A stretch of DNA of 64,000 bases, taken from NCBI GenBank assembly GCA_947630805.1, contig CANRIV010000001.1, positions 124,001 to 188,000 on the forward strand, given 5' to 3'. The stretch is from an uncultured Lachnospiraceae bacterium. Lineage in GTDB: Bacteria; Bacillota; Clostridia; Lachnospirales; Lachnospiraceae. Positions 1 to 64,000 of this stretch are shown here, in pieces (the first letter of the stretch is position 1; every line of letters begins with the position of its first letter). The notes beneath the pieces were generated by a model that saw only the letters and a program-made list of their open reading frames with translations, was not told the origin of the DNA and did not search any database. Both the position numbers and the translations under genes were made by a program.

Positions 1-225
1 GATATTGGCGCTATGATAAAACTTGTGAGAGAGGTTACTGATATCCCATGCGCTGTTGGATTCGGTATTTCTACACCTTCTCAGGCAAAGGAAATGGCAC
101 AGTATGCAGATGGAGCGATTGTGGGGAGTGCAATTGTAAAAATTGTGGCAGAATATGGAACAGAATGTGTACCGTATGTAGGTAAATATGTAAAAGAAAT
201 GAAAGACGCATTGAGAGAATGTTAA
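1..225 (+). CDS. trpA: Tryptophan synthase alpha chain, C-terminal fragment
   Basis: The reading frame is open from base 1 and ends with TAA at 223-225, so only the last 74 residues are present. The fragment carries the end of the TIM barrel of the family, including VGFGIST and ADGAIVGSAIVK, the phosphate-binding strand/loop pair of TrpA. The enzyme cleaves indole-3-glycerol phosphate to indole and glyceraldehyde-3-phosphate and channels indole to TrpB. It is probably the last gene of a trp operon lying upstream of the window. Identity is firm; the missing N-terminus is due only to the window edge. Confidence 0.93.
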   Translation, partial: DIGAMIKLVREVTDIPCAVGFGISTPSQAKEMAQYADGAIVGSAIVKIVAEYGTECVPYVGKYVKEMKDALREC

Positions 226-231
226 TTCTGC

Positions 232-408
232 TCTGGGAGGATAATAGAAAATAAGCGGCGCGCAGGATGGGAAAATCAACGTGTTCGCGGTTTTTCTTCT
301 ATCCTCTCGAAGCATAACTGAATTGATTTTTTGATGAAGTCTGGTTATTGGGAAGCAAGGCCGTAGAGATAACGTCTCAGAGGAAGCGTGGGAAGGCGTT
401 ATTTTTTT
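232..408 (+). ncRNA. Candidate structured non-coding RNA or long 3' UTR element
   Basis: This stretch is visibly richer in G+C than its surroundings and has no convincing reading frame. An outer stem GAGGATA/TATCCTC (237-243 with 300-306) is extended by AGAAAA/TTTTTCT and encloses a CGCG-containing apex. A second domain has ATAAC/GTTAT (314-318 with 344-348). It ends in ATAACG/CGTTAT (369-374 with 397-402) followed by seven T. I could not assign it to a family; 6S RNA and the raiA motif are possibilities but are not demonstrated. No clear promoter precedes it, so it may be made by read-through from the trp operon. Confidence 0.45.
369..408 (+). terminator. Intrinsic terminator of the candidate RNA / trp operon
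   Basis: A six-base-pair stem ATAACG/CGTTAT with a 22-base loop that may fold further, followed directly by TTTTTTT at 402-408. It closes the candidate RNA and separates it from the next promoter. Confidence 0.55.
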
Positions 409-440
409 GTCTTTCAAAGAAATAATCATAAAAGGCTACC

Positions 441-468
441 TTGAAAAATAGCGGCAATGTTGTATAAT
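441..468 (+). promoter_or_regulatory. SigA-type promoter of the transpeptidase-like gene
   Basis: TTGAAA at 441-446 and TATAAT at 463-468 with a 16-base spacer, 37 bases upstream of the TTG start. It may also serve leuS, because no terminator lies between the two genes. Confidence 0.7.
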
Positions 469-505
469 ATTTGGGTACGCATAGGCATTTGAAGGTGATT
501 TTGTT

Positions 506-1900
506 TTGGAAATTAAAAAGATTTTAGAAAATAAAAGATTTCGCAATACAGCATTTACCATAATAGAAATATTTGTGGTAGCAGGGATTATTTTTGCTGC
601 GCTAATGTTTCTCTACGGAAAAGTAAATAAAGAGGCTGACCGCGTCAATGGATTGAATGGAAAAGGTGTAGAAACAGAGACGAAGACAAAAAAGCAAAAT
701 ACAGATTCCAATGATTATTATATTGAAATTAATCAAAAGCAGAATGCCTGTATCATATATCGCTATTCCAAAGATAAAAAAACAAAAAATCCTTATAAAG
801 TATTTTCATGTTCTGTGGGAAAAAATGTCAAGCAGGGAAAATATAAAACTTCTGAGACATACACATGGCTTGATATCAATGGAAGCTGGCACAAGTATAA
901 CACCCGGTTTGGCGAGAACGCATGGATACAATCTGCAGAATATCGGGACAAGTACAGTTATACTTTAAAAAAATCTTCTTATAATGCAATCGGCAGCAGG
1001 CAAAGAGATGGAAAATGTATTTTCTTGACGGCTGAAGATGCGGCATGGATTTTTTCCACTTGCAAAGCAAAAACGGAAATTTCCATTATAAAAGGGAAGA
1101 AGACCGATAAACTGCCATTGCAGTTTAAGGAGAGAGTAAAAGCGGAGAAATATTGCGGATGGGATCCGACCGATCCAGATACTGACAATCCTTACAAAAA
1201 AATCCAGAACGGTAAAATGGTAAATGGAGCGTCCACTGTTTTCGTAGAAAAGGGCGATGAGCCGGAATATCTTGCAAATCTGCTTGCCAGAAATGAAAAT
1301 GGAAAGAATATCACAGGAAAAATAAAATATAAGATATTTGACAGCAGCCGGGTTGGAACTTATAAAGTGAAATTTACCTGCCGGATGAATTCCGGAAAAA
1401 AACAGACACTGACACAGAAATTCAAAGTAGTGGATACGACGCCGCCGGTAGTAAAATGTGGAAAAACACTATATACTTATGAAGTGAAAAGTTTGGATAA
1501 AAAGGATCTAAACAGAAAATCTAATATAACAGAAATTGAAAAGATGGTACGTGCGGGTGTTTCCTGCAATGAGAGTAACGTTCAAATAAAAGTATTTATG
1601 TCTGCACTTCCGGAAGAATTGGAAAAAGGAAAGTTTCCGGTCGTAGTAAAGGCACAGGACGATTCCGGAAATGTAGGGGGCAGTCAGACAACAGTAGAGA
1701 TAAAGATAGAAAAAAGTAAGAAAAATAAAAAATATAATCCATCGGAAAAACTGAAAAATCAGCAGAAGAAAAAGACAGGCCAAAAAGTAGAAGAGACGAC
1801 AAAACAAAAAAAGGAAAAGAAAGAAAGTCAGACTGTGGAAAAAAACAGCACGACTGAGAAAGAAACCACAGTGAAAGAGGCTGTGACAAAGAAAGAATAG
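506..1900 (+). CDS. Membrane-anchored L,D-transpeptidase-like protein with degenerate active site and Ig-like domains
   Basis: 464 residues. TTG start chosen because GAAGGTGA lies 7 bases upstream. Residues 16-38 form one membrane anchor. Residues about 70-197 resemble the YkuD/L,D-transpeptidase fold of clostridial proteins (YNAIGS, then LTAEDAAWIF), but where active enzymes have SHGCIR this protein has DGKCIF at 168-173: the cysteine (C171) remains while the motif His and Arg are gone, and the upstream HS pair is also absent. About 242-311 and 312-405 look like Ig-like/DUF5011 wall modules. The tail (406-464) is Lys/Glu-rich low complexity. It is probably an exported wall-associated protein that has lost cross-linking activity. 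Function is inferred. Confidence 0.6.
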   Translation: MEIKKILENKRFRNTAFTIIEIFVVAGIIFAALMFLYGKVNKEADRVNGLNGKGVETETKTKKQNTDSNDYYIEINQKQNACIIYRYSKDKKTKNPYKVFSCSVGKNVKQGKYKTSETYTWLDINGSWHKYNTRFGENAWIQSAEYRDKYSYTLKKSSYNAIGSRQRDGKCIFLTAEDAAWIFSTCKAKTEISIIKGKKTDKLPLQFKERVKAEKYCGWDPTDPDTDNPYKKIQNGKMVNGASTVFVEKGDEPEYLANLLARNENGKNITGKIKYKIFDSSRVGTYKVKFTCRMNSGKKQTLTQKFKVVDTTPPVVKCGKTLYTYEVKSLDKKDLNRKSNITEIEKMVRAGVSCNESNVQIKVFMSALPEELEKGKFPVVVKAQDDSGNVGGSQTTVEIKIEKSKKNKKYNPSEKLKNQQKKKTGQKVEETTKQKKEKKESQTVEKNSTTEKETTVKEAVTKKE

Positions 1901-1949
1901 ATAACAGCCGGTAATAAACTTATATACAGCTTTAGGAGGAAGAAAAAAT

Positions 1950-4367
1950 ATGGCAGTATCTTATAATCATAAGGAAATTGAAAAAAAATGGCGTCACAAC
2001 TGGGATGTAAATCCAATCAATGTAAATGACGGAAAAAAACCAAAATATTATTGCCTGGATATGTTTCCTTATCCATCCGGATCAGGACTTCATGTAGGAC
2101 ATTGGAGAGGATATGTGATTAGCGATGTCTGGAGCAGATATAAAATGCTTCACGGATACCATATTATTCATCCGATGGGATGGGATGCTTTTGGACTACC
2201 TGCAGAAAATTATGCAATTAAAATGAAAACGCATCCTGCTATTTCCACGGCAGAAAATATTGCAAATATCAAGCGGCAGATTAATGAAATTTCAGCGCTT
2301 TATGATTGGGATATGGAAGTAAATACGACAGATCCGTCTTTCTATCGTTGGACACAGTGGATTTTTGTCCAGATGTTTAAAAAAGGACTTGCCTATCAAA
2401 AAGAGATGCCAATCAACTGGTGTCCTTCCTGTAAAACCGGTCTTGCCAACGAAGAAGTTGTAAATGGTTGTTGTGAGAGATGTGGTGCAGAGGTAACAAA
2501 AAAGAATTTAAAGCAGTGGATGTTAAAAATTACGGCCTATGCCGATCGACTTCTCAATGATTTAGACAAACTGGACTGGCCGGAAAAAGTAAAGAAAATG
2601 CAGACGGACTGGATTGGAAAATCATATGGTGCAGAAGTGGATTTTCGCCTGGAAAATTCAGAAGAAAAAATTACCGTATATACAACAAGACCGGATACGC
2701 TTTACGGTGCTACGTTTATGGTGCTTGCTCCGGAATATACCATGGCTGCTTCTCTGGCTACAGAAGAAACAAAAGCAGATGTGGATGCTTATATTCAGAT
2801 GTCTGCCAACAAATCTTCCGTCGACCGGCTTCAGGGAAAGGAAAAAACAGGTGTATTCACAGGGAGTTATGCCATCAATCCGTTAAATGGTGCAAAAGTT
2901 CCTATCTGGCTTTCAGATTATGTACTGGCAGACTATGGAACGGGTGCAATTATGTGCGTTCCTGCGCATGATGACAGAGACTTTGAATTCGCAAAGAAAT
3001 TTAATATTCCTATTATTCAGGTTATTGCCAAAGATGGAAAAGAAATAGAAAATATGACAGAGGCTTATACAGATGCTGTAGGTACCATGATAAATTCCGG
3101 TGAGTGGAACGGAATGGAATCTGCTGTGTTAAAAAAAGAGGCTCCTCATATAATTGAAGAAAAAGGTTTTGGAAAAGCAACGGTAAACTATAAGCTGAGA
3201 GACTGGGTATTCTCCAGACAGAGATACTGGGGAGAGCCAATACCAATCATTCATTGTCCGAACTGTGGAGCGGTGCCTGTTCCAGAGGACCAACTGCCAT
3301 TGCTCTTACCGGATGTGGATTCCTACGAGCCTACCGGCACAGGAGAATCTCCACTGGCAGCTATAGACGCATGGGTCAATACAACCTGTCCATGTTGTGG
3401 TAAGCCGGCAAAGAGAGAGACGAATACAATGCCTCAATGGGCCGGCTCATCCTGGTACTTTTTACGATATGTAGACAATAAAAATGATAAAGAACTTGTA
3501 TCAAAACAGAAAGCTCATGATAATCTTCCGGTAGATATGTATATTGGCGGTGTGGAGCACGCAGTACTGCATCTTCTCTACTCCAGATTTTATACTAAAT
3601 TTTTATACGATATCGGTGTAGTAGATTTCGAGGAGCCATTCCAGAAATTATTTAATCAGGGAATGATTACCGGAAAAAACGGAATTAAGATGAGCAAATC
3701 AAAAGGGAATGTGGTTTCTCCGGATGAACTGGTAAGAGACTATGGATGTGATTCCCTGAGACTTTATGAAATGTTTGTAGGACCACCGGAACTGGATTCT
3801 GAGTGGGATGAGCGCGGCATTGATGGAGTTTACAGATTTATTACAAAATTCTGGAAACTTGCAACGGACAGTATTGAAAAGGAAGTACAGCCGACGAAGG
3901 AAATGATAAAGACACGTCACCAGATGATTCATACAATTACCAGACGTCTGGAAGATTTCAGTCTGAATACGGTAGTTTCCGGATTTATGGAATTTAATAA
4001 TAAATTCAATGAGATTGCAAAGAAAGAAGGCGGCGTGGATAAAGAGACCATAGAGACTTTTGTCACGCTGTTGTCACCATTTGCTCCGCATATTGCAGAA
4101 GAACTCTGGGAAATGCTTGGTAAAACCGGAAGTGTTTTTGAAAATAATCATTGGCCGGCAGCTGATGAAGAATTGATGAAAGAAGAAGAAATTCAAGTTC
4201 CGGTACAGATAAACGGTAAGACAAAAGCCGTTATCAGCGTGCCTGCAGACGTCACAAAAGAGGATGCTATCCACAAAGGAAAAGAAGCACTTCAGGGCAA
4301 ACTGACCGGAAATATTATAAAGGAAATTTATGTTCCCGGAAGAATCATCAATCTCGTCGTAAAATAA
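1950..4367 (+). CDS. leuS: Leucine--tRNA ligase
   Basis: 805 residues, the usual bacterial length. Class I signatures are present: HVGH at 48-51 (the HIGH motif) and KMSKS at 580-584. Two CxxC-type clusters (CPSCK...CCERC and CPNC...CPCC) match zinc-binding inserts of the family, and an editing domain with TTRPDTLYGAT lies between. It charges tRNA-Leu in the cytosol. The start is set by AGGAGGA just upstream. No T-box leader is visible in the 49 bases before it. It ends in a strong terminator shared with the convergent gene. Confidence 0.98.
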   Translation: MAVSYNHKEIEKKWRHNWDVNPINVNDGKKPKYYCLDMFPYPSGSGLHVGHWRGYVISDVWSRYKMLHGYHIIHPMGWDAFGLPAENYAIKMKTHPAISTAENIANIKRQINEISALYDWDMEVNTTDPSFYRWTQWIFVQMFKKGLAYQKEMPINWCPSCKTGLANEEVVNGCCERCGAEVTKKNLKQWMLKITAYADRLLNDLDKLDWPEKVKKMQTDWIGKSYGAEVDFRLENSEEKITVYTTRPDTLYGATFMVLAPEYTMAASLATEETKADVDAYIQMSANKSSVDRLQGKEKTGVFTGSYAINPLNGAKVPIWLSDYVLADYGTGAIMCVPAHDDRDFEFAKKFNIPIIQVIAKDGKEIENMTEAYTDAVGTMINSGEWNGMESAVLKKEAPHIIEEKGFGKATVNYKLRDWVFSRQRYWGEPIPIIHCPNCGAVPVPEDQLPLLLPDVDSYEPTGTGESPLAAIDAWVNTTCPCCGKPAKRETNTMPQWAGSSWYFLRYVDNKNDKELVSKQKAHDNLPVDMYIGGVEHAVLHLLYSRFYTKFLYDIGVVDFEEPFQKLFNQGMITGKNGIKMSKSKGNVVSPDELVRDYGCDSLRLYEMFVGPPELDSEWDERGIDGVYRFITKFWKLATDSIEKEVQPTKEMIKTRHQMIHTITRRLEDFSLNTVVSGFMEFNNKFNEIAKKEGGVDKETIETFVTLLSPFAPHIAEELWEMLGKTGSVFENNHWPAADEELMKEEEIQVPVQINGKTKAVISVPADVTKEDAIHKGKEALQGKLTGNIIKEIYVPGRIINLVVK

Positions 4368-4399
4368 GAAATATTACGGAATGAGACCGAAAAGGGCGC

Positions 4400-4431
4400 A
4401 AAAAAGGACGGAATTAAAACCGTCCTTTTTT
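4400..4431. terminator. Bidirectional terminator between leuS and the convergent small gene
   Basis: A perfect 12-base stem, AAAAAAGGACGG and CCGTCCTTTTTT, with an 8-base loop gives a T-run on both strands. Its right half lies inside the last codons (KKGRF) of the minus-strand gene. Confidence 0.9.
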
Positions 4432-4707
4432 CTTTGAAATCATGTTTACCATTCTGCGAATCATATCTATTTTTTTGATGTCTTCCGGCGACATATCTGC
4501 CTTCAGCACATTTAGAATGGCATTTGTTTCAGCATCACTGAAATGGATTCCGTTGTGGGAAGCTTTGTTGGATTCCTGTATAAAATATGTCAGCATCTGT
4601 TTGGGATCCATTCCATTAGAACTGTTAATAATTTTAGTCAGTATTTCCAGCTTTTCATTGGATATTCCTGATAGCACAGGGTCATCCATCCATTTGTTGT
4701 TTATCAT
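4414..4707 (-). CDS. Small acidic helical protein, unknown function
   Basis: 97 residues. The ATG at 4705-4707 is chosen over a longer frame because AGGAGG lies 6 bases upstream of it. I recognise no named domain. It has no signal peptide or membrane segment and is predicted to be helical. The segment with MSPEDIKKIDMIRRMVNMI resembles LSEEEKETFDTIMTIMEMM in the next upstream minus-strand gene, so the two may be distant paralogues. Its 3' codons overlap the shared terminator. Neighbours (a cysteine-rich chorion-type protein) suggest a sporulation or spore-surface role, which is inference only. Confidence 0.7.
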   Translation of the reverse strand: MINNKWMDDPVLSGISNEKLEILTKIINSSNGMDPKQMLTYFIQESNKASHNGIHFSDAETNAILNVLKADMSPEDIKKIDMIRRMVNMISKKKGRF

Positions 4708-4777
4708 AAATCCTCCTATCTGATATGTATAAGGGGATAAAAATGTACCACGTGAAAAAATGTTGTGAAATGCAAAG

Positions 4778-5185
4778 CTATTCTGTATGAAACATATTTT
4801 CTCCGAACATATCTCCTTGGAACATATCTCCCTGGAACATATCCATATAATTACCCATGAAAGCTTCTTTGGCGCCCTCATCCATATTCATCATTTCCAT
4901 GATTGTCATAATTGTGTCGAATGTTTCTTTTTCTTCTTCGCTGAGAAATTCCTTAATGTCTTCAAGCATATCGTGTATTTCTCCCGGCTTGTCAGAATTC
5001 ATGGCAGCCACAGAAGGGCCGCTATTGATATGCGCTGCATTCTGCAATTCCTGAAATTTGATAAATATTCCGAGCATATTACCCATTGAATTGTTAATGT
5101 AGGGGATTACAGCTTTAATCAGCTGCATAGACTGATTTGTAACCATGGAATCAAATTTTGTCTGTTTGAACTGTTTCATTTCCAT
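4778..5185 (-). CDS. Small acidic helical protein with Met-Phe repeats at the C-terminus, unknown function
   Basis: 135 residues. AGAGAGG precedes the ATG by about 10 bases. There is no recognisable domain, signal peptide or membrane helix. The first half is polar helical. Residues from about 78 on resemble the smaller downstream gene (LSEEEK...MTIMEMM). The C-terminus carries short tandem copies of MFQGD/MFGEN, mirrored as DNA repeats at about 4796-4835. It is probably co-transcribed with the 97-residue gene 70 bases downstream. A SigK-like promoter sequence lies about 100 bases upstream of the start. Confidence 0.7.
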   Translation of the reverse strand: MEMKQFKQTKFDSMVTNQSMQLIKAVIPYINNSMGNMLGIFIKFQELQNAAHINSGPSVAAMNSDKPGEIHDMLEDIKEFLSEEEKETFDTIMTIMEMMNMDEGAKEAFMGNYMDMFQGDMFQGDMFGENMFHTE

Positions 5186-5284
5186 AAAACTGCATCCTCT
5201 CTACATTAACGTGCTTGTCGTGGGTATATCACTTCAAGCTTAAATGCTCATACTGAGAAGCAAAATAAGAAAGTTTAAATTACT

Positions 5285-5311
5285 TACAGTATGTGCAGAT
5301 AGAATATTGGT
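5285..5311 (-). promoter_or_regulatory. Possible SigK-type promoter for the small-protein pair
   Basis: On the minus strand AC (5311-5310), 16 bases, then CATACTGTA (5293-5285) fits the SigK pattern AC-N16/17-CATANNNTA. The pattern carries little information, so a chance match is possible. Confidence 0.35.
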
Positions 5312-5355
5312 CAATAAACACTGCAAATCATATTCGTAGAAGTCAGTGTCATTAA

Positions 5356-5589
5356 CTAGCAACCGCAACCGTTCCCATTGTTAAAGAAACCATTTCCATT
5401 ACCGCATCCGCAGCTGCTGAGAACTAAGAGAAGCAGGATAATACTGCAGCAGTCTCCGTTTCCAAAACTTAATCCATTTCCGTTTCCGTTGCCGCATCCA
5501 CAGAATAAAAGGATAAGAATCAGGAATAAACAGTTGTTATTTCCTCCTTCACAACCACATCCGCAGTTTGTTGCTGCTAAATCACTCAT
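5356..5589 (-). CDS. Cysteine/glycine/asparagine-rich small protein (chorion-type high-cysteine family)
   Basis: 77 residues. The ATG at 5587-5589 has GGGGAG 7 bases upstream; a TTG 15 bases earlier is less likely. The protein alternates CGCG and GNGNG runs with two hydrophobic Leu/Ile stretches (LFLILILLF and IILLLLVL). This architecture is typical of small proteins often annotated in Lachnospiraceae as chorion class high-cysteine protein. By composition it could be a cross-linked spore or surface structural protein, but no function is established. On the minus strand an AC-16-CATATTATT sequence upstream is a weak SigK-like match. Confidence 0.8.
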   Translation of the reverse strand: MSDLAATNCGCGCEGGNNNCLFLILILLFCGCGNGNGNGLSFGNGDCCSIILLLLVLSSCGCGNGNGFFNNGNGCGC

Positions 5590-5707
5590 GTTAAATCTCC
5601 CCAAAATTTTTGATTACACTAAATAATATGTGTCAGGGCATGTCTTGTTGACAAAATAATATTTTGGAATGTCTGGAAACAGAAAAAATAACAGTCATAT
5701 ATTAATT

Positions 5708-5735
5708 TTGAAGAAAAAAATACGTGTGTTATAAG
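5708..5735 (+). promoter_or_regulatory. Likely promoter of the subtilase gene
   Basis: TTGAAG at 5708-5713 and TATAAG at 5730-5735, spacer 16. Confidence 0.4.
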
Positions 5736-5760
5736 TTTAAAATACCGACAGGGAGGAAAA

Positions 5761-6702
5761 ATGCGCAATGTTAGACAGATGCTTGGAATTGAGGAACTTC
5801 ACAAAAGAGGATTGCAGGGAGAAGGAGTCGCTGTGGCTGTCCTGGATTCCGGAATTACAAATCATCCAGATTTTGAAAATCGAATAAGAGTGTTTAAAGA
5901 TTTTGTCAGTGGAAGAAGCAGAGTATATGATGATGAGGGACACGGAACGCATGTCACAGGGATTATTGCCGGCAGTGGAAAAATGTCACAGGGAATGATG
6001 AGAGGAATTGCTCCCAAAGCGGATATTGTTTCTTTAAAAGTTCTGGATAGCAGAGGAATTGGAAAGGAAAGTAATGTAATAGAAGGAATCCGGTGGATTA
6101 TTGATAATGGAAAAAAATATAATATCAGAGTTGTAAATATTTCTTTTGGTACTTTGGGAAAAGATCGGGGAAGTAATTGGAGACTTTTGAGAGAAGTGGA
6201 GTTGCTGTGGGATTTGGGGTATGTGGTAGTCGTTGCAGCCGGAAATAACGGACCGGGTCCCAGTTCTATTTCTACACCGGGAGACAGCAGAAAGGTAATT
6301 ACGGTAGGGGCAGCAAATGATAATATAAAAATGATGGTAAATGGCAGAATGACAATGAATTATTCCGGAAGAGGTCCCACAATGGAATGTATTCAAAAAC
6401 CAGATGTAGTAGCGCCGGCAAACAGAATTTTCAGTTGTAGTAACTTGTGGGAGAAAAAATATTATTATGTGGCAAAGAGTGGGACATCAATGTCCACCCC
6501 TATTGTTTCCGGCATGGTATGTCTTTTATTGTCTGAAAATAGGAATTTAAGTAATGTGCTATGTAAAAAAATAATTAAGAGTACAGCGATAGACTTAAAC
6601 ATGGATAAAAACAGGCAGGGATGGGGAATGATTAGTCCTAAAAATATAATGAATTATCATAAGTTTATAAATTTATCGGACGATTTTATTTACAAGAAAT
6701 AG
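5761..6702 (+). CDS. Subtilisin-like serine protease (S8), no signal peptide
   Basis: 313 residues; GGGAGG lies just before the ATG. The catalytic triad is complete: D29 in VLDSG, H61 in GHGTHV and S243 in GTSMSTP, with the oxyanion Asn N162 in AAGNNG. No signal peptide and no obvious pro-domain are visible, since the catalytic Asp lies within the first 30 residues. It therefore resembles intracellular or AprX/Isp-like enzymes rather than secreted subtilisins. Substrate is unknown. It is divergent from the cysteine-rich gene. A Csp-type role in spore germination is a possibility only. Confidence 0.9.
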
Positions 6703-6717
6703 GAATTCGGATATAAT
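6689..6717 (+). promoter_or_regulatory. SigA-type promoter of icd
   Basis: TTTACA at 6689-6694 and TATAAT at 6712-6717, spacer 17. The -35 overlaps the last codons of the subtilase gene. Confidence 0.65.
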
Positions 6718-6757
6718 CTACAAGGATACTACGACAAAAATCTTAGGAGGAAGCAAC

Positions 6758-7966
6758 ATGGAAAAAATTAAAATGACGACGCCCCTTGTAGAAATGGACG
6801 GAGATGAGATGACAAGAATTCTTTGGAAATTGATTAAAGAAGAACTGTTATTGCCGTTTGTGGATTTGAAAACAGAATACTATGATTTAGGACTGAATTA
6901 TAGAAATGAGACAAATGATCAGGTTACTTTTGATTCTGCTGAAGCTACAAAAAAATACGGTGTGGCAGTAAAATGTGCAACCATTACCCCAAATGCTGCA
7001 AGAATGCCGGAATATAATTTAAAAGAAATGTGGAAAAGTCCGAATGGAACAATTAGAGCTATTCTGGACGGTACTGTATTTAGAGCTCCAATTATTGTGA
7101 AAGGAATTGAGCCATATGTAAAGAATTGGACAAAACCGATTACGATTGCAAGACATGCCTACGGTGATGTATATAAAGGAACAGAAATGAAAATACCTGC
7201 CGCAGGAAAGGCAGAACTGGTATATACAGACACAAATGGCACTGAGACAAGAGAGATGATTCATGAATTTGATGGTCCCGGCATTATTCAGGGAATGCAC
7301 AATCTGAATAATTCAATCGAAAGTTTCGCGAGAAGCTGCTTTAATTTTGCACTGGATACAAAACAGGATTTATGGTTTGCAACAAAGGATACGATTTCCA
7401 AGAAATATGACCATACATTCAAAGATATCTTTGCGGATATTTATGAGGCAGAGTATAAAGAAAAATTTGAAATGGCAGGCATTGAATATTTTTACACATT
7501 AATCGATGATGCAGTAGCCCGTGTTATGCGTTCCGAGGGCGGATATATCTGGGCCTGCAAAAATTATGATGGAGATGTGATGTCTGATATGGTTGCCACA
7601 GCTTTCGGCTCTCTTTCTATGATGACTTCCTTATTGGCTTCTCCAAAGGGATATTATGAATATGAAGCGGCACACGGAACAGTACAGAGACATTATTATA
7701 AGTACTTAAAGGGAGAAGAGACGTCAACCAATCCTATCGCCACAATTTTTGCATGGACAGGCGCTCTTAGAAAACGTGGAGAGTTGGACAACCTTCCCGA
7801 TTTGATGACATTCGCAGACAAATTAGAAAAAGCATGTATCGACACGATTGAGAATGGAGAGATGACAGGAGATTTATATCTTATTTCTACACTGGAAAAT
7901 AAAAAGAAATTAAATACAGAAGAGTTTATTCTGGCTATCCGAAAAACATTGGAAGGGTTATTATAA
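6758..7966 (+). CDS. icd: Isocitrate dehydrogenase, NADP-type, eukaryote-like subfamily
   Basis: 402 residues, starting after TAGGAGGA. The sequence follows the homodimeric subfamily shared with eukaryotic IDH1/IDH2: N-terminal [10 protein letters not shown], then [26 protein letters not shown] and the Asp-rich metal-binding region [12 protein letters not shown]. It converts isocitrate to 2-oxoglutarate and CO2 with reduction of NADP, supplying glutamate precursor. No citrate synthase or aconitase is adjacent. It is followed by a strong terminator. NADP preference is inferred from the subfamily. Confidence 0.95.
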
Positions 7967-7981
7967 ATCATACATAAAAAT

Positions 7982-8010
7982 GGGGCTGTCACTTGACGGC
8001 CCCGTTTTTT
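7982..8010 (+). terminator. Terminator of icd
   Basis: Stem GGGGCTGTC/GACGGCCCC (one mismatch) with a 4-base loop, then G and six T. The 3' arm contains the -35 of the next promoter. Confidence 0.88.
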
Positions 8011-8021
8011 CTGTCTAAAAT
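7993..8021 (+). promoter_or_regulatory. Promoter of the ABC exporter, embedded in the icd terminator
   Basis: TTGACG at 7993-7998 and TAAAAT at 8016-8021, spacer 17. The -35 lies in the loop and 3' arm of the icd terminator hairpin. Confidence 0.55.
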
Positions 8022-8057
8022 AATTTTAACTGTATCATATTTCATAGGGAGTAAGCA

Positions 8058-9791
8058 ATGAGAGAAAATCTGAAAAAAATGATATCTTATTATAAACCGT
8101 ATCGCAAAATCTTTTTTGCAGATACTTTTTTTGCTATTATGGCATCCGCGGTTGCGTTGATTATCCCACTGATTGCAAGATATGTAACCTCCACGGTAAT
8201 ATATATGAATGCGAAAGAGGCAGTCAATCATTTATGGTTGATTGCAGTAGTAGTTACAGTGTTGATTTTGTTTCAATGTTACTGCAATTATTACATATCA
8301 AACTACGGACATGTGATGGGGGCAAAAATTGAATATGATATGCGTGCTGAGATTTTTGCCCATTTTCAACAGATGCCATTTTCATTTTATGATGACCAGA
8401 AAGTGGGACAGCTCATGTCAAGAATCACTTCTGATTTATTTGATATTACAGAACTTCTGCATCACGGACCGGAAAATTTAACGATTTCTTTCATAAAAAT
8501 TGCAGGGGCGCTTGTGATTCTCTTAAATATTAATATGAAACTGGCGTTGGCAGCATTTGTCCTGATTCCCATAATGATTGTTTATGCTTATTTCTTTAAT
8601 CGAAAAATGAAGCAGACTTTTCGAATGAACAGAGTAAAAATAGCGGAAATTAACGAGCAGATTGAAGATAATCTCTCCGGAATCCGCGTGGTAAAATCTT
8701 TTGCGAATGAAGCGATAGAAAATGAAAAATTTAAAACAGGAAATGACGGTTTTTTAGAGGCTAAGAAGAATAATTATAAATATATGGGAGGTTATCATTC
8801 GGGTCTTACGGCTTTTACCACAATGATTCATCTGATTGTCATTATCGCAGGTGGTATAATGATTACCCGAGACATGGTAAGTATTACGGACTTGCTGACT
8901 TTTCTTTTATATATTAATGTTTTTACAGATCCGGTGAAAACATTAATTGATTTTACAGAGCAATTCCAAAACGGATATTCCGGATATGAAAGATTTCGTT
9001 ATATTCTTTCGCTGGAGCCGGAAATACAGGACAGTGAAAATGCTGTGGAGGTAGAACATATCAGAGGAAATATTACGTTTTGTGATGTATCTTTCCGCTA
9101 CAACGACAATGCCCACCGTGTGTTAAAGCATATTAATCTGAATATTTCTGAAGGCGAATACGTCGCTTTGGTAGGCTCTTCCGGTGCAGGAAAAACTACT
9201 TTGTGTAATCTGATTCCAAGATTTTATGACGTGTCTGACGGCAGTATATTCATTGATAATATTGATATTAAGAATATGAAATTAAAATGTCTCAGAGATA
9301 ATATCGGTATGGTACAACAGGATGTATATCTTTTTGCAGGAACAATTTATGAAAATATAAAATATGGAAGACCGGATGCTACAAGAGAGGAAATTATTAC
9401 AGCTGCAAAAGAAGCGAATGCTTATGAGTTTATTATGTCACTTCCAAACGGGTTTGACACGGATATCGGACAAAGAGGCATTAAACTTTCCGGTGGACAG
9501 AAACAGAGATTATCGATTGCAAGAGTGTTTTTAAAAAATCCTCCGATTTTGATTTTTGATGAAGCCACATCGGCACTGGATAATGAAAGTGAAAAAATTG
9601 TTCAGGAGTCCATGGAAAAACTGGCAAAGAATCGAACGACGATTGTAATTGCCCATAGATTATCCACTATAAAAAATGCCCGTAGAATTCTTGTATTGAC
9701 GGAAAATGGAATAGAAGAACAGGGTACCCATAAAGAACTGATGGAAAAACGGGGAGTGTATTATGAACTTTATAAATTGACAGAAATATAA
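8058..9791 (+). CDS. ABC exporter half-transporter, fused permease and ATPase
   Basis: 577 residues. The N-terminal half (about 15-300) is a six-helix exporter transmembrane domain; the C-terminal half is the nucleotide-binding domain with Walker A GSSGAGKTT (about 373-381), signature LSGGQKQR (about 477), Walker B ILIFDEATSALD (about 497-508) and H-loop IAHRLST. This is the MsbA/LmrA/BmrA-type layout and would act as a homodimer in the plasma membrane. The substrate (drug, lipid or peptide) cannot be read from sequence. There is no partner half-transporter next door, supporting a homodimer. GGGAG precedes the ATG. Confidence 0.93.
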   Translation: MRENLKKMISYYKPYRKIFFADTFFAIMASAVALIIPLIARYVTSTVIYMNAKEAVNHLWLIAVVVTVLILFQCYCNYYISNYGHVMGAKIEYDMRAEIFAHFQQMPFSFYDDQKVGQLMSRITSDLFDITELLHHGPENLTISFIKIAGALVILLNINMKLALAAFVLIPIMIVYAYFFNRKMKQTFRMNRVKIAEINEQIEDNLSGIRVVKSFANEAIENEKFKTGNDGFLEAKKNNYKYMGGYHSGLTAFTTMIHLIVIIAGGIMITRDMVSITDLLTFLLYINVFTDPVKTLIDFTEQFQNGYSGYERFRYILSLEPEIQDSENAVEVEHIRGNITFCDVSFRYNDNAHRVLKHINLNISEGEYVALVGSSGAGKTTLCNLIPRFYDVSDGSIFIDNIDIKNMKLKCLRDNIGMVQQDVYLFAGTIYENIKYGRPDATREEIITAAKEANAYEFIMSLPNGFDTDIGQRGIKLSGGQKQRLSIARVFLKNPPILIFDEATSALDNESEKIVQESMEKLAKNRTTIVIAHRLSTIKNARRILVLTENGIEEQGTHKELMEKRGVYYELYKLTEI

Positions 9792-9814
9792 TTTTGTCAG
9801 AATAGAATGGCTAT

Positions 9815-9859
9815 AAAAAATGTCTTTTTTGCATAGAAACAGCGAAAAGGCATTTTTTT
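9815..9859 (+). terminator. Terminator after the ABC exporter
   Basis: AAAAATGTCTTTT pairs with AAAAGGCATTTTT (one T-G pair), followed by T. The loop is about 15 bases. Confidence 0.8.
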
Positions 9860-9867
9860 ACAATGAT

Positions 9868-9896
9868 TTGACAAAAACGATTTATGAAATTTAACA
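9868..9896 (+). promoter_or_regulatory. Likely promoter of pfkA-ppk
   Basis: A consensus TTGACA at 9868-9873 with a weak -10, TTAACA, at 9891-9896 (spacer 17). The leader is about 70 bases and AT-rich; I see no riboswitch. Confidence 0.5.
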
Positions 9897-9975
9897 ATAT
9901 TTTTATAAATTTTAATAAATGGGAAATAGTAAATGTTGAGGGAAATGATATAAAATTGAAATCAGGGAGGATTAT

Positions 9976-11052
9976 ATGCAGAGAATCGGAATTTTGACAA
10001 GCGGTGGCGATTGCCAGGCGTTAAATGGGGCAATGCGTGGCGTTGCCAAAGGTTTATATACAAACAGGAAAGAAAAGGTCGAAATTTATGGAATCGAGGA
10101 CGGATACAGCGGTCTGATTTATGGAAGATATAAAAAAATGAACGAGAGCGATTTTGAAAATATCTTAAATCTGGGCGGGACCATTCTGGGCTCTTCCAGA
10201 CAACCGTTTAAGACAATCAACGAGCCGGATGAAAAAGGCACAAATAAAGTAAAGGCTATGATTGAAAATTATAAAAATATGCAGTTGGACGCACTGGTTA
10301 TTTTAGGGGGAAACGGCTCTCATAAAACAGCCAATCTTTTGTCAGAGAGTGGATTGAATATTGTGACCTTACCAAAGACAATCGACAATGATATTTTTGG
10401 TACAGAAATGACATTTGGATTTGCCAGTGCTGTTGATATTGCTACAGAATATATTGACCGTATCCGGACGACAGCTGCTTCCCATAAAAGAATTTTTATT
10501 ATTGAAGTTATGGGAAATAAAGCGGGATGGCTGACACTCAATACCGGAATTGCAGCAGGAGCAGATATCATTGTGATACCGGAAATCCCCTATGATACAA
10601 AAACTATTGTACAGGTAATCAATAAAAAAATTGAGCAGGGACAGAAGACGGTCATTCTTGTTGTCGCAGAAGGAATTATCAGCAAAGAAGAGAGCCGAAT
10701 GGGCAAAAAAGAATTAAAAGAAAAGCGAAACAAAGAAGGAAATTTATCTTCTTCATTCAGAATGGAGCAGGAGATAAAGCAGAAAGTAAACTTAGAAGTA
10801 AGAAGCAGCGTTATCGGACATATACAGCGGGGAGGAAATCCGAGTGCATATGACCGCATATTATCTTCCAGGCTGGGAGTAAAGTGTGCAGAACTGTTAT
10901 TAAAGAAAGAGTATGGAAAGATGGTAGTGATGATTCATAATAATATCAGAGCGATTCCATTAAGTGAAACGGCAGGAAAAAAGAAAGTAATTAAACCGGA
11001 AGATGAAATTGTCCAGGAAGCAAAAAAACTGGGAATATGTTTGGGAGAATAA
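9976..11052 (+). CDS. pfkA: 6-phosphofructokinase, G104/K124-type (group III-like)
   Basis: 358 residues, GGGAGG at the start. It phosphorylates fructose-6-phosphate to the 1,6-bisphosphate. Visible motifs: LTSGGDCQALN (nucleotide loop, 8-17), GGTILGSSR (68-75), GGNGS (111-115) and PKTIDND (133-139, catalytic Asp137/Asp139). In E. coli numbering the residue at 104 is Gly (ATP-type) but 124 is Lys (usual in PPi enzymes and in ATP-using group III enzymes). Asn113 replaces the usual Asp103; I recall the same change in other clostridial members. ATP dependence is the best guess. It is 12 bases from ppk, so the two are probably one operon. Confidence 0.9.
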   Translation: MQRIGILTSGGDCQALNGAMRGVAKGLYTNRKEKVEIYGIEDGYSGLIYGRYKKMNESDFENILNLGGTILGSSRQPFKTINEPDEKGTNKVKAMIENYKNMQLDALVILGGNGSHKTANLLSESGLNIVTLPKTIDNDIFGTEMTFGFASAVDIATEYIDRIRTTAASHKRIFIIEVMGNKAGWLTLNTGIAAGADIIVIPEIPYDTKTIVQVINKKIEQGQKTVILVVAEGIISKEESRMGKKELKEKRNKEGNLSSSFRMEQEIKQKVNLEVRSSVIGHIQRGGNPSAYDRILSSRLGVKCAELLLKKEYGKMVVMIHNNIRAIPLSETAGKKKVIKPEDEIVQEAKKLGICLGE

Positions 11053-11064
11053 AAAATTGTAAAA

Positions 11065-13155
11065 ATGCAGATGAATACTGCAAAGAATAAGGGAAATATG
11101 ATAGATTTAAAAAATCAGAAAAATAAATTAAATACCAAAAAGGCATATTATGACAACAGAGAATTATCATGGCTGAAATTCAACAAAAGAGTTTTGGAAC
11201 AGGCCGAAGACAACAGAGTACCATTGTGTGAAAGACTTTCTTTTGTTGAAATTTTTAAAAACAATTTGGATGAATTTTTTATGGTGCGCGTAGGAGCCTT
11301 GTATGATCAGATTCTTATTAATGAAAATAAGAGAGACAACAAAACAAATATGACAGCGATGGAACAGTTGGTATGTGTTGTAAGAAATACAGAAAAACTC
11401 ATTCAGAAAAAAGATAAAGCATATGCGCAATTAATGCAGAAAATTAAAGCTCAGGGAGTAGACCTGATTAATTTTAACGAGGCCGGTAAAACAGACAGAC
11501 AATATTTGGAAAAGTATTTTCACCAGTCGATTAAACCTTTATTATCCCCGCAGGTAATCGGGAAAAAAAATCCGTTTCCATTTTTGAAAAATAATGAAAT
11601 TTATGCCGTCGCTCTGCTCCAGGCAAAAAACAGTGAGAAATTATGTATTGTGCCTTGCAGCAATGGAGTATTTGAACGTCTGGTTTCTATTCCTTCTGAC
11701 CATAAAAAGTTCATGCTTGTGGAGGAGGTCATTCTTCATTTTATGCCGGATATTTTTGAAAAATATACCGTAAAAAGCAAATCACTGATTCAGATTACAA
11801 GAAGTGCGGATATTGATATTGATGAGACATTTTCGGAAGAAGATATGAATTATAGAGATTCGATGGAAGAACTGATTAAAATCCGCAGAAAATTATGTCC
11901 GGTAAAAATGGAATATTCCAGAGTTTTAGATGAAAAGGTAATAAGGTATCTGTGCCGGGAATTGGAACTGTCAAAAGAGCAGGTATTCTATTCGGAATCT
12001 CCGCTGGAGTTTTCTTTTTTATCCGAAATTCAGGATGTTCTCAGAACAAATAAGGAATTATTTTATCCGAGAAAAATCCCAAGAATTCCGGAAGGAATTA
12101 CACAGTCCCAATTTATGATAGAACAGGTGGAAAAAAAAGATATTCTTCTTCATTATCCATATGATAGTATGTATCCTTTTTTAAAATTATTAAAAGAGGC
12201 GGCATATGATGAAAGAGTGGTATCCATTAAAATGACTTTGTACCGGGTAGCCAAAAATTCCCGTATTGTGGAAACATTAATCGAAGCAGCTGAAAATGGA
12301 AAAGAAGTCGTAGTAATGGTAGAACTGCGGGCAAGATTTGATGAGCAGAACAATATTGAATGTTCCAGAAGAATGGAAGAAGCGGGCTGCCGTATTATTT
12401 ATGGAATAGATTTTGTAAAAGTACATTCTAAAATCTGCCTGATCTCTTATCTTGAAAATAATGTGATTAAGCATATATGTCAGATTGGAACAGGAAATTA
12501 TAATGAAAAAACTGCAAAACTTTACACAGATTTGTCTCTTATGACGGCAAATCAGAATATTGCAAAAGAAGTGTACGAAACTTTTAATAAAATATGCATG
12601 GAACAGTTTATGGAGAAGACAGAACATCTTTTGGTAGCTCCAAAGTGTCTCCAGAATAAAGTCCTGGATATGATAGATGTTGAAATAGAAAACGTCCGAA
12701 ATGGAAGAAAGGGATACATAGGATTAAAAATGAATTCCCTTACAGATAAAACAATTATGGACAAACTGATTGAGGCATCTCAGGCAGGCGTTAAAATAGA
12801 AATGATTATCCGGGGAATCTGCTGTCTTGTAGCAGGCGTTCAGGGATATACAGAAAATATTACAGTGCAGAGTATTGTGGGAAGATATCTGGAACATTCG
12901 CGCGTTTATATTTTTGGTACAGAGCAAAGAGATAAAATATATATTTCTTCCGCAGATTTTATGACAAGAAATACAAAAAGGCGGGTAGAAGTGGCCGCCC
13001 CGATTTATGATGAGGAAATAAAACAGCGAATCCGAACAATGTTTCGGACAATGATGCTGGATAATGTCAATGCAAGTGTGATGAACAGCAAAGGAAACTA
13101 TGAAAAAAAGGAAAAAGCAGAACATTTGATGAATTCACAGGAAATTTTCTTTTAA
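11065..13155 (+). CDS. ppk: Polyphosphate kinase 1
   Basis: 696 residues, close to the PPK1 norm. N-terminal domain begins with RELSWLKFNKRVLEQA; then the middle domain with LDEFFMVRVG, and the two phospholipase-D-like catalytic domains containing VHSKICLI (with the phospho-accepting His region) and IGTGNYNEKTAKLYTD, and near the end ENITVQSIVGRYLEHSR. It makes and breaks polyphosphate from ATP at the membrane or in granules. The start is uncertain: ATGs at 11065, 11071 and 11098 are in frame and none has an ideal ribosome site, suggesting translational coupling to pfkA 12 bases upstream. Confidence 0.94.
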   Translation: MQMNTAKNKGNMIDLKNQKNKLNTKKAYYDNRELSWLKFNKRVLEQAEDNRVPLCERLSFVEIFKNNLDEFFMVRVGALYDQILINENKRDNKTNMTAMEQLVCVVRNTEKLIQKKDKAYAQLMQKIKAQGVDLINFNEAGKTDRQYLEKYFHQSIKPLLSPQVIGKKNPFPFLKNNEIYAVALLQAKNSEKLCIVPCSNGVFERLVSIPSDHKKFMLVEEVILHFMPDIFEKYTVKSKSLIQITRSADIDIDETFSEEDMNYRDSMEELIKIRRKLCPVKMEYSRVLDEKVIRYLCRELELSKEQVFYSESPLEFSFLSEIQDVLRTNKELFYPRKIPRIPEGITQSQFMIEQVEKKDILLHYPYDSMYPFLKLLKEAAYDERVVSIKMTLYRVAKNSRIVETLIEAAENGKEVVVMVELRARFDEQNNIECSRRMEEAGCRIIYGIDFVKVHSKICLISYLENNVIKHICQIGTGNYNEKTAKLYTDLSLMTANQNIAKEVYETFNKICMEQFMEKTEHLLVAPKCLQNKVLDMIDVEIENVRNGRKGYIGLKMNSLTDKTIMDKLIEASQAGVKIEMIIRGICCLVAGVQGYTENITVQSIVGRYLEHSRVYIFGTEQRDKIYISSADFMTRNTKRRVEVAAPIYDEEIKQRIRTMFRTMMLDNVNASVMNSKGNYEKKEKAEHLMNSQEIFF

Positions 13156-13163
13156 TAATGTTT

Positions 13164-13193
13164 GCCTCCACAGATTCTTTCATCGGTGGAGGC
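13164..13193. terminator. Hairpin between convergent ppk and carbamate kinase genes
   Basis: Perfect stem GCCTCCAC/GTGGAGGC with a 14-base loop, but no T-run on either strand. It may work as a weak or factor-dependent terminator or an mRNA 3' end. Confidence 0.45.
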
Positions 13194-13272
13194 AATAATA
13201 AATGTAAAATGATATAAATAGTTTTTGGATAGTGGTACAATTATTGAAAAAATATGTATGGCAATATATTTT

Positions 13273-14205
13273 TTATTGAATTATCGTTCCGATTTTTCCG
13301 CGTACGCCCTCTTTTGCCTTTGATAAATTGGTAATGATGGCACGTCTTCCTTCTCCGGCAAGAACAAATGAGAGAGAAGCATCTATTTTTGGAAGAGAAG
13401 TTACCGGGTCAAAATAACCTTCCGAAATCAGCTGTTCGGCTTCTGAAGTCGTCAGGTTTTTGAGTGTTGTTTCCTGTCCGTCTTTTTCGATTTTCATATA
13501 GTCACTTGATGTCAGAATTAATAATGTAGATGCGTCCAGCATATCAGCCAGTTTTGCTGCGGTATAATCTTTTTCAATAACGGCGCTGGCCCCTTTGAGA
13601 CCTGCACGCTGTTCAAGTACAGGGATTCCGCCGCCACCTGCCGCAATGACGAGCTGGTGCGCATCAACCAATGCTTTCACTGCATCAATTTCATAAATAT
13701 CAATCGGTTTCGGACTGGCAATGATTCTTCGATATCCGTCCTCGCCTTCTTCATATTCAACATAATTTCCCTTTTTTCTCTCGTTTTCTGCTTCCTCTTT
13801 TGTCATCAGACGCCCAATAACTTTTGATGGGGCGTTAAAAGCACGGTCAAATGGGTCTACCCGGACCTGTGTAATAATTGTGCTTACCGGTTTATAAATC
13901 CCCCGGCTTAGCAATTCTGTCCGAATCGCATTTTGAAGGTCAAAGCCAATATATCCCTGACTCATCGCCCCGCAGATACTCATCGGAGCTACAGTACGGT
14001 TTGGGTCCAAACGGGAGTATTCCGTCATGGCGGTCTGAATCATACCAACCTGTGGTCCGTTGCTGTGTGTGATAATTACTTCGTATTTTTCTTCTACCAA
14101 ATCTGCAACTGCTTTTGCCGCTGATTTAACACGTTCATGCTGTTTGGGAAAAGATTCACTAAAGGCGTTTCTTCCAAGCGCAACGACAACTTTTTTATTT
14201 TTCAT
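13273..14205 (-). CDS. arcC: Carbamate kinase
   Basis: 310 residues, the family length. The amino-acid-kinase fold is evident: VVALGRNAF at the N-terminus (usually GGNA; Gly to Arg here), HSNGPQVG, AAGGGGIPV and EKDYTAAKLADML with LILTSSDY. It interconverts carbamoyl phosphate plus ADP and carbamate plus ATP. AAGGAGA lies 7 bases before the ATG. No arginine deiminase, ornithine or putrescine carbamoyltransferase gene is next to it, so the source of carbamoyl phosphate is not shown here. Confidence 0.93.
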   Translation of the reverse strand: MKNKKVVVALGRNAFSESFPKQHERVKSAAKAVADLVEEKYEVIITHSNGPQVGMIQTAMTEYSRLDPNRTVAPMSICGAMSQGYIGFDLQNAIRTELLSRGIYKPVSTIITQVRVDPFDRAFNAPSKVIGRLMTKEEAENERKKGNYVEYEEGEDGYRRIIASPKPIDIYEIDAVKALVDAHQLVIAAGGGGIPVLEQRAGLKGASAVIEKDYTAAKLADMLDASTLLILTSSDYMKIEKDGQETTLKNLTTSEAEQLISEGYFDPVTSLPKIDASLSFVLAGEGRRAIITNLSKAKEGVRGKIGTIIQ

Positions 14206-14322
14206 GATAATGTCTCCTTCGACGTAAAATAGATATAATTAGTATAAAATAAATTGTAGTAAAAAACAATAAATATACGGAATAAAATCAGGGAAGTTAC
14301 ACCCATTCCGGATTTTACTGTT

Positions 14323-16236
14323 TTATAACTGATCAGACAATTCTTCCCATTTTTCCATAAGGGAATCCAGTTGTTCACTGATTTCATTTTGCTCCCGGGT
14401 AATTTCGTTTAATTTTGCAGAATTTGTAGATATTTGTGTATCTTCCAACATTTCATCCAATTGGTTTAACCGGTCCTCATATTTTTTAATTTTTTCTTCC
14501 ACTTTTAAAATATCATTTTTCAATTTTCGAATCCTTGCGGCTTCAGCCTTCCTTTCCAAATAGTCTGTTTTGTTATCTGATATCTCAGATATATGCTGTT
14601 TTTCTACAGTTTCAGAAGAAAAAACGGCGGTCAGCTCCTCTTTCTTTTCTTCGTAGTAGTCGTAATTTCCGAGATAATTTATCAGTTTTGTATTGGTGAG
14701 TTCTAAAATTCTGGTGGCAGTGCGGTTAATAAAATATCTGTCATGTGATACATAAAATATTGTTCCGGTGTAATGATTTAAAGCATTTTCCAGAATTTCT
14801 TTTGAGGTCATGTCCAAATGGTTGGTCGGCTCATCCAATATAATAAGATTTGCCCGGGAAAGCATCAGTTTTGCAAGGGAAAGACGTCCTTTTTCTCCAC
14901 CGCTCAACGTAGAAACTTTCTGAAATACATCATCTCCTGTAAACATAAATGCAGCCAGAGTATTGCGTATTTTAGTATAATTCATATCAGGATAGGCATT
15001 AGAGATTTCTTCCAATAGAGTATTTTCATCTGTCAGATTGTGATGTTCCTGATCGTAATATCCGATATGGACGTTAGCTCCAAGCTGTATTGTTCCGTTA
15101 TCTGCGGGTATCAGGTCATTGATAATTTTTAAAATTGTTGTTTTTCCCGTGCCGTTATCTCCAATAAGCGCAATATGTTCTCCCCGTTTTATTTCAAAGT
15201 TAATATCGGAAAACAAAAGTCGGTCAAAAGATTTTGAAAGATTTTTGACCGAGAGAACGTCTTTTCCACTGATACAGTCAGGCTCCAGAGTAATATTGAT
15301 ATTTTCCTGCAGATTTTGTGGTTTTTCTAAAAATTCTATATGTTCCAGTTTTTTTTCACGGCTCTGCGCCCGTTTATAAAATTTTTCCTGACGGTAGGAG
15401 CGAAGACGTGCGATAACTTCTTCCTGATGTTTCAGTTCATTTTGCTGTTTCAGATACAGATTCATCTGTACTTTTTGCAACTGCATCTTTTTCTGTGCAA
15501 ACGTAGTGTAATTTCCCTCGTATACATGACATTTTGTATTTTCGATTTCTATTATTTTTGTCACAATTTTGTCTAAGAAATAGCGGTCGTGTGCAATAAT
15601 CAGTACGGCGCCGTTATAATTGAGAAGATAGGTTTCCAGCCATCGGATAGAATTTAAATCCAAATGATTGGTCGGCTCGTCCAACATAATAATATCCGGC
15701 TGTTCCAAAAGCAGTTTACAAAGAGCCACGCGGGTCTTTTGACCTCCGGATAATGTGCTTATCTTTTTTTGAAAATCTTTTTCTGAAAATCCCAGTCCCT
15801 TTAAAACACCCTCAATTTCGCTTTGATAGGAATATCCGTTTAAAAGGCGGAAACGGTGTTCAAGATTTGTGTAGGATTCCATTAAATCTTGTAATTCTCT
15901 GCCAAAGACATGGGACATCTGTTCCTCATAATGAATCAGAGTTTCTTCCATGTGAATCAGGTCTTGTTTTACGCTTTTTACTTCTTCATAAATAGAATTG
16001 TTGGAATTTAAATTCTGATATTGCGCCAGATATCCGATGGATTTATCTTTACCGACAGTAATAGTACCTTTGTCTGCCGGAATTTCCTTCATAATAATTT
16101 TCATGAGCGTGGATTTTCCTGCACCGTTGTTTCCTACAATCGCGGCTTTTTCCTGTTCGTTGATAAAAAAAGAGCAGTCGCAAAGAATATCATCAACTCC
16201 GAAAGATTTATAAATATGACTGCAAGATAGTATCAT
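14323..16236 (-). CDS. ABC-F family ATPase (YdiF/Uup-like)
   Basis: 637 residues with two ABC domains and no membrane segment. NBD1: GNNGAGKST, LSGGQKTR, MLDEPTNHLD. NBD2: GDNGTGKTT, LSGGEKGR, ILDEPTNHLD. Between them is the charged interdomain linker (about 245-300) that reaches the ribosomal P-site in ABC-F proteins, and a C-terminal coiled coil covers about 555-637. ABC-F proteins act on ribosomes as translation factors or antibiotic-resistance factors. Here the context is housekeeping, so a resistance role is not supported. It is transcribed away from rex. Confidence 0.92.
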   Translation of the reverse strand: MILSCSHIYKSFGVDDILCDCSFFINEQEKAAIVGNNGAGKSTLMKIIMKEIPADKGTITVGKDKSIGYLAQYQNLNSNNSIYEEVKSVKQDLIHMEETLIHYEEQMSHVFGRELQDLMESYTNLEHRFRLLNGYSYQSEIEGVLKGLGFSEKDFQKKISTLSGGQKTRVALCKLLLEQPDIIMLDEPTNHLDLNSIRWLETYLLNYNGAVLIIAHDRYFLDKIVTKIIEIENTKCHVYEGNYTTFAQKKMQLQKVQMNLYLKQQNELKHQEEVIARLRSYRQEKFYKRAQSREKKLEHIEFLEKPQNLQENINITLEPDCISGKDVLSVKNLSKSFDRLLFSDINFEIKRGEHIALIGDNGTGKTTILKIINDLIPADNGTIQLGANVHIGYYDQEHHNLTDENTLLEEISNAYPDMNYTKIRNTLAAFMFTGDDVFQKVSTLSGGEKGRLSLAKLMLSRANLIILDEPTNHLDMTSKEILENALNHYTGTIFYVSHDRYFINRTATRILELTNTKLINYLGNYDYYEEKKEELTAVFSSETVEKQHISEISDNKTDYLERKAEAARIRKLKNDILKVEEKIKKYEDRLNQLDEMLEDTQISTNSAKLNEITREQNEISEQLDSLMEKWEELSDQL

Positions 16237-16324
16237 CTTTTTGCTCCCGTAAAATCATTTTTCACTGCTTGATAGTTTATCATAAAACAGCATTTTTTGA
16301 AACCGGCAAAAGAATGATAAATAT

Positions 16325-16353
16325 TTGACAATGTCTGTCAATCTACTTATAAT
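16325..16353 (+). promoter_or_regulatory. Consensus promoter of rex with overlapping inverted repeat
   Basis: TTGACA (16325-16330), 17-base spacer, TATAAT (16348-16353): a perfect SigA pair. The -35 is half of an inverted repeat TTGACA-atgtc-TGTCAA (16325-16341), a candidate operator, possibly for Rex itself. Confidence 0.8.
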
Positions 16354-16405
16354 GAATGTAAAATAAACAGGAAGTAAAGAATATAAGTAAGGTAGGAGCA
16401 AGTTC

Positions 16406-17044
16406 ATGAATAAAATTTCAAAGGCGGTGATTGCCAGACTCCCAAGATATTACAGATATTTAGATGAACTCAGACAACAGAAAATAGAGAGAATTTCTTC
16501 TAAGGAATTAAGTGAACTGATGAATGTCACTGCATCTCAGATTCGACAGGATTTAAATAATTTTGGCGGTTTTGGACAGCAGGGATACGGATATAATGTC
16601 CAATATTTGTATGATGAAATAGGAAAACTGCTGGGACTTGGCATCCGCCATAAAATGGTAATCGTAGGGGCAGGAAATTTGGGACAGGCCATTGCAAATT
16701 ATGGAAATTTTAAAAACAGAGGTTTTGAAATCACTGCATTGTTTGATAAAAATCCGGAGTTAATCGGAAAAAAGACAGCAGGTGGAGAAATTAAAGATAT
16801 TTCGGAAATTTACAGTTACGTAAAGGAAAACGATATTGAGATTGTAGCGCTTACACTTCCGAAGGGACCGGCAAAAGAAATTGGGGAAAAGCTGGTAGAA
16901 TGTGGTGTAAAAGCGTTTTGGAATTTTGCCCATACAGATTTGAAATTTTCTTCGGATGTCATTGTGGAAAATGTTCATCTCTCAGAAAGTCTTATGAAAC
17001 TGACCTACCGGATATCAGAAAAGAATCAGAAATCAAAGCAATAG
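16406..17044 (+). CDS. rex: Redox-sensing transcriptional repressor Rex
   Basis: 212 residues, family length. Residues 1-75 form the winged-helix DNA-binding domain (SRA-like ISKAVIARLPRYYRYL, then ASQIRQDL). The rest is a Rossmann domain with GAGNLG at 88-93 for NAD(H). Rex represses fermentation and respiration genes and releases DNA when NADH is high. The ATG follows GGTAGGAG by about 9 bases. A perfect SigA promoter with an overlapping inverted repeat suggests autoregulation. nnr follows after 38 bases and may be co-transcribed, an apt pairing of NADH sensing and NADH repair. Confidence 0.96.
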   Translation: MNKISKAVIARLPRYYRYLDELRQQKIERISSKELSELMNVTASQIRQDLNNFGGFGQQGYGYNVQYLYDEIGKLLGLGIRHKMVIVGAGNLGQAIANYGNFKNRGFEITALFDKNPELIGKKTAGGEIKDISEIYSYVKENDIEIVALTLPKGPAKEIGEKLVECGVKAFWNFAHTDLKFSSDVIVENVHLSESLMKLTYRISEKNQKSKQ

Positions 17045-17082
17045 CATCCCTTAACAGATATAAATGACAGGAGGAAATGATA

Positions 17083-18552
17083 ATGAAACATATTGTTACA
17101 GGGATAGACATGAAAAAAATAGATGACTATACAATTCAACATGTGGGGATTCCTTCACTGGTGCTGATGGAGAGAGCGGCACTGTCTGTGGCAAGAACAA
17201 TTCAGAAAAACGAAAATAATCAAAAAAGTGTATTAATCGTGGCCGGCACCGGAAATAATGGTGCGGACGGTCTGGCAATCGGCAGGATGTTGTATCTGTG
17301 GGGATATGACACCTGTATTTATATTTTAGGGGATATAAAAAAGGCCGGAAGCCAGTTTCAGACGCAGTTCAATATTGTACAAAATTTAGGAATAGAGATC
17401 GTAGAGGCGTTTACTAATCGGGATATCATTGTAGATGCAATGTTTGGCGTAGGATTATCAAGGGATATAACCGGAGTTTACGCAGATGTGATTCATCAGA
17501 TGAATCGATCTAAAAATACGATATATGCAGTGGATATTCCGTCCGGCATTGACGCAGATACCGGAAAAGTATGTGGCGTGGCTGTCTGCGCTGATTACAC
17601 AGTGACCTTTGGCTGTCATAAAATCGGTACAGTATTTTATCCGGGAACGGAGTATTGTGGAATAATTACCGTGGAAGATATTGGTTATTCTGATGAGGTA
17701 ATTAAAAATCAGATAAAAACAATAAAATATGTTACAGAAGAAGATTACAGATGGATTCCTCCCAGACCGAATTATTCTAACAAAGGGACTTTTGGAAAAC
17801 TTCTGATAATTGCAGGCAGCAAAGAAATTTCCGGGGCTGCAGTGCTTTGTGCGCTGGCGGCGTTTCGGGTCGGAGCCGGTCTTGTGCGTATATTTACCCA
17901 TGAGGACAATCGGGAAATTATTGCACGTTTACTTCCGGAAGCGATGATTAATACTTACAGTACAGAAAAATTTGACAAAAAATCATTGGAAGCATGTCTT
18001 CACTGGTGTGATGTAGTCGCTGTAGGACCGGGATTATCCATCGGAACTGTTCAGAGAATGATTGTAGAACAGGTAATAGACAGTAAAATACCTGCTGTTA
18101 TAGATGCAGATGGAATTAATAATATGGCAGAGGATGCAAGATTGCTGCATAAACTGCATAGAAAAGTAATAATTACACCTCATTTGGGGGAAATGAGCAG
18201 ACTGATTCGTGTGCCGGTATCTGAAATTTCACAAAATCTAATTACGTATGCACAGAAGGTAAATTATCAGTATGGCGTCTGCTGCATTTTGAAAGACGCC
18301 AGAACGGTAATATCAACACAGAGAGATACTTTTGTAAATCTTACGGGAAATAGTGGTATGGCTACAGCCGGAAGTGGCGATGTGCTGACAGGAATTGTGG
18401 CGGGATTGATAGGCATTGGTACAGATTTAGAGCATGCGGCAGTACTTGCACCACTGATTCATGGTATGGCCGGTGATTTGGCAGCAGAAAAAATGCCAAA
18501 GCAGAGTATTATGGCGACGGATATCATTGAAGCATTGAAGGAAATTTTTTGA
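17083..18552 (+). CDS. nnr: Bifunctional NAD(P)H-hydrate repair enzyme (epimerase + ADP-dependent dehydratase)
   Basis: 489 residues from the ATG at 17083, which is 8 bases from AGGAGG; an ATG at 17077 is too close to it. The N-terminal half (about 1-215) is the YjeF_N epimerase with GTGNNGADGLAIGR and DIPSGIDADTG. The C-terminal half (about 220-489) is the ribokinase-like dehydratase with GPGLS, GNSGMATAGSGDVLTG. Together they restore damaged NADH/NADPH hydrates. The gene sits between rex and alr, the order seen in several Firmicutes. Confidence 0.95.
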   Translation: MKHIVTGIDMKKIDDYTIQHVGIPSLVLMERAALSVARTIQKNENNQKSVLIVAGTGNNGADGLAIGRMLYLWGYDTCIYILGDIKKAGSQFQTQFNIVQNLGIEIVEAFTNRDIIVDAMFGVGLSRDITGVYADVIHQMNRSKNTIYAVDIPSGIDADTGKVCGVAVCADYTVTFGCHKIGTVFYPGTEYCGIITVEDIGYSDEVIKNQIKTIKYVTEEDYRWIPPRPNYSNKGTFGKLLIIAGSKEISGAAVLCALAAFRVGAGLVRIFTHEDNREIIARLLPEAMINTYSTEKFDKKSLEACLHWCDVVAVGPGLSIGTVQRMIVEQVIDSKIPAVIDADGINNMAEDARLLHKLHRKVIITPHLGEMSRLIRVPVSEISQNLITYAQKVNYQYGVCCILKDARTVISTQRDTFVNLTGNSGMATAGSGDVLTGIVAGLIGIGTDLEHAAVLAPLIHGMAGDLAAEKMPKQSIMATDIIEALKEIF

Positions 18553-18590
18553 GAATTATCAGAAAATACAGCATCTTACCGGGAGGAAAA

Positions 18591-19775
18591 ATGGAAATAG
18601 AAAATTATTTTCGCTGTTATGCAGAAATTGATTTGGATAATATCAGGAGAAATCTTATTTCTTTGAAAGAAAAAGCAAATCCAAAAGAGGGCGTTATCGG
18701 AGTGATAAAAGCAGACGGATATGGTCATGGAGCCGTCCCCATTGCATTGGCCACAGATGATTTGTGCAGTGGATATGCTGTTGCAACTGCATATGAAGGA
18801 CATAATCTGAGAAGACATAAGGTAACAAAACCTTTGTTTCTGCTTGGATATACGCCGGAATCCACCTATGATATGGTGCTGTGTGATGATATGATACCCG
18901 CAATTTTTTCTCTGGAGATGGCACGGACTTTATCAGAACATGCAGTGCATCAGAAGAAAAAGGCAAAAATCAACATTGCTGTAGATACAGGAATGAGCAG
19001 AATCGGTTATTTTCCATGCAGACAATCTGTGGAAGAAATATTGCAGATTAGTCGGCTTCCAAATCTTGAAATTTTTTCTGCGTTTACGCATTTTGCAAAA
19101 GCAGATTATCGGGATAAAAGTTTTGCAAAAAAACAGTTAAGGGATTTTGAAAAATTTATAAAGGATTTAGAGGCGGAAGGTGTTAAAATTCCTTTTCCTC
19201 AATGTGCAAATAGTGCCGCGATGATGGAACTGCCGGAAGCTTCCATGCAGTTTGCCCGGGCGGGAATTTCCATGTATGGGCTGTATCCTTCTGAAGAAAT
19301 GGACAGAAATAACATGAAATTATATCCTGCGATGTCATTGTTTAGTCATGTTGTTCATGTAAAGGAAATAGAGCCGGGCAGAGGGGTTAGTTATGGACAG
19401 ACCTTTGTAGCTTCAAAACCAATGAAAATTGCTACCATTCCGGTAGGTTATGGAGACGGATATCCCAGAAATCTGAGCAATAAGGGTTATGTTATAATTC
19501 ATGGAAAAAAGGCTATGATTGTGGGACGAATCTGTATGGACCAGTTTATGGTTGATGTAACAGATATGGAGGTATCCGTAGGAGATTTAGTGACATTGGT
19601 AGGAACGGAAGGAAAAGAAAGCATAACAGTAGATGAATTGGCTGCTCTGGCAGGTACGTTCCCTTATGAATTTGTCTGCAATCTTGGAAAAAGAATCCCA
19701 AGAGTTTTTATCAAAAATCAAAAAATAATCGGTACCAAAGATTATTATGATGATGATTATTCCGTAAACTTATAA
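18591..19775 (+). CDS. alr: Alanine racemase
   Basis: 394 residues from the ATG at 18591, which follows GGGAGGAAAA; a longer TTG frame overlapping nnr lacks a ribosome site. PLP lysine lies in VIKADGYGHGA, the catalytic Tyr in RGVSYGQTF, and IPVGYGDGYPR is the other family signature. It supplies D-alanine for peptidoglycan. The gene starts 38 bases after nnr and probably shares its transcript. mazF follows it with its own control region. Confidence 0.97.
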   Translation: MEIENYFRCYAEIDLDNIRRNLISLKEKANPKEGVIGVIKADGYGHGAVPIALATDDLCSGYAVATAYEGHNLRRHKVTKPLFLLGYTPESTYDMVLCDDMIPAIFSLEMARTLSEHAVHQKKKAKINIAVDTGMSRIGYFPCRQSVEEILQISRLPNLEIFSAFTHFAKADYRDKSFAKKQLRDFEKFIKDLEAEGVKIPFPQCANSAAMMELPEASMQFARAGISMYGLYPSEEMDRNNMKLYPAMSLFSHVVHVKEIEPGRGVSYGQTFVASKPMKIATIPVGYGDGYPRNLSNKGYVIIHGKKAMIVGRICMDQFMVDVTDMEVSVGDLVTLVGTEGKESITVDELAALAGTFPYEFVCNLGKRIPRVFIKNQKIIGTKDYYDDDYSVNL

Positions 19776-19796
19776 TAATTCGATTTGTTTTGAATA

Positions 19797-19816
19797 CACA
19801 TTCCAAAATGTGGAAT
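19797..19816 (+). promoter_or_regulatory. Nested inverted repeats in the mazF promoter region
   Basis: Two overlapping perfect palindromes: CACATT-ccaa-AATGTG (19797-19812) and ATTCCA-aaatg-TGGAAT (19800-19816). TATAAT follows at 19819-19824; no well-spaced -35 is visible. This is a likely repressor site for mazF. Confidence 0.5.
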
Positions 19817-19854
19817 ACTATAATTAGTGAGAAACAAAAAATTGGAGTGTGAAA

Positions 19855-20202
19855 ATGGTTATTAGAAGAGGAGATATCTATTATGCCGATTTGAGACCGG
19901 TAATAGGCTCTGAACAGGGAGGCATAAGACCGGTACTGATTATTCAGAATGATACGGGAAACAGACATAGCCCTACAGTAATTGTCGCAGCAATTACTTC
20001 CAAAATGTCAAAAGCAAAATTACCGACCCATGTAAAAATTGATAAAGAAAAATGTGATATTGTAAAGGATTCGGTTATCTTATTGGAGCAGCTTAGGACG
20101 ATTGATAAAAAACGTCTGAAAGATAAAGTATGTCATCTGGATCGTGAAATATTAAAGACTGTGGATACAGCTTTGCTTGTGAGTCTTGAACTTGATACAT
20201 AA
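19855..20202 (+). CDS. mazF: MazF/PemK-family endoribonuclease, apparently without adjacent antitoxin
   Basis: 115 residues from the ATG at 19855 (GGAG 7 bases upstream; an upstream GTG is too close). The CcdB/MazF fold is clear: [20 protein letters not shown] at the start, [19 protein letters not shown] and [14 protein letters not shown]-type sequence (here VILLEQLRT). It cleaves mRNA at short sequence motifs. In Bacillus the order is alr-mazE(ndoAI)-mazF(ndoA); here only 79 non-coding bases separate alr and mazF, too short for mazE. An antitoxin elsewhere, or none, must be assumed. Confidence 0.93.
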
Positions 20203-20236
20203 AAAGCGGAGTGAGGCATATAAGATGTAAGGCAAG

Positions 20237-20265
20237 TTGACTATTAAAATATAAAATGTTACACT
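20237..20265 (+). promoter_or_regulatory. Promoter of yebC
   Basis: TTGACT at 20237-20242 and TACACT at 20260-20265, spacer 17, 43 bases before the start. Confidence 0.55.
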
Positions 20266-20308
20266 TGCTAGTGGATTAAAATGTAATTACTAAGGAGAGG
20301 ATATAGAA

Positions 20309-21037
20309 ATGTCAGGACATTCAAAATTTGCAAATATTAAGCACAAAAAAGAAAAAAATGATGCGGCAAAAGGAAAGATGTTTACTATTATCGGAAAAGA
20401 AATTGCCGTGGCAGTAAAGGAAGGCGGCGCTGACCCGAACAACAACAGCAAACTACGTGACGTTATTGCAAAGGCAAAGGCAAATAATATGCCAAATGAT
20501 ACGATTGAAAGAGGAATAAAAAAAGCTGCCGGAAATGCCAGTGCAGTAAATTTTGAATCTGCCCGATATGAAGGGTATGGACCAAACGGAATTGCGATTA
20601 TTGTAGATGCTCTTACAGACAATAAGAACAGGACTGCGGCAAATGTCAGAAACTGCTTTACCAAAGGCGGAGGAAATGTAGGAACACAGGGATGTGTTTC
20701 CTATATGTTCGATGAGAAGGGACAGATTATTATCGACAAGGAAGAGTGCGATATAGATGCTGATGAACTGATGATGATGGCGGTGGATGCAGGCGCAGAA
20801 GACTTTTCAGAAGAAGAGGACAGTTATGAAGTAGTTACCGCTCCGGCTGATTTCAGTATCGTTCGTGAGACGTTAGAAAAAGCGGGAGTGAAAATGGCAC
20901 AGGCTGAAGTGACAATGATTCCACAAAATTATGTCACGCTGACCGAGGAAGAAGCAATTAAAAAAATGAACATTATCATTGATAAATTAGATGAGGATGA
21001 GGATGTTCAGCAGGTTTACCATAATTGGGATGAATAG
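20309..21037 (+). CDS. yebC: YebC/PmpR family protein (TACO1 family)
   Basis: 242 residues. The N-terminus [14 protein letters not shown] is diagnostic, followed by the [16 protein letters not shown] region and the RYEGYGPNG segment. The family was first described as transcriptional regulators; later work links members to translation of proline-rich stretches. It is cytosolic. AAGGAGAGG precedes the ATG. The HAD gene follows after 2 bases. Confidence 0.96.
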
Positions 21038-21039
21038 AA

Positions 21040-21780
21040 ATGAATACAGTACTTTTTGACTTAGACGGAACATTACTTCCGATGGATTTAAAAGAATTTA
21101 CAGATACATATATACTCCTGTTAAAAAACAGGCTTATTTCCGCAGGCTATGATGGAGATAAAATTATCGAATCTTTGTGGGTCGGCGTGGAAGCGATTCA
21201 GTCAAATAATGGGATGATAACGAATGAAGAATGTTTCTGGAAAGCCTTTGAAAATCATATGACAAACGGTGCGGGCAAAATGGAAACCAAGGCAAAAAGA
21301 AAACTGGAAAAAGAAATCCTGAAATTTTACAGAGAAGATTTCGGGATAGTCAGATATGTGACACATGCTACAGAGACAGTATCAGAATGTATTGAAATAC
21401 TAAAACAAAAAGGGTATCAGCTGGTTGTGGCAACCAGTCCTGTTTTTCCGGAGATTGCTATTTTAGAAAGGCTTTCCTGGGCAGGAGTAAATCCGGAAGA
21501 TTTCCGATGGATTACAACATATGAAAATTCATGTTATGCCAAAACAGACATACACTATTATAAGTTCTTGCTGAAAACACTGGATAAGGATCCGGAAGAC
21601 TGTCTGATGGTAGGCAATGATGTCCACGAAGATATGTGTGCAAGAAAAGTGGGAATTGATGTCTTTTTAATTGACGAGTATATGATTAACGATTATAAAG
21701 AAGATACCTTCGATATCAAAAAAGGAAATTGGAAATTATTCAAGGAATATGCGTCAGCTTTGCCTGATTTAAACAGGTAA
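21040..21780 (+). CDS. HAD-superfamily hydrolase
   Basis: 246 residues. Motif I is FDLDGTLL (nucleophile Asp7 and acid Asp9), motif II lies in VVATSPV, and motif IV is MVGNDVHEDM. The helical cap between motifs I and II suggests a small-molecule phosphatase. The substrate is unknown. It starts 2 bases after yebC, so translation is probably coupled. A strong terminator follows. Confidence 0.9.
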   Translation: MNTVLFDLDGTLLPMDLKEFTDTYILLLKNRLISAGYDGDKIIESLWVGVEAIQSNNGMITNEECFWKAFENHMTNGAGKMETKAKRKLEKEILKFYREDFGIVRYVTHATETVSECIEILKQKGYQLVVATSPVFPEIAILERLSWAGVNPEDFRWITTYENSCYAKTDIHYYKFLLKTLDKDPEDCLMVGNDVHEDMCARKVGIDVFLIDEYMINDYKEDTFDIKKGNWKLFKEYASALPDLNR

Positions 21781-21806
21781 TAGAAAAACACGATAGACGA
21801 AATAAT

Positions 21807-21849
21807 AAAAATGAGGAATACGACCGGTCAGGGGAGATTCCTCATTTTT
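21807..21849. terminator. Terminator after yebC-HAD (works in both directions)
   Basis: A 13-base perfect stem AAAAATGAGGAAT/ATTCCTCATTTTT with a 17-base loop that may fold further. T-runs appear on both strands, serving the convergent membrane-protein gene too. Confidence 0.9.
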
Positions 21850-21897
21850 ATTTTCTGAATATTAATAAATGAATGTTATTCGTACAATAGTCCTATT

Positions 21898-22470
21898 TTA
21901 ATCCTGGTTGTCTGATTCATACAGAGTCTGGTAAATTTGTTCTGTATATTCATAAATCAGAGCTTCATCAGCATTTTCAAATTCGCGCATCAGTGTTTCT
22001 TTAATTTTGTCAGTCCGGTTAAAATATAACAGTTCCTGAGGTTGTGTCAGGTCCAGATCTTCATCTAATTTTTCTGCTGTAAAATTTTCTTTCGCCCATT
22101 GTAATATCTTATCAATCAACGCATCCTCTTTTTGCGCATCAATTTTTACCTGTTTGGCGTGCATAAGGGATATAATGCCTGCAATAATAAATATAATAAA
22201 AATACCGCCCATAACAGAATTAAACAGCCAGGATGTAGAAGGATTGAGTGGAATAGGAATAAGCTGGTTGATTATCAGTATCATCAACAAAAGACCTGCA
22301 CATCCCACAAACAGCATCGTAAAAGCGGAAGAAGTGATATCTTTATATTTATCAGATAATTTTACAAAAGCAGGGACTTCGTTATCAATAAAGCCATATA
22401 AATTTTCCTGTTCAGAATCTGAAAAATAATCAGGGGTTTCTATTTCATTTTTATTTGTGTTTTCGCTCAT
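21898..22470 (-). CDS. Conserved-looking membrane protein, two transmembrane helices, unknown function
   Basis: 190 residues; AAAGGAG lies about 10 bases before the ATG. An acidic N-terminal cytosolic segment (1-45) is followed by two hydrophobic helices (about 50-70 and 84-106) joined by a short Pro-rich loop, then an acidic, soluble C-terminal domain (about 108-190) with many Glu/Asp. I recognise no family. The gene is divergent from the RrF2 regulator. A membrane-bound adaptor is conceivable but unsupported. Confidence 0.75.
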   Translation of the reverse strand: MSENTNKNEIETPDYFSDSEQENLYGFIDNEVPAFVKLSDKYKDITSSAFTMLFVGCAGLLLMILIINQLIPIPLNPSTSWLFNSVMGGIFIIFIIAGIISLMHAKQVKIDAQKEDALIDKILQWAKENFTAEKLDEDLDLTQPQELLYFNRTDKIKETLMREFENADEALIYEYTEQIYQTLYESDNQD

Positions 22471-22560
22471 AAATTGTAAACTCCTTTACTTTAGAACATA
22501 ATCCATGTAATTTGATTATATAACATTACATTGTTTATCACAAGTGAAATCAAATCATAG

Positions 22561-22589
22561 TTGACAAATAGGAATTGAAGTAATAAAAT
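22561..22589 (+). promoter_or_regulatory. Promoter of the RrF2 regulator gene
   Basis: TTGACA (22561-22566) and TAAAAT (22584-22589), spacer 17. The leader is about 75 bases. Confidence 0.75.
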
Positions 22590-22636
22590 ACCATAAAACA
22601 TACTAATAATATAGGTATTAATTTAACACACAGGCA

Positions 22637-22654
22637 TTCCAATAGTATTTGGAA
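22637..22654 (+). promoter_or_regulatory. 18-base inverted repeat upstream of the RrF2 gene
   Basis: TTCCAA-tagtat-TTGGAA is a perfect palindrome with 6-base arms, placed downstream of the promoter and just before the ribosome site, as expected for autorepression. A second pair, AATACC...GGTATT, lies around 22586-22619. Confidence 0.5.
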
Positions 22655-22670
22655 CAGTATAGGAGGAACG

Positions 22671-23117
22671 ATGAGACTGTCTAAAAAAAGCAGATATGCA
22701 CTGATAGCGTTAATTGATTTATCTGTCAATTCAAAGTATAATCATGTTGCGTTAAACAATATAGCAGAGAGAAATAATATGTCGCCCCAATATCTGGAAC
22801 AGGTTTTTGCGAGTCTGAGAAAAGCCGGAATTGTCAAAAGCATTAAAGGGGCACAGGGAGGATATTTATTGGGCGCTGATCCAAAGAATATAACAGTAGC
22901 TGCGGTTTTGGAAGCGGTGGATGGAACTTATAAAATAGAACATCAGGAAATGTCAGATCATAGCAGTAATCCGGCCGTATCAATTATTATCCAGACTTCA
23001 ATTATTGATAAAATCAATCAAAGAATGGAAGAACTGCTGGAAAATATTACACTGGCAGATTTAGAAAGCGACTATCAGGATTACAATGAATATAATCAGC
23101 AGATGTACTATATCTGA
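22671..23117 (+). CDS. RrF2-family transcriptional regulator without Fe-S cysteines (CymR-like)
   Basis: 148 residues after AGGAGG. The winged helix starts MRLSKKSRYAL and includes SPQYLEQVFASLRKAGIV and KGAQGGYLL, the family signature. IscR, NsrR and RsrR bind an Fe-S cluster through three cysteines; this protein has no cysteine at all, so it resembles CymR (cysteine metabolism) or cluster-free members. The ligand is unknown. A palindrome immediately upstream is a candidate autoregulatory site. Confidence 0.9.
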   Translation: MRLSKKSRYALIALIDLSVNSKYNHVALNNIAERNNMSPQYLEQVFASLRKAGIVKSIKGAQGGYLLGADPKNITVAAVLEAVDGTYKIEHQEMSDHSSNPAVSIIIQTSIIDKINQRMEELLENITLADLESDYQDYNEYNQQMYYI

Positions 23118-23178
23118 TTTCAGCAAACAAAATGGCAGCGTATCGAAAATATCGGAAATAAGGGATATACAATAGAAA

Positions 23179-23658
23179 ATGAAAATTACAATATTGGCTG
23201 TTGGAAAAATAAAGGAAAAGTTTTATACAGAGGCAGTGAATGAATATATGAAACGTCTGTCACGGTATTGCAAATTAGAAATTCTTCAGGTTATAGATGA
23301 AAAGACAGCAGAAAACAGTTCTGCGGTCGAAATGGAGATAGTGAAAGAAAAAGAGGCGGAACGTCTGTTAAAAAAAATACCGGAAAGTGCTTATGTTATT
23401 GCTTTGGAAATTCATGGAAAAGAATTGGATTCCCCTGCACTGGCAGAAAAAATTAACGCTTTGGGAATATCGGGCATCAGTCATATTGTTTTTGTGATAG
23501 GCGGCTCTCTTGGACTGCATAAGTCTGTGAGTGCCAGAGCCGATTATTCTCTTAGTTTTTCCAAAATGACTTTTCCCCACCAGCTTATGAGAGTGATTTT
23601 GTTGGAGCAGCTTTACCGAAGTTACCGGATTATCAATGGAGAGCCATATCATAAATGA
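23179..23658 (+). CDS. rlmH: 23S rRNA pseudouridine-1915 N3-methyltransferase
   Basis: 159 residues, exactly the family length. SPOUT-fold signatures: FVIGGSLGLHKSV (SAM knot) and LSFSKMTFPHQLMRV, ending in IINGEPYHK. It methylates helix 69 of 23S rRNA. The AAGGGA upstream is 13 bases from the ATG, so the ribosome site is poor. Confidence 0.97.
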   Translation: MKITILAVGKIKEKFYTEAVNEYMKRLSRYCKLEILQVIDEKTAENSSAVEMEIVKEKEAERLLKKIPESAYVIALEIHGKELDSPALAEKINALGISGISHIVFVIGGSLGLHKSVSARADYSLSFSKMTFPHQLMRVILLEQLYRSYRIINGEPYHK

Positions 23659-23730
23659 CAAAAAGTTTGACGACAATAACTTTTATAATTTTACTGAATA
23701 TAATAAAATAAAACGGCAATTGGTTTTATT

Positions 23731-24303
23731 ATGTATCAATGTGAACTGAGTAATGTTGCGAAAGAGTATCTTAGCAGATTTTACTGCATTTTAGATAATA
23801 TGATAAAAGGAATGAAGGAAGCCGAACTGACAGAGAGTATTTCGGGAAATTTTATCGCACAGATGATACCGCATCATCGTGCTGCGATTGAAATGTCGGA
23901 AAACCTGCTGAAATATACAACGTGTATTCCATTACAGAAAATTGCCCAGCAGATAATTATGGAACAGACAAAAAGTATAGAAGATATGCTGACAGTGGAG
24001 TCTGTTTGTTTGAAATTGCAAAACGACTCTTGTGATGTAGAAAGGTATGAAAGTAAAGTAGATGATATCATTGATACAATGTTTTGTGCAATGAATAATG
24101 CTCCGGATACGAATCAGATTAACGCAAATTTTATGCGGGAGATGATTCCGCATCATGAAGGAGCCATTGAAATGTCACGAAATGCGCTGCAATATTGTAT
24201 CTGCCCACAGTTGGTTTCGATTCTTGAGGCAATTATAATGTCTCAGGAACAGGGAGTAGCGCAGATGAAGCAATTACTTTGCAGCATCGGGTATTACAGA
24301 TAA
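23731..24303 (+). CDS. DUF305 protein with two tandem HH-type repeats, cytosolic
   Basis: 190 residues. Two copies of the DUF305 core are present: MIPHHRAAIEMSENLL (45-60) and MIPHHEGAIEMSRNAL (138-153), each followed by a helix ending in a conserved EQ motif. DUF305 proteins are ferritin-like helical bundles and His pairs suggest metal binding. Unlike many members it has no signal peptide. Several cysteines (for example 65, 93, 101, 156, 158) could add ligands. The ribosome site is weak. Function is unknown. A strong terminator-like hairpin follows. Confidence 0.85.
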   Translation: MYQCELSNVAKEYLSRFYCILDNMIKGMKEAELTESISGNFIAQMIPHHRAAIEMSENLLKYTTCIPLQKIAQQIIMEQTKSIEDMLTVESVCLKLQNDSCDVERYESKVDDIIDTMFCAMNNAPDTNQINANFMREMIPHHEGAIEMSRNALQYCICPQLVSILEAIIMSQEQGVAQMKQLLCSIGYYR

Positions 24304-24386
24304 AAGAAACAGACGCTCTTCCAAGCACACAGAAATTTTTGAAGAGATTCTGATGCGTTATAAGTCTGTTGCGTTTGAAAACAGGA

Positions 24387-24424
24387 AAATCATGACCACC
24401 CGTCAATCGGGTGGTCATGATTTT
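24387..24424. terminator. Strong hairpin terminator after the DUF305 gene
   Basis: AAAATCATGACCACCCG pairs with CGGGTGGTCATGATTTT around a 5-base loop: 16-17 base pairs ending in a short T-run. Confidence 0.85.
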
Positions 24425-24451
24425 ATAGAGAAGAGCGGAGGGATTATTATA

Positions 24452-24480
24452 TTGAAATAACATTCATAATTTTGTATAAT
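24452..24480 (+). promoter_or_regulatory. Promoter of the amino-acid transporter operon
   Basis: TTGAAA (24452-24457) and TATAAT (24475-24480), spacer 17, about 70 bases before the binding-protein start. Confidence 0.75.
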
Positions 24481-24549
24481 AAATACACAAAAAATGTTCT
24501 GCTGTCTGTTATTTTGCGGAATAAAATAAAAATAGAGGAGGAATAAAAA

Positions 24550-25329
24550 ATGAAAAAAATTTTATCTCTGGTCCTGATTCTTGTTCTTACAGTAACAATG
24601 TTATGTGCATGTGACAGTTCAGAACAACAGGACTCAGACACAGAAAAGAAAACATTGACGATGGGGACCAATGCAGAATTTCCACCATATGAATATCGGG
24701 ACGGAAATGAAATTGTTGGTATTGATGTAGAAATAACACAAGCGATTGCCAAAAAACTTGATATGGAATTAAAAATTGAAGATATGAAATTTGATGCAAT
24801 CGTTCCTGCTATCGTTTCCGGAAAAGTAGATATCGGTGTGGCGGGAATGACAGTAACAGAGGAAAGAAAAGAAAATGTTGATTTCACAGATTCTTATGCT
24901 ACCGGAGTGCAGGCAATTATTGTAAAAGAAGACTCAAAGATTAAGACGGCGGATGATTTGCTGAAAAAGGGTGCGAATGTAAAGGTTGGCGTACAGTTGG
25001 GTACCACGGGCGACATTTATTGTACGGATGATTTAAAAGCGAATGAATCCGGCACTGTAGAGGAATACGATAAGGGTGCAGATGCAGTACAGGCATTGGT
25101 TAATGGAAAAATTGACTGTGTAGTTATTGACAAAGAGCCTGCAAAGAGTTTTGTCGCTGAAAACGAGGGACTCAAAATCTTGGATACAGAATATCTGGTA
25201 GAAGATTATGCTATTGCTGTTGCAAAGGACAATACAGAGTTAAAAACACAGATTAATGATGCTTTAAAGGAATTAATAAAAGACGGAACAGTACAGCAGA
25301 TTATCGATAAATACATAAAAGCTGAATAA
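24550..25329 (+). CDS. Polar amino-acid ABC transporter, substrate-binding lipoprotein
   Basis: 259 residues after GAGGAGG. A lipoprotein signal peptide (1-20) ends in a lipobox with Cys21 (MLCAC), so it is tethered outside the membrane. The mature part is a family-3 solute-binding protein: LTMGTNAEFPPYEY, GIDVEITQAIAKKL, DIGVAGMTVTEERK, QLGTTGD and VIDKEPAKSF. Members bind Gln, cystine, His or Arg; the ligand is not readable. It leads an SBP-permease-ATPase set, with a terminator-like hairpin before the permease. Confidence 0.95.
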   Translation: MKKILSLVLILVLTVTMLCACDSSEQQDSDTEKKTLTMGTNAEFPPYEYRDGNEIVGIDVEITQAIAKKLDMELKIEDMKFDAIVPAIVSGKVDIGVAGMTVTEERKENVDFTDSYATGVQAIIVKEDSKIKTADDLLKKGANVKVGVQLGTTGDIYCTDDLKANESGTVEEYDKGADAVQALVNGKIDCVVIDKEPAKSFVAENEGLKILDTEYLVEDYAIAVAKDNTELKTQINDALKELIKDGTVQQIIDKYIKAE

Positions 25330-25348
25330 TTATTGATAGATATAAGAG

Positions 25349-25378
25349 GAGGCTGACGTGAAAACGGCAGCCTCTTTT
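25349..25378 (+). terminator. Intercistronic terminator-like hairpin between binding protein and permease
   Basis: GAGGCTG/CAGCCTC extended by GT/AC around a GAAA loop, then TTTT. Partial termination here would make binding protein in excess over permease, a common arrangement. Confidence 0.7.
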
Positions 25379-25391
25379 CAAAGAGGTAAGA

Positions 25392-26156
25392 ATGCAAACG
25401 ATATGGAATTATATTTTTATAAATGGTCATTATTTATTGGCTTCGTCACTGATCAAACAATTTGAAACCAGCTTTATTAAACGGGACCGGTGGAAATTGT
25501 ATTTGGAGGGATTACAGAATACGTTAATCGTTACTTTTCTGGCCCTGCTTTTAGGTGTAGCAATCGGAGCTATCGTGTCCGTAGTCCGCTCTACTTATGA
25601 TAAAAATTACAGTGAAATGAAGAGAGGGATTGGAAAGTTTCTGATTGCCGTCCTTAATTTTATTTTTAAAATATATCTGACAGTAATTCGGGGAACACCT
25701 GTGGTAATTCAGATTATGATAATCTATAACATTGTTTTCCCAAGTTCTAACAATAAAGTAATGATGGCAGTATTAGCTTTCGGGATTAATTCCGGAGCTT
25801 ATGTTGCTGAAATATTTCGAAGTGGAATCATGTCTATTGATGGAGGACAGTCGGAAGCAGGGAGAAGTCTTGGTTTCAACTATGTGCAGACCATGATGTA
25901 TATTATCATTCCCCAGGCGTTTAAAAATGTTCTTCCTACATTAGCCAATGAATTTATTGTTTTATTGAAAGAGACAGCAGTCTGCGGATATGTTGCTCTG
26001 GTAGATTTGACCCGTGCCGGAGATATTGTAAGAGGTGCAACTTATCAGCCATTCATGCCGCTTTTTGGCGTGGCCGCAGTATATCTGATTATGGTAATGT
26101 TCTTTACATGGCTGATAGGAAAACTGGAAAGGAGGCTTCGAAATGATGAGCGGTAA
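25392..26156 (+). CDS. Polar amino-acid ABC transporter permease (HisM-type)
   Basis: 254 residues. After a polar N-terminal stretch, [12 protein letters not shown] begins the first core helix. The permease signature [23 protein letters not shown] and [26 protein letters not shown] (EAA loop) identify the HisM/GlnP class, here spread over residues about 130-190. It forms a membrane dimer with the ATPase encoded next. AGAGG precedes the ATG. Confidence 0.95.
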
Positions 26157-26895
26157 TAATAAGTCTCTGATTATTGCAAAAGATATTAAAAAATATTATA
26201 AAGAAGATGAGATAAAAGCACTGGATGGCGTATCTTTGGAAATTCAGAAAGGGGAAGTGATTGTTATTATCGGACCTTCCGGAAGTGGAAAATCGACAAT
26301 GCTCCGCACGCTTAATTTATTAGAACTTCCAACGGCGGGAAGTGTTAATTTTGAAGGAATCGATATCACAGACAGTAAAGTAAATATTAATAAGCATCGT
26401 CAGAAAATGGGAATGGTCTTTCAGCATTTTAATTTATTTCCCCATATGACAGTTATGAAAAATATGACGATTGCCCCGCAAAAACTTTTAAAAAAATCTA
26501 AATCCGAAGCAGAAAAAAAAGCGAAAGAACTTCTCAAAATTGTAAATCTGGAGGATAGAGCACAGGCTTATCCGGCACAATTGTCAGGTGGGCAAAAACA
26601 ACGAATTGCGATTGCCAGAGCATTATGTATGGAGCCGGATGTTATGTTATTTGATGAGCCGACTTCGGCACTGGACCCGGAAATGGTGGGAGAAGTGCTC
26701 AATGTTATGAAAGCATTGGCAAAACAGGGAATGACAATGGTTGTCGTTACTCACGAGATGGGATTTGCCAGAGAAGTGGCTTCCAGAGTTGTCTTCATGG
26801 ATGAAGGAAAAATTATCGAACAGGGAACACCTTCGGATATTTTCGACAATCCTCAAAATGAGCGAACAAAAGCTTTTTTATCTAAAGTTATCTGA
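26143..26895 (+). CDS. Polar amino-acid ABC transporter ATPase (GlnQ-type)
   Basis: 250 residues, overlapping the permease by 14 bases with GGAGG inside the permease 3' end, so translation is coupled. Walker [10 protein letters not shown], signature LSGGQKQR, Walker [15 protein letters not shown] and the switch His in VVTHEMGFA are all present. It powers amino-acid import for the operon. A second ATG lies one codon downstream. Confidence 0.97.
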
Positions 26896-26933
26896 AAACC
26901 GTGATAAAAAATAAAATTAATATATAAAATGAC

Positions 26934-26972
26934 AAAAAACCATTCCGGAAAATTAAATCTGGAATGGTTTTT
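26934..26972. terminator. Terminator of the amino-acid transporter operon
   Basis: AAAAACCATTCC pairs with GGAATGGTTTTT around a 14-base loop. Confidence 0.88.
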
Positions 26973-27043
26973 GTATTTGAAGAATCGGTTTCTATCAGTT
27001 GCTGTCTGTAAAAAAAATATGTCCGGATTCTTTTGAAAAAATA

Positions 27044-28375
27044 TTAGCGGTCCTTGTCCGGTCCGTAATACATAACACCTTTTTTTAGCGTTTTTCCTTT
27101 TATCTGATATAGCTCTGTTACAGTCACCAGTTCATACCCTTTTTTCTTCAGTTTTGGTAATGCCTTAATGAAACCGTCCACGGATGTTGAATGAATGTCG
27201 TGCAGCAATATAATATCATTTGGCTTTGTCTGTTTTAGAATAGAATTGCAAACTTTTTTCGTGTTTTTCAATTTCCAGTCCAGAGTGTCGACTGTCCAGT
27301 AAATCATTGGCACGCCGGCATTCTTTTTTACAACAGCGTTATAATTTCCATATGGCGGTCTCAAAAGAGTAGGACCGGTCCCCAATAATCCCTTAATTGC
27401 GTCGGACGATTTTTTGATTTCCTGAATCGCTTCTTTTTTAGATAAAACTTTTAAATTTTTATGACTGTATGTATGACTTCCAATTTCCATACCCATGGAA
27501 TATTCGCGTTTTAACTGATTTTTGTAACTGTTGACTCTGTTTCCCAGAACAAAAAATGTCACTTTAGCATCATATCGGTCGAGCGCATCTAATAATTTGT
27601 CTGTATATTGTCCCGGCCCATCATCAAAAGTAAACGCTACATATTTTGTTTTTTTGACAGTTACTTTGCACTTGACGCTTTTGTTAGAGTATTTTGCTCT
27701 GGCCGTAATCGTGACCGTACCATTCTTTTTTCCTTTTACAATTCCTTTCTTACTTACTGTGGCAATTCTGTTGTTTGAACTGCTCCAGAGAACGGGCTCT
27801 TTTGCAAGAGAGGAGTATTTTTTGGAGTAGGTAGCAGAGAGATGAATTGTGCGAGAATCATTGATATTGAGGCACATTTTCTTTTTGTCGAAAGTCAGAG
27901 ATTTCATTGCATTATATGGCTCGCGTACGACGACTTTACAGCGGGCTTTTACTGCACCGCTGATACTGCTGCATATGATATATGTGGTACCGCATTTTTG
28001 AGCTTTGATAATTCCTTTTTTGTTTATTGTTGCGACGCTTGTATCTTTACTGCTCCATTCAATCTGTTCATTTTTAGAAGCTGTGTTTCCATCATAAGTT
28101 ACAGTAGCGGTAATTGCTTTTTTCTTTCCTTGTGTTACGTTGATAATGTTTGTGCTGAGAGATATGGTTTTTATATTATTGTAAGTTTTGGCTGTCATAT
28201 GTTCATTTGCCTGCGTTTTTGCTGTTTCGGATGCGGCAGCCGTAGTTATGGTATTAGTATATTCAGATCCTTTTGCTGAAGGGATATTGTTGAAATTGGT
28301 AATACATACTCCCGCAAGAGCAGTACTTATTAGAAATGCCAGACATAATGCTGATATTCTTTTTGTTTTTTTCAT
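27044..28375 (-). CDS. Secreted polysaccharide deacetylase with two BIG2 domains
   Basis: 443 residues; AAAGGA lies 8 bases before the ATG. A signal peptide or N-terminal anchor covers about 1-26. Two bacterial Ig-like (BIG2) domains follow (about 67-150 and 157-242; IEWSSKDTSVATI and VLWSSSNNRIATV are the tell-tale repeats). The NodB domain spans about 244-430 with TFDDGP (D251, D252), metal ligands H301 and H305 in SHTYSH, RPPYG (339-343) and LLHD. It should remove N-acetyl groups from peptidoglycan or another glycan outside the cell. It is divergent from spoIIIA; a spore-cortex role is only suggested by location. Confidence 0.93.
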   Translation of the reverse strand: MKKTKRISALCLAFLISTALAGVCITNFNNIPSAKGSEYTNTITTAAASETAKTQANEHMTAKTYNNIKTISLSTNIINVTQGKKKAITATVTYDGNTASKNEQIEWSSKDTSVATINKKGIIKAQKCGTTYIICSSISGAVKARCKVVVREPYNAMKSLTFDKKKMCLNINDSRTIHLSATYSKKYSSLAKEPVLWSSSNNRIATVSKKGIVKGKKNGTVTITARAKYSNKSVKCKVTVKKTKYVAFTFDDGPGQYTDKLLDALDRYDAKVTFFVLGNRVNSYKNQLKREYSMGMEIGSHTYSHKNLKVLSKKEAIQEIKKSSDAIKGLLGTGPTLLRPPYGNYNAVVKKNAGVPMIYWTVDTLDWKLKNTKKVCNSILKQTKPNDIILLHDIHSTSVDGFIKALPKLKKKGYELVTVTELYQIKGKTLKKGVMYYGPDKDR

Positions 28376-28464
28376 AAGAAAAATCCTTTCTTTTGTTTCT
28401 ATATAAGATATGTAAGTTCTTCTGATAATAATAATTTTACTCTACACATTTTTAAAAGTAAATA

Positions 28465-28492
28465 GAATATTCACAGAAATCAGTCATATATT
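28465..28492 (+). promoter_or_regulatory. SigE-type promoter of the spoIIIA operon
   Basis: GAATATT (28465-28471), 13 bases, CATATATT (28485-28492). This fits the mother-cell SigE pattern (ATATT, about 14, CATACANT), the known regulator of spoIIIA in Bacillus. The transcript would start only about a dozen bases before the ATG. Confidence 0.5.
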
Positions 28493-28510
28493 TTCTTGAG
28501 GAGATACAAA

Positions 28511-29356
28511 ATGAAAGCTGTAACAGATATTCTTATACCAGCGATAAAAAATATTATTCTCCAAAAGACAGAAATCAGTCAGATTGCGGAAATTAGAATG
28601 AGAATTCATTGTCCGTTAATTGTAAATCTTTTTGAGAAAGAGGTTGTAATAGAAGAATACATTATAGAAGAGCAGGATATCCGTGACACTTTTAATCTCG
28701 CTACAAAATATTCGGCATATGCTTTTGAGGAAAGTATAAAAGAAGGATACATTACTGTGGAGGGAGGACACCGTATCGGACTGGGTGGACAGGCTGTAAT
28801 GAAAGAGGGAAAAGTGTCTTTACTAAAAAATATCAGATATTTAAATATCAGGGTGTGTCATAGTGTAGAAGGATATGGAAAAGATTTTATAAAAAAAATT
28901 GAGGCAAGAAAAAGTTTTGAAAATACTTTAATTATATCGCCGCCGGGACTTGGAAAAACGACATTGCTTCGGGATATTGTAAAAAATCTCAGCCAGACAA
29001 TGCGGGGGACAAGCATATGTGTAATAGATGAGAGAAATGAAATCAGTGGAAGTTTTAATGGAGAGCCTGCAATTTCACTGGGAATGAGAACAGATGTAAT
29101 CACAAACTGTAGTAAGGAATATGGAATTATAACAGCAATCAGAGCGTTAGCTCCTTCTATTATTGCTGTGGATGAAATAGGAAGAAAAAGCGACATAGAA
29201 GCATTACAATACGCCTGTGTCAGCGGAGTAAAAATTGTTGCCACGATTCATGGAAATGATATACAGGATGTAAAAAGTAAGTTAGGAGAGATGGTAGATA
29301 AGATTTTTAAAGACATCATAGTAATTAAGAGACGGGGAGAATACATATGTTATTAA
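28511..29356 (+). CDS. spoIIIAA: Stage III sporulation protein AA, secretion-type ATPase
   Basis: 281 residues from the ATG at 28511, 7 bases after GAGGAG; a TTG at 28496 overlaps that ribosome site and is rejected. Walker A is PPGLGKTT (144-151), Walker B is VIDE (171-174), and IGRKSDIEALQYAC follows. It belongs to the AAA/type II-IV secretion ATPase group and powers the mother-cell side of the SpoIIIA-SpoIIQ channel to the forespore. First gene of an eight-gene operon; it overlaps spoIIIAB by 10 bases. Confidence 0.97.
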   Translation: MKAVTDILIPAIKNIILQKTEISQIAEIRMRIHCPLIVNLFEKEVVIEEYIIEEQDIRDTFNLATKYSAYAFEESIKEGYITVEGGHRIGLGGQAVMKEGKVSLLKNIRYLNIRVCHSVEGYGKDFIKKIEARKSFENTLIISPPGLGKTTLLRDIVKNLSQTMRGTSICVIDERNEISGSFNGEPAISLGMRTDVITNCSKEYGIITAIRALAPSIIAVDEIGRKSDIEALQYACVSGVKIVATIHGNDIQDVKSKLGEMVDKIFKDIIVIKRRGEYICY

Positions 29357-29868
29357 GAGGAGCCGGAATTATTTTTATTGTATCATCATGTGCTCTGTAT
29401 GGATTTTTTTTAAGCAGAGATTATATGCTTCGAATTAGACAGCTGGAGCAGTTAAATAAGGGTCTTCTTTTGTTAAAGGGAGAAATTTTACATAAAAATG
29501 AAAGTATCGGAAGGGCGTTGGAACAAACCGGATGCCAGTTGGAAGGAATTGTGGGAGAATTTTTTTTATCTGCTGCAGAATATTTTAACAGGTATAACTG
29601 CCCGATTCGGGAAGCGTGGAAAAAAGAATTGGAAAGAGTTCTAAAAAAGAACTCGCAACTGGTAAGGGAAGATTATCTTTTGATTCAGGATTTTGGAAAT
29701 GAATTGGGAATTACAGACCGGGAAACACAGGTGCAATGTATTATGAATCAGATGAATAAATTGGAGATACAGATTACGGAATTAAAGAAATACCAGAATG
29801 AAAAATGCCGGTTATATCGCACGATGGGAATTATGCTTGGCATGTTTGCAGCTGTTTTGTTTATATAA
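29347..29868 (+). CDS. spoIIIAB: Stage III sporulation protein AB
   Basis: 173 residues, starting inside the end of spoIIIAA (GGGGAG upstream). An N-terminal membrane helix (about 5-20) is followed by a helical cytosolic/periplasmic region resembling type II secretion GspF-like SpoIIIAB (LRIRQLEQLNKGLLLLKGEI, QDFGNELGITDRETQ) and a C-terminal helix (about 155-172). It is part of the SpoIIIA complex. Next gene after 27 bases. Confidence 0.95.
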   Translation: MLLRGAGIIFIVSSCALYGFFLSRDYMLRIRQLEQLNKGLLLLKGEILHKNESIGRALEQTGCQLEGIVGEFFLSAAEYFNRYNCPIREAWKKELERVLKKNSQLVREDYLLIQDFGNELGITDRETQVQCIMNQMNKLEIQITELKKYQNEKCRLYRTMGIMLGMFAAVLFI

Positions 29869-29895
29869 TTTATTAAAGGATATATTTGATGTCAG

Positions 29896-30090
29896 ATGGA
29901 AATCAGTTTAATTTTTAAGATTGCGGCAGTAGGAATTATAGTGTCAGTGGTGGGACAGGTTTTAAAACATAGTGGAAGGGAAGAACAGGCTTTTCTCACG
30001 AGTCTGGCCGGTTTGATTCTTGTATTAATGTGGATTGTTCCATACATATATGATTTATTTGTAACCATACAGAAATTGTTTGAATTATAA
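29896..30090 (+). CDS. spoIIIAC: Stage III sporulation protein AC
   Basis: 64 residues with two membrane helices, the family form (MEISLIFKIAAVGIIVSVV, then LAGLILVLMWIVPYIYDLF). The start codon lies 15 bases from AAAGGA; an out-of-frame ATG at 29889 is better spaced and opens a 9-codon frame across this start. A stop in frame just upstream (TGA at 29887) fixes the start. Confidence 0.93.
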   Translation: MEISLIFKIAAVGIIVSVVGQVLKHSGREEQAFLTSLAGLILVLMWIVPYIYDLFVTIQKLFEL

Positions 30091-30107
30091 ATTGTTCAGG
30101 GAGAGTT

Positions 30108-30488
30108 ATGATTGTAATTGGTGTAATAGGAATGGCAGTTGTATTAATTGCGATACAGTTTAAAACAATAAAGCCTGAATACGGAATTCTGATTTCTGTG
30201 TTTGGTTGTCTTTTTATTTTTATATATTCGCTTTCCCGGATAAAAGAACTTGTGGAGATTGTGGACAGGCTTTCCGCCCTTACTTCTGTAAGCCGGGAAT
30301 ACATTAAAATTTTATTAAAGATAACGGGAATTACCTTTATCTCCGAAATTTCTTCGGATATTTCAAGGGATTGTGGATATCTTTCGATTGCAAATCAAGT
30401 TCAGATTTTCGGAAAACTTTCCATACTGGTTATCAGTCTTCCGGTCTTTATAGATTTAATATCATCCGTAGGAAATTTATTATCATGA
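30108..30488 (+). CDS. spoIIIAD: Stage III sporulation protein AD
   Basis: 126 residues with GGGAGAG upstream. Four hydrophobic segments as in the family; the second half resembles SpoIIIAC (VSREYIKILLKITGITFISEI, SDISRDCG). Integral membrane part of the SpoIIIA complex. Its TGA overlaps the ATG of spoIIIAE (ATGA), so the two are translationally coupled. Confidence 0.95.
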   Translation: MIVIGVIGMAVVLIAIQFKTIKPEYGILISVFGCLFIFIYSLSRIKELVEIVDRLSALTSVSREYIKILLKITGITFISEISSDISRDCGYLSIANQVQIFGKLSILVISLPVFIDLISSVGNLLS

Positions 30489-31600
30489 TTAAAAAAACGA
30501 TTGTAATGATTTTTCTTATCTGTATTTTTTCTGCGCCCTGTTGTGTACAGGCAGATGATATTTTATCGCTCGATGATTTTGATTTGTCAGAGAGTCGTGA
30601 AACATTACAAAAAAGCGGGTATGACACGATAAATTATCAGACGATTCTGCATAAAATCATGGATGGAAAAATTTTAGATGTGGGGAAAATTTGTCTGAAA
30701 GCTATTTATGAAAATACGATAGGAAATGTCGTTTTGATAGAAAAGACATTGGGAAATCTGCTTTTAGTAATCATTCTGTCTGCTTTTTATACGAATTTTG
30801 CTACTGTTTTTTCTAAAGACAATATTTCCGATACTGCATTTTATATCTGTTATCTGGTAGTCATTACTATTATGGTAACACTTTTTGAATCATTTTGCAG
30901 CACGGCTGCAGGTTTTGTGAAAATGCTGTTAGAATTTATGTGTGGCGTCATACCTGCTTATTTTTTATCGGTGGCAATTATCGGTCAGATTTCAGCTGTG
31001 GGGTTTTACCAGCTCACATTGACAATTATTGGTGTTGCCCAATTTGTTTTTCTTAATATTGCAATACCTTTTATTAAAATTTATATGGCAATCAGCCTTG
31101 TGAATAATGTTTCGCAGGAAGATTTTCTATCCAGAACAGCTGAATTGATTAAAAATATAATCTCCTTTATTAATAAATCTATGGTAGGAATTGTGGCTGG
31201 ATTAAATATTATTCAGGGATTGGTTTTGCCGGCTGTAGATAATGCGAAAAATACGACGATAAGAAAATTTATGGGTGCTCTTCCGGTTGTCGGAGATGGA
31301 ACAGACGCGATGACCAGTATTCTTCTTGGCTCAGTACATCTGATTAAGAATACAATTGGAGTATTTGCTGTGCTTGTTATTTTTTTAATCTGTGCAGTAC
31401 CGTTTTTGAAGATACAGCTTTATTCTCTGTCTGTTCAAATTATTTCTGCAATCATTCAGCCGGTGGCGGACAAGCGGATTATAAACAGTCTGAGTTGTCT
31501 GGTTTCCGGAATAAAAATGTTATCTCAGGTGATTATCAGTGCAGCGCTTTTATTTATGATAAGTATTGCAATTATCTGTATGTTCACCGGAAAGGTATGA
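30485..31600 (+). CDS. spoIIIAE: Stage III sporulation protein AE
   Basis: 371 residues from the ATG at 30485, which overlaps the spoIIIAD stop; longer in-frame starts lie inside spoIIIAD and are rejected. A signal peptide (about 1-22, ending CCVQADD) is followed by an extracytoplasmic segment and about seven membrane helices from residue 90 on. Typical markers: YENTIGNVVLIEKTLGNLL and ISFINKSMVGIVAGLN. It is a polytopic component of the feeding-tube complex. Confidence 0.95.
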   Translation: MIKKTIVMIFLICIFSAPCCVQADDILSLDDFDLSESRETLQKSGYDTINYQTILHKIMDGKILDVGKICLKAIYENTIGNVVLIEKTLGNLLLVIILSAFYTNFATVFSKDNISDTAFYICYLVVITIMVTLFESFCSTAAGFVKMLLEFMCGVIPAYFLSVAIIGQISAVGFYQLTLTIIGVAQFVFLNIAIPFIKIYMAISLVNNVSQEDFLSRTAELIKNIISFINKSMVGIVAGLNIIQGLVLPAVDNAKNTTIRKFMGALPVVGDGTDAMTSILLGSVHLIKNTIGVFAVLVIFLICAVPFLKIQLYSLSVQIISAIIQPVADKRIINSLSCLVSGIKMLSQVIISAALLFMISIAIICMFTGKV

Positions 31601-31601
31601 T

Positions 31602-31901
31602 ATGGCATTTCTGTATTCCTATATAAAAAATATCTGCGCATTTACATTGGTCATCACGCTGATATTAAATATATTTCCGGATCAGAGATATAAAAAATAT
31701 ATTAAATTGTTTGCGGGACTGTTATTGCTTGCAATTATTTTTCATCCTATTCTGCAATGGAAAAAGACAAAGATAAATATGGATTCTGCAATCAGTAAAT
31801 ATACGCATGGCACTTATGATACAGATTTGGAGAAGGAGATAGAAGATTTAGAAAATAAAATAAATGAGAGGATAAAAAATGGAACTCAAACAGAAAATTA
31901 A
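31602..31901 (+). CDS. spoIIIAF: Stage III sporulation protein AF
   Basis: 99 residues from the ATG at 31602 (AAAGG 6 bases upstream). Two membrane helices (about 10-24 and 34-49), then a charged tail. Short for the family, whose members usually carry a longer C-terminal ring-forming domain (about 200 residues in Bacillus); here the frame ends soon after the second helix and overlaps spoIIIAG by 23 bases. Confidence 0.88.
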   Translation: MAFLYSYIKNICAFTLVITLILNIFPDQRYKKYIKLFAGLLLLAIIFHPILQWKKTKINMDSAISKYTHGTYDTDLEKEIEDLENKINERIKNGTQTEN

Positions 31902-32409
31902 TTGGAAAAATATAGGAAAAGAAAAGCTGATTCTTTTTGGTCTGGCAGGAATATTGTTTATTGGAGCTTCATATTTTGAAAGTGTAGGGGACAGTAAGAA
32001 AACAGAGGAAATCCCGGTAACGGAAACCCACCGGGCCAATGATTTTCAAAATGATACAGAATCTGAAATAAAAAAACTGGTTGAGACAATCCAAGGTGTC
32101 TCGCATGTCTGCGTTGTTGTCACATTACAGTCGGGAAGTGAAAAAGTAGTACAGGAGGATCGGGAAGAGCGTGTAGATGAAAACGAAAATGGAAGCCGCA
32201 ACAGTTCTCTGAAAAAATCTACTGTCATTATGAATCAGAACGGAAATGATACCCCATATGTTATTAAGGAACTGTATCCCCGGGTGGAAGGAATTGCTGT
32301 TACGGCAAAAGGTGTTTCAAAAGGGAATAGGGAAAGTCAGATTATTCATATGTTATCTGCACTTTTTGATATTCCAATTCATAAAATATCTGTGATAGAA
32401 ATTGATTAA
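31879..32409 (+). CDS. spoIIIAG: Stage III sporulation protein AG
   Basis: 176 residues; GAGAGG lies 7 bases before the ATG. One membrane helix (about 17-33) then an extracytoplasmic domain with the ring-building motif found in SpoIIIAG/AH (IQGVSHVCVVVTLQSG; VEGIAVTAKGV; IHKISVIE). In Bacillus it forms a large ring in the intermembrane space. Confidence 0.93.
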   Translation: MELKQKINWKNIGKEKLILFGLAGILFIGASYFESVGDSKKTEEIPVTETHRANDFQNDTESEIKKLVETIQGVSHVCVVVTLQSGSEKVVQEDREERVDENENGSRNSSLKKSTVIMNQNGNDTPYVIKELYPRVEGIAVTAKGVSKGNRESQIIHMLSALFDIPIHKISVIEID

Positions 32410-32421
32410 GGAGGATGACTG

Positions 32422-33042
32422 ATGAAAAAAATATTTAAAAAAAACCAGTTTATCGTAACTTTTCTGGCTGTGTTGATTGCAGTGGCAGGATATTTAAACT
32501 ACGCTGACAATTTGGATAAAAAAAGCAGCGCAAAAGAAGCCAATAATGATACATATGAATCTGTTTATGCCGGGGATGATCTTTTAACCGGAAAAGAAGA
32601 TATTAAAAGCCTGGAGGAAGAAGAAACGACAACTATTCCGGAAACCGAAGAGCCCGGTGCGGCGGTATTTACGAATGGGTCGTCTGTGAGTTCCTATATG
32701 GTGCAGGCACGTCTGGACAGAGAGCAGACCCGATCGAAAAATAAGGAAACTCTTTTAAATGTTATAAATAATAATGATGTGACAGATGCAGAGAAGAAAA
32801 AAGCCGTAAAATCAATGGTAAAGATTACAGAGGCAAGTGAAATGGAAAATACAATCGAAACTTTGTTAAAAGCGAAAGGATTTGAGAATGTGATGATAAC
32901 AATCGGGGATAATCAGGCAGATGTTATTGTCAGCGCCACAGATATTGATGACAGCAAGAGAGCACAAATTGAAGATGTGGTAAAGAGAAAAACAGGATTT
33001 GAAATAGATAATATTACAATTACACCCACAAAAGATGAATAA
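32422..33042 (+). CDS. spoIIIAH: Stage III sporulation protein AH
   Basis: 206 residues after AAGGAGG. One N-terminal helix (about 8-25), an acidic Thr/Glu-rich spacer (30-80), a Glu/Arg/Lys-rich helix (VQARLDREQTRSKNKETL) and the EscJ-like ring domain to the end (GFENVMITIGDNQADVIVSA). It pairs with SpoIIQ across the septal membranes. Last gene of the operon, closed by a strong terminator. Confidence 0.95.
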   Translation: MKKIFKKNQFIVTFLAVLIAVAGYLNYADNLDKKSSAKEANNDTYESVYAGDDLLTGKEDIKSLEEEETTTIPETEEPGAAVFTNGSSVSSYMVQARLDREQTRSKNKETLLNVINNNDVTDAEKKKAVKSMVKITEASEMENTIETLLKAKGFENVMITIGDNQADVIVSATDIDDSKRAQIEDVVKRKTGFEIDNITITPTKDE

Positions 33043-33058
33043 TATATTTTAAATAGAG

Positions 33059-33096
33059 AAAAAGCGCATTAAGAACTATTTCTTAATGCGCTTTTT
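33059..33096. terminator. Bidirectional terminator between spoIIIAH and the DtxR-type gene
   Basis: Perfect 15-base stem AAAAAGCGCATTAAG/CTTAATGCGCTTTTT with an 8-base loop. It encodes the last residues (AIKKRIKK) of the minus-strand regulator. Confidence 0.92.
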
Positions 33097-33438
33097 AATG
33101 GCTTCAAAACTTTCTTTGCTGATAACATGTTCAATGCGGCAGGCATCCTGAGAGGCTATTTCCTTTGGAACACCCAGAGAAACCAGACAGGAAGTAAGCA
33201 GCTGATGACGCTCATAAATCATTTCTGCAATTTCCCGCCCACTATCCGTAAGATAAATAAATCCGGCATCTGTTACCGTAATGTGCTTTTTTTCTCTCAA
33301 ATGCTTCATGGCAATACTGACACTTGATTTCTTAAAACCCAGTTCATTGGCAATATCAACTGAACGGACCACAGGAAGTTTTTGGCTTAGCACGAGAATT
33401 GTTTCTAAATAGTTTTCCGAAGATTCATTGCTTTTCAT
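33076..33438 (-). CDS. DtxR/MntR-family metal-dependent repressor, likely iron-type
   Basis: 120 residues with GGAG upstream. Winged helix: VRSVDIANELGFKKSSVSIAMKHLREKKHI. The dimer/metal domain keeps H78 in ERHQLL and DACRIEH with C100, E103 and H104. The Cys matches DtxR Cys102 (iron) rather than the Glu of Bacillus MntR, so iron sensing is favoured. There is no C-terminal SH3-like domain. It is divergent from the feo operon, whose promoter holds a matching palindrome, so it very likely controls ferrous-iron uptake. Confidence 0.92.
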   Translation of the reverse strand: MKSNESSENYLETILVLSQKLPVVRSVDIANELGFKKSSVSIAMKHLREKKHITVTDAGFIYLTDSGREIAEMIYERHQLLTSCLVSLGVPKEIASQDACRIEHVISKESFEAIKKRIKK

Positions 33439-33512
33439 TTTGCATACTCCTTGCTTTTCGTATTCTCTGTAAATATTTATGTCATGCGATTTATTTCTCT
33501 GATTATGGCTAA

Positions 33513-33541
33513 ATTATAACATGTATTGTATATAAATTCAA
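33513..33541 (-). promoter_or_regulatory. Promoter of the DtxR-type regulator
   Basis: On the minus strand TTGAAT (33541-33536), 17 bases, TATAAT (33518-33513). The leader is about 70 bases. Confidence 0.7.
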
Positions 33542-33581
33542 ATAACCGAAAATTTAATTGCATAAAAATTAGAATAAATTA

Positions 33582-33613
33582 TTGACTTCTAACAAAAGTT
33601 AGTCTATACTAAT
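33582..33613 (+). promoter_or_regulatory. feo promoter with overlapping DtxR-type operator
   Basis: TTGACT (33582-33587), spacer 17, TATACT (33605-33610). GTTAG-tctata-CTAAT at 33598-33613 covers the -10, and CTAAC-aaaa-GTTAG (33589-33602) fills the spacer. The first matches the perfect palindrome upstream of feoB, so metal-bound repressor would block RNA polymerase here. Confidence 0.75.
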
Positions 33614-33670
33614 CATGTTGTAATAGAAAACTTCATATAAATTATAAGGATGAAACATAAAGGAGACAAA

Positions 33671-33883
33671 ATGATGCCTTTGACGATGGCAAAAGAAGGA
33701 GAAGAGAATATAATAAAAAAGGTTGGTGGAAAAGAAGACACAAGACGGTTTTTAGAAAATCTGGGATTTGTGATTGGAAGTTCTGTTACTGTGATTTCAC
33801 AGATTGGTGGAAATCTTATTGTCAATATAAAAGATTCCAGAATTGCCATAGGCAAAGATATGGCGAATAGAATTATGATATAA
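33671..33883 (+). CDS. feoA: FeoA-domain protein 1
   Basis: 70 residues from the ATG at 33671, 5 bases after AAAGGAG. SH3-like FeoA fold: RRFLENLGFVIGSSVTVISQ, GGNLIVNIKDSRIAIGKDMANRI. FeoA proteins assist the FeoB ferrous-iron transporter. First gene after the iron-type operator. The second FeoA gene starts 18 bases on. Confidence 0.93.
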   Translation: MMPLTMAKEGEENIIKKVGGKEDTRRFLENLGFVIGSSVTVISQIGGNLIVNIKDSRIAIGKDMANRIMI

Positions 33884-33901
33884 AAAGGAAAGGAGTGTTT
33901 T

Positions 33902-34123
33902 ATGAAAACGCTGAAAGATGTTGCCTGCGGGAATACCGTAAAGGTTAAGAAACTTACAGGAGAAGGCCCTGTTAAAAGAAGAATTATGGATATGGGAATC
34001 ACGAAAGGTGTTGAGATTTATGTCAGAAAAGTGGCACCATTAGGAGATCCGATTGAAGTTACAGTGAGAGGGTATGAGTTGTCGCTTCGAAAAGCAGATG
34101 CAGAAATGATAGAAATAGAATAG
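33902..34123 (+). CDS. feoA: FeoA-domain protein 2
   Basis: 73 residues, with AAAGGAAAGGAG upstream. FeoA/SH3 motifs: VKKLTGEGPVKRRIMDMGIT, KVAPLGDPIEVTVRGYELSLRKADAEMI. It is distinct from the first copy; tandem FeoA genes before feoB are common in Clostridia. A palindromic operator lies between it and feoB. Confidence 0.94.
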   Translation: MKTLKDVACGNTVKVKKLTGEGPVKRRIMDMGITKGVEIYVRKVAPLGDPIEVTVRGYELSLRKADAEMIEIE

Positions 34124-34142
34124 TATTTTTTTTGGTAGATAA

Positions 34143-34158
34143 GTTAGTTATAACTAAC
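34143..34158 (+). promoter_or_regulatory. Perfect 16-base palindrome upstream of feoB, DtxR-type operator
   Basis: GTTAGTTATAACTAAC is fully symmetric and shares GTTAGT....ACTAA with the feo promoter site. It resembles half-sites of the DtxR/IdeR operator (GTTAG/CTAAC). It may control an internal feoB promoter or act as a roadblock. Confidence 0.7.
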
Positions 34159-34199
34159 AAATAGTAGCAATGACAAACACGCAAAGAAAGGAAGGAAAT

Positions 34200-36317
34200 A
34201 TGTCAACAAAAATAGCACTTGCCGGAAATCCAAACAGTGGCAAAACTACATTATTTAATGCCCTGACCGGAGCAAACCAGTTTGTGGGTAACTGGCCCGG
34301 CGTTACAGTAGAAAAAAAAGAAGGAAAAGTAAAAGGATATGCAGATGTACACCTGATTGATTTACCGGGGATTTATTCTCTGTCACCGTATACTTTAGAG
34401 GAAGTGGTGGCGAGAAACTATCTGATTGAGGAGCATCCGGATGCGATAATCAATATTATAGACGGTACAAATATTGAAAGAAATTTGTATTTATCTACAC
34501 AGATTATGGAATTAGGAATTCCCGTTGTCATGGCAGTCAATATGGGAGATATCATTGAAAAGAATGGGGATCAGTTACATATTGAAAAATTAAGTGAAAA
34601 ATTAGGGTGCGAAGTCGTAGAAATATCTGCTCTAAAAGGAAAAGGCGTAAAAGCACTTGCAAAAAAAGCAGTAGAATTGGCAGAAAGCAAAAAAACTGCA
34701 GTGCATGTACATAAATTTTCCGACGAGGTGGAGAATGTAATCGCTGATGTACAGGGACTTTTGGGAGCACAAATTCCAGAATCCCAGAAAAGATTTTTTG
34801 CAATCAAACTCTTAGAGAGAGATGATAAAATTGCTGATAGAATGACAGATGTACCGGATGTGTCATCTTATATTACAAAATTAGAGAATCATTTTGACGA
34901 TGATACCGAGAGTATTATTACAAATGAACGATATGAGTACATCACGTCCATCATTCAGGAATGTATTACAAAAGCAAAAGGTGAAAAACTTACCGTTTCG
35001 GATAAAATTGACCGAATCGTGACAAACAGATTTCTGGCCCTGCCGATATTTGCTGTTATCATGTTCATTGTCTACTATGTCTCAGTTACGACAGTGGGAA
35101 CAATCGTTACAGATTGGACAAATGATGTACTTTTCGGAGAGATAATTCCTCCTGCCGTTGAAAATCTATTGAATATGATTCACTGTGCAGACTGGCTGCA
35201 GGGACTGATTGTGGACGGAATCGTAGGCGGTGTCGGCGCTGTGCTGGGATTTGTACCGCAGATGCTTGTATTGTTTATGTTTTTGGCAATTCTTGAGTCT
35301 TGCGGATATATGGCGAGAGTAGCGTTCATTATGGACCGTATTTTTAGAAAATTCGGACTTTCAGGGAAATCTTTTATCCCGATGTTAATTGGAAGCGGCT
35401 GTGGTGTTCCCGGTATTATGGCAACCAGAACAATAGAAAATGACCGCGACAGAAAAATAACAATTATGACAACTACATTTATTCCATGCAGTGCCAAAAT
35501 TCCAATCATAGCCCTGATTGCAGGAGCATGTTTTAACAATGCCGGATGGGTTGCTTGGAGCGCATATTTTGTAGGAGTTATTACAATCATATGTTCCGGA
35601 ATTATTTTGAAAAAGATAAAATTATTTGCCGGTGATCCGGCCCCATTTGTTATGGAACTTCCGGCTTATCATCTCCCTACGGTAGAAAATGTGCTTAGAA
35701 GTATGTGGGAGCGCGCGTGGGCTTTCATCAAGAAAGCAGGGACAATTATTCTTCTTTCTACAATTGTTCTCTGGTTTTTACAGGGATTTGGATGGGTAGA
35801 CGGAAGCTTTACCATGTTGGATCCAGAGCAGCTGGAAAGTAGTATTCTTGCAAAAATCGGTGGAGTTATTGCTCCAATCTTTTCTCCGCTTGGCTGGGGA
35901 GACTGGAAAATGGCAGTTGCAGCTATCACAGGGCTGATTGCAAAAGAAAATGTTGTTGCCACATTTGGTATTTTGTTTGGAATTGCAGGAGAAGTGGCAG
36001 AGGATACGCCGGATTTGCTGGCGGTCGTTGGAAATAATATGACAGCAATCGCTGCGTATTCTTTCCTGATATTTAACCTGTTATGTGCTCCATGCTTTGC
36101 AGCAATGGGAGCCATTAAGAGAGAGATGAACAATGTAAAATGGTTTTTGTTTGCAATCGGTTATCAGACCATCTTAGCTTACGTTGTATCGTTCTGCATC
36201 TTCCAGCTTGGAACGCTCTTTTTAGGAGGAGGTTTCCATATCGGAACGGTTGTTGCAATCGTATTTATTGTTGTATTTCTCTATTTATTGTTCCGTCCAT
36301 ATAAAAAGAGATATTAA
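34200..36317 (+). CDS. feoB: Ferrous iron transporter FeoB
   Basis: 705 residues from the ATG at 34200, after AAGGAAGGAA; an ATG 30 bases earlier lacks a site. The N-terminal G domain has GNPNSGKTT (9-17), DLPG (54-57) and NMGD (114-117). The membrane part holds the two gate motifs with the conserved Cys in GSGCGVPGIMA and the second in FIPCSAKIPI. It imports Fe(II), especially under anoxic conditions. It is followed by a small cysteine-rich membrane protein. Confidence 0.98.
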   Translation: MSTKIALAGNPNSGKTTLFNALTGANQFVGNWPGVTVEKKEGKVKGYADVHLIDLPGIYSLSPYTLEEVVARNYLIEEHPDAIINIIDGTNIERNLYLSTQIMELGIPVVMAVNMGDIIEKNGDQLHIEKLSEKLGCEVVEISALKGKGVKALAKKAVELAESKKTAVHVHKFSDEVENVIADVQGLLGAQIPESQKRFFAIKLLERDDKIADRMTDVPDVSSYITKLENHFDDDTESIITNERYEYITSIIQECITKAKGEKLTVSDKIDRIVTNRFLALPIFAVIMFIVYYVSVTTVGTIVTDWTNDVLFGEIIPPAVENLLNMIHCADWLQGLIVDGIVGGVGAVLGFVPQMLVLFMFLAILESCGYMARVAFIMDRIFRKFGLSGKSFIPMLIGSGCGVPGIMATRTIENDRDRKITIMTTTFIPCSAKIPIIALIAGACFNNAGWVAWSAYFVGVITIICSGIILKKIKLFAGDPAPFVMELPAYHLPTVENVLRSMWERAWAFIKKAGTIILLSTIVLWFLQGFGWVDGSFTMLDPEQLESSILAKIGGVIAPIFSPLGWGDWKMAVAAITGLIAKENVVATFGILFGIAGEVAEDTPDLLAVVGNNMTAIAAYSFLIFNLLCAPCFAAMGAIKREMNNVKWFLFAIGYQTILAYVVSFCIFQLGTLFLGGGFHIGTVVAIVFIVVFLYLLFRPYKKRY

Positions 36318-36331
36318 TGGGAGGTGTTTTT

Positions 36332-36481
36332 ATGGAAACAATAATAGGCACCGGAATCGTGCTGGCAGTATTAATATTAATTGTCTGCCTTATCATTCTA
36401 AGCATGATAAAAGCAAAAAAAAATGGAAAATCCATTCAGTGCGGCTGTGATTGTAAGCATTGTGGCGGACATTGCAGATGA
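36332..36481 (+). CDS. Small FeoB-associated cysteine-rich membrane protein
   Basis: 49 residues, starting 14 bases after feoB with GGGAGG upstream. One membrane helix (about 5-26) is followed by a short basic stretch and a tail with five cysteines (CGCDCKHCGGHC). This fits the FeoB-associated Cys-rich family (FeoC-like in position). It probably binds Fe or an Fe-S cluster next to FeoB, or acts in its assembly; function is inferred from family and context. Confidence 0.88.
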   Translation: METIIGTGIVLAVLILIVCLIILSMIKAKKNGKSIQCGCDCKHCGGHCR

Positions 36482-36593
36482 TGTTCGTATAAAATGTTTT
36501 TCTTTGACCTTGCTGTTTATGGAACTGTTATGATATCGCAATAAAAAATGAAAAAAAATCCGATGAATGAAGCATGAAAAAACGTAGAATAAG

Positions 36594-36622
36594 TTGTAAA
36601 ATAAGATGTTTAATGTTATACT
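36594..36622 (+). promoter_or_regulatory. Promoter of the Asp23 gene and nusB block
   Basis: TTGTAA (36594-36599) and TATACT (36617-36622), spacer 17. A second possible pair lies upstream, TTGACC at 36504 and TATGAT at 36529, with a long 19-base spacer. Confidence 0.6.
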
Positions 36623-36655
36623 ATCCTTAGTTTTGTGACCATTGGAGGTATAATA

Positions 36656-37027
36656 ATGGAGAGTTCAAGAAACACTTATATCATATATGATGATTCAAAT
36701 TTAGGAGATGTTCATATCAGTGATGATGTGCTTGCCGTTATTTCGGCTATGGCTGCGATGGAAGTAGACGGGGTAGCTGAAATGGCAGGGAATATCACAG
36801 CAGAAATTGTTTCTCGGCTTGGTATGAAAAAACTGTCTAAAGGTGTATCAGTAACTGTGGATGAGAATACTGTCATGATTGATTTATCTATTATTTTGAA
36901 AATGAATCAGAATATTATTGAGGTATCAAAGAAAGTACAGGATAAAGTTAAAACGACAGTAGAAAATATGACCGGAATGAAAGTCGAAAATGTAAATGTA
37001 AATATATCAAATGTTGCATTAAATTAA
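36656..37027 (+). CDS. Asp23/Gls24 family envelope stress protein
   Basis: 123 residues from the ATG at 36656, 6 bases after GGAGG. Markers of the family: GDVHISDDVLAVISAMAAMEVDGVAEM and the final VENMTGMKVENVNVNI. Members link to the membrane or sit close to the cell envelope and respond to wall stress. The gene commonly precedes nusB in Clostridia. A terminator separates the two here. Confidence 0.95.
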   Translation: MESSRNTYIIYDDSNLGDVHISDDVLAVISAMAAMEVDGVAEMAGNITAEIVSRLGMKKLSKGVSVTVDENTVMIDLSIILKMNQNIIEVSKKVQDKVKTTVENMTGMKVENVNVNISNVALN

Positions 37028-37042
37028 TAAGACAAAATGGAG

Positions 37043-37067
37043 GGGTGTCTGAAAAGACACCCTTTTT
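37043..37067 (+). terminator. Terminator between the Asp23 gene and nusB
   Basis: GGGTGTCT/AGACACCC around a GAAA tetraloop, then TTTTT. nusB starts 21 bases later, so read-through probably feeds the downstream genes. Confidence 0.85.
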
Positions 37068-37088
37068 GAGCATTTTGGCGGAGGAATT

Positions 37089-37484
37089 ATGAACAGAATC
37101 AAGTTGAGAGAAAATACATTTAAGCTGCTGTTTTGCAACGAATTTCATGCGAGAGAAGACATGCCCAGGCAATATGAATTATTCTGGGATAATATTGAAA
37201 ACATCAGCGATGAAGAAAGAAAATATATGGAAGACCGTGTGACCCAAATTACGGCAATGACAGATGAAATTGACACGGTAATCAACGGTGTTTCCGTAGG
37301 ATGGTCTACAGGGCGAATGGCAAAGGTAGATTTGACAATTTTAAGGCTTGCCTATTATGAAATGAAGGTTGATGATGATATTCCGGAAAAAGTTGCCATT
37401 GATCAGGCGGTAGAGCTCGCAAAAAAATACGGAAGTGACGATTCTCCGTCTTTTGTCAACGGAATTCTGGCAAAAATTTTGTAG
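37089..37484 (+). CDS. nusB: Transcription antitermination factor NusB
   Basis: 131 residues. The all-helical NusB fold is visible: RENTFKLLFCNEFH, the WSTGRMAKVDLTILRLAYYEM region and AIDQAVELAKKYGSDDSPSFVNGILA. It binds BoxA RNA with NusE and supports rRNA antitermination. GCGGAGG precedes the ATG. First of a run of closely packed genes through recN. Confidence 0.96.
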   Translation: MNRIKLRENTFKLLFCNEFHAREDMPRQYELFWDNIENISDEERKYMEDRVTQITAMTDEIDTVINGVSVGWSTGRMAKVDLTILRLAYYEMKVDDDIPEKVAIDQAVELAKKYGSDDSPSFVNGILAKIL

Positions 37485-37494
37485 GAGACAAAAT

Positions 37495-38703
37495 ATGGCA
37501 TCCATATATACAGTAACTCAGGTAAATCGATATATTTCTCAGATGTTCCAGCAGGACTTCATGTTAAATAATATTTCCGTAAAAGGAGAAATCAGTAACT
37601 GCAAATATCATAATTCAGGACATATCTATTTTTCTTTAAAGGATGATGGAGGAGTCGTTTCGGCAGTCATGTTTGCAGGAAATCGTCACAACGGCTTGAA
37701 ATTTCAGCTGGAAGAGGGACAGAAAGTAGTAGTTTTGGGAAATGTCGGAGTTTACGAAAAAGATGGAAAATATCAGCTCTATGCAAAACAGATTATTCTG
37801 GAAGGAACAGGTCTGCTTTATCAGCGATTTGAACAGCTCAAAAAGAAATTGGAAGAGATGGGGCTTTTTGATTCCATGTATAAGAAACCGATTCCTGCGT
37901 TTGCTACAAGAATAGGAGTCTGTACAGCAAAGACCGGAGCGGCTATTCAGGATATCATTCACATTTCTGCTCGAAGAAATCCATTTGTTCAGTTATATTT
38001 ATATCCATGTCTTGTGCAGGGAGAGGGGGCAGCACCGGATATTGTAAATGCAATCCGCGCTCTGGATAGAATGGGTCTGGATATTATTATTGTTGGACGG
38101 GGAGGCGGATCCATAGAAGATTTGTGGGCGTTTAATGAAGAAATTGTGGCCAAAGCAGTTTTTGACTGTAATACGCCTGTCATTTCAGCAGTAGGACATG
38201 AAACCGACTGGACGATTACAGATTTTGTCGCTGATAAGCGGGCTGCTACGCCTTCCGCAGCGGCAGAACTTGCAGTGTTTGATTATTATGATTTTGTGGA
38301 AAAACAGGATCATTACAAAAAAGTACTTGCATCTTATATGTTACGGAAAACATCTGCTTGTAGAAGTAAAATTGAAACATATGAAGCAAAAATACAGCGA
38401 TACAATCCAAAAAACCAGCTGACCAATAAAAAAATATATCTTCAGGATTTATCGACACGGATTTCTGAAATCTTTTACAATATGATGCGCGATAAAAAAC
38501 ATAGGCTGGAAATGTATGCGGAAAAATTAAACGGAATGTCTCCTTTAAACAGAATTTCCAAAGGATTCGCCTATGTTTCTTATAAAGATGGGAAGCCACT
38601 AAACAGTGTCCGTCAGGTGTCAGAGGAAGAAAAAATATTTTTAAGACTCCGGGATGGAACGATAACGGCACAGATAACAGATATTTGTGAAGAACAGAAA
38701 TAA
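37495..38703 (+). CDS. xseA: Exodeoxyribonuclease VII large subunit
   Basis: 402 residues from the ATG at 37495 (TAGGAGA upstream); a longer frame inside nusB is rejected. N-terminal OB fold (VTQVNRYISQMF, GEISNCKYHNSGHIYFSLKD), central nuclease domain with GRGGGSIEDLWAFNEE and SAVGHETDWTITDFVADKRAATPSAAAE, and a C-terminal coiled coil. It degrades single-stranded DNA together with XseB. Confidence 0.97.
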   Translation: MASIYTVTQVNRYISQMFQQDFMLNNISVKGEISNCKYHNSGHIYFSLKDDGGVVSAVMFAGNRHNGLKFQLEEGQKVVVLGNVGVYEKDGKYQLYAKQIILEGTGLLYQRFEQLKKKLEEMGLFDSMYKKPIPAFATRIGVCTAKTGAAIQDIIHISARRNPFVQLYLYPCLVQGEGAAPDIVNAIRALDRMGLDIIIVGRGGGSIEDLWAFNEEIVAKAVFDCNTPVISAVGHETDWTITDFVADKRAATPSAAAELAVFDYYDFVEKQDHYKKVLASYMLRKTSACRSKIETYEAKIQRYNPKNQLTNKKIYLQDLSTRISEIFYNMMRDKKHRLEMYAEKLNGMSPLNRISKGFAYVSYKDGKPLNSVRQVSEEEKIFLRLRDGTITAQITDICEEQK

Positions 38704-38724
38704 AAGGCAAGGAGATAGAATGAA

Positions 38725-38937
38725 ATGACAGAAAAGAATAAAAACACAATTGAACAGAATTTCCAACAGCTGGAAGAAATACTTACAGCAATGCAGCGGG
38801 AGGATGTGACGTTGGAAGAATCTTTTGATTTGTATAACAGAGGGCTGAAATTAATACAAAACTGTAACGGACAAATTGATAAAGTCGAAAAAGAAATAAA
38901 AATAATAGAAGAGGGAAATGTGAATGAATCATTTTGA
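38725..38937 (+). CDS. xseB: Exodeoxyribonuclease VII small subunit
   Basis: 70 residues, family length: FQQLEEILTAMQREDVTLEESFDLYNRGLKL. AAGGAGA lies 9 bases upstream of the ATG; an out-of-frame ATG lies 5 bases earlier. The end overlaps ispA by 14 bases. Confidence 0.95.
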   Translation: MTEKNKNTIEQNFQQLEEILTAMQREDVTLEESFDLYNRGLKLIQNCNGQIDKVEKEIKIIEEGNVNESF

Positions 38938-39814
38938 GGAACAGTTAAAAGACGAAACAGCTTACGTTGAAAATATTCTCTATCAATATTGTCCAAAAGA
39001 AAAAAACTGGCAAAATACAATTTTTGAAGCGGTAAATTACAGCATAAAAGCGGGAGGAAAGCGCCTGCGGCCGATGCTCATGCTGGAGGTGCTGCGTTTC
39101 TTTGGCGGAAAAGAAGAGGAAGCTTATCCTTTTATGGCTGCGATGGAAATGATACATACGTATTCACTTGTCCATGATGATCTTCCTGCTATGGACAATG
39201 ATTTGTATCGGAGAGGAAAGAAGACAACGCATGCAGTTTATGGAGAGGATATGGGAATTCTTGCCGGTGACGCACTGTTAAATCTTGCTTATGAAACGAT
39301 GTCAAAAGCCGTATTATGTAGTGAAAACCCTGGAAATGCGGCAAAAGCAATGTGCGTGATTGCAGAAAAAGCAGGAATATACGGAATGGTAGGGGGACAG
39401 GCGATAGATGTCCAAAATGAAGGAAAAGAGATATCCCTGGATACGATTCTGCATATTTATAATCTGAAGACAGCGGCATTGATTGAGGCCGCTATGATGT
39501 CCGGGGCAATTCTTGCCGGAGCCGGAGAGGATTCCGTAAATATTATTGAAAAAATTGCAAATAATATCGGGATAGCCTTTCAGATACAGGATGATATTCT
39601 GGATGTGACAGGTACGGCAGAGCAGCTTGGTAAGCCGGTGTTGAGTGATGAAAAAAATAATAAAGTGACATATGTTACCCTGATGGGCATAGAAACTTCT
39701 AAAAAACAGGTGGAAAATTATTCCAACGAAGCGGTTAAACTGTTTTCACAGCTGCCAGGGAGTAATGAATTTTTACATAATCTTATTTTAAAATTAATTT
39801 ATAGAAACAGATAA
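38924..39814 (+). CDS. ispA: Farnesyl/geranylgeranyl diphosphate synthase
   Basis: 296 residues. Both Asp-rich motifs of trans-prenyltransferases are present: DDLPAMD (85-91) and DDILD, with GGKRLRP (44-50) binding pyrophosphate. It condenses isopentenyl diphosphate with allylic diphosphates to C15-C20. It sits directly before dxs, so two steps of isoprenoid synthesis are linked. Overlaps xseB. Confidence 0.96.
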   Translation: MNHFEEQLKDETAYVENILYQYCPKEKNWQNTIFEAVNYSIKAGGKRLRPMLMLEVLRFFGGKEEEAYPFMAAMEMIHTYSLVHDDLPAMDNDLYRRGKKTTHAVYGEDMGILAGDALLNLAYETMSKAVLCSENPGNAAKAMCVIAEKAGIYGMVGGQAIDVQNEGKEISLDTILHIYNLKTAALIEAAMMSGAILAGAGEDSVNIIEKIANNIGIAFQIQDDILDVTGTAEQLGKPVLSDEKNNKVTYVTLMGIETSKKQVENYSNEAVKLFSQLPGSNEFLHNLILKLIYRNR

Positions 39815-39821
39815 GGATACT

Positions 39822-41687
39822 ATGAGTAAACTATTAGATCAGATAAATCAACCAAACGATATAAAAAAAATACCATTGGAGGAATATCCGCTACTGGCAC
39901 AAGAAATCAGAGATTTTCTTATTGATTCTGTGAGCCGGACCGGCGGACACCTGGCATCTAATCTGGGCGCGGTGGAGCTGACTTTGGCTTTACATTCCGT
40001 ATTGACATTTCCAGAGGATAAAATTGTGTGGGATGTGGGGCATCAGGCGTATACACATAAAATTCTGACCGGAAGAAAAGAACAGTTTGATCAACTGCGT
40101 CAGTTGGATGGTATGAGTGGCTTTCCAAAACGTCATGAGAGTGATTGTGACAGTTTTGATACCGGGCACAGTTCTACTTCGATATCTGCAGCATTAGGAA
40201 TTGCGGCGGCAAATCAGCTGGATAAAAATCCCGGAAAAGTTGTAGCAGTTATCGGTGACGGAGCGCTTACCGGCGGAATGGCGCTGGAAGCTTTAAATCA
40301 TGTAGCCTCTCTGAAGCGCAATTTTGTCATTATATTAAATGACAATAATATGTCTATTTCCAAAAATGTGGGAAGTCTATCCAACTATCTTAATAAACTG
40401 AGAGTGGGAGAGCATTATAATGATTTTAAGAATGATTTGGAAGAGTCTCTCAATAAGATTCCAAAAGTAGGTAACCGGATTCTCAAAAGAATGAAACGAA
40501 CAAAAGATAATATCCGCAATATTATTTTTCAGGGAAGCCTCTTCAATGATTTAGGAATCACCTATATCGGTCCTATTGATGGGCATGATGTAATGCAGAT
40601 GGAAGCAATTTTTAATGATGCCTTGAAGATAGATCATCCGATTGTGATTCATGTCAAGACAATCAAAGGAAAAGGATATAAATATGCGGAAAAAAATCCT
40701 TCCAAATTTCATGGAATTAATCCTTTTGATAAAAAAACAGGAGAAGAAATTAATGCGGGCAACGCAATGACCTATACGGATATTTTTTCTAAGACAATTG
40801 TAGAGCTGGCAAAGACAGATGAGAAAATTGTGACAATCACAGCGGCTATGCCGGATGGTACCGGATTGTCAGCTTTTGCAAAAAAATATCCGGACCGCTT
40901 TTTTGATGTGGGAATCGCAGAAGAACATGCAGTTACATTTGCTGCTGGTTTGGCCTCAAGGGGATATAAACCTTTTATTTCCATTTATTCTTCATTTTAT
41001 CAGCGGGCCTATGATCAGATTCTGCATGATGTCTGTCTTCAGAATCTTCCGGTAAAATTTATTTTTGACCGGGCCGGACTGGTAGGAAAAGATGGAGAGA
41101 CCCATCAGGGAATTTTTGATATCTCTTTTCTGTCTGCTATGCCAAATATGACGATTATTGCCCCAAAAGATACAAAAGAATTGGTGGATGCCATACGTTA
41201 CGCGGCAGAGTTTGACGGACCGATTGCCATCCGCTTTTCCCGTGGAACAGCTTATGCCGGTCTGATAGAAGAACAAAAAGATTTTGTGCCAAAGAAAAGT
41301 CAGATACTCCGTACCGGAGAAAAAGTGGCTCTGATTGCTGTAGGAAATATGGTAGAAGAAGCGCAGAAAGCAGTGGAATTGCTTCAGGAGAAGGATATTC
41401 ATGTTACTTTCGTAAATGCGCGATTTCTGAAACCTTTGGACACAGACTGCATTGACAGGCTCGCAGAAAAACATTCTCATCTCATTATAGTAGAAGAGGC
41501 AATTAAAAAGGGCGGTTACGGAGAAAGCGTAGAAATTTATGCTGCAGAAAATCAACTTGACCTTTCTGTTGATGTGATGGCAATTAATGACTCCTTTGTA
41601 GAACAGGGAGAAGTCAGGGCTCTGAGAGAAAAAATCGGTCTGAGTGATAAAGATATATATAAAAAGGTACTGGACTTAATGAAATGA
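39822..41687 (+). CDS. dxs: 1-deoxy-D-xylulose-5-phosphate synthase
   Basis: 621 residues. Thiamine-diphosphate binding motif GDGALTGGMALEALN...NDNNMSIS, plus DIGHQAYTHK-type (DVGHQAYTHK), GHDV, and the C-terminal transketolase part with GIAEEHAVTFAAG. It makes DXP from pyruvate and glyceraldehyde-3-phosphate, the entry to the MEP pathway. It starts 7 bases after ispA; its TGA overlaps the tlyA ATG. Confidence 0.98.
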   Translation: MSKLLDQINQPNDIKKIPLEEYPLLAQEIRDFLIDSVSRTGGHLASNLGAVELTLALHSVLTFPEDKIVWDVGHQAYTHKILTGRKEQFDQLRQLDGMSGFPKRHESDCDSFDTGHSSTSISAALGIAAANQLDKNPGKVVAVIGDGALTGGMALEALNHVASLKRNFVIILNDNNMSISKNVGSLSNYLNKLRVGEHYNDFKNDLEESLNKIPKVGNRILKRMKRTKDNIRNIIFQGSLFNDLGITYIGPIDGHDVMQMEAIFNDALKIDHPIVIHVKTIKGKGYKYAEKNPSKFHGINPFDKKTGEEINAGNAMTYTDIFSKTIVELAKTDEKIVTITAAMPDGTGLSAFAKKYPDRFFDVGIAEEHAVTFAAGLASRGYKPFISIYSSFYQRAYDQILHDVCLQNLPVKFIFDRAGLVGKDGETHQGIFDISFLSAMPNMTIIAPKDTKELVDAIRYAAEFDGPIAIRFSRGTAYAGLIEEQKDFVPKKSQILRTGEKVALIAVGNMVEEAQKAVELLQEKDIHVTFVNARFLKPLDTDCIDRLAEKHSHLIIVEEAIKKGGYGESVEIYAAENQLDLSVDVMAINDSFVEQGEVRALREKIGLSDKDIYKKVLDLMK

Positions 41688-42490
41688 AAGAAAGATTAGA
41701 TGTATTGCTGGTAAAAAGAGGACTGGCTCCTTCCAGAGAGAAAGCAAAGGCCATTATTATGAGTGGAATTGTTTTTGTAGAAAATGAACGGGAAGACAAA
41801 GCGGGTACTTTTTTTGACGATAAAGTAATAATTGAAGTGAGAGGAAAAACATTAAAATATGTCAGTCGCGGCGGCTTGAAACTGGAAAAGGCGATAGAGG
41901 TATTCGGCGTAAATCTGCACGATAAAATCTGTATGGATGTAGGGGCATCCACTGGGGGATTTACAGATTGTATGCTTCAAAATGGTGCCGCAAAAGTGTA
42001 TTCCATTGATGTGGGACACGGTCAGCTCGCATGGAAACTGCTTACTGATGATAGGGTTGTCTGCATGGATCGGACCAATATCCGATATGTGACCAGAGAT
42101 GATATCCCCGAAGAAATTGCTTTTGCCTCGATTGATGTCTCTTTTATTTCTCTGACCAAAGTACTATCTCCTGTAAAAAATCTTCTTGGCAGGAGGGGAC
42201 AGATTGTATGTCTGATTAAGCCTCAGTTCGAGGCGGGAAGAGAAAAGGTAGGAAAAAAAGGAGTTGTCAGAGATCAGAAAGTTCATGTGCAGGTAATTGA
42301 AAAGATTATGGCATATGCGCAGGAAATCGGATTGAATGTCCTACAGTTAGACTTTTCTCCGGTCAAAGGACCGGAAGGTAATATAGAGTATCTTCTTTAT
42401 TTGGAAAATACAGAGCAGGTATCATCAGAGCATTTGATTGACATAGACCCGAAACGGATTGTGGAACAGTCTCATGCTGTTCTGGATTGA
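41684..42490 (+). CDS. tlyA: TlyA-family rRNA 2'-O-methyltransferase
   Basis: 268 residues. An S4 RNA-binding domain (RLDVLLVKRGLAPSREKAKAII, 3-60) precedes an FtsJ/RrmJ-like methyltransferase with the SAM loop DVGASTGGFTDCML and KPQFE. Often named hemolysin A; the proven role in relatives is ribose methylation of rRNA. ATGA overlap with dxs indicates coupling. Confidence 0.95.
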   Translation: MKERLDVLLVKRGLAPSREKAKAIIMSGIVFVENEREDKAGTFFDDKVIIEVRGKTLKYVSRGGLKLEKAIEVFGVNLHDKICMDVGASTGGFTDCMLQNGAAKVYSIDVGHGQLAWKLLTDDRVVCMDRTNIRYVTRDDIPEEIAFASIDVSFISLTKVLSPVKNLLGRRGQIVCLIKPQFEAGREKVGKKGVVRDQKVHVQVIEKIMAYAQEIGLNVLQLDFSPVKGPEGNIEYLLYLENTEQVSSEHLIDIDPKRIVEQSHAVLD

Positions 42491-42504
42491 CGAGGTGAAC
42501 GTTT

Positions 42505-43359
42505 ATGAAAAGTTTTTGTATTGTAACAAACAGTTATAAGGACAAAAAATTAAAATTGGCAGATAAAATATCTCAATACATACAGAAAAAAGGTGGAAAC
42601 TGCATTATCGTGGATAATGTAGACGAATATACCGGAGAATTTAAGGTATTGCAGGCAAAAGATATGCCGGAAAATCTGGAATGTGTTATTAGTATTGGTG
42701 GAGATGGAACACTGCTTCATGCCGCAAAAGATTTGATGGAACTGGACGCTGTTTTTGTGGGTGTCAATAAGGGAACTTTGGGATTTCTTGCAGAAATTTC
42801 CCCTGAAAATATTGAAAAATCGATTGACCGTCTGATGGAAGGAAGATATCATGTGGAAGAACGGATGATGTTGAAAGGAGAGGTCATCAGAAACGGCAGG
42901 ATAGTTTACACTTCCACGGTGCTTAACGATATTGTAGTACATAGAGGGGGAGATATTGCCGTTATCAGCTATGACGTGTGTGTAAACGGACGGTTATTGG
43001 GAAATTATCAGGCTGACGGTGTGGTACTGTCTACACCGACAGGATCTTCTGCATATAATTTATCGGCCGGAGGCCCCATTGCAAGACCGGATTCCGACAT
43101 GATTATTCTTACTCCCATCTGTCCGCATACAGTTGCAAACCGGAGTATTTTGTTATCGCGAAAAGATGAAATCGACATAATTATCGGAGAAAGCCGGATT
43201 CCGAATGAGGAAAATCGCAAGCTGGCATTTGATGGAGATGGAATATACCATATTATTTCCGGAGACTGTATCAGAGTCAGCGCAGCTTTGGAAACTACAA
43301 AAATCGCAAAGCTTGACGAGGAAAGTTTTTTACAGGCAATCCGTGATAAACTGAGATAA
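42505..43359 (+). CDS. nadK: NAD kinase
   Basis: 284 residues after GAGGTG. Catalytic GGDGT (in SIGGDGTLLHAAK) and the NAD-binding TPTGSSAYNLSAGGP are present. It phosphorylates NAD to NADP. Member of the nusB-recN gene run. Confidence 0.97.
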   Translation: MKSFCIVTNSYKDKKLKLADKISQYIQKKGGNCIIVDNVDEYTGEFKVLQAKDMPENLECVISIGGDGTLLHAAKDLMELDAVFVGVNKGTLGFLAEISPENIEKSIDRLMEGRYHVEERMMLKGEVIRNGRIVYTSTVLNDIVVHRGGDIAVISYDVCVNGRLLGNYQADGVVLSTPTGSSAYNLSAGGPIARPDSDMIILTPICPHTVANRSILLSRKDEIDIIIGESRIPNEENRKLAFDGDGIYHIISGDCIRVSAALETTKIAKLDEESFLQAIRDKLR

Positions 43360-43405
43360 CAGTTGACTGTTTGATGGTCCGGAAACAGAAAGGAGAAGGG
43401 GTATA

Positions 43406-43852
43406 GTGAAAACAAAAAGGCAGCGGAAAATCCTTGAATTGATATCGAATTATAAAATTGAAACGCAGGAAGAACTTGCAGGATTGTTAATAGATAATGG
43501 ATTTGCCGTGACGCAGGCAACCATTTCCCGTGATATCAGAGAATTAAATCTGACAAAAATTCCGTCAGAGGATGGGGGTCAGAGATATGCAATATCAGGA
43601 AATATGGTGCCGAACAGTAAATTTATCCGTGTGCTGCATGATGGAATTTTATCTGTTGACATTGCAGGAAATATTCTTGTAGTCAAGACGGTATCCGGCA
43701 TGGCAATGGCGGTGGCAGCTGCAATCGATGCACTACATTTGAAAGAAATTATCGGCTGCATTGCCGGAGATGACACGATTTTCTGTGCCATTAAAAATAT
43801 TAGGGAGATACAGAAAGTAAAAGATGATTTGGAAAATATAAAAATTAATTGA
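43406..43852 (+). CDS. argR: Arginine repressor ArgR/AhrC
   Basis: 148 residues with GTG start; AGGAGAAGG precedes it. N-terminal winged helix (KRQRKILELISNYKIETQEELAGLL, TQATISRDIRELNLTKI) and the C-terminal hexamerisation/arginine domain (GDDTIFCAIK). It represses arginine synthesis when arginine is bound. It lies in its usual place before recN. No ARG box is obvious in the 46 bases upstream. Confidence 0.96.
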   Translation: MKTKRQRKILELISNYKIETQEELAGLLIDNGFAVTQATISRDIRELNLTKIPSEDGGQRYAISGNMVPNSKFIRVLHDGILSVDIAGNILVVKTVSGMAMAVAAAIDALHLKEIIGCIAGDDTIFCAIKNIREIQKVKDDLENIKIN

Positions 43853-43885
43853 TAAAAATGGAGAGAAGCACAAGAAGGAGGAAAA

Positions 43886-45574
43886 ATGTTACTGAATCTG
43901 CATGTAAAAAATATGGCATTACTGAAAGAAGTAGATGTTGATTTTTCAAATGGTCTGATTGTGCTTAGCGGAGAAACCGGAGCGGGAAAATCTTTGATCT
44001 TGGGCTCCGTAAATGTTGCTTTAGGAAATAAAGCATCCAGGGAACTGATTCGGACCGGCGCAGACTATTCTCTTGTTGAAATGACATTTCTGGTGGATGA
44101 CAGTGTCGCAGAAAAACTACGGGACATGGATATTTATATGGAAAATGAGAACACTGTTACTGTGACCAGAAAAATAACAGAGGGCAGAAGTGTTGCAAAA
44201 ATCAATGGTGAAACGGTTAATCTGAACGGATTAAAGCAGGCAATGAATCTGCTCTTGGATATTCATGGACAGCATGACCACCAGTCACTTTTATATGCAA
44301 ATCAACATTTAAAAATTTTAGATAAATTTGCAAAAGAGGATATCCATGATATTATTTCCCGTCTGGGAACAGAATATGCCACTTATGCAAATTTAAAAAA
44401 GAAACTGGAACATTATGACCTAGACGAGGGGAAAAAGGCCAGAGAAATAGAATTTGCCAAATTTGAAATAGAAGAAATTTCTTCCGCTGATTTAAAAGTG
44501 GGAGAAGATGACATTTTAGAAGAAGAATTAAAAAAATTGTCCAATGGAGAGCAAATAATCAAAAATCTCTCAGAAATTTACAGATTATTGAGTTATGAAA
44601 ATGAAAATAGTGCCGGAGAGTTGATTAGCAGGGCTGTTACAGATATGAATCAGATGCACGGCTATGATACTAAAATAGAGGAATTTCAAAATACTTTATA
44701 CGATATCGATTCTCTGTGCCGTGATTTGACAGGTGAGATATATGATTATACGCAGACACTTGAATTTCAGCCGGAACGAATTCGGCAGGTAGAGGAACGA
44801 TTGGATATCATCAATCATCTGAAATTAAAATATGGCGGAAGTATCGAAAAAATCCTGCATTATCAGGAGGAAAAACAAAAATATCTTGACCGTCTTCTTC
44901 ATTATAATGAGGAGATGGAACAGGTTGAAAAAGCAATGAAAGAATCTAAAATCCAGCTGAATAACTTATGTATACAGTTATCAGAGCGCAGAAAAGCGGC
45001 GGCAAAAAAGCTGGAACAGCTGATTAAGGAAGCCCTGGCGGATCTTAATTTTATTGCCGTAGAATTTCAGATTCGTATTACAAAAAGGGAAAATATTACA
45101 GAAAACGGATTTGATATTGTGGAATTTATGATTTCCACCAATCCGGGAGAGCCATTAAAACCGTTGGCAAAAGTGGCATCCGGCGGTGAATTATCCAGAA
45201 TTATGCTGGCAATAAAGTCTATTTTGGCGAATGAAGATGAGATAGAAACATTAATATTCGACGAAATAGATAGCGGAATCAGTGGAAAAACAGCTTTGAT
45301 GGTGGCAGAAAAATTGGCAAAAATCAGCAAAAAGCATCAGGTAATCTGCATTTCTCATCTGGCGCAGATTGTTGCCATGGCAGACGAACATTTTCTGATA
45401 GAAAAAAAATTGCAAAATAATACAACAATAACAGATATTTGCAAACTGGACAGAGAAGCATCCATTCGTGAAATGGTCAGAATCAGCAGTGGCGGTGAAA
45501 TCACGGAGGCAGCAATAACACATGCGCGACAGATGAAAGATATGGCAGACAGAACAAAATGTAACTTGGTTTAA
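43886..45574 (+). CDS. recN: DNA repair protein RecN
   Basis: 562 residues, SMC-like. Walker A GETGAGKS near the N-terminus, long coiled coil in the middle (about 160-365), signature KVASGGELSRIMLA and Walker B TLIFDEIDSGISG at the C-terminus. It acts at double-strand breaks. AAGAAGGAGG lies upstream. No LexA site is visible near it. A strong terminator follows. Confidence 0.97.
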   Translation: MLLNLHVKNMALLKEVDVDFSNGLIVLSGETGAGKSLILGSVNVALGNKASRELIRTGADYSLVEMTFLVDDSVAEKLRDMDIYMENENTVTVTRKITEGRSVAKINGETVNLNGLKQAMNLLLDIHGQHDHQSLLYANQHLKILDKFAKEDIHDIISRLGTEYATYANLKKKLEHYDLDEGKKAREIEFAKFEIEEISSADLKVGEDDILEEELKKLSNGEQIIKNLSEIYRLLSYENENSAGELISRAVTDMNQMHGYDTKIEEFQNTLYDIDSLCRDLTGEIYDYTQTLEFQPERIRQVEERLDIINHLKLKYGGSIEKILHYQEEKQKYLDRLLHYNEEMEQVEKAMKESKIQLNNLCIQLSERRKAAAKKLEQLIKEALADLNFIAVEFQIRITKRENITENGFDIVEFMISTNPGEPLKPLAKVASGGELSRIMLAIKSILANEDEIETLIFDEIDSGISGKTALMVAEKLAKISKKHQVICISHLAQIVAMADEHFLIEKKLQNNTTITDICKLDREASIREMVRISSGGEITEAAITHARQMKDMADRTKCNLV

Positions 45575-45595
45575 ACAAAATATATTTGGAATATT

Positions 45596-45629
45596 AAGAA
45601 GGAGGACAAAGGTCTTCCTTCTTTTTTTG
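45596..45629 (+). terminator. Terminator after recN
   Basis: AAGAAGGAGGAC pairs with GTCTTCCTTCTT (one wobble pair) with a 4-base loop and a following T-run. This isolates spoIVB from the recN transcript. Confidence 0.9.
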
Positions 45630-45684
45630 AAATGATTTTGAAACTTTATTTATCAAGAAAAAAGAAAATCTTTTGATGAAATAT

Positions 45685-45782
45685 AGTTGAAAGAAATATA
45701 GAGGAAAGGAAATATAATGCAAATCACTCTTTCAACTCCTGATTTGCGCCTTACAGATGCCGGCGGGCTCTGCAGATAAGGC
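45685..45782 (+). promoter_or_regulatory. Candidate structured leader RNA of spoIVB (pseudoknot plus hairpin)
   Basis: AGTTGAAAGA (45685-45694) is perfectly complementary to TCTTTCAACT (45728-45737), which lies in the loop of a 7-base hairpin GCAAATC/GATTTGC (45719-45725 with 45741-45747). That order gives an H-type pseudoknot. It abuts, with no gap, a second hairpin: GCCTTACAGA-t-GCC (45748-45761) pairs with GGC-TCTG-caga-TAAGGC (45766-45782). The element ends 13 bases before the spoIVB ATG. I recognise no known riboswitch class. Transcription start is unknown, so whether all parts are in the mRNA is not shown. Confidence 0.5.
45717..45779 (+). CDS. Possible 20-codon leader peptide before spoIVB
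   Basis: ATG with a very good ribosome site (GAGGAAAGGA, 7 bases away), 20 residues beginning MQITLSTPDLRL, stop TAA at 45777-45779 inside the 3' arm of the second hairpin. It lies wholly within the folded leader. It might be a real regulatory upstream frame or a by-product of RNA structure; I cannot decide between them. Confidence 0.3.
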   Translation: MQITLSTPDLRLTDAGGLCR

Positions 45783-45795
45783 ATGGTGAATTGTG

Positions 45796-47022
45796 ATGAG
45801 AAGTATCTATAGAAACTGTCTGATTGTTTCAATTTTAACTGCAATATTAATTATTATCGTATCAGGAATATTATATATTAATAATAATCTTCCTGATACA
45901 ATTTTTGTGAACTCTAATCAAAGTACAAAATATAATTTTTCTATTCCGGTATCATTGGATGTAGACCATAAAAATAAAATACATTTAACAGGAAAAAATG
46001 ATATACAATCCGGCAATGTGGGAGATTATCAAGGGACTTATAAATTGTTTGGCATTATTGCTTTAAAAAATACAAAAGTAAAAGTCATAGAGAAAAAATA
46101 TGCCTACCCCATCGGTCTTCCGGTGGGATTATATTTGAAGACTCAGGGAGTTATGGTGATACAGGTGGGTGAAATTACGGATTACAATGGAAATACAAGC
46201 TCACCTGCCGAAGGAAAAGTAAATCCGGGAGAATATATTGTTAAATTCAATGATATCCGCGTCAGTAATAAATCGCAGTTGTCCTACTTAATTAATGAAA
46301 ACGGAAGTAAGGAAGTCTGTCTTACCTTAAAAAGCGGAAATACATTTAAAACAGTAAATATTAAACCTGTAAAAAACCAGTCCGATGCGTATATGCTCGG
46401 CATTTGGGTAAGAGATGATTCCCAGGGAATCGGTACCATGACATTTATTACGGAAAATAACCAGTATGCAGCTTTGGGACATGGAATCAGTGATGTAGAT
46501 ACCGGAAAATTATTATCCAGTCATGATGGAATTATTTACAAGGCAAATATCTGGGGAATAAAAAAAGGAGAAAAAGGAAAACCGGGAGGATTATGCGGGA
46601 CAATTATCTATAATGACAGTAATATTATTGGAAGTATTTATGAAAATAATAATAGTGGTTTGTTTGGCAGTGTCAATACAAATATTTATGAAAAATATCA
46701 TTTGAAAAAAATGGAAGTGGGATTACATTCGGATGTACAGACAGGAAAAGCAAAGATTCAGTTTATTTATGAGGGGAAAGTACAGCAATATGATATTAAT
46801 ATATTGGAAATCAATAAAAATAATAAAGAAAAAAATATGGTGATTGAAATTACGGACAAAAAATTGCTGGAAAAGACAAATGGAATTGTACAGGGAATGA
46901 GTGGATGCCCTATTATACAGAATGAAAAAATTGTGGGTGCCGTGACTCATGTAATGGTAGATGAGCCTACAAAGGGATATGCAATATTGACAGAAAATAT
47001 GCTGGAATATATAAAAGAATAA
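45796..47022 (+). CDS. spoIVB: SpoIVB peptidase, sigma-K checkpoint signalling protease
   Basis: 408 residues from ATG 45796 (GGTGA 6 bases upstream); a GTG one codon earlier is also possible. N-terminal membrane anchor (8-28), PDZ domain (about 108-190, GLPVGLYLKTQG), and the S55 serine-protease domain with H229 in GHGISD, D354 and S369 in GMSGCP; the spacings equal those of the Bacillus triad. It is secreted from the forespore and triggers SigK processing. It lies downstream of recN as usual, but an FHA gene separates it from spo0A. Confidence 0.96.
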   Translation: MRSIYRNCLIVSILTAILIIIVSGILYINNNLPDTIFVNSNQSTKYNFSIPVSLDVDHKNKIHLTGKNDIQSGNVGDYQGTYKLFGIIALKNTKVKVIEKKYAYPIGLPVGLYLKTQGVMVIQVGEITDYNGNTSSPAEGKVNPGEYIVKFNDIRVSNKSQLSYLINENGSKEVCLTLKSGNTFKTVNIKPVKNQSDAYMLGIWVRDDSQGIGTMTFITENNQYAALGHGISDVDTGKLLSSHDGIIYKANIWGIKKGEKGKPGGLCGTIIYNDSNIIGSIYENNNSGLFGSVNTNIYEKYHLKKMEVGLHSDVQTGKAKIQFIYEGKVQQYDINILEINKNNKEKNMVIEITDKKLLEKTNGIVQGMSGCPIIQNEKIVGAVTHVMVDEPTKGYAILTENMLEYIKE

Positions 47023-47084
47023 AAAAAGAGGAAATATATGAAAAAATGTAGTATAATGTCTTTAAAGTAAGAAAGGGGTAAAAA

Positions 47085-47828
47085 ATGGCAAAAAATAATA
47101 TGGAATTGGTCTATGAGATAGAAGACCTGATCAAAAAATACAACAAGAAACCGGAAAAAAAGGTCAAAAAGAAAGAAATTGTAAATCTTTTACAGAATGC
47201 AGACATTATTATGGCCATGAAATCAGGTTTTGAAGAGGCGGAAATATTCGGAGAAAGTATTGAAAACGTATCTCTCAGACCGGATATTGTAAAGGACGGA
47301 AACCGCGCCAGACTCCTTCCGGTTTTTACATCTTATGAGCAGATTCCACAGGAGTATATGAATACATTTTCTATGATAAAAGTTCCTGCGACTTTTGCAT
47401 ATTCTTTTATGAATGAATGTGAAGAGTTAAGAGGAATGGTATTAAATCCGTTCACGGAATATCATTTGGAGTTAAAAAAGAAAAAAGATATGGTTTCCCA
47501 TACCGTCACAAAGCATTATAGCAAAACTGTTACCCCACAAAAAATGGATGCTATGGTTATTTATAATAACAGAAAGTATCCGATTGATAAGGTGCCGTTT
47601 ACTATTGGAAGAGAAAATGCTGATATTACGATTCCGGAAACTTACATTTCCAAGATTCATGTAGTAATTTCGTATAAAGATGGAAAATACCGCGTAGCTG
47701 ATTATGATTCCACCAATGGAACTACAGTAAACGGTACTCTCTTAAAACCAAAAGTATATTATGAACTCAGAGACGGATATATCATTGAATTATCTGAAAA
47801 AGAAAAAATGGTTGTATATATGAATTGA
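47085..47828 (+). CDS. FHA-domain protein with N-terminal SseB-like region
   Basis: 247 residues; AAAGGGG precedes the ATG. Residues about 30-135 resemble SseB N-terminal domains (RARLLPVFTSYEQIPQEY, FAYSFMNECEELRGMVLNP). After a linker, residues 156-245 form an FHA domain with the phosphothreonine-binding set GR (175-176), S189, H192 and NGTTVNG (211-217). It should dock onto phosphothreonine proteins. No Ser/Thr kinase gene is near. Its place between spoIVB and spo0A is unusual. Confidence 0.9.
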   Translation: MAKNNMELVYEIEDLIKKYNKKPEKKVKKKEIVNLLQNADIIMAMKSGFEEAEIFGESIENVSLRPDIVKDGNRARLLPVFTSYEQIPQEYMNTFSMIKVPATFAYSFMNECEELRGMVLNPFTEYHLELKKKKDMVSHTVTKHYSKTVTPQKMDAMVIYNNRKYPIDKVPFTIGRENADITIPETYISKIHVVISYKDGKYRVADYDSTNGTTVNGTLLKPKVYYELRDGYIIELSEKEKMVVYMN

Positions 47829-47930
47829 TTTTTTTGTTGACCAAATTGTACTTTTATCGACTTTTTATTTTAGAAAATTTAGGATAAATAATCTGATTGT
47901 GTTACATAATTTTAGATATGTAAACCTGTT

Positions 47931-47937
47931 TGTCGAA
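47931..47937 (+). promoter_or_regulatory. 0A box upstream of spo0A
   Basis: TGTCGAA, an exact match to the Spo0A~P core site, lies 28 bases upstream of the -35 of the likely vegetative promoter. A weaker AGTCGAT sits on the other strand near 47860. Confidence 0.6.
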
Positions 47938-47965
47938 ATATGGGAAAATATGCGATTTGTTTCGG

Positions 47966-47994
47966 TTGAATAACATGAAATTACAAACTATAAT
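47966..47994 (+). promoter_or_regulatory. SigA-type promoter of spo0A
   Basis: TTGAAT (47966-47971) and TATAAT (47989-47994), spacer 17; start expected near 48001. A good SigH promoter could not be found at proper spacing. Confidence 0.65.
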
Positions 47995-47999
47995 TGCAT

Positions 48000-48036
48000 T
48001 TGTCAAAAGAATTCAAACAGTACTGTATTTTGACAA
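48000..48036 (+). repeat. Perfect 9-base inverted repeat in the spo0A leader
   Basis: TTGTCAAAA (48000-48008) and TTTTGACAA (48028-48036), 19 bases apart. Each arm differs from the 0A box (TGTCGAA) by one base, so this could be a pair of Spo0A sites, or a hairpin at the very 5' end of the mRNA just before AGGAGG. Confidence 0.6.
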
Positions 48037-48051
48037 TAAACAGGAGGAAAG

Positions 48052-48861
48052 ATGAATAAAAGTATTGAAAAAATCAACGTAGCAGTAGTGGATGACAACG
48101 AAAAGATCATAGATAATATTTGTGAAATTCTATCGGAGGATAACCAGATTAACGTAATCGGAAAAGCACATAACGGAGAGGAAGCCTATGAACTCATACG
48201 CAAAAGCAGTCCTGATGTCGTTATTTTGGATTTGATTATGCCAAAGATGGACGGGTTGTCTCTGATGAATAAAATTTATAATGACGGATCTCTGATAAAA
48301 CGTCCTTTTTTCATAATCACTTCAGCCATCAGCAATGAAAATGTCATCCAGGATGCTTTTAATCTTGGGGCAGGATATTATATGCTGAAGCCGTTTGAGA
48401 CAGATATGATTGTAGACCGGGTAAAAAGCACAAGGGACAATCAGAAACGTATGCCGGAAAACAAGAAAATTATTGCGGCCAGAGAAGATAAAAAGCAATT
48501 TATGGAGCGGAATATCGAAAGTGACGTCACAGCAATTATTCATGACGTGGGAGTTCCTGCTCATATCAAAGGATATCAGTATTTAAGAGAGGCAATTATC
48601 ATGTCAGTCAACGATACAGATATGCTTAATTCTATTACAAAAATTCTTTATCCGACAATCGCAAAGAAATTTCAGACAACTGCCAGCAGAGTAGAAAGAG
48701 CCATCAGACATGCGATTGAAGTGGCATGGAACAGAGGGAGGATGGATACGATTGACGAACTGTTCGGCTATACGATTAACGCTGAAAAGGGAAAACCCAC
48801 AAATTCTGAATTTATTGCTTTGATTGCAGATAAAATAAGACTAGAGTATAAATGCAGATAA
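48052..48861 (+). CDS. spo0A: Sporulation master regulator Spo0A
   Basis: 269 residues after AGGAGG. Receiver domain 1-125: acidic pocket D14/D15, phospho-acceptor D60 in [10 protein letters not shown], switch residues in ITSA. The C-terminal domain (about 150-269) carries the DNA-binding helices ([19 protein letters not shown]). Phosphorylated Spo0A starts sporulation and represses abrB-like genes. The upstream region holds 0A boxes, so autoregulation is expected. glgA follows after 69 bases. Confidence 0.98.
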
Positions 48862-48874
48862 ATAGTACTTTTAT

Positions 48875-48902
48875 TTGTTTTATATTTTTAGTAAAATATA
48901 CA
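48875..48902 (+). promoter_or_regulatory. Possible promoter of glgA
   Basis: TTGTTT (48875-48880) and TATACA (48897-48902), spacer 16. No terminator is seen after spo0A, so read-through is also possible. Confidence 0.4.
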
Positions 48903-48930
48903 TAAGAAAATATTACCTGGAGGTTTCGAT

Positions 48931-50373
48931 ATGAAAAAAATATTGTTTGCAGCATCAGAATGTGTACCGTTTATTAAGACAGGAGGCCTGGCAGACGTGG
49001 TAGGTTCTCTCCCAAAATGCTTCAATAAGGAAGAGTATGATGTAAGGGTCATGATACCAAAGTATATGTGCATTGATGAAAAATGGAAAAATCAGATGAA
49101 TTACATCAATCATTTTTACATGGATCTATGCTGGAGAAGACAATATGTAGGAATTATGGAAATGGAATATGAGGGGGTAAAATTTTATTTTATTGACAAC
49201 GAATACTATTTTGCCGGACCAAAACCATACAGCGATATCCGATATGATTTAGAAAAATTTGCATTTTTCTCCAGAGCAGTTTTATCTGCACTGCCAATTA
49301 TAGATTTTCGCCCGGATATTATTCACTGTCATGACTGGCAGACAGGATTGATACCAGTATATCTGAAAGACAGTTTTTCTTATGGCGATTTCTATAAAGG
49401 AATTAAATCCATTATGACGATTCATAATTTGAAATTCCAGGGAGTATGGGATATTGATACGATAAAAGATATCGCCGGTTTATCGGATTATTACTTTACA
49501 TCGGATAAACTAAAAGACTATGATGATGCAAATTATTTAAAGGGCGGCATCGTTTATGCAGACATGGTTACTACCGTCAGTGACACATATGCAGAGGAAA
49601 TAAAAACACCATTTTATGGAGAAGGTCTCGATGGACTAATGCGTGCCAGATCAAATTGCCTGCGAGGAATTGTAAATGGTATTGATTATGATGAATATAA
49701 TCCTGCCACAGACCACTTTATCGCACAAAATTATTCCAGAGATAATTTTAGAAAAGAAAAAGTTAAAAATAAAACAGCTTTACAGAAGGAATTGGGATTG
49801 GAAATAAATCCAAAGAAAATGATGATTGGTCTTGTCAGCCGACTGACGGATCAGAAAGGTTTGGATTTAATTGCCTGTGTAATGGATGAAATGTGCCAGG
49901 ATGCAGTACAGTTTGTAATTCTGGGAACGGGAGAAGAACGCTATGAAAACATGTTCCGTCATTTTGATTGGAAGTATAGCAGGGATGTATCTGCCAATAT
50001 CTATTATTCAGAAGAACTTTCCCATAAAATATATGCGGCATGTGATGTGTTTCTTATGCCATCCCTGTTTGAGCCATGCGGTCTCAGCCAGCTGATGAGC
50101 TTAAGATATGGAACTTTGCCGATTGTGCGTGAAACAGGGGGATTAAAAGATACCGTACAGCCATATAATGAATATGAAAATACCGGAACAGGATTTTCGT
50201 TTAGCAACTATAATGCACACGAAATGATGGGAGCCGTAAGATATGCAGAGCATGTTTTCTATGATAAAAAACGCGATTGGAACAAAATGGTAGAAAGAGC
50301 TATGGATATGGATTTTTCATGGAAAGCATCAGCAGATAAATACGTTCAATTATATGAAGACTTGCTGAGATAA
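48931..50373 (+). CDS. glgA: Glycogen synthase, ADP-glucose type
   Basis: 480 residues, GT5 family. KTGGLADVVG (16-25) is the ADP-glucose-binding motif; IHCHDWQTGL, TIHNLKFQG and the C-terminal EPCGLSQLMSLRYGTLPIVRETGGLKDTV are diagnostic. It elongates alpha-1,4-glucan (granulose in clostridia). Usual partners glgC, glgD, glgB and glgP are not beside it. CTGGAGG precedes the ATG. Linkage to spo0A is suggestive since clostridial granulose accumulates at sporulation. Confidence 0.96.
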   Translation: MKKILFAASECVPFIKTGGLADVVGSLPKCFNKEEYDVRVMIPKYMCIDEKWKNQMNYINHFYMDLCWRRQYVGIMEMEYEGVKFYFIDNEYYFAGPKPYSDIRYDLEKFAFFSRAVLSALPIIDFRPDIIHCHDWQTGLIPVYLKDSFSYGDFYKGIKSIMTIHNLKFQGVWDIDTIKDIAGLSDYYFTSDKLKDYDDANYLKGGIVYADMVTTVSDTYAEEIKTPFYGEGLDGLMRARSNCLRGIVNGIDYDEYNPATDHFIAQNYSRDNFRKEKVKNKTALQKELGLEINPKKMMIGLVSRLTDQKGLDLIACVMDEMCQDAVQFVILGTGEERYENMFRHFDWKYSRDVSANIYYSEELSHKIYAACDVFLMPSLFEPCGLSQLMSLRYGTLPIVRETGGLKDTVQPYNEYENTGTGFSFSNYNAHEMMGAVRYAEHVFYDKKRDWNKMVERAMDMDFSWKASADKYVQLYEDLLR

Positions 50374-50405
50374 TTAGCAGTGAACTGACTTAAAATAAGA
50401 AAAAT

Positions 50406-50450
50406 AAAGGTGACGGATACTCAGATTTTGAGAGATCCAGTCACCTTTTT
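50406..50450. terminator. Terminator between convergent glgA and rqcH
   Basis: AAAGGTGACGGAT pairs with ATCCAGTCACCTTT (small internal mismatch), T-run on the plus strand and A-run start on the other side. Confidence 0.85.
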
Positions 50451-50463
50451 CTGTTTTACTCAA

Positions 50464-52212
50464 TTATTTTTCTTTCAGCTCTCTGATTTCTGAAATATCA
50501 GGAGAAATAGACATAGAATAATTTGTGTGATAGATGACAAAGCCGGGCATCGCTCCGGCAACTTTCTTAATATGTTTTTTTTGAGTATAGTCAATCTCCA
50601 CTTTATCCTGAGAAGCACCTTTTGAAAAATGGGCTGCGAGACGGGCAGCTTCCTCAAAAGTTTTATCAGGTAATTCGCGATTGTTGCATTTTACAATAAC
50701 ATGAGAGCCGGGAAATGATTTGCTGTGAAACCACCAGTCATTTCCGGATGCCGTTTTAAAGGTTAATTCTTCGTTCTGCAGATTATTTTTTCCTACATAT
50801 ATATCAAAACCATCTTCTGAGATAAAATGCAGCGGTTTGCTGTTTATTTTATCTTTTTTGTTTTTAGAAGTATTTTTGTGTCGGATGTAACCTGTCTGTG
50901 ACAATTCTTTTGAAATTTCTTTTAAATCATCTTCTGTTGTTGCCATATCAATCGCTACATGAACGGATTCCAGATATTCGATAGAATGGTGCGTTGTTTG
51001 AAGAATCTCACGCAGGGCTTCATAAGTACGTTTTAATTTTGTATATTTTTCAAAAAACTTTTTTGCATTTTCAATCGGAGTAATGGAATCATCCAAAGTG
51101 ATTTTTACCGGCTTTCCTGTATAAAAATTGACTGTTTCAAAAGTTTTAGTCCCTGGCGCGATAGAATAACCGTAGGCACTCAGCAATTCACCATATACTT
51201 TGAATTGTTCTCTCTTTTCGGTATCTTTCATTTGTTTTAACTGCAGGTCGTATTTTTTTCGTTCCCGTTCTAAGGTGGTGGAAACTATTTTTCTCAAATC
51301 TGCTGATTTCTGCCGCATACGCGTATAAAGATTCTTTTTTTCATAATAATTTTTCAGCAATACACTGATGCTGTCGTATTCTACTGCATCACAATCCGCA
51401 TAGGAGGAGAGAGAAATGGCAGAGAATTCTTCCGGTTTTCCTTGTTTTTCATAAATGACCGGATGGAATTTACCCTCCTTTATTTTTTGAATGTATTGAT
51501 GAAAACTAATCCAGATAATATTCTGATCTCCTCGCGGCAATACATTTGCCGGAACAGAAGAATCCAATTTATTTTCATAGCAGATACTTTCAGCAACTAC
51601 CGGACTGATACCGGTATATGAAGTAAATAATGCGCGGGATAAAGGCATTGGTTTGGAAAAGACGGTATCCATAAAATCTTCCCGTTGTGCTTCCAGCGGA
51701 TTTTTCTTTTCTGATGTTTCCGGAATAAAATAAGATTTTCCGGGGAGTACCTGGCGCACTGAACTCATAACAGAAGTTACATGCTTAATACTGTCAATGA
51801 TTGTATGATTGTCATCTGTAAAAATGATATTACTGTGTTTTCCCATCAGTTCCACCATCAGATGTTTTACTCTGATATCCCCCAGTTCATCCAGATGCTG
51901 AATCTCAAAGTCCAGCACTCTTTCGAGTCCGGGTTGCCGTATGCTGACAATTCGTCCGTTACTGATATGTTTTCGAAGCAGCATACAGAAATTCGGTGCT
52001 GTAAGGGGAGAAGGTTTGTTGGTGTCAGTCAGATAGATGAGTGGAAGACTCGCATTCGCGCTGATTAATATGCGGTACTGTGTCTTGTTGGCCTTAATAG
52101 TGAGAAAAAGTTCATCTGTTTCCGGCTGCGCAATCTTATAAATTCGTCCATCCCATAATTTTTCATTCAATTCTGCTGCCAAAGCGGCTACAGTTATTCC
52201 GTCAAATGCCAT
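50464..52212 (-). CDS. rqcH: RqcH / NFACT-family ribosome quality control protein
   Basis: 582 residues; GGAG precedes the ATG. NFACT-N (MAFDGITVAALAAEL...), helix-hairpin-helix and coiled-coil middle (about 280-430), and NFACT-R at the C-terminus (WWFHSKSFPGSHVIVK, with the DWWFH signature). RqcH adds C-terminal alanine tails to peptides stalled on 50S subunits. Older annotations call it fibronectin-binding protein. Converges on glgA. Confidence 0.95.
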   Translation of the reverse strand: MAFDGITVAALAAELNEKLWDGRIYKIAQPETDELFLTIKANKTQYRILISANASLPLIYLTDTNKPSPLTAPNFCMLLRKHISNGRIVSIRQPGLERVLDFEIQHLDELGDIRVKHLMVELMGKHSNIIFTDDNHTIIDSIKHVTSVMSSVRQVLPGKSYFIPETSEKKNPLEAQREDFMDTVFSKPMPLSRALFTSYTGISPVVAESICYENKLDSSVPANVLPRGDQNIIWISFHQYIQKIKEGKFHPVIYEKQGKPEEFSAISLSSYADCDAVEYDSISVLLKNYYEKKNLYTRMRQKSADLRKIVSTTLERERKKYDLQLKQMKDTEKREQFKVYGELLSAYGYSIAPGTKTFETVNFYTGKPVKITLDDSITPIENAKKFFEKYTKLKRTYEALREILQTTHHSIEYLESVHVAIDMATTEDDLKEISKELSQTGYIRHKNTSKNKKDKINSKPLHFISEDGFDIYVGKNNLQNEELTFKTASGNDWWFHSKSFPGSHVIVKCNNRELPDKTFEEAARLAAHFSKGASQDKVEIDYTQKKHIKKVAGAMPGFVIYHTNYSMSISPDISEIRELKEK

Positions 52213-52287
52213 AATATTTACTCCAAATTGTTCATAAATATGTTCGTTTCTTTAAAATTTTATTATCAAATACCCATTAAGTCAACC

Positions 52288-52316
52288 TTGACGGTATGCC
52301 CTCTATGAATTATAAT
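52288..52316 (+). promoter_or_regulatory. Promoter of yicC-gmk-rpoZ
   Basis: TTGACG (52288-52293), spacer 17, TATAAT (52311-52316). The -35 overlaps a small palindrome GTCAAccTTGAC (52281-52292). Confidence 0.78.
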
Positions 52317-52358
52317 AAGATGGATTATGGGCTGGTCTCAAGAAAAAAGGTGGTTATG

Positions 52359-53237
52359 ATGTTAAAAAGTATGACAGGATTTGGCAGATGTGAAGTTTCA
52401 AAAGGCGATCGAAAGATAACAGTTGAGATGAAATCTGTAAATCACAGATACTTGGAACTGGGAGTGAAAGTACCAAGAAAACTGAACTTTCTTGAGAACG
52501 ATATTAGAAATGAGATGAAAAAATATACAGAGCGGGGCAAAGTGGATATATTTGTCACCTATGAAAATATGGGACAGGGAAATGAGTGTATTCAGTATAA
52601 TTCAGCTTTGGCAAAAGAATATTTTGACTGCTATGTAAACATTAGCAACGAATTAGGCATTGAAAATGATATTAAAACCAGCCATATTATGCGCAGTCCG
52701 GATGTTATTACGATTGAAAATCAGCCGGAAGATGAGGAAACAGTAAAAGCTTTAGTATTGGAAGCGGTGGACGGTGCGGCAGATAAACTGATAGAAGCAC
52801 GGAAAGCAGAAGGCGAGAGTTTAAAACATGACTTAATTGCCAAATTGGACGCTATGCTTTCTAATCTACAATTTATTGAAGAAAAGTCCCCATTGATTAT
52901 TAAAGAATATAAGGAAAAGATTACGACGAAGATAAAAGAACTGCTGGAAGATGTTCAGATTGATGAGAGCAGAATTGTTCAGGAAGTTACTATTTTTGCA
53001 GATAAGATTTGTGTCGATGAAGAACTGGTCCGGCTTCACAGTCATATCGAAGCAATGAAACAGGACCTGATACAGGGCGGGACAGTAGGAAGACGCTTAG
53101 ATTTTATTGCCCAGGAAATGAACAGGGAAGCTAACACTACGCTTTCCAAGACAACAGATGCTGAAATATCAGACAGAGCGATTGCGTTGAAAACAGATAT
53201 TGAAAAGATAAGAGAACAAGTACAAAATATAGAATAA
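52359..53237 (+). CDS. yicC: YicC-family endoribonuclease
   Basis: 292 residues from the second of two ATGs (AAGGTGG 6 bases upstream). Family ends are clear: MLKSMTGFGRCE and VNHRYLELGVKVPRKL at the start, IVQEVTIFADKICVDEELVRLHSHI and DFIAQEMNREANTTLSK at the end. YicC proteins cleave RNA and, in E. coli, promote sRNA decay. It precedes gmk and rpoZ as in many Firmicutes. Confidence 0.94.
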   Translation: MLKSMTGFGRCEVSKGDRKITVEMKSVNHRYLELGVKVPRKLNFLENDIRNEMKKYTERGKVDIFVTYENMGQGNECIQYNSALAKEYFDCYVNISNELGIENDIKTSHIMRSPDVITIENQPEDEETVKALVLEAVDGAADKLIEARKAEGESLKHDLIAKLDAMLSNLQFIEEKSPLIIKEYKEKITTKIKELLEDVQIDESRIVQEVTIFADKICVDEELVRLHSHIEAMKQDLIQGGTVGRRLDFIAQEMNREANTTLSKTTDAEISDRAIALKTDIEKIREQVQNIE

Positions 53238-53251
53238 AAGTGAGAATTGAG

Positions 53252-53878
53252 ATGATGGAAGGGAAGTTGTTAATTATTTCCGGATTTTCCGGTGTGGGAA
53301 AAGGCACAGTCATCCAATATATGTTGGAACATTATAAGGATTATGTGCTTTCTGTCTCAGCGACCACCAGACAGCCAAGAGAAAAAGAAATAGATGGGAT
53401 ACACTATCATTTTATTTCTGAGAGTGAATTTGAAAAAATGATAGAACAGGATAAGCTGCTGGAATATGCAAATTATGTACGACATTATTATGGAACGCCG
53501 AAAGATTTTGTTATTGAAAATATTCAGGCGGGCCGGAATGTTATTCTTGAAATAGAAACGGTTGGTGCATTGAAAGTAAAAGAAAAAATACCGGATGCTG
53601 TTATGATTTTTATTCTCCCACCGGATGGAGCCACCTTGAAGGAAAGGCTTATTGGGAGGCAGACAGAAAGTTCTGAAGTCATCGCGCAGCGGTTGAAAAA
53701 AGCTGCGGAAGAAACACAATTTTTAGAAAATTACGAGTATTTTGTAGTAAATGATACAGTAGCTTCGTGTGCCAAGAATGTAGATAAAATTATAAAAAAT
53801 GCTTCGCCCCATGTTTTGAACAGGGAACAGGTGTTGACAATAAAAAATGATATATTAAGATTAGTGAAAGGAGATTAG
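53252..53878 (+). CDS. gmk: Guanylate kinase
   Basis: 208 residues. P-loop SGFSGVGKGTV, GMP-binding SVSATTRQPREKEIDGIHYHF and the lid with RLIGRQTE. It converts GMP to GDP. Start uncertain among GTG 53240 and ATGs 53252 and 53255; none has a strong ribosome site, fitting coupling to yicC which ends just upstream. Confidence 0.95.
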   Translation: MMEGKLLIISGFSGVGKGTVIQYMLEHYKDYVLSVSATTRQPREKEIDGIHYHFISESEFEKMIEQDKLLEYANYVRHYYGTPKDFVIENIQAGRNVILEIETVGALKVKEKIPDAVMIFILPPDGATLKERLIGRQTESSEVIAQRLKKAAEETQFLENYEYFVVNDTVASCAKNVDKIIKNASPHVLNREQVLTIKNDILRLVKGD

Positions 53879-53880
53879 CC

Positions 53881-54120
53881 ATGTTACATCCATCATATTC
53901 AGATTTAATGAAGGTCGCAAACAGTGAGGTAGAGGATGGGGAACAGCCGGTAGTGCAGAGCAGATACTCTATTGTGATGGCCACCTCAAAAAGAGCAAGA
54001 CAGATTATTTCAGGAGATGCCCCACTCATAGGAGATACAGAAGGAAGAAAAGCTTTATCTGTAGCGATAGAAGAACTTTATAATTCTAAAATAAAAATTT
54101 TGGGAGATGATGAAGAATAA
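53881..54120 (+). CDS. rpoZ: RNA polymerase omega subunit
   Basis: 79 residues, 2 bases after gmk, AAAGGAG upstream. Omega core: SRYSIVMATSKRARQI and ALSVAIEELYNSKI. It supports beta-prime assembly. A short terminator hairpin follows. Confidence 0.95.
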   Translation: MLHPSYSDLMKVANSEVEDGEQPVVQSRYSIVMATSKRARQIISGDAPLIGDTEGRKALSVAIEELYNSKIKILGDDEE

Positions 54121-54142
54121 AGTGTCTGAAGGCACTTTTTTC
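54120..54142 (+). terminator. Short terminator after rpoZ
   Basis: AAGTG-tctgaagg-CACTT with six T. Only about 5-6 pairs, so leakage into rimO is likely. Confidence 0.6.
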
Positions 54143-54175
54143 TATGCACGGATTTTGATTTTATAAGGAGAAATT

Positions 54176-55534
54176 TTGAAGGTACTTTTTATATCTTTAG
54201 GCTGTGATAAAAATCTTGTAGACTCAGAACATATGTCGGGAATACTCGCAAAAGAAGGATATGAGTTTACAGATGAGGAGACGCAGGCAGAAATTATAAT
54301 TATCAACAGCTGTTGTTTTATTCATGATGCAAAAGAAGAGAGTATCAATACAATTTTTGATATGGCAAGATACAAGCAGGAAGGAAAATGCCGTGTTCTG
54401 GTGCTGACAGGCTGTCTTGCACAGAGATACTCCGAAGAAATAAAAACAGAAATTCCGGAGATAGATATCTGTATCGGGACTACTGCGATTGATCAGATAG
54501 CCACTGCGCTGCGGGACTTTTTTTCAACCCAAAATAATATTGTATGTATGGAGGATATCAATAGACCTGAGGCAGAAAATCTTCCGAGAAATATCTCTAC
54601 ATCCGGCGGATATGGTTATCTCAAAATTGCAGAGGGTTGTGACAAGCATTGTACGTATTGTATTATCCCAAAAATACGGGGAAATTACAGAAGTGTTCCC
54701 ATGGAAACCATTTTAAAAGAAGCAGAAAAAATGGCCCGGATGGGAATTCGGGAATTGATTCTTGTAGCACAGGAAACTACAATGTATGGTAAAGATATTT
54801 ACGGAAAAAAATCGCTGCATACGCTTCTGAAAGAACTTGCCCGGATACCCGGAATCCATTGGATTCGGATACTTTATTGCTATCCGGAGGAAATATACGA
54901 GGAGTTAATTGATGTTATTGCAGAAGAAAATAAAATCTGCAAATATCTGGATATTCCAATCCAGCATGCCAGCGACGTTGTTTTAAAAAAGATGGGAAGA
55001 AAAACAAATGAAGAACAGTTGCGTATGATTATTCGAAAGTTGAGGGAGAAGATTCCGGATATAGTGCTTAGGACTACTTTGATTACCGGTTTTCCGGGAG
55101 AAAGTGAAGAAGATCATAAAATTCTGTTGGATTTTGTAAAAGAGATGAAATTTGAGCGTCTGGGTGTGTTTCCGTATTCTGCAGAAGAAAATACATCTGC
55201 TGCGACAATGGAAAATCAGGTAGATGAAAACATAAAACAGAGGCGCTATAATGAAATTATGCAGTTACAGCAGGATATTGTTTTTGAACAGTCAAAGGCG
55301 TATCTGGGAAAAACAATGACTGCGATAGTGGAAGGACGTATTGCAGGAGAAAATGCTTATTTAGCAAGAACTTATATGGACACATCAGGTATAGACAGCA
55401 ATATTTTTATTATGACGGATGAAGAACTTATGAGCGGTGATTTTATCAATGTAACGGTCACAGGAACAAATGATTATGATCTTATCGGGGAAATATGTGA
55501 TCAGATAGGAGGAGAAAATGAATTTACCAAATAA
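54176..55534 (+). CDS. rimO: Ribosomal protein S12 methylthiotransferase RimO
   Basis: 452 residues, TTG start 5 bases after AAGGAG. N-terminal MTTase domain with SLGCDKNLVDSE (C10), radical-SAM cluster motif GCDKHCTYC (C155, C159, C162 by position), and a C-terminal TRAM domain. It methylthiolates Asp of ribosomal protein S12. pgsA overlaps its end by 17 bases. Confidence 0.96.
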   Translation: MKVLFISLGCDKNLVDSEHMSGILAKEGYEFTDEETQAEIIIINSCCFIHDAKEESINTIFDMARYKQEGKCRVLVLTGCLAQRYSEEIKTEIPEIDICIGTTAIDQIATALRDFFSTQNNIVCMEDINRPEAENLPRNISTSGGYGYLKIAEGCDKHCTYCIIPKIRGNYRSVPMETILKEAEKMARMGIRELILVAQETTMYGKDIYGKKSLHTLLKELARIPGIHWIRILYCYPEEIYEELIDVIAEENKICKYLDIPIQHASDVVLKKMGRKTNEEQLRMIIRKLREKIPDIVLRTTLITGFPGESEEDHKILLDFVKEMKFERLGVFPYSAEENTSAATMENQVDENIKQRRYNEIMQLQQDIVFEQSKAYLGKTMTAIVEGRIAGENAYLARTYMDTSGIDSNIFIMTDEELMSGDFINVTVTGTNDYDLIGEICDQIGGENEFTK

Positions 55535-56048
55535 ACTTACTGTATTTCGGGTATTTTGTATCCCACTTTTTGTGATATTTATGTTGGTTGATGCGATACC
55601 TTACCATAACTATATCGCTGTAGGAATCTTTATTTTTGCAAGTCTGACAGATTTTCTGGATGGAAAAATTGCAAGAAAATACAATCTGATAACAAATTTT
55701 GGAAAATTTATGGACCCCCTCGCAGATAAACTGCTGGTCAGTGCGGCTTTAATCTGCCTGACACCTTCTAAAATTCCAGCATGGATTGTGATTATTATCA
55801 TTAGCAGAGAATTATTTATCAGTGGATTCAGAATTCTGGCGGCGGATCAGGGAATTGTTCTGGCTGCCGGATGGTGGGGAAAATTTAAGACGGCATTTCA
55901 GATGGTCATGATTATCATTCTGATTTTAGATATTCCATTAAAATTATTTACTGTAATCGGATGGATTTTAATATGGATTTCTCTTGCCCTTACAATTATT
56001 TCAATGATTGACTATGTTGTAAAAAATATAAAGGTACTGAAGAATTAA
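55518..56048 (+). CDS. pgsA: CDP-diacylglycerol--glycerol-3-phosphate 3-phosphatidyltransferase
   Basis: 176 residues, several membrane helices. The CDP-alcohol phosphotransferase motif is complete in DFLDGKIARKYN followed by GKFMDPLAD. It makes phosphatidylglycerol phosphate. The ATG follows AGGAGG inside the rimO frame. Confidence 0.95.
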   Translation: MNLPNKLTVFRVFCIPLFVIFMLVDAIPYHNYIAVGIFIFASLTDFLDGKIARKYNLITNFGKFMDPLADKLLVSAALICLTPSKIPAWIVIIIISRELFISGFRILAADQGIVLAAGWWGKFKTAFQMVMIIILILDIPLKLFTVIGWILIWISLALTIISMIDYVVKNIKVLKN

Positions 56049-56063
56049 AAATGGAGGAAAAAT

Positions 56064-57350
56064 ATGTTGGCTTACAGAGAATTAGGGAAGGAAGAGTTGA
56101 AAACAGAACTTGCAAAACTGAAAAAAGAATATCAGGATATATGCAGTGCAAAAATCAGTCTTGATATGTCAAGAGGAAAGCCGGGAAGTGACCAACTGGA
56201 CCTGTCTATGGAAATGTTGGATGTAATTAACAGTCACAGTGATTTGTCTGCTTCAAACGGTTTTGATTGCAGAAATTATGGCGTGATGGACGGCCTTCCG
56301 GAAGCAAAAAAAATGATGGCAGATATTATGGAAACGACACCAGACCATGTGATTGTATACGGCAATGCAAGTTTGAGTATCATGTATGATTCCATAGCAC
56401 GCTCTTTTACACATGGCGTTATGGGGAATACTCCATGGTGCAAACTGGATAGAGTCAAATGGCTTTGCCCGGTGCCGGGATACGACAGACATTTTGCTAT
56501 AACAGAACATTTTGGAATTGAGATGATAAATGTCCCATTAAAAGAAGATGGTCCCGACATGGATTTTGTAGAAAAACTGGTCCGTGAGGATGAGGCAGTC
56601 AAAGGCATCTGGTGTGTACCAAAATATGCAAATCCAACCGGAATATCATATTCTGACGTTGTTATAAAAAGAATGGCCGCATTAAAACCTGCGGCGAAAG
56701 ATTTTAGAATTTACTGGGACAACGCATATGCCGTTCATCATTTATATGACGAAGAACAGGATGAAATTTTAGATATTATACAGGAATGTGAAAAGGCTGG
56801 TAATCCGGATATGGTATTTGAGTTTGCTTCCACATCTAAAATTACGTTTCCGGGGTCAGGTGTTGCAGCCCTTGCAGCATCCAAAGCAAATTTAGAATAT
56901 ATAAAAAAGCAGATGAGTATTCAGACAATCGGTCATGATAAGATAAACCAGTTAAGACACGTGAAATACTTTAAGAATATTGACGGTGTGAAAGCCCATA
57001 TGAAAAAACATGCTGAAAAAATGAGACCTAAATTTGAGGCGGTACATAATATGTTGGAAAAAGAACTTCGCTCTGCAGAAATTGCAAGTTGGACCAATCC
57101 AAAAGGAGGTTATTTCATTTCTTTAGACGTAATGCCGGGCTGTGCAAAAAAAACAGTGGCGATGTGTAAGGAAGCGGGAATGATTCTTACAGAAGCCGGT
57201 GCTACATATCCGTATGGTAAAGATCCGGAAGATAAAAATATAAGAATTGCGCCATCCTATGCAACGCCGGATGAACTGATAGATGCGAGCAGAATTTTGA
57301 TTATATGCGTAAAAATTACGACGATTGAAAAAATGTTGACAGAAATGTAG
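56064..57350 (+). CDS. Class Ic-type aspartate aminotransferase-like PLP enzyme
   Basis: 428 residues after GGAGG. Fold-type I aminotransferase with SRGKPG, the PNP-like NPTG (YANPTGI), YWDNAY and PLP lysine in STSKITFPGSG. The layout fits the PF12897 group (subgroup 1c aspartate aminotransferases, once called MocR-like or alanine-glyoxylate). Aspartate-2-oxoglutarate transamination is the best guess. Terminator follows. Confidence 0.88.
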   Translation: MLAYRELGKEELKTELAKLKKEYQDICSAKISLDMSRGKPGSDQLDLSMEMLDVINSHSDLSASNGFDCRNYGVMDGLPEAKKMMADIMETTPDHVIVYGNASLSIMYDSIARSFTHGVMGNTPWCKLDRVKWLCPVPGYDRHFAITEHFGIEMINVPLKEDGPDMDFVEKLVREDEAVKGIWCVPKYANPTGISYSDVVIKRMAALKPAAKDFRIYWDNAYAVHHLYDEEQDEILDIIQECEKAGNPDMVFEFASTSKITFPGSGVAALAASKANLEYIKKQMSIQTIGHDKINQLRHVKYFKNIDGVKAHMKKHAEKMRPKFEAVHNMLEKELRSAEIASWTNPKGGYFISLDVMPGCAKKTVAMCKEAGMILTEAGATYPYGKDPEDKNIRIAPSYATPDELIDASRILIICVKITTIEKMLTEM

Positions 57351-57365
57351 TGTCGTAATCAAAAA

Positions 57366-57430
57366 ATATTCCTCTTGAGAAGCGATAAAATGAATTGTTT
57401 TGTATGCTTTGAGAGAGGGATATTTTTTTT
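57366..57430 (+). terminator. Long terminator after the aminotransferase gene
   Basis: AATATTCCTCTT pairs with GAGAGGGATATT, with inner AAGC/GCTT and AAAA/TTTT stems, followed by eight T. Confidence 0.85.
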
Positions 57431-57733
57431 CTGAAAATAGTGTATATCAGCAGGTTTATGAATAAGAATCCCGAAATGGGGTCTATTTTAAAGAAAAGTA
57501 AAATTTCTTATCATATTTTTCAGACAAGCGATGAAGTGCAACAGCGGATAAAACGAGTTTGAATTTGCGTGAGCAGAAAACGCATCAGAGAAGAGTATGA
57601 AAACAATTTTGCACAAATATGTTATACATATTATCTGATATAAGATAAAAGAAAATAAAAGTTGCATAGTGTTTGAATAACAATTATAATAATAGATATT
57701 AAGTTGTGGTGCAGATTTGACTTAAAATAATAA
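57431..57733 (+). other. Non-coding stretch before the recA promoter
   Basis: About 300 bases without a recognised gene. The sequence is AT-rich, with one small hairpin TGCGT/ACGCA around 57567-57586 and a 34-codon open frame (57458-57562, MNKNPEMGS...). No homologue or strong ribosome site is recognised. It may hold a small RNA or be the remains of a lost gene. Confidence 0.4.
57458..57562 (+). CDS. Possible small protein of 34 residues, doubtful
   Basis: ATG preceded by CAGG at a short distance, then a basic, Lys/Arg-rich frame ending KRV and TGA. No known family and no neighbour in operon. Could be spurious. Confidence 0.2.
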   Translation: MNKNPEMGSILKKSKISYHIFQTSDEVQQRIKRV

Positions 57734-57762
57734 TTGACATATGAGCCTGTTTGTATTATGAT
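57734..57762 (+). promoter_or_regulatory. Promoter of recA
   Basis: TTGACA (57734-57739) and TATGAT (57757-57762), spacer 17. Confidence 0.8.
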
Positions 57763-57771
57763 AGCATTATA

Positions 57772-57785
57772 CGAACATAAGTTCG
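57772..57785 (+). promoter_or_regulatory. LexA (SOS) box of recA
   Basis: CGAACATAAGTTCG is a perfect Gram-positive SOS box (CGAAC-4-GTTCG), 9 bases after the -10, so LexA would block the start of recA transcription. Confidence 0.9.
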
Positions 57786-57802
57786 ATAGAAAGGGACAAA
57801 AA

Positions 57803-58855
57803 ATGAATAAAGAAGAAAAATTAAAAGCATTGGACGCTGCCATCTCCCAGATTGAAAAAGCCCATGGAAAAGGCGCTGTCATGAAATTGGGAGATCCGGC
57901 AAATAAAATTAATGTTGAGACGATACCGACTGGTTCGTTAAGTTTAGATTTGGCTTTAGGTCTGGGCGGCATTCCGAAAGGAAGAGTCGTGGAGATTTAC
58001 GGACCGGAATCCAGTGGTAAAACGACAGTAGCGCTTCATATGATTGCGGAAGCACAGAAAAGAGGAGGCGTGGCAGGATTTATTGATGCAGAGCATGCAC
58101 TTGATCCTGTTTATGCTAAAGCCATTGGAGTTGATATTGATAATCTTTATATTTCACAGCCTGATTATGGAGAACAGGCATTGGAAATTGCTGAAACGAT
58201 GGTGCGCTCCGGAGCTGTTGACATTATCATTATTGATTCTGTGGCTGCGCTGGTACCTAAAGCAGAAATAGACGGTGACATGGGAGATTCTCATATGGGG
58301 CAGCATGCAAGACTGATGTCACAGGCGTTACGGAAACTTACCGGTATTATGAATAAGACCGGATGCACAGTTGTTTTTATTAATCAGTTAAGAGAAAAGA
58401 TTGGCGTTATGTTCGGAAATCCGGAGACAACGACGGGAGGAAGAGCACTAAAATTTTATGCTTCTGTGAGAATGGATGTAAGACGGGTTGAAACTCTCAA
58501 GGTTGCCGGTGAAATGGTAGGAAACCGTGCCAGGGTAAAGGTTGTTAAAAATAAAGTGGCGCCACCGTTTAAGGAAGCAGAGTTCGACATTATGTTTGGC
58601 AAGGGAATCTCCAGAGAAGGAGATATTCTGGATTTGGCGGCCGCCTGCAATATCGTAATAAAAAGCGGCTCCTGGTACGCATACAATGGGGAAAAAATCG
58701 GACAGGGACGAGAAAATGCAAAGAAATATTTTCTCGAACATCCGGATATTATGGAAGAGGTGGAACAAAAAGTCAGGGCGCATTACTTTTCTAATGACGA
58801 TAATAAAAAACAGGAGAGCGCACAGGATGATATTATTGCTCCCGTAGAAGAATAA
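57803..58855 (+). CDS. recA: Recombinase RecA
   Basis: 350 residues from the ATG at 57803, after AAAGGGA; an in-frame ATG upstream lies inside the promoter and is rejected. Walker [10 protein letters not shown] (67-75), Walker [16 protein letters not shown]-like [10 protein letters not shown]-type segment ([11 protein letters not shown]) and [14 protein letters not shown]. It drives strand exchange and LexA self-cleavage. recX follows after 16 bases. Confidence 0.99.
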
Positions 58856-58871
58856 TTAACAGAGGATTGCG

Positions 58872-59471
58872 ATGTACAGGGTTATCGGACTAAAAGAAAA
58901 TGGGAAAAAGATACAGGTAATAACAGATCAGGAAATCAAATTTCAACTTTACAAAGGCGAAATAAAAAAATACCATATTTATGAAGGCTGTACCCTTGAT
59001 GGCGACATGTTGGCATTAATCACAGAATTATTATATAAAAGAGCCCGTGAAAGGGCTCTTTATATTCTTGACAGAAGTTATAAAACGAAAAAACAGATTG
59101 TTGATAAATTAAAAAACAATATGTATCCTGATTGCATTATCCGAAAGGTGACAGACTATCTGGAAGAATATCAGCTGATTGATGATAATAGATTTGCTAT
59201 CATGTATATTGATTACAAATCAGGTACCAGAAGTAAAAAGCAGATTGTACAGGATTTATATCAGAAGGGAATTTCCAGAGAAATCATAGAAAAAGCCTTT
59301 GAAAATAGTGGTTATACAGATAAAAAATCTTTGGAAAAATTGCTGGAAAAGAAGATATCCAAATATGATTTAGCACAGACAAAAGACTTGCAGAAATTAT
59401 ATTGTTATCTGGTGCAAAAAGGATATCAATACGGAGAAATAAAAGAAGCTATAGAAAAATATCGTAAATAA
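58872..59471 (+). CDS. recX: Regulatory protein RecX
   Basis: 199 residues, starting after AGAGGA. Tandem three-helix repeats of RecX: ALYILDRSYKTKKQIVDKL, VTDYLEEYQLIDDNRFAIMYI and RSKKQIVQDLYQKGI. It limits RecA filament growth. A 9-pair hairpin lies in its early coding part. Confidence 0.93.
   Translation: MYRVIGLKENGKKIQVITDQEIKFQLYKGEIKKYHIYEGCTLDGDMLALITELLYKRARERALYILDRSYKTKKQIVDKLKNNMYPDCIIRKVTDYLEEYQLIDDNRFAIMYIDYKSGTRSKKQIVQDLYQKGISREIIEKAFENSGYTDKKSLEKLLEKKISKYDLAQTKDLQKLYCYLVQKGYQYGEIKEAIEKYRK
59038..59061 (+). terminator. Terminator-like hairpin inside recX
   Basis: AAAGAGCCC-gtgaaa-GGGCTCTTT, extended by TATA pairing. No long T-run follows (TATATTCTT), so it may pause or partly stop transcription. 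Confidence 0.45.
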
Positions 59472-59473
59472 AT

Positions 59474-59523
59474 ACAAGATATTCTATATTTAAACATAAA
59501 AATATACAATATCTTGTTTTTCT
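59474..59523 (+). terminator. Terminator after recX
   Basis: ACAAGATATT/AATATCTTGT with a 24-base AT loop and TTTTT. Confidence 0.8.
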
Positions 59524-59537
59524 TAAATTACCATTAC

Positions 59538-59566
59538 TTGACATAACAATACGAATCAAGTAAAAT
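59538..59566 (+). promoter_or_regulatory. Promoter of rny
   Basis: TTGACA (59538-59543) and TAAAAT (59561-59566), spacer 17. Confidence 0.78.
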
Positions 59567-59612
59567 ATATATGTTGTGTTGTACAATGAAAATTAAATAA
59601 GGAGGTGCTCCT

Positions 59613-61169
59613 GTGAGTAATACTACTTGGATAATCCTCATATGCGTTGCCGTAGCGGTAATAGTGGGTTTGATTTCTGCTTGGATTGCAATACTGATAA
59701 GAAAAAGTATTGTTGAGAAAAAGATAGGATCAGCAGAGGGAAAGGCGAGAGAAATCATTGATGAAGCCATAAAATCTGCGGAAGCTAAGAAAAAAGAAAT
59801 TCTTTTGGAAGCAAAAGAAGAAAATCTCAAGACAAAAAATGAGCTGGATAAGGAAATCAAAGAACGAAGAGCTGAAGTGCAGCGATATGAGAAGCGAGTT
59901 CTGAACAAAGAGGAGGTCGTTGAAAAGAAGGCCGAGTCTATTGAGAAGAAGGAAAGCAGTCTGAAAGCCATAGAAGAAGAACTGGTGCAGACAAAAGCAA
60001 AAGTAGATAAATTAAACGAACAGCGCGTACAAGAACTTGAAAGAATCTCTGGTTTAACCTCCGAACAGGCAAAAGAATATTTATTACAAACTGTTGAAGA
60101 AGAAATTAAAATTGAAACTGCAAAATTAGTAAAAGAGTTAGAGACTCAGGCAAAGGAAGAAGCAGATAAGAAAGCAAAAGAATTAGTAATTAATGCAATT
60201 CAAAAATGCGCGACAGATCATGTCGCAGAGGCAACAATATCAGTTGTTTCCCTTCCTAATGATGAAATGAAAGGTAGAATTATCGGAAGAGAGGGTAGAA
60301 ATATCAGGACCCTCGAATCATTGACGGGTGTTGATTTGATTATTGATGATACACCGGAAGCGGTTGTTTTATCCGGATTTGATCCAATTCGTAGAGAGGT
60401 GGCGCGGATTGCGCTGGAAAAACTTGTAGTAGATGGGCGTATTCAGCCTACACGAATTGAAGAGATGGTTAATAAAGCACAAAAAGAAGTTGAGACGATG
60501 ATTCGTGAAGAAGGTGAGTCTGCAACTCTTGAAGTTGGTGTACATGGTATACATCCTGAACTTGTTAAATTACTTGGAAAAATGAAATTTAGGACAAGCT
60601 ATGGACAGAATGCTTTAAAACATTCTATAGAAGTAGCTCATTTGTCAGGATTACTGGCCGCTGAAATGGGGCTGGATGTCCGGGTAGCAAAAAGAGCAGG
60701 ACTGTTACATGATATTGGTAAAGCAGTTGACCATGAAATGGAAGGTACGCATATTCAGCTTGGTGTTGATTTATGCAGAAAATACAAAGAATCTGCTACA
60801 GTTATTAATGCAGTAGAAGCACATCATGGCGATGTGGAACCTGAGACGCTGATTGCCTGCATTGTTCAGGCGGCAGATGCTATTTCAGCAGCAAGACCGG
60901 GCGCAAGAAGAGAAACGCTCGAAACATACACAAACAGATTAAAACAGTTAGAAGATATTACGAACTCTTATGAGGGCGTTGACAAATCTTTTGCCATTCA
61001 GGCAGGTAGAGAAGTTCGAGTTATGGTTATTCCTGAAAAAGTTTCAGATGCCGATATGGTATTGATGGCAAGAAATATTTCAAAACAAATTGAAGATGAA
61101 TTGGAATATCCTGGCCAGATTAAAGTAAATGTTGTAAGGGAATCAAGAGCCATTGACTACGCAAAATAA
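59613..61169 (+). CDS. rny: Ribonuclease Y
   Basis: 518 residues, GTG start 7 bases after GGAGG. N-terminal membrane helix (about 5-27), long coiled coil (about 30-200), KH domain with [15 protein letters not shown], and HD domain with LLHDIGK. It is the membrane-bound endonuclease that starts mRNA decay in Firmicutes. Terminator follows. Confidence 0.97.
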
Positions 61170-61185
61170 ATCATCTACAAATATC

Positions 61186-61217
61186 GAGGAAATGTGCATA
61201 GCATGTTTCCTCTTTTA
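61186..61217 (+). terminator. Terminator after rny
   Basis: GAGGAAA/TTTCCTC stem extended by wobble pairs to GC/GC, then TTTT. Confidence 0.85.
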
Positions 61218-61315
61218 TTATGTTTTGATTCCTGCCCGGTCGGCTTTTCTAGGAGCGTGCTTTGCGAAACAAAGTTTAGATACAGTTATTCTTTACCGTT
61301 TCTAAAGTGATTCTA

Positions 61316-61344
61316 TTGTTCTAAGTTCAGGACTATGTTATACT
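61316..61344 (+). promoter_or_regulatory. Promoter of proC
   Basis: TTGTTC (61316-61321) and TATACT (61339-61344), spacer 17. Confidence 0.6.
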
Positions 61345-61368
61345 TGTAAGAAAAAATGGAGGGTTATT

Positions 61369-62163
61369 ATGGCAGTTTTAGGCTTTATTGGAATGGGAAA
61401 TATGGGATATGCAATGCTGAAAGGTGTAAAAAATATTTTAGAGAAAAAAGATATTATTTTTCACAGCAATACGAAAGAAAAAATGGAACATATCCGTGCA
61501 GTGGAACAGATTGAATATGCGAATTCTAACAGTCAGGTGGTTTCTGATGCGAAGTATATTGTTCTCGCAGTAAAACCTCAGATGTTTGAAAAAATTATTT
61601 CAGAAATAAATGACAATTTTACTTCAGAACATATTGTAATTTCTCTGGCACCGGGATTTACGATAGAACAGCTGCGCAGTATGATTCCCTCTGCAAGGGT
61701 TGTCCGTGCAATGCCAAATACTCCGGCAATGGTGGGTGCGGGAATGACAGGCATCTGTTATGATAAAAAAGAATTTAATGCAAAAGAAGAGGAAATGCTC
61801 CAAAAAATTTTCACTTCTTTTGGAAAAATGCAGATAGTGGACGAAAAATTAATGAACAGTGTTGTATGCGCCAGCGGAAGTTCCCCTGCTTATGTTTTTC
61901 TCTTTATCGAAGCGCTGGCAGACAGTGTAGTCAAATGCGGAATGACAAGAGCAGAAGCTTATGAGTTTGTAGCACAGACCGTGTTAGGCTCTGCAAAACT
62001 TATGATGGAAACCGGTTTCCATCCAGGGGTATTGAAAGATATGGTATGTTCTCCGGGCGGCACTACGATAGCAGGCGTGGAGCAACTTGAAAAAAACGGA
62101 TTTCGCAAGGCAGTTTTTTCTGCTACGGAAGCATGTTTTGAAAAATGTAATCAAATCAAATAA
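61369..62163 (+). CDS. proC: Pyrroline-5-carboxylate reductase
   Basis: 264 residues after GGAGG. NAD(P)-binding GFIGMGNMG at the N-terminus, VRAMPNTPAMVGAGMTG, and the C-terminal proline-reductase signature with SPGGTTIAGVEQLE. Last step of proline synthesis. The nudix gene begins 19 bases on. Confidence 0.96.
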   Translation: MAVLGFIGMGNMGYAMLKGVKNILEKKDIIFHSNTKEKMEHIRAVEQIEYANSNSQVVSDAKYIVLAVKPQMFEKIISEINDNFTSEHIVISLAPGFTIEQLRSMIPSARVVRAMPNTPAMVGAGMTGICYDKKEFNAKEEEMLQKIFTSFGKMQIVDEKLMNSVVCASGSSPAYVFLFIEALADSVVKCGMTRAEAYEFVAQTVLGSAKLMMETGFHPGVLKDMVCSPGGTTIAGVEQLEKNGFRKAVFSATEACFEKCNQIK

Positions 62164-62182
62164 GAAAGAGGCAGAAGTGGTT

Positions 62183-62734
62183 ATGAAAGAATTTAAGCGG
62201 GTAGGAAGAGAAATTGTTTATCAGGGTGCTATTTTAGATTTTTGCAGGGATGATGTGATAACGCCGGAAGGAAACAGAGTAGCGTGGGATTATCTTTCGC
62301 ATAAAGGAGCTGCCGCAGTCATTCCGGTATTGGATGATGGAAGAATTATTATGGTAAGACAGTGGAGAAATGCGATTGATAAGTTTGCATTGGAAATTCC
62401 TGCAGGTGGAAAAGAAGGAGCATCAGAGCCTTCTATGCAGTGTGCTGCAAGAGAATTGGAAGAAGAAACCGGTTACCGCACAGGGAATCTTGTTTTTTTG
62501 CAGACGATTGTGCCGGCGATTGCTTATTCGGGAGAAAAAATTGATGTTTATGTAGCTTTTGATTTGGAAAAGCGGGAACAGCATCTGGATCCAGATGAAG
62601 ATATTGAATTGGAAATATATCAGGTAGAAGAACTCGTTGAAATGATTAAAAATAATGAGATAAACGATTCAAAAACAATATCTGCCATTATGACTTATTA
62701 TTTAAAATATGTTCTACAAACGCCTGAAAATTAA
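62183..62734 (+). CDS. nudF: Nudix hydrolase, ADP-ribose pyrophosphatase-like
   Basis: 183 residues from ATG 62183; a GTG at 62177 (5 bases after AAAGAGG) is an alternative start. Complete nudix box GKEGASEPSMQCAARELEEETGY (G-x5-E-x7-REUxEExGU) read in parts, with AYSGEKIDVYVA downstream as in ADP-ribose pyrophosphatases. It hydrolyses ADP-ribose or similar. In Bacillus nudF lies near spoIIM and xerD, as here. Confidence 0.9.
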   Translation: MKEFKRVGREIVYQGAILDFCRDDVITPEGNRVAWDYLSHKGAAAVIPVLDDGRIIMVRQWRNAIDKFALEIPAGGKEGASEPSMQCAARELEEETGYRTGNLVFLQTIVPAIAYSGEKIDVYVAFDLEKREQHLDPDEDIELEIYQVEELVEMIKNNEINDSKTISAIMTYYLKYVLQTPEN

Positions 62735-62765
62735 TATATTGTAAAAACATATTTCCGGTCTGGTT

Positions 62766-63221
62766 ATGAAATTCAATCACATATGGACAAATTATAAAAT
62801 CTATGCCTTTTGTGCCGGTGTTCTTCTTGGAGCACTGGTTTATAATTATATTGGCATAGATTATTCTTTTTCTGCTGTCACAAAATTAGAGGGGAAGGAT
62901 TTTCTTCACTCTCTGATTTATAGCTTTATCATCCAGTTAAAATTTGCAATTTTCATCTTTTTTTTATCTTTTTTTCGGATAAGAAACAAAATTATTTTAC
63001 TTATTATTTTTTATGAGGGATTTATTATGTCAGGACTTATTGTTTTGTCGGTTTCTCTGAAAGTATTATTTTTATTATCCGGAGCCGTTATGTCAGTATT
63101 TAAAATTTTTTCCGCTTTGATGATGTTTCAAACGTCCAAAAGAGTTTTAAATAAAATCTTTAGTCTTTTAATTTTGGCTGTCGGCACAATCGTTCAAAAT
63201 TTTTTTCTAATTTATTTTTAA
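62766..63221 (+). CDS. Membrane protein, SpoIIM-like candidate by position
   Basis: 151 residues with about five hydrophobic helices (near 12-28, 50-67, 73-92, 93-115, 127-150). No strong ribosome site (GGTCTGGTT). Sequence alone gives no firm family. The gene order nudix - this gene - xerD matches the place of spoIIM in Bacillus-type genomes, and a short polytopic protein starting with a cytosolic tail fits that idea, but SpoIIM is usually about 200 residues. Treated as hypothetical. Confidence 0.6.
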   Translation: MKFNHIWTNYKIYAFCAGVLLGALVYNYIGIDYSFSAVTKLEGKDFLHSLIYSFIIQLKFAIFIFFLSFFRIRNKIILLIIFYEGFIMSGLIVLSVSLKVLFLLSGAVMSVFKIFSALMMFQTSKRVLNKIFSLLILAVGTIVQNFFLIYF

Positions 63222-63325
63222 GGCTTTTTACAAGATATTGTATCTTTGTTTTTGTCATTTAGTAGATATGGTGCTTTTTTTATGTAACCCATTTTTTTTT
63301 ACAAATATCAGGTGGAAAAATCCAT

Positions 63326-63354
63326 TTGATTTTCAGCTAAAAGACTTATATAAT
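63326..63354 (+). promoter_or_regulatory. Promoter of xerD
   Basis: TTGATT (63326-63331) and TATAAT (63349-63354), spacer 17. Confidence 0.7.
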
Positions 63355-63360
63355 AGAATT

Positions 63361-63383
63361 CAACACTCTTATTCAAAGAGTTG
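63361..63383 (+). repeat. Hairpin at the 5' end of the xerD mRNA
   Basis: CAACACTCTT/AAGAGTTG with one bulged A, beginning about where transcription should start and ending just before the ribosome site GCGAGG. Confidence 0.4.
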
Positions 63384-63395
63384 AGCGAGGAAAAA

Positions 63396-64000
63396 ATGCA
63401 AAATTATATTGAAGAATTCATTTTACAATTACATATGGAAAAGAATACTTCAAGCAACACAGAAATTTCATACAAAAGGGATTTAAAAAAATTATCAGAA
63501 TATCTTCACCAAAAGAAAGCATCTGATAATATTTTAACCGCGTCAGAAGAAGATTTAGAGGATTATATTGCATATTTGACGGAACAGGGAAGAGCCCCAA
63601 CAACAATTTCCAGAAATATTGCCTCTATGAAAAACTTCTTTGCTTTTCTATGCAAAAAAGAAATAATAGAGAATAATCCTGCAATTCATTTGAAAGCACC
63701 TAAGATAGTAAAAAAAGCACCAGAGATTTTATCGGTAAAAGAGATTGATGCTTTATTGAAGCAACCATCAAAAAATACTCCGAAAGAATTGCGCGACAAA
63801 TCCATGTTGGAACTTTTGTATGCGACAGGCATGAGAGTGACAGAACTGATTTCTCTGCGTGTCAGTGATGTGAATATTAAGCTGGAGTATATTGTGTGTC
63901 ATAACCGAAAGAAAGAGCGTTTTATTCCGTTTGGAACAGAAGCAAAAAATGCTCTTATCAAATATTTATCTTATGGCAGAGAACAACTTTTGGGAAATCA
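63396..64000 (+). CDS. xerD: Site-specific tyrosine recombinase XerD, 3' end cut by window
   Basis: 201 residues visible, open to the window edge. GAGGAAAAA precedes the ATG. SAM-like N-terminal core-binding domain (about 1-95) then the catalytic domain with R147 in YATGMRVTEL and the Lys region RKKERFIPF (171-179). The His-x-x-Arg and Tyr residues lie beyond the window. It resolves chromosome dimers with XerC; XerD is favoured over other integrases by the nudix-spoIIM-type neighbourhood. Confidence 0.92.
   Translation, partial: MQNYIEEFILQLHMEKNTSSNTEISYKRDLKKLSEYLHQKKASDNILTASEEDLEDYIAYLTEQGRAPTTISRNIASMKNFFAFLCKKEIIENNPAIHLKAPKIVKKAPEILSVKEIDALLKQPSKNTPKELRDKSMLELLYATGMRVTELISLRVSDVNIKLEYIVCHNRKKERFIPFGTEAKNALIKYLSYGREQLLGN

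Follow-up and report, generated by a model that had tools for sequence, protein, structure and literature searches.

A dispersed, probably mobile, structured RNA element found before spoIVB and unrelated genes in Lachnospiraceae

Several described systems resemble one or another aspect of the RNA element reported here. Pseudoknotted riboswitches include preQ1 and SAM-II. The T4 gene 60 bypass and the yeast mitochondrial byps place a structured, possibly mobile insert between translational signals, and HEARO occurs next to ATGA/GTGA. The dispersed repeats bcr1 of the Bacillus cereus group, REP and RU-1 are foldable intergenic sequences of ~100 nt, present in many copies whose number varies among relatives. 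Bicistronic translation leaders (BCD; PMC5995908) place an SD and a short frame before the start codon of the gene proper. The element itself did not turn up in searches of the open-licence PMC literature or in passages of PMC2864571; this literature does not cover most subscription papers or any preprints.

The copy that led to the family was found in the window, by which we mean the whole stretch of 64,000 nt that was analysed, from an uncultured Lachnospiraceae bacterium; all features given below lie on its forward (+) strand. A terminator-like inverted repeat with a T run (45596..45628), recognized in the sequence and kept in four congeners, lies 3' of recN and 5' of the element. The gene that follows is spoIVB (45796..47022; SpoIVB peptidase S55, Pfam PF05580, E 2.3e-79). 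We take the ATG at 45796 as its start, since the congeneric orthologues begin at the matching ATG and the spacing of the element points there too; the mechanical list of open reading frames puts it at GTG 45793 instead.

The window copy is ~110 nt long. Read from the sequence, it begins with AGTTGAAAGA (45685..45694), the 5' strand of S1, with the family core GTTGAAAG at 45686-45693. This strand is complementary to TCTTTCAACT (45728..45737), the S1 3' strand, and the initial annotation was right to describe a 10-base complement reaching into the loop of a hairpin. The hairpin, S2, is formed by GCAAATCA (45719..45726) and TGATTTGC (45740..45747); its stem has 8 pairs, not the 7 first given. The S1 3' strand falls within the S2 loop, which makes the fold a pseudoknot. 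The 3' strands of both stems are assigned from sequence and covariation counts, and 8 of 8 S2 pairs show two-sided changes over 97 sequences. Between the 5' strands lies a purine-rich loop, L1 (45695..45718), with an SD-like AAAGGA at 45705-45710 and an ATG at 45717-45719. Flush with S2, folding places a bulged hairpin, P3 (45748..45782), with the closing stem GCCTTA/TAAGGC; as previously reported, it follows without a gap and ends 13 bases before the spoIVB ATG. An SD-like GGTGA (45785..45789) stands 6 nt 5' of that ATG. The element also holds a 20-codon frame read from the sequence, MQITLSTPDLRLTDAGGLCR (45717..45779), with AAAGGA 6 nt ahead of its ATG.

Ordinary thermodynamic folding of 171 nt around this site, by a method blind to pseudoknots, gives nothing remarkable (z -1.3, with a fold as good in 21 of 200 shuffles). 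In dinucleotide shuffles of a 261-nt region, a 7-bp hairpin with an upstream 9-nt loop complement arose in 85 of 20,000 and the same arrangement with a flush 6-bp hairpin in 5 of 20,000, and among 261-nt tiles of the whole window (60-nt steps, both strands) the full motif is unique to this site; the thresholds were chosen after the motif was seen, so these counts are a rough guide. Conservation at other loci is weightier support for a real structure than the shuffles. On family covariation together with the shuffle and tile test we reject a chance structure, which the initial annotation had called unlikely. The window has no match in Rfam 15 at gathering scores, and in 14 copy-bearing loci Rfam 15 places nothing on the element at E<=5. 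The nearest match is a below-threshold sraA (E 1.3, 27.3 bits vs 56) at L032:1385-1457, 5' of the element.

We then examined how widely the element is spread. When 126 nt were searched by blastn in 397 genomes of the family, G164, G248 and G336 had clear matches, each preceding a different gene. Covariance model R1 matched 28 of the 397 at E<1e-3 with 13 candidates scored per genome, a figure that includes five model-building genomes and one genome (G312, L072) whose match looks false by eye. When 150 candidates were scored and the weaker matches were read in part, matches at E<=0.01 numbered 47 in D16-51, 44 in G404, 22 in G336, 21 in B58_58_RH_H, 19 in C77, 13 in bin44o, 12 in G191 and 1 in the window genome. 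Thus seven genomes hold 12-47 model matches each, with numbers that vary among relatives, as in a dispersed repeat. Within the order, matches came from 6 of 295 genomes; three of these belong to another family (f11), and in one (G079, L282) the match is false by eye. At the phylum level the only match among 348 was the window genome, in a search with 15 candidates per genome and strict filters, which is therefore weak. All such counts are lower bounds, since few candidates are scored when a search spans more than 40 genomes. A pattern scan of named genomes gave at least 119 stretches. Among those listed, model matches at E<=0.001 came from Lachnospiraceae, other clostridial or Bacillota bacteria, D16 isolates and one uncultured bacterium, with hosts such as Mobilisporobacter senegalensis, Lachnotalea glycerini, Candidatus Galacturonibacter soehngenii and Bacterium D16-51. 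Listed pattern matches from Bacteroidota, Proteobacteria and other distant groups had no model match at E<=0.001 (E 0.038 for L226). The element is a dispersed RNA of gut-type Lachnospiraceae and does not belong to spoIVB.

A search of plasmids gave no match and one of phages a single match at E 0.1. The exact 27-nt pattern was absent from viral contigs; a loose pattern occurred in 4, none of which matched the model at E<=0.05. Carriage by phages or plasmids is not supported by these searches.

For the family as a whole we compiled 151 distinct copies from model and pattern matches, which are not a random sample. Weak matches with no fold by eye (L072, L075, L076, L079, L082, L085, L103-L114, L282) were dropped before copies were counted; L106 and L109-L113 were read after dropping, with the same outcome. 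L310, a clipped stretch of the same site as L179, was also removed, duplicates were merged by flank, and L316-L322 were added later than the copy counts. The copies share the order 5'-(AAG)-S1-L1-S2-L2-S1'-L3-S2'-P3-GGTG-n-ATG, with an L3 that is short by the measure of a classical stacked knot. S1 occurs as GGTGAAAG/CTTTCACC, GTTGAAAG/CTTTCAAC, GATGAAAG/CTTTCATC or ATTGAAAG/CTTTCAAT, and once as GCTGAAAG/CTTTCAGC; S2 occurs as GCAAATC, GCAAACACA, GCCAC(A) or AATTACCC, each with its complement.

Over 97 sequences, 96.4% of the cells of S1 and S2 pair. Two-sided changes number 139 cells vs 36.6 in shuffles (reached by 0 of 500), and the covariation score is 0.312, falling to 0.057 or less when partners are slid; alignment A5 was made on a model containing S2, so the S2 share of these counts is biased toward pairing. 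S1 was absent as pairs from the model. Its core pairs in 96.4% of 769 cells (97 sequences) vs 91.7% in shuffles, which take no account of relatedness; two-sided changes number 33 vs 10.2 and the covariation score is 0.183 vs 0.100 (each reached by 0 of 500 shuffles; slid partners score 0.086 or less). These changes are confined to positions 1 and 2, and the pairs at position 2 are GC 48, UA 21, GU 9, AU 6 and CG 1, with 11 unpaired. For S1 pairs with changes on both sides the count of 2 was reached by 431 of 500 shuffles, and for pair types the count of 12 by 204 of 500. S1 thus stands above its controls on three of five measures; the other two lie within the shuffles because six of the eight S1 pairs vary on one side only. 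S1 is supported by near-universal pairing and one strongly covarying position, and S2 by covariation at all eight pairs.

The closing stem of P3 has at least 5 bp in 140 of 149 copies, with 82 distinct stem pairs, and mismatched arms reach this length in 47% of 276 controls; taken alone, this measure is of moderate strength. The P3 loop may carry inserts of roughly 60-290 nt with the closing stem kept (L087, L068, L144, L153). The long inserts examined are non-coding by eye, and this speaks against autonomous copies that would carry a protein gene inside P3. The copies in L144 and L153, which lie 5' of a gene that looks rnc-like by eye, have P3 inserts of ~150 and 290 nt; the longer contains an additional repeat that is nested in the shorter.

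The internal ribosome site noticed in the window recurs in the family. Among the 149 copies with a downstream frame, which were found with a model that includes the window stretch, all have AAGG or AGGA in L1 within the first 34 nt after S1, and 109 have AAGGA in L1, vs 17% of mononucleotide shuffles. At the L1/S2 junction 119 copies have ATG, 8 CTG, 7 TTG, 4 GTG and 11 no codon of this form. The window copy does overlap a short frame behind a ribosome site, and the SD and start codon of that frame recur. The frame itself has a median of 14 codons and is not conserved (86/31/21 of 138); on account of this variation in frame and length we reject a conserved small peptide.

Copies are placed at a narrow distance from a gene start. 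An ORF of at least 60 codons (shorter if clipped by the end of the stretch) lies within 420 nt of 149 of the 151 copies. The gene start, ATG in 143 of the 149, falls 28-62 nt 3' of S2 in 131, at exactly 48 nt in 73, and a GGT-type motif stands just 5' of the chosen start in 138, under a choice of start that favours ATG and the GGT motif. When the first ATG of the ORF is taken plainly, 122 of 147 copies fall at 28-62 nt, 70 at 48 nt, and 118 of 147 have the GGT motif. A start is absent in 2 of 151 copies and farther off in 18 of 149. This narrow spacing disfavours a free small RNA, which the initial annotation had listed as a possibility. The genes preceded, in Lachnospiraceae and the neighbouring family, include gyrA, leuD, trpA, miaA, smpB, ddl, murG and nusB, of which leuD and some other names were read by eye from translations. 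Pfam matches were obtained for 25 of 28 downstream proteins, hand-picked from the 149; their functions are largely unrelated, and no common pathway is seen among the 28.

Two further observations were made at these loci. The distantly related nusB genes of L261/L235 (bin44o, G1-1A) and of L288 (G046) are 42% identical and are preceded by elements of different subtypes; either old inheritance or independent insertion could account for this. In L061 a gene for the bacterial large SRP RNA (2132-2394) lies near a copy.

Comparison of the gap between recN and spoIVB in relatives, which the initial annotation had proposed, was carried out in six congeners (L003-L008). Each has the recN terminator, a short gap and then spoIVB, and the element is absent. 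The window flank can be aligned to the congeners as far as AAATATA (45684); past this point the congeners read a native ribosome site, ...GGTGGGGGTATAAAA-ATG, where the window reads the element. In the window leader the native SD seen in the congeners can no longer be made out. The pairing, whose lack of conservation the initial annotation would have taken as a refutation, is conserved across the family; all six congeneric spoIVB leaders lack the element. Model R2, run over 23 genomes, found 1 credible copy in the window genome and a few congener copies, at other genes (E about 1e-4 or better: 1 in G019, 2 in G014, 1 in G013, 1 in G012); the weaker R2 matches L320 and L322, when read, lack the fold. 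The initial annotation had offered a riboswitch or a translational timer of the SigK checkpoint, specific to spoIVB. The position in front of spoIVB is what such a leader would have; the six empty congeneric leaders and the many unrelated genes preceded elsewhere largely refute it, and we give it almost no credence. As the element stands before diverse genes and the six leaders are empty, a metabolite riboswitch with a coherent regulon is likewise unlikely, as is a sporulation timer. The first reading of the locus is partly supported. Its structured leader RNA holds, together with the pseudoknot and the internal ribosome site plus ATG; a link specific to spoIVB or SigK is not supported.

Empty sites were also found at other loci. 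G336 has 22 matches vs none credible in four congeners, in which two weak matches lack the fold. Ten G336 loci were queried; congener sites were recovered at 7 and three gave no match. The whole element is present in 0 of 20 congener sites of the seven loci (20 of 21 matches were examined, L141 lying inside a leuD-like gene, and synteny was checked at part of the sites). At a TrkA-family gene the congener reads ...ggatagggaaaagaaa-ATGAAATCA, and G336 reads ...ggataggagaaatg, then the element, then ATGAAATCA. In G460 the sites of three bin44o loci lack the element (4 were asked, one gave no match, and the third alignment is the least clean). Sites occupied in one genome and empty in its relatives are again those of a dispersed repeat; some sites are common to bin44o and its relative G1-1A, so not every site differs between relatives.

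Judged by the empty sites, the insertion lies in or beside the short stretch that separates the native SD from the ATG. In D16-51 (L260:3502-3689) two elements stand in tandem, the second of which parts the first element's GGTG from the gene ATG. In GCAAAC-type copies, the commonest subtype, an SD lies 3-17 nt 5' of S1 in 64 of 105, vs 18, 11, 15 and 9 of 105 in four windows farther off; in other subtypes it is near background (4 of 15 for the GCCAC type and 6 of 29 for the rest, the window copy included). At leuD (L050) the native SD is gone, as in the window. From these sequences we read the events as a probable insertion between SD and ATG, with the old SD fading afterwards. For the window copy, whose subtype has upstream SDs near background, insertion exactly between SD and ATG is less well supported. 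Target-site duplications and terminal inverted repeats were not evident by eye, and the A-rich edges could mask a short duplication. At one of the congener sites, in G456 (L140), a partial element-like stretch before a NUDIX-like gene, AAAGAAAGGATGAAATGCCGAAAAGGCATGGTG, ending in GGCATGGTG, looks like a shrunken element. The upstream flank of L157 (bin44o) carries another interspersed palindromic repeat (query ~54-121), found at ~27 further places in G460.

Six orthologous pairs of copies could be compared. Their stems differ at 2.8% of positions, their loops at 5.2% and the 60 nt of upstream flank at 23%; of the 9 stem pairs that changed, 6 can still form, and 3 of 161 stem pairs are broken. 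In two pairs (L198/L254 and L201/L204) the flank differs at 72 of 138 positions, the stems at 2 of 112 and the loops at 5 of 99; in the other four there is no clear contrast (flank 16/240, loops 12/230, stems 7/210). These differences suggest that the element may be used in place after insertion, and retention is weakly supported because the contrast comes from two of the six orthologous pairs. Gene conversion could be another cause of the likeness between copies.

The main rival is a reading in which the element is a selfish repeat, its fold kept as the RNA or single-stranded DNA substrate of a mobilising enzyme and its SD and ATG features serving only to soften insertion. We regard it as possible, if rather unlikely. 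It would account well for the high copy number, the near-identical copies within a genome, the empty sites, the downstream genes without common function, and the element being no better kept than its flank in four of the six orthologous pairs. It accounts less well for the two pairs that are near-unchanged beside a strongly diverged flank, unless gene conversion made them so, and for the 131 of 149 copies at a narrow spacing from a start. A dispersed regulator, in which a ligand or protein would bind the knot and set the translation of a scattered regulon in the manner of a riboswitch, would explain why L1 and S1 are conserved in sequence beyond pairing and why the element lies over the ribosome-binding site; since the genes are unrelated and relatives lack the element at the compared sites, we find it improbable.

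More doubtful still is a ribosome shunt, conceived by analogy with T4 gene 60, where ribosomes reportedly skip an insert: initiation complexes formed at the native SD would pass over the folded element and begin at the ATG on its far side. The upstream SD kept in GCAAAC-type copies fits this idea, as do the P3 inserts with their closing stem kept and the presence of GTG (99), TTG (32) or ATG (7) at S1 positions 2-4 in 138 of 149 copies. Against it, the upstream SDs of other subtypes are near background, and CTG (L206) and TCG (L101) also occur at positions 2-4. The codons at these positions vs the gene start, ATG in nearly all copies, are not the identical take-off and landing codons of a bypass, and a rule by which S1 supplies an NTG take-off codon is weakened by the 11 of 149 copies with CTG, TCG or others.

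We favour, with a probability of roughly 0.55, the reading that this is a dispersed and probably mobile structured RNA which takes the place of the translation-initiation leader in whatever gene it precedes. The observations under this reading are the many copies, the empty congener sites, the placement before start codons, and the covariation of S2 and of S1 at two positions. Mechanistically, the element would spread by insertion, would be transcribed with the gene and would become its translation-initiation leader. The pseudoknot and P3 may keep GGTG-ATG unpaired and available, and the old SD would decay once the element is in place. Folding would compete with the internal SD-ATG in L1/S2, and a ribosome would either find the gene's own start or enter at the internal ATG, read the short frame and reinitiate at the gene. 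In the window species, such an element would have landed before spoIVB. More tentatively, and with less than even confidence, we propose a class of mobile RNA that targets the gap between SD and start codon and in which the pseudoknot, set against the internal SD-ATG, takes over the start of the ribosome. Such an RNA would be a natural, portable cassette for starting translation, and its role could be loosely likened to that of a viral internal ribosome entry site.

Insertion between an SD and its start codon should normally silence a gene, yet the element is found before gyrA, murG, ddl, smpB and nusB. Should it carry or control initiation, it would amount to a mobile regulatory module that alters translation one gene at a time, and it could readily serve in studies of how folded RNAs let ribosomes in. 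If instead cells only tolerate it, how they bear dozens of insertions and which enzyme places them so exactly become testable questions.

Among known systems, the element shares with bcr1, REP and RU-1 the traits given at the outset, and it differs from them in being a pseudoknot and not a palindrome, in lacking a terminal inverted repeat by eye and in its placement in or near the spacer between SD and ATG. Like riboswitches and other cis-regulatory leaders, it is a covarying pseudoknot over a ribosome-binding site; unlike them, it has no coherent gene set, is absent from the same sites in relatives and has no Rfam match. As in T4 gene 60 and the byps, a structured and possibly mobile insert lies between two translational signals, but it stands before the reading frame and not within it, and strict identity of take-off and landing codons is lacking. 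BCDs have a similar SD and short frame, whereas the element is natural, folded and dispersed, and its short frame is not conserved. HEARO/OMEGA and IStron are mobile structured RNAs, as the element probably is, but much larger, and no associated protein gene such as that of the IscB type was noticed beside the copies. None of the known kinds compared joins dispersal, a covarying pseudoknot and placement between SD and ATG. A cautious placing of the element is among dispersed structured repeats.
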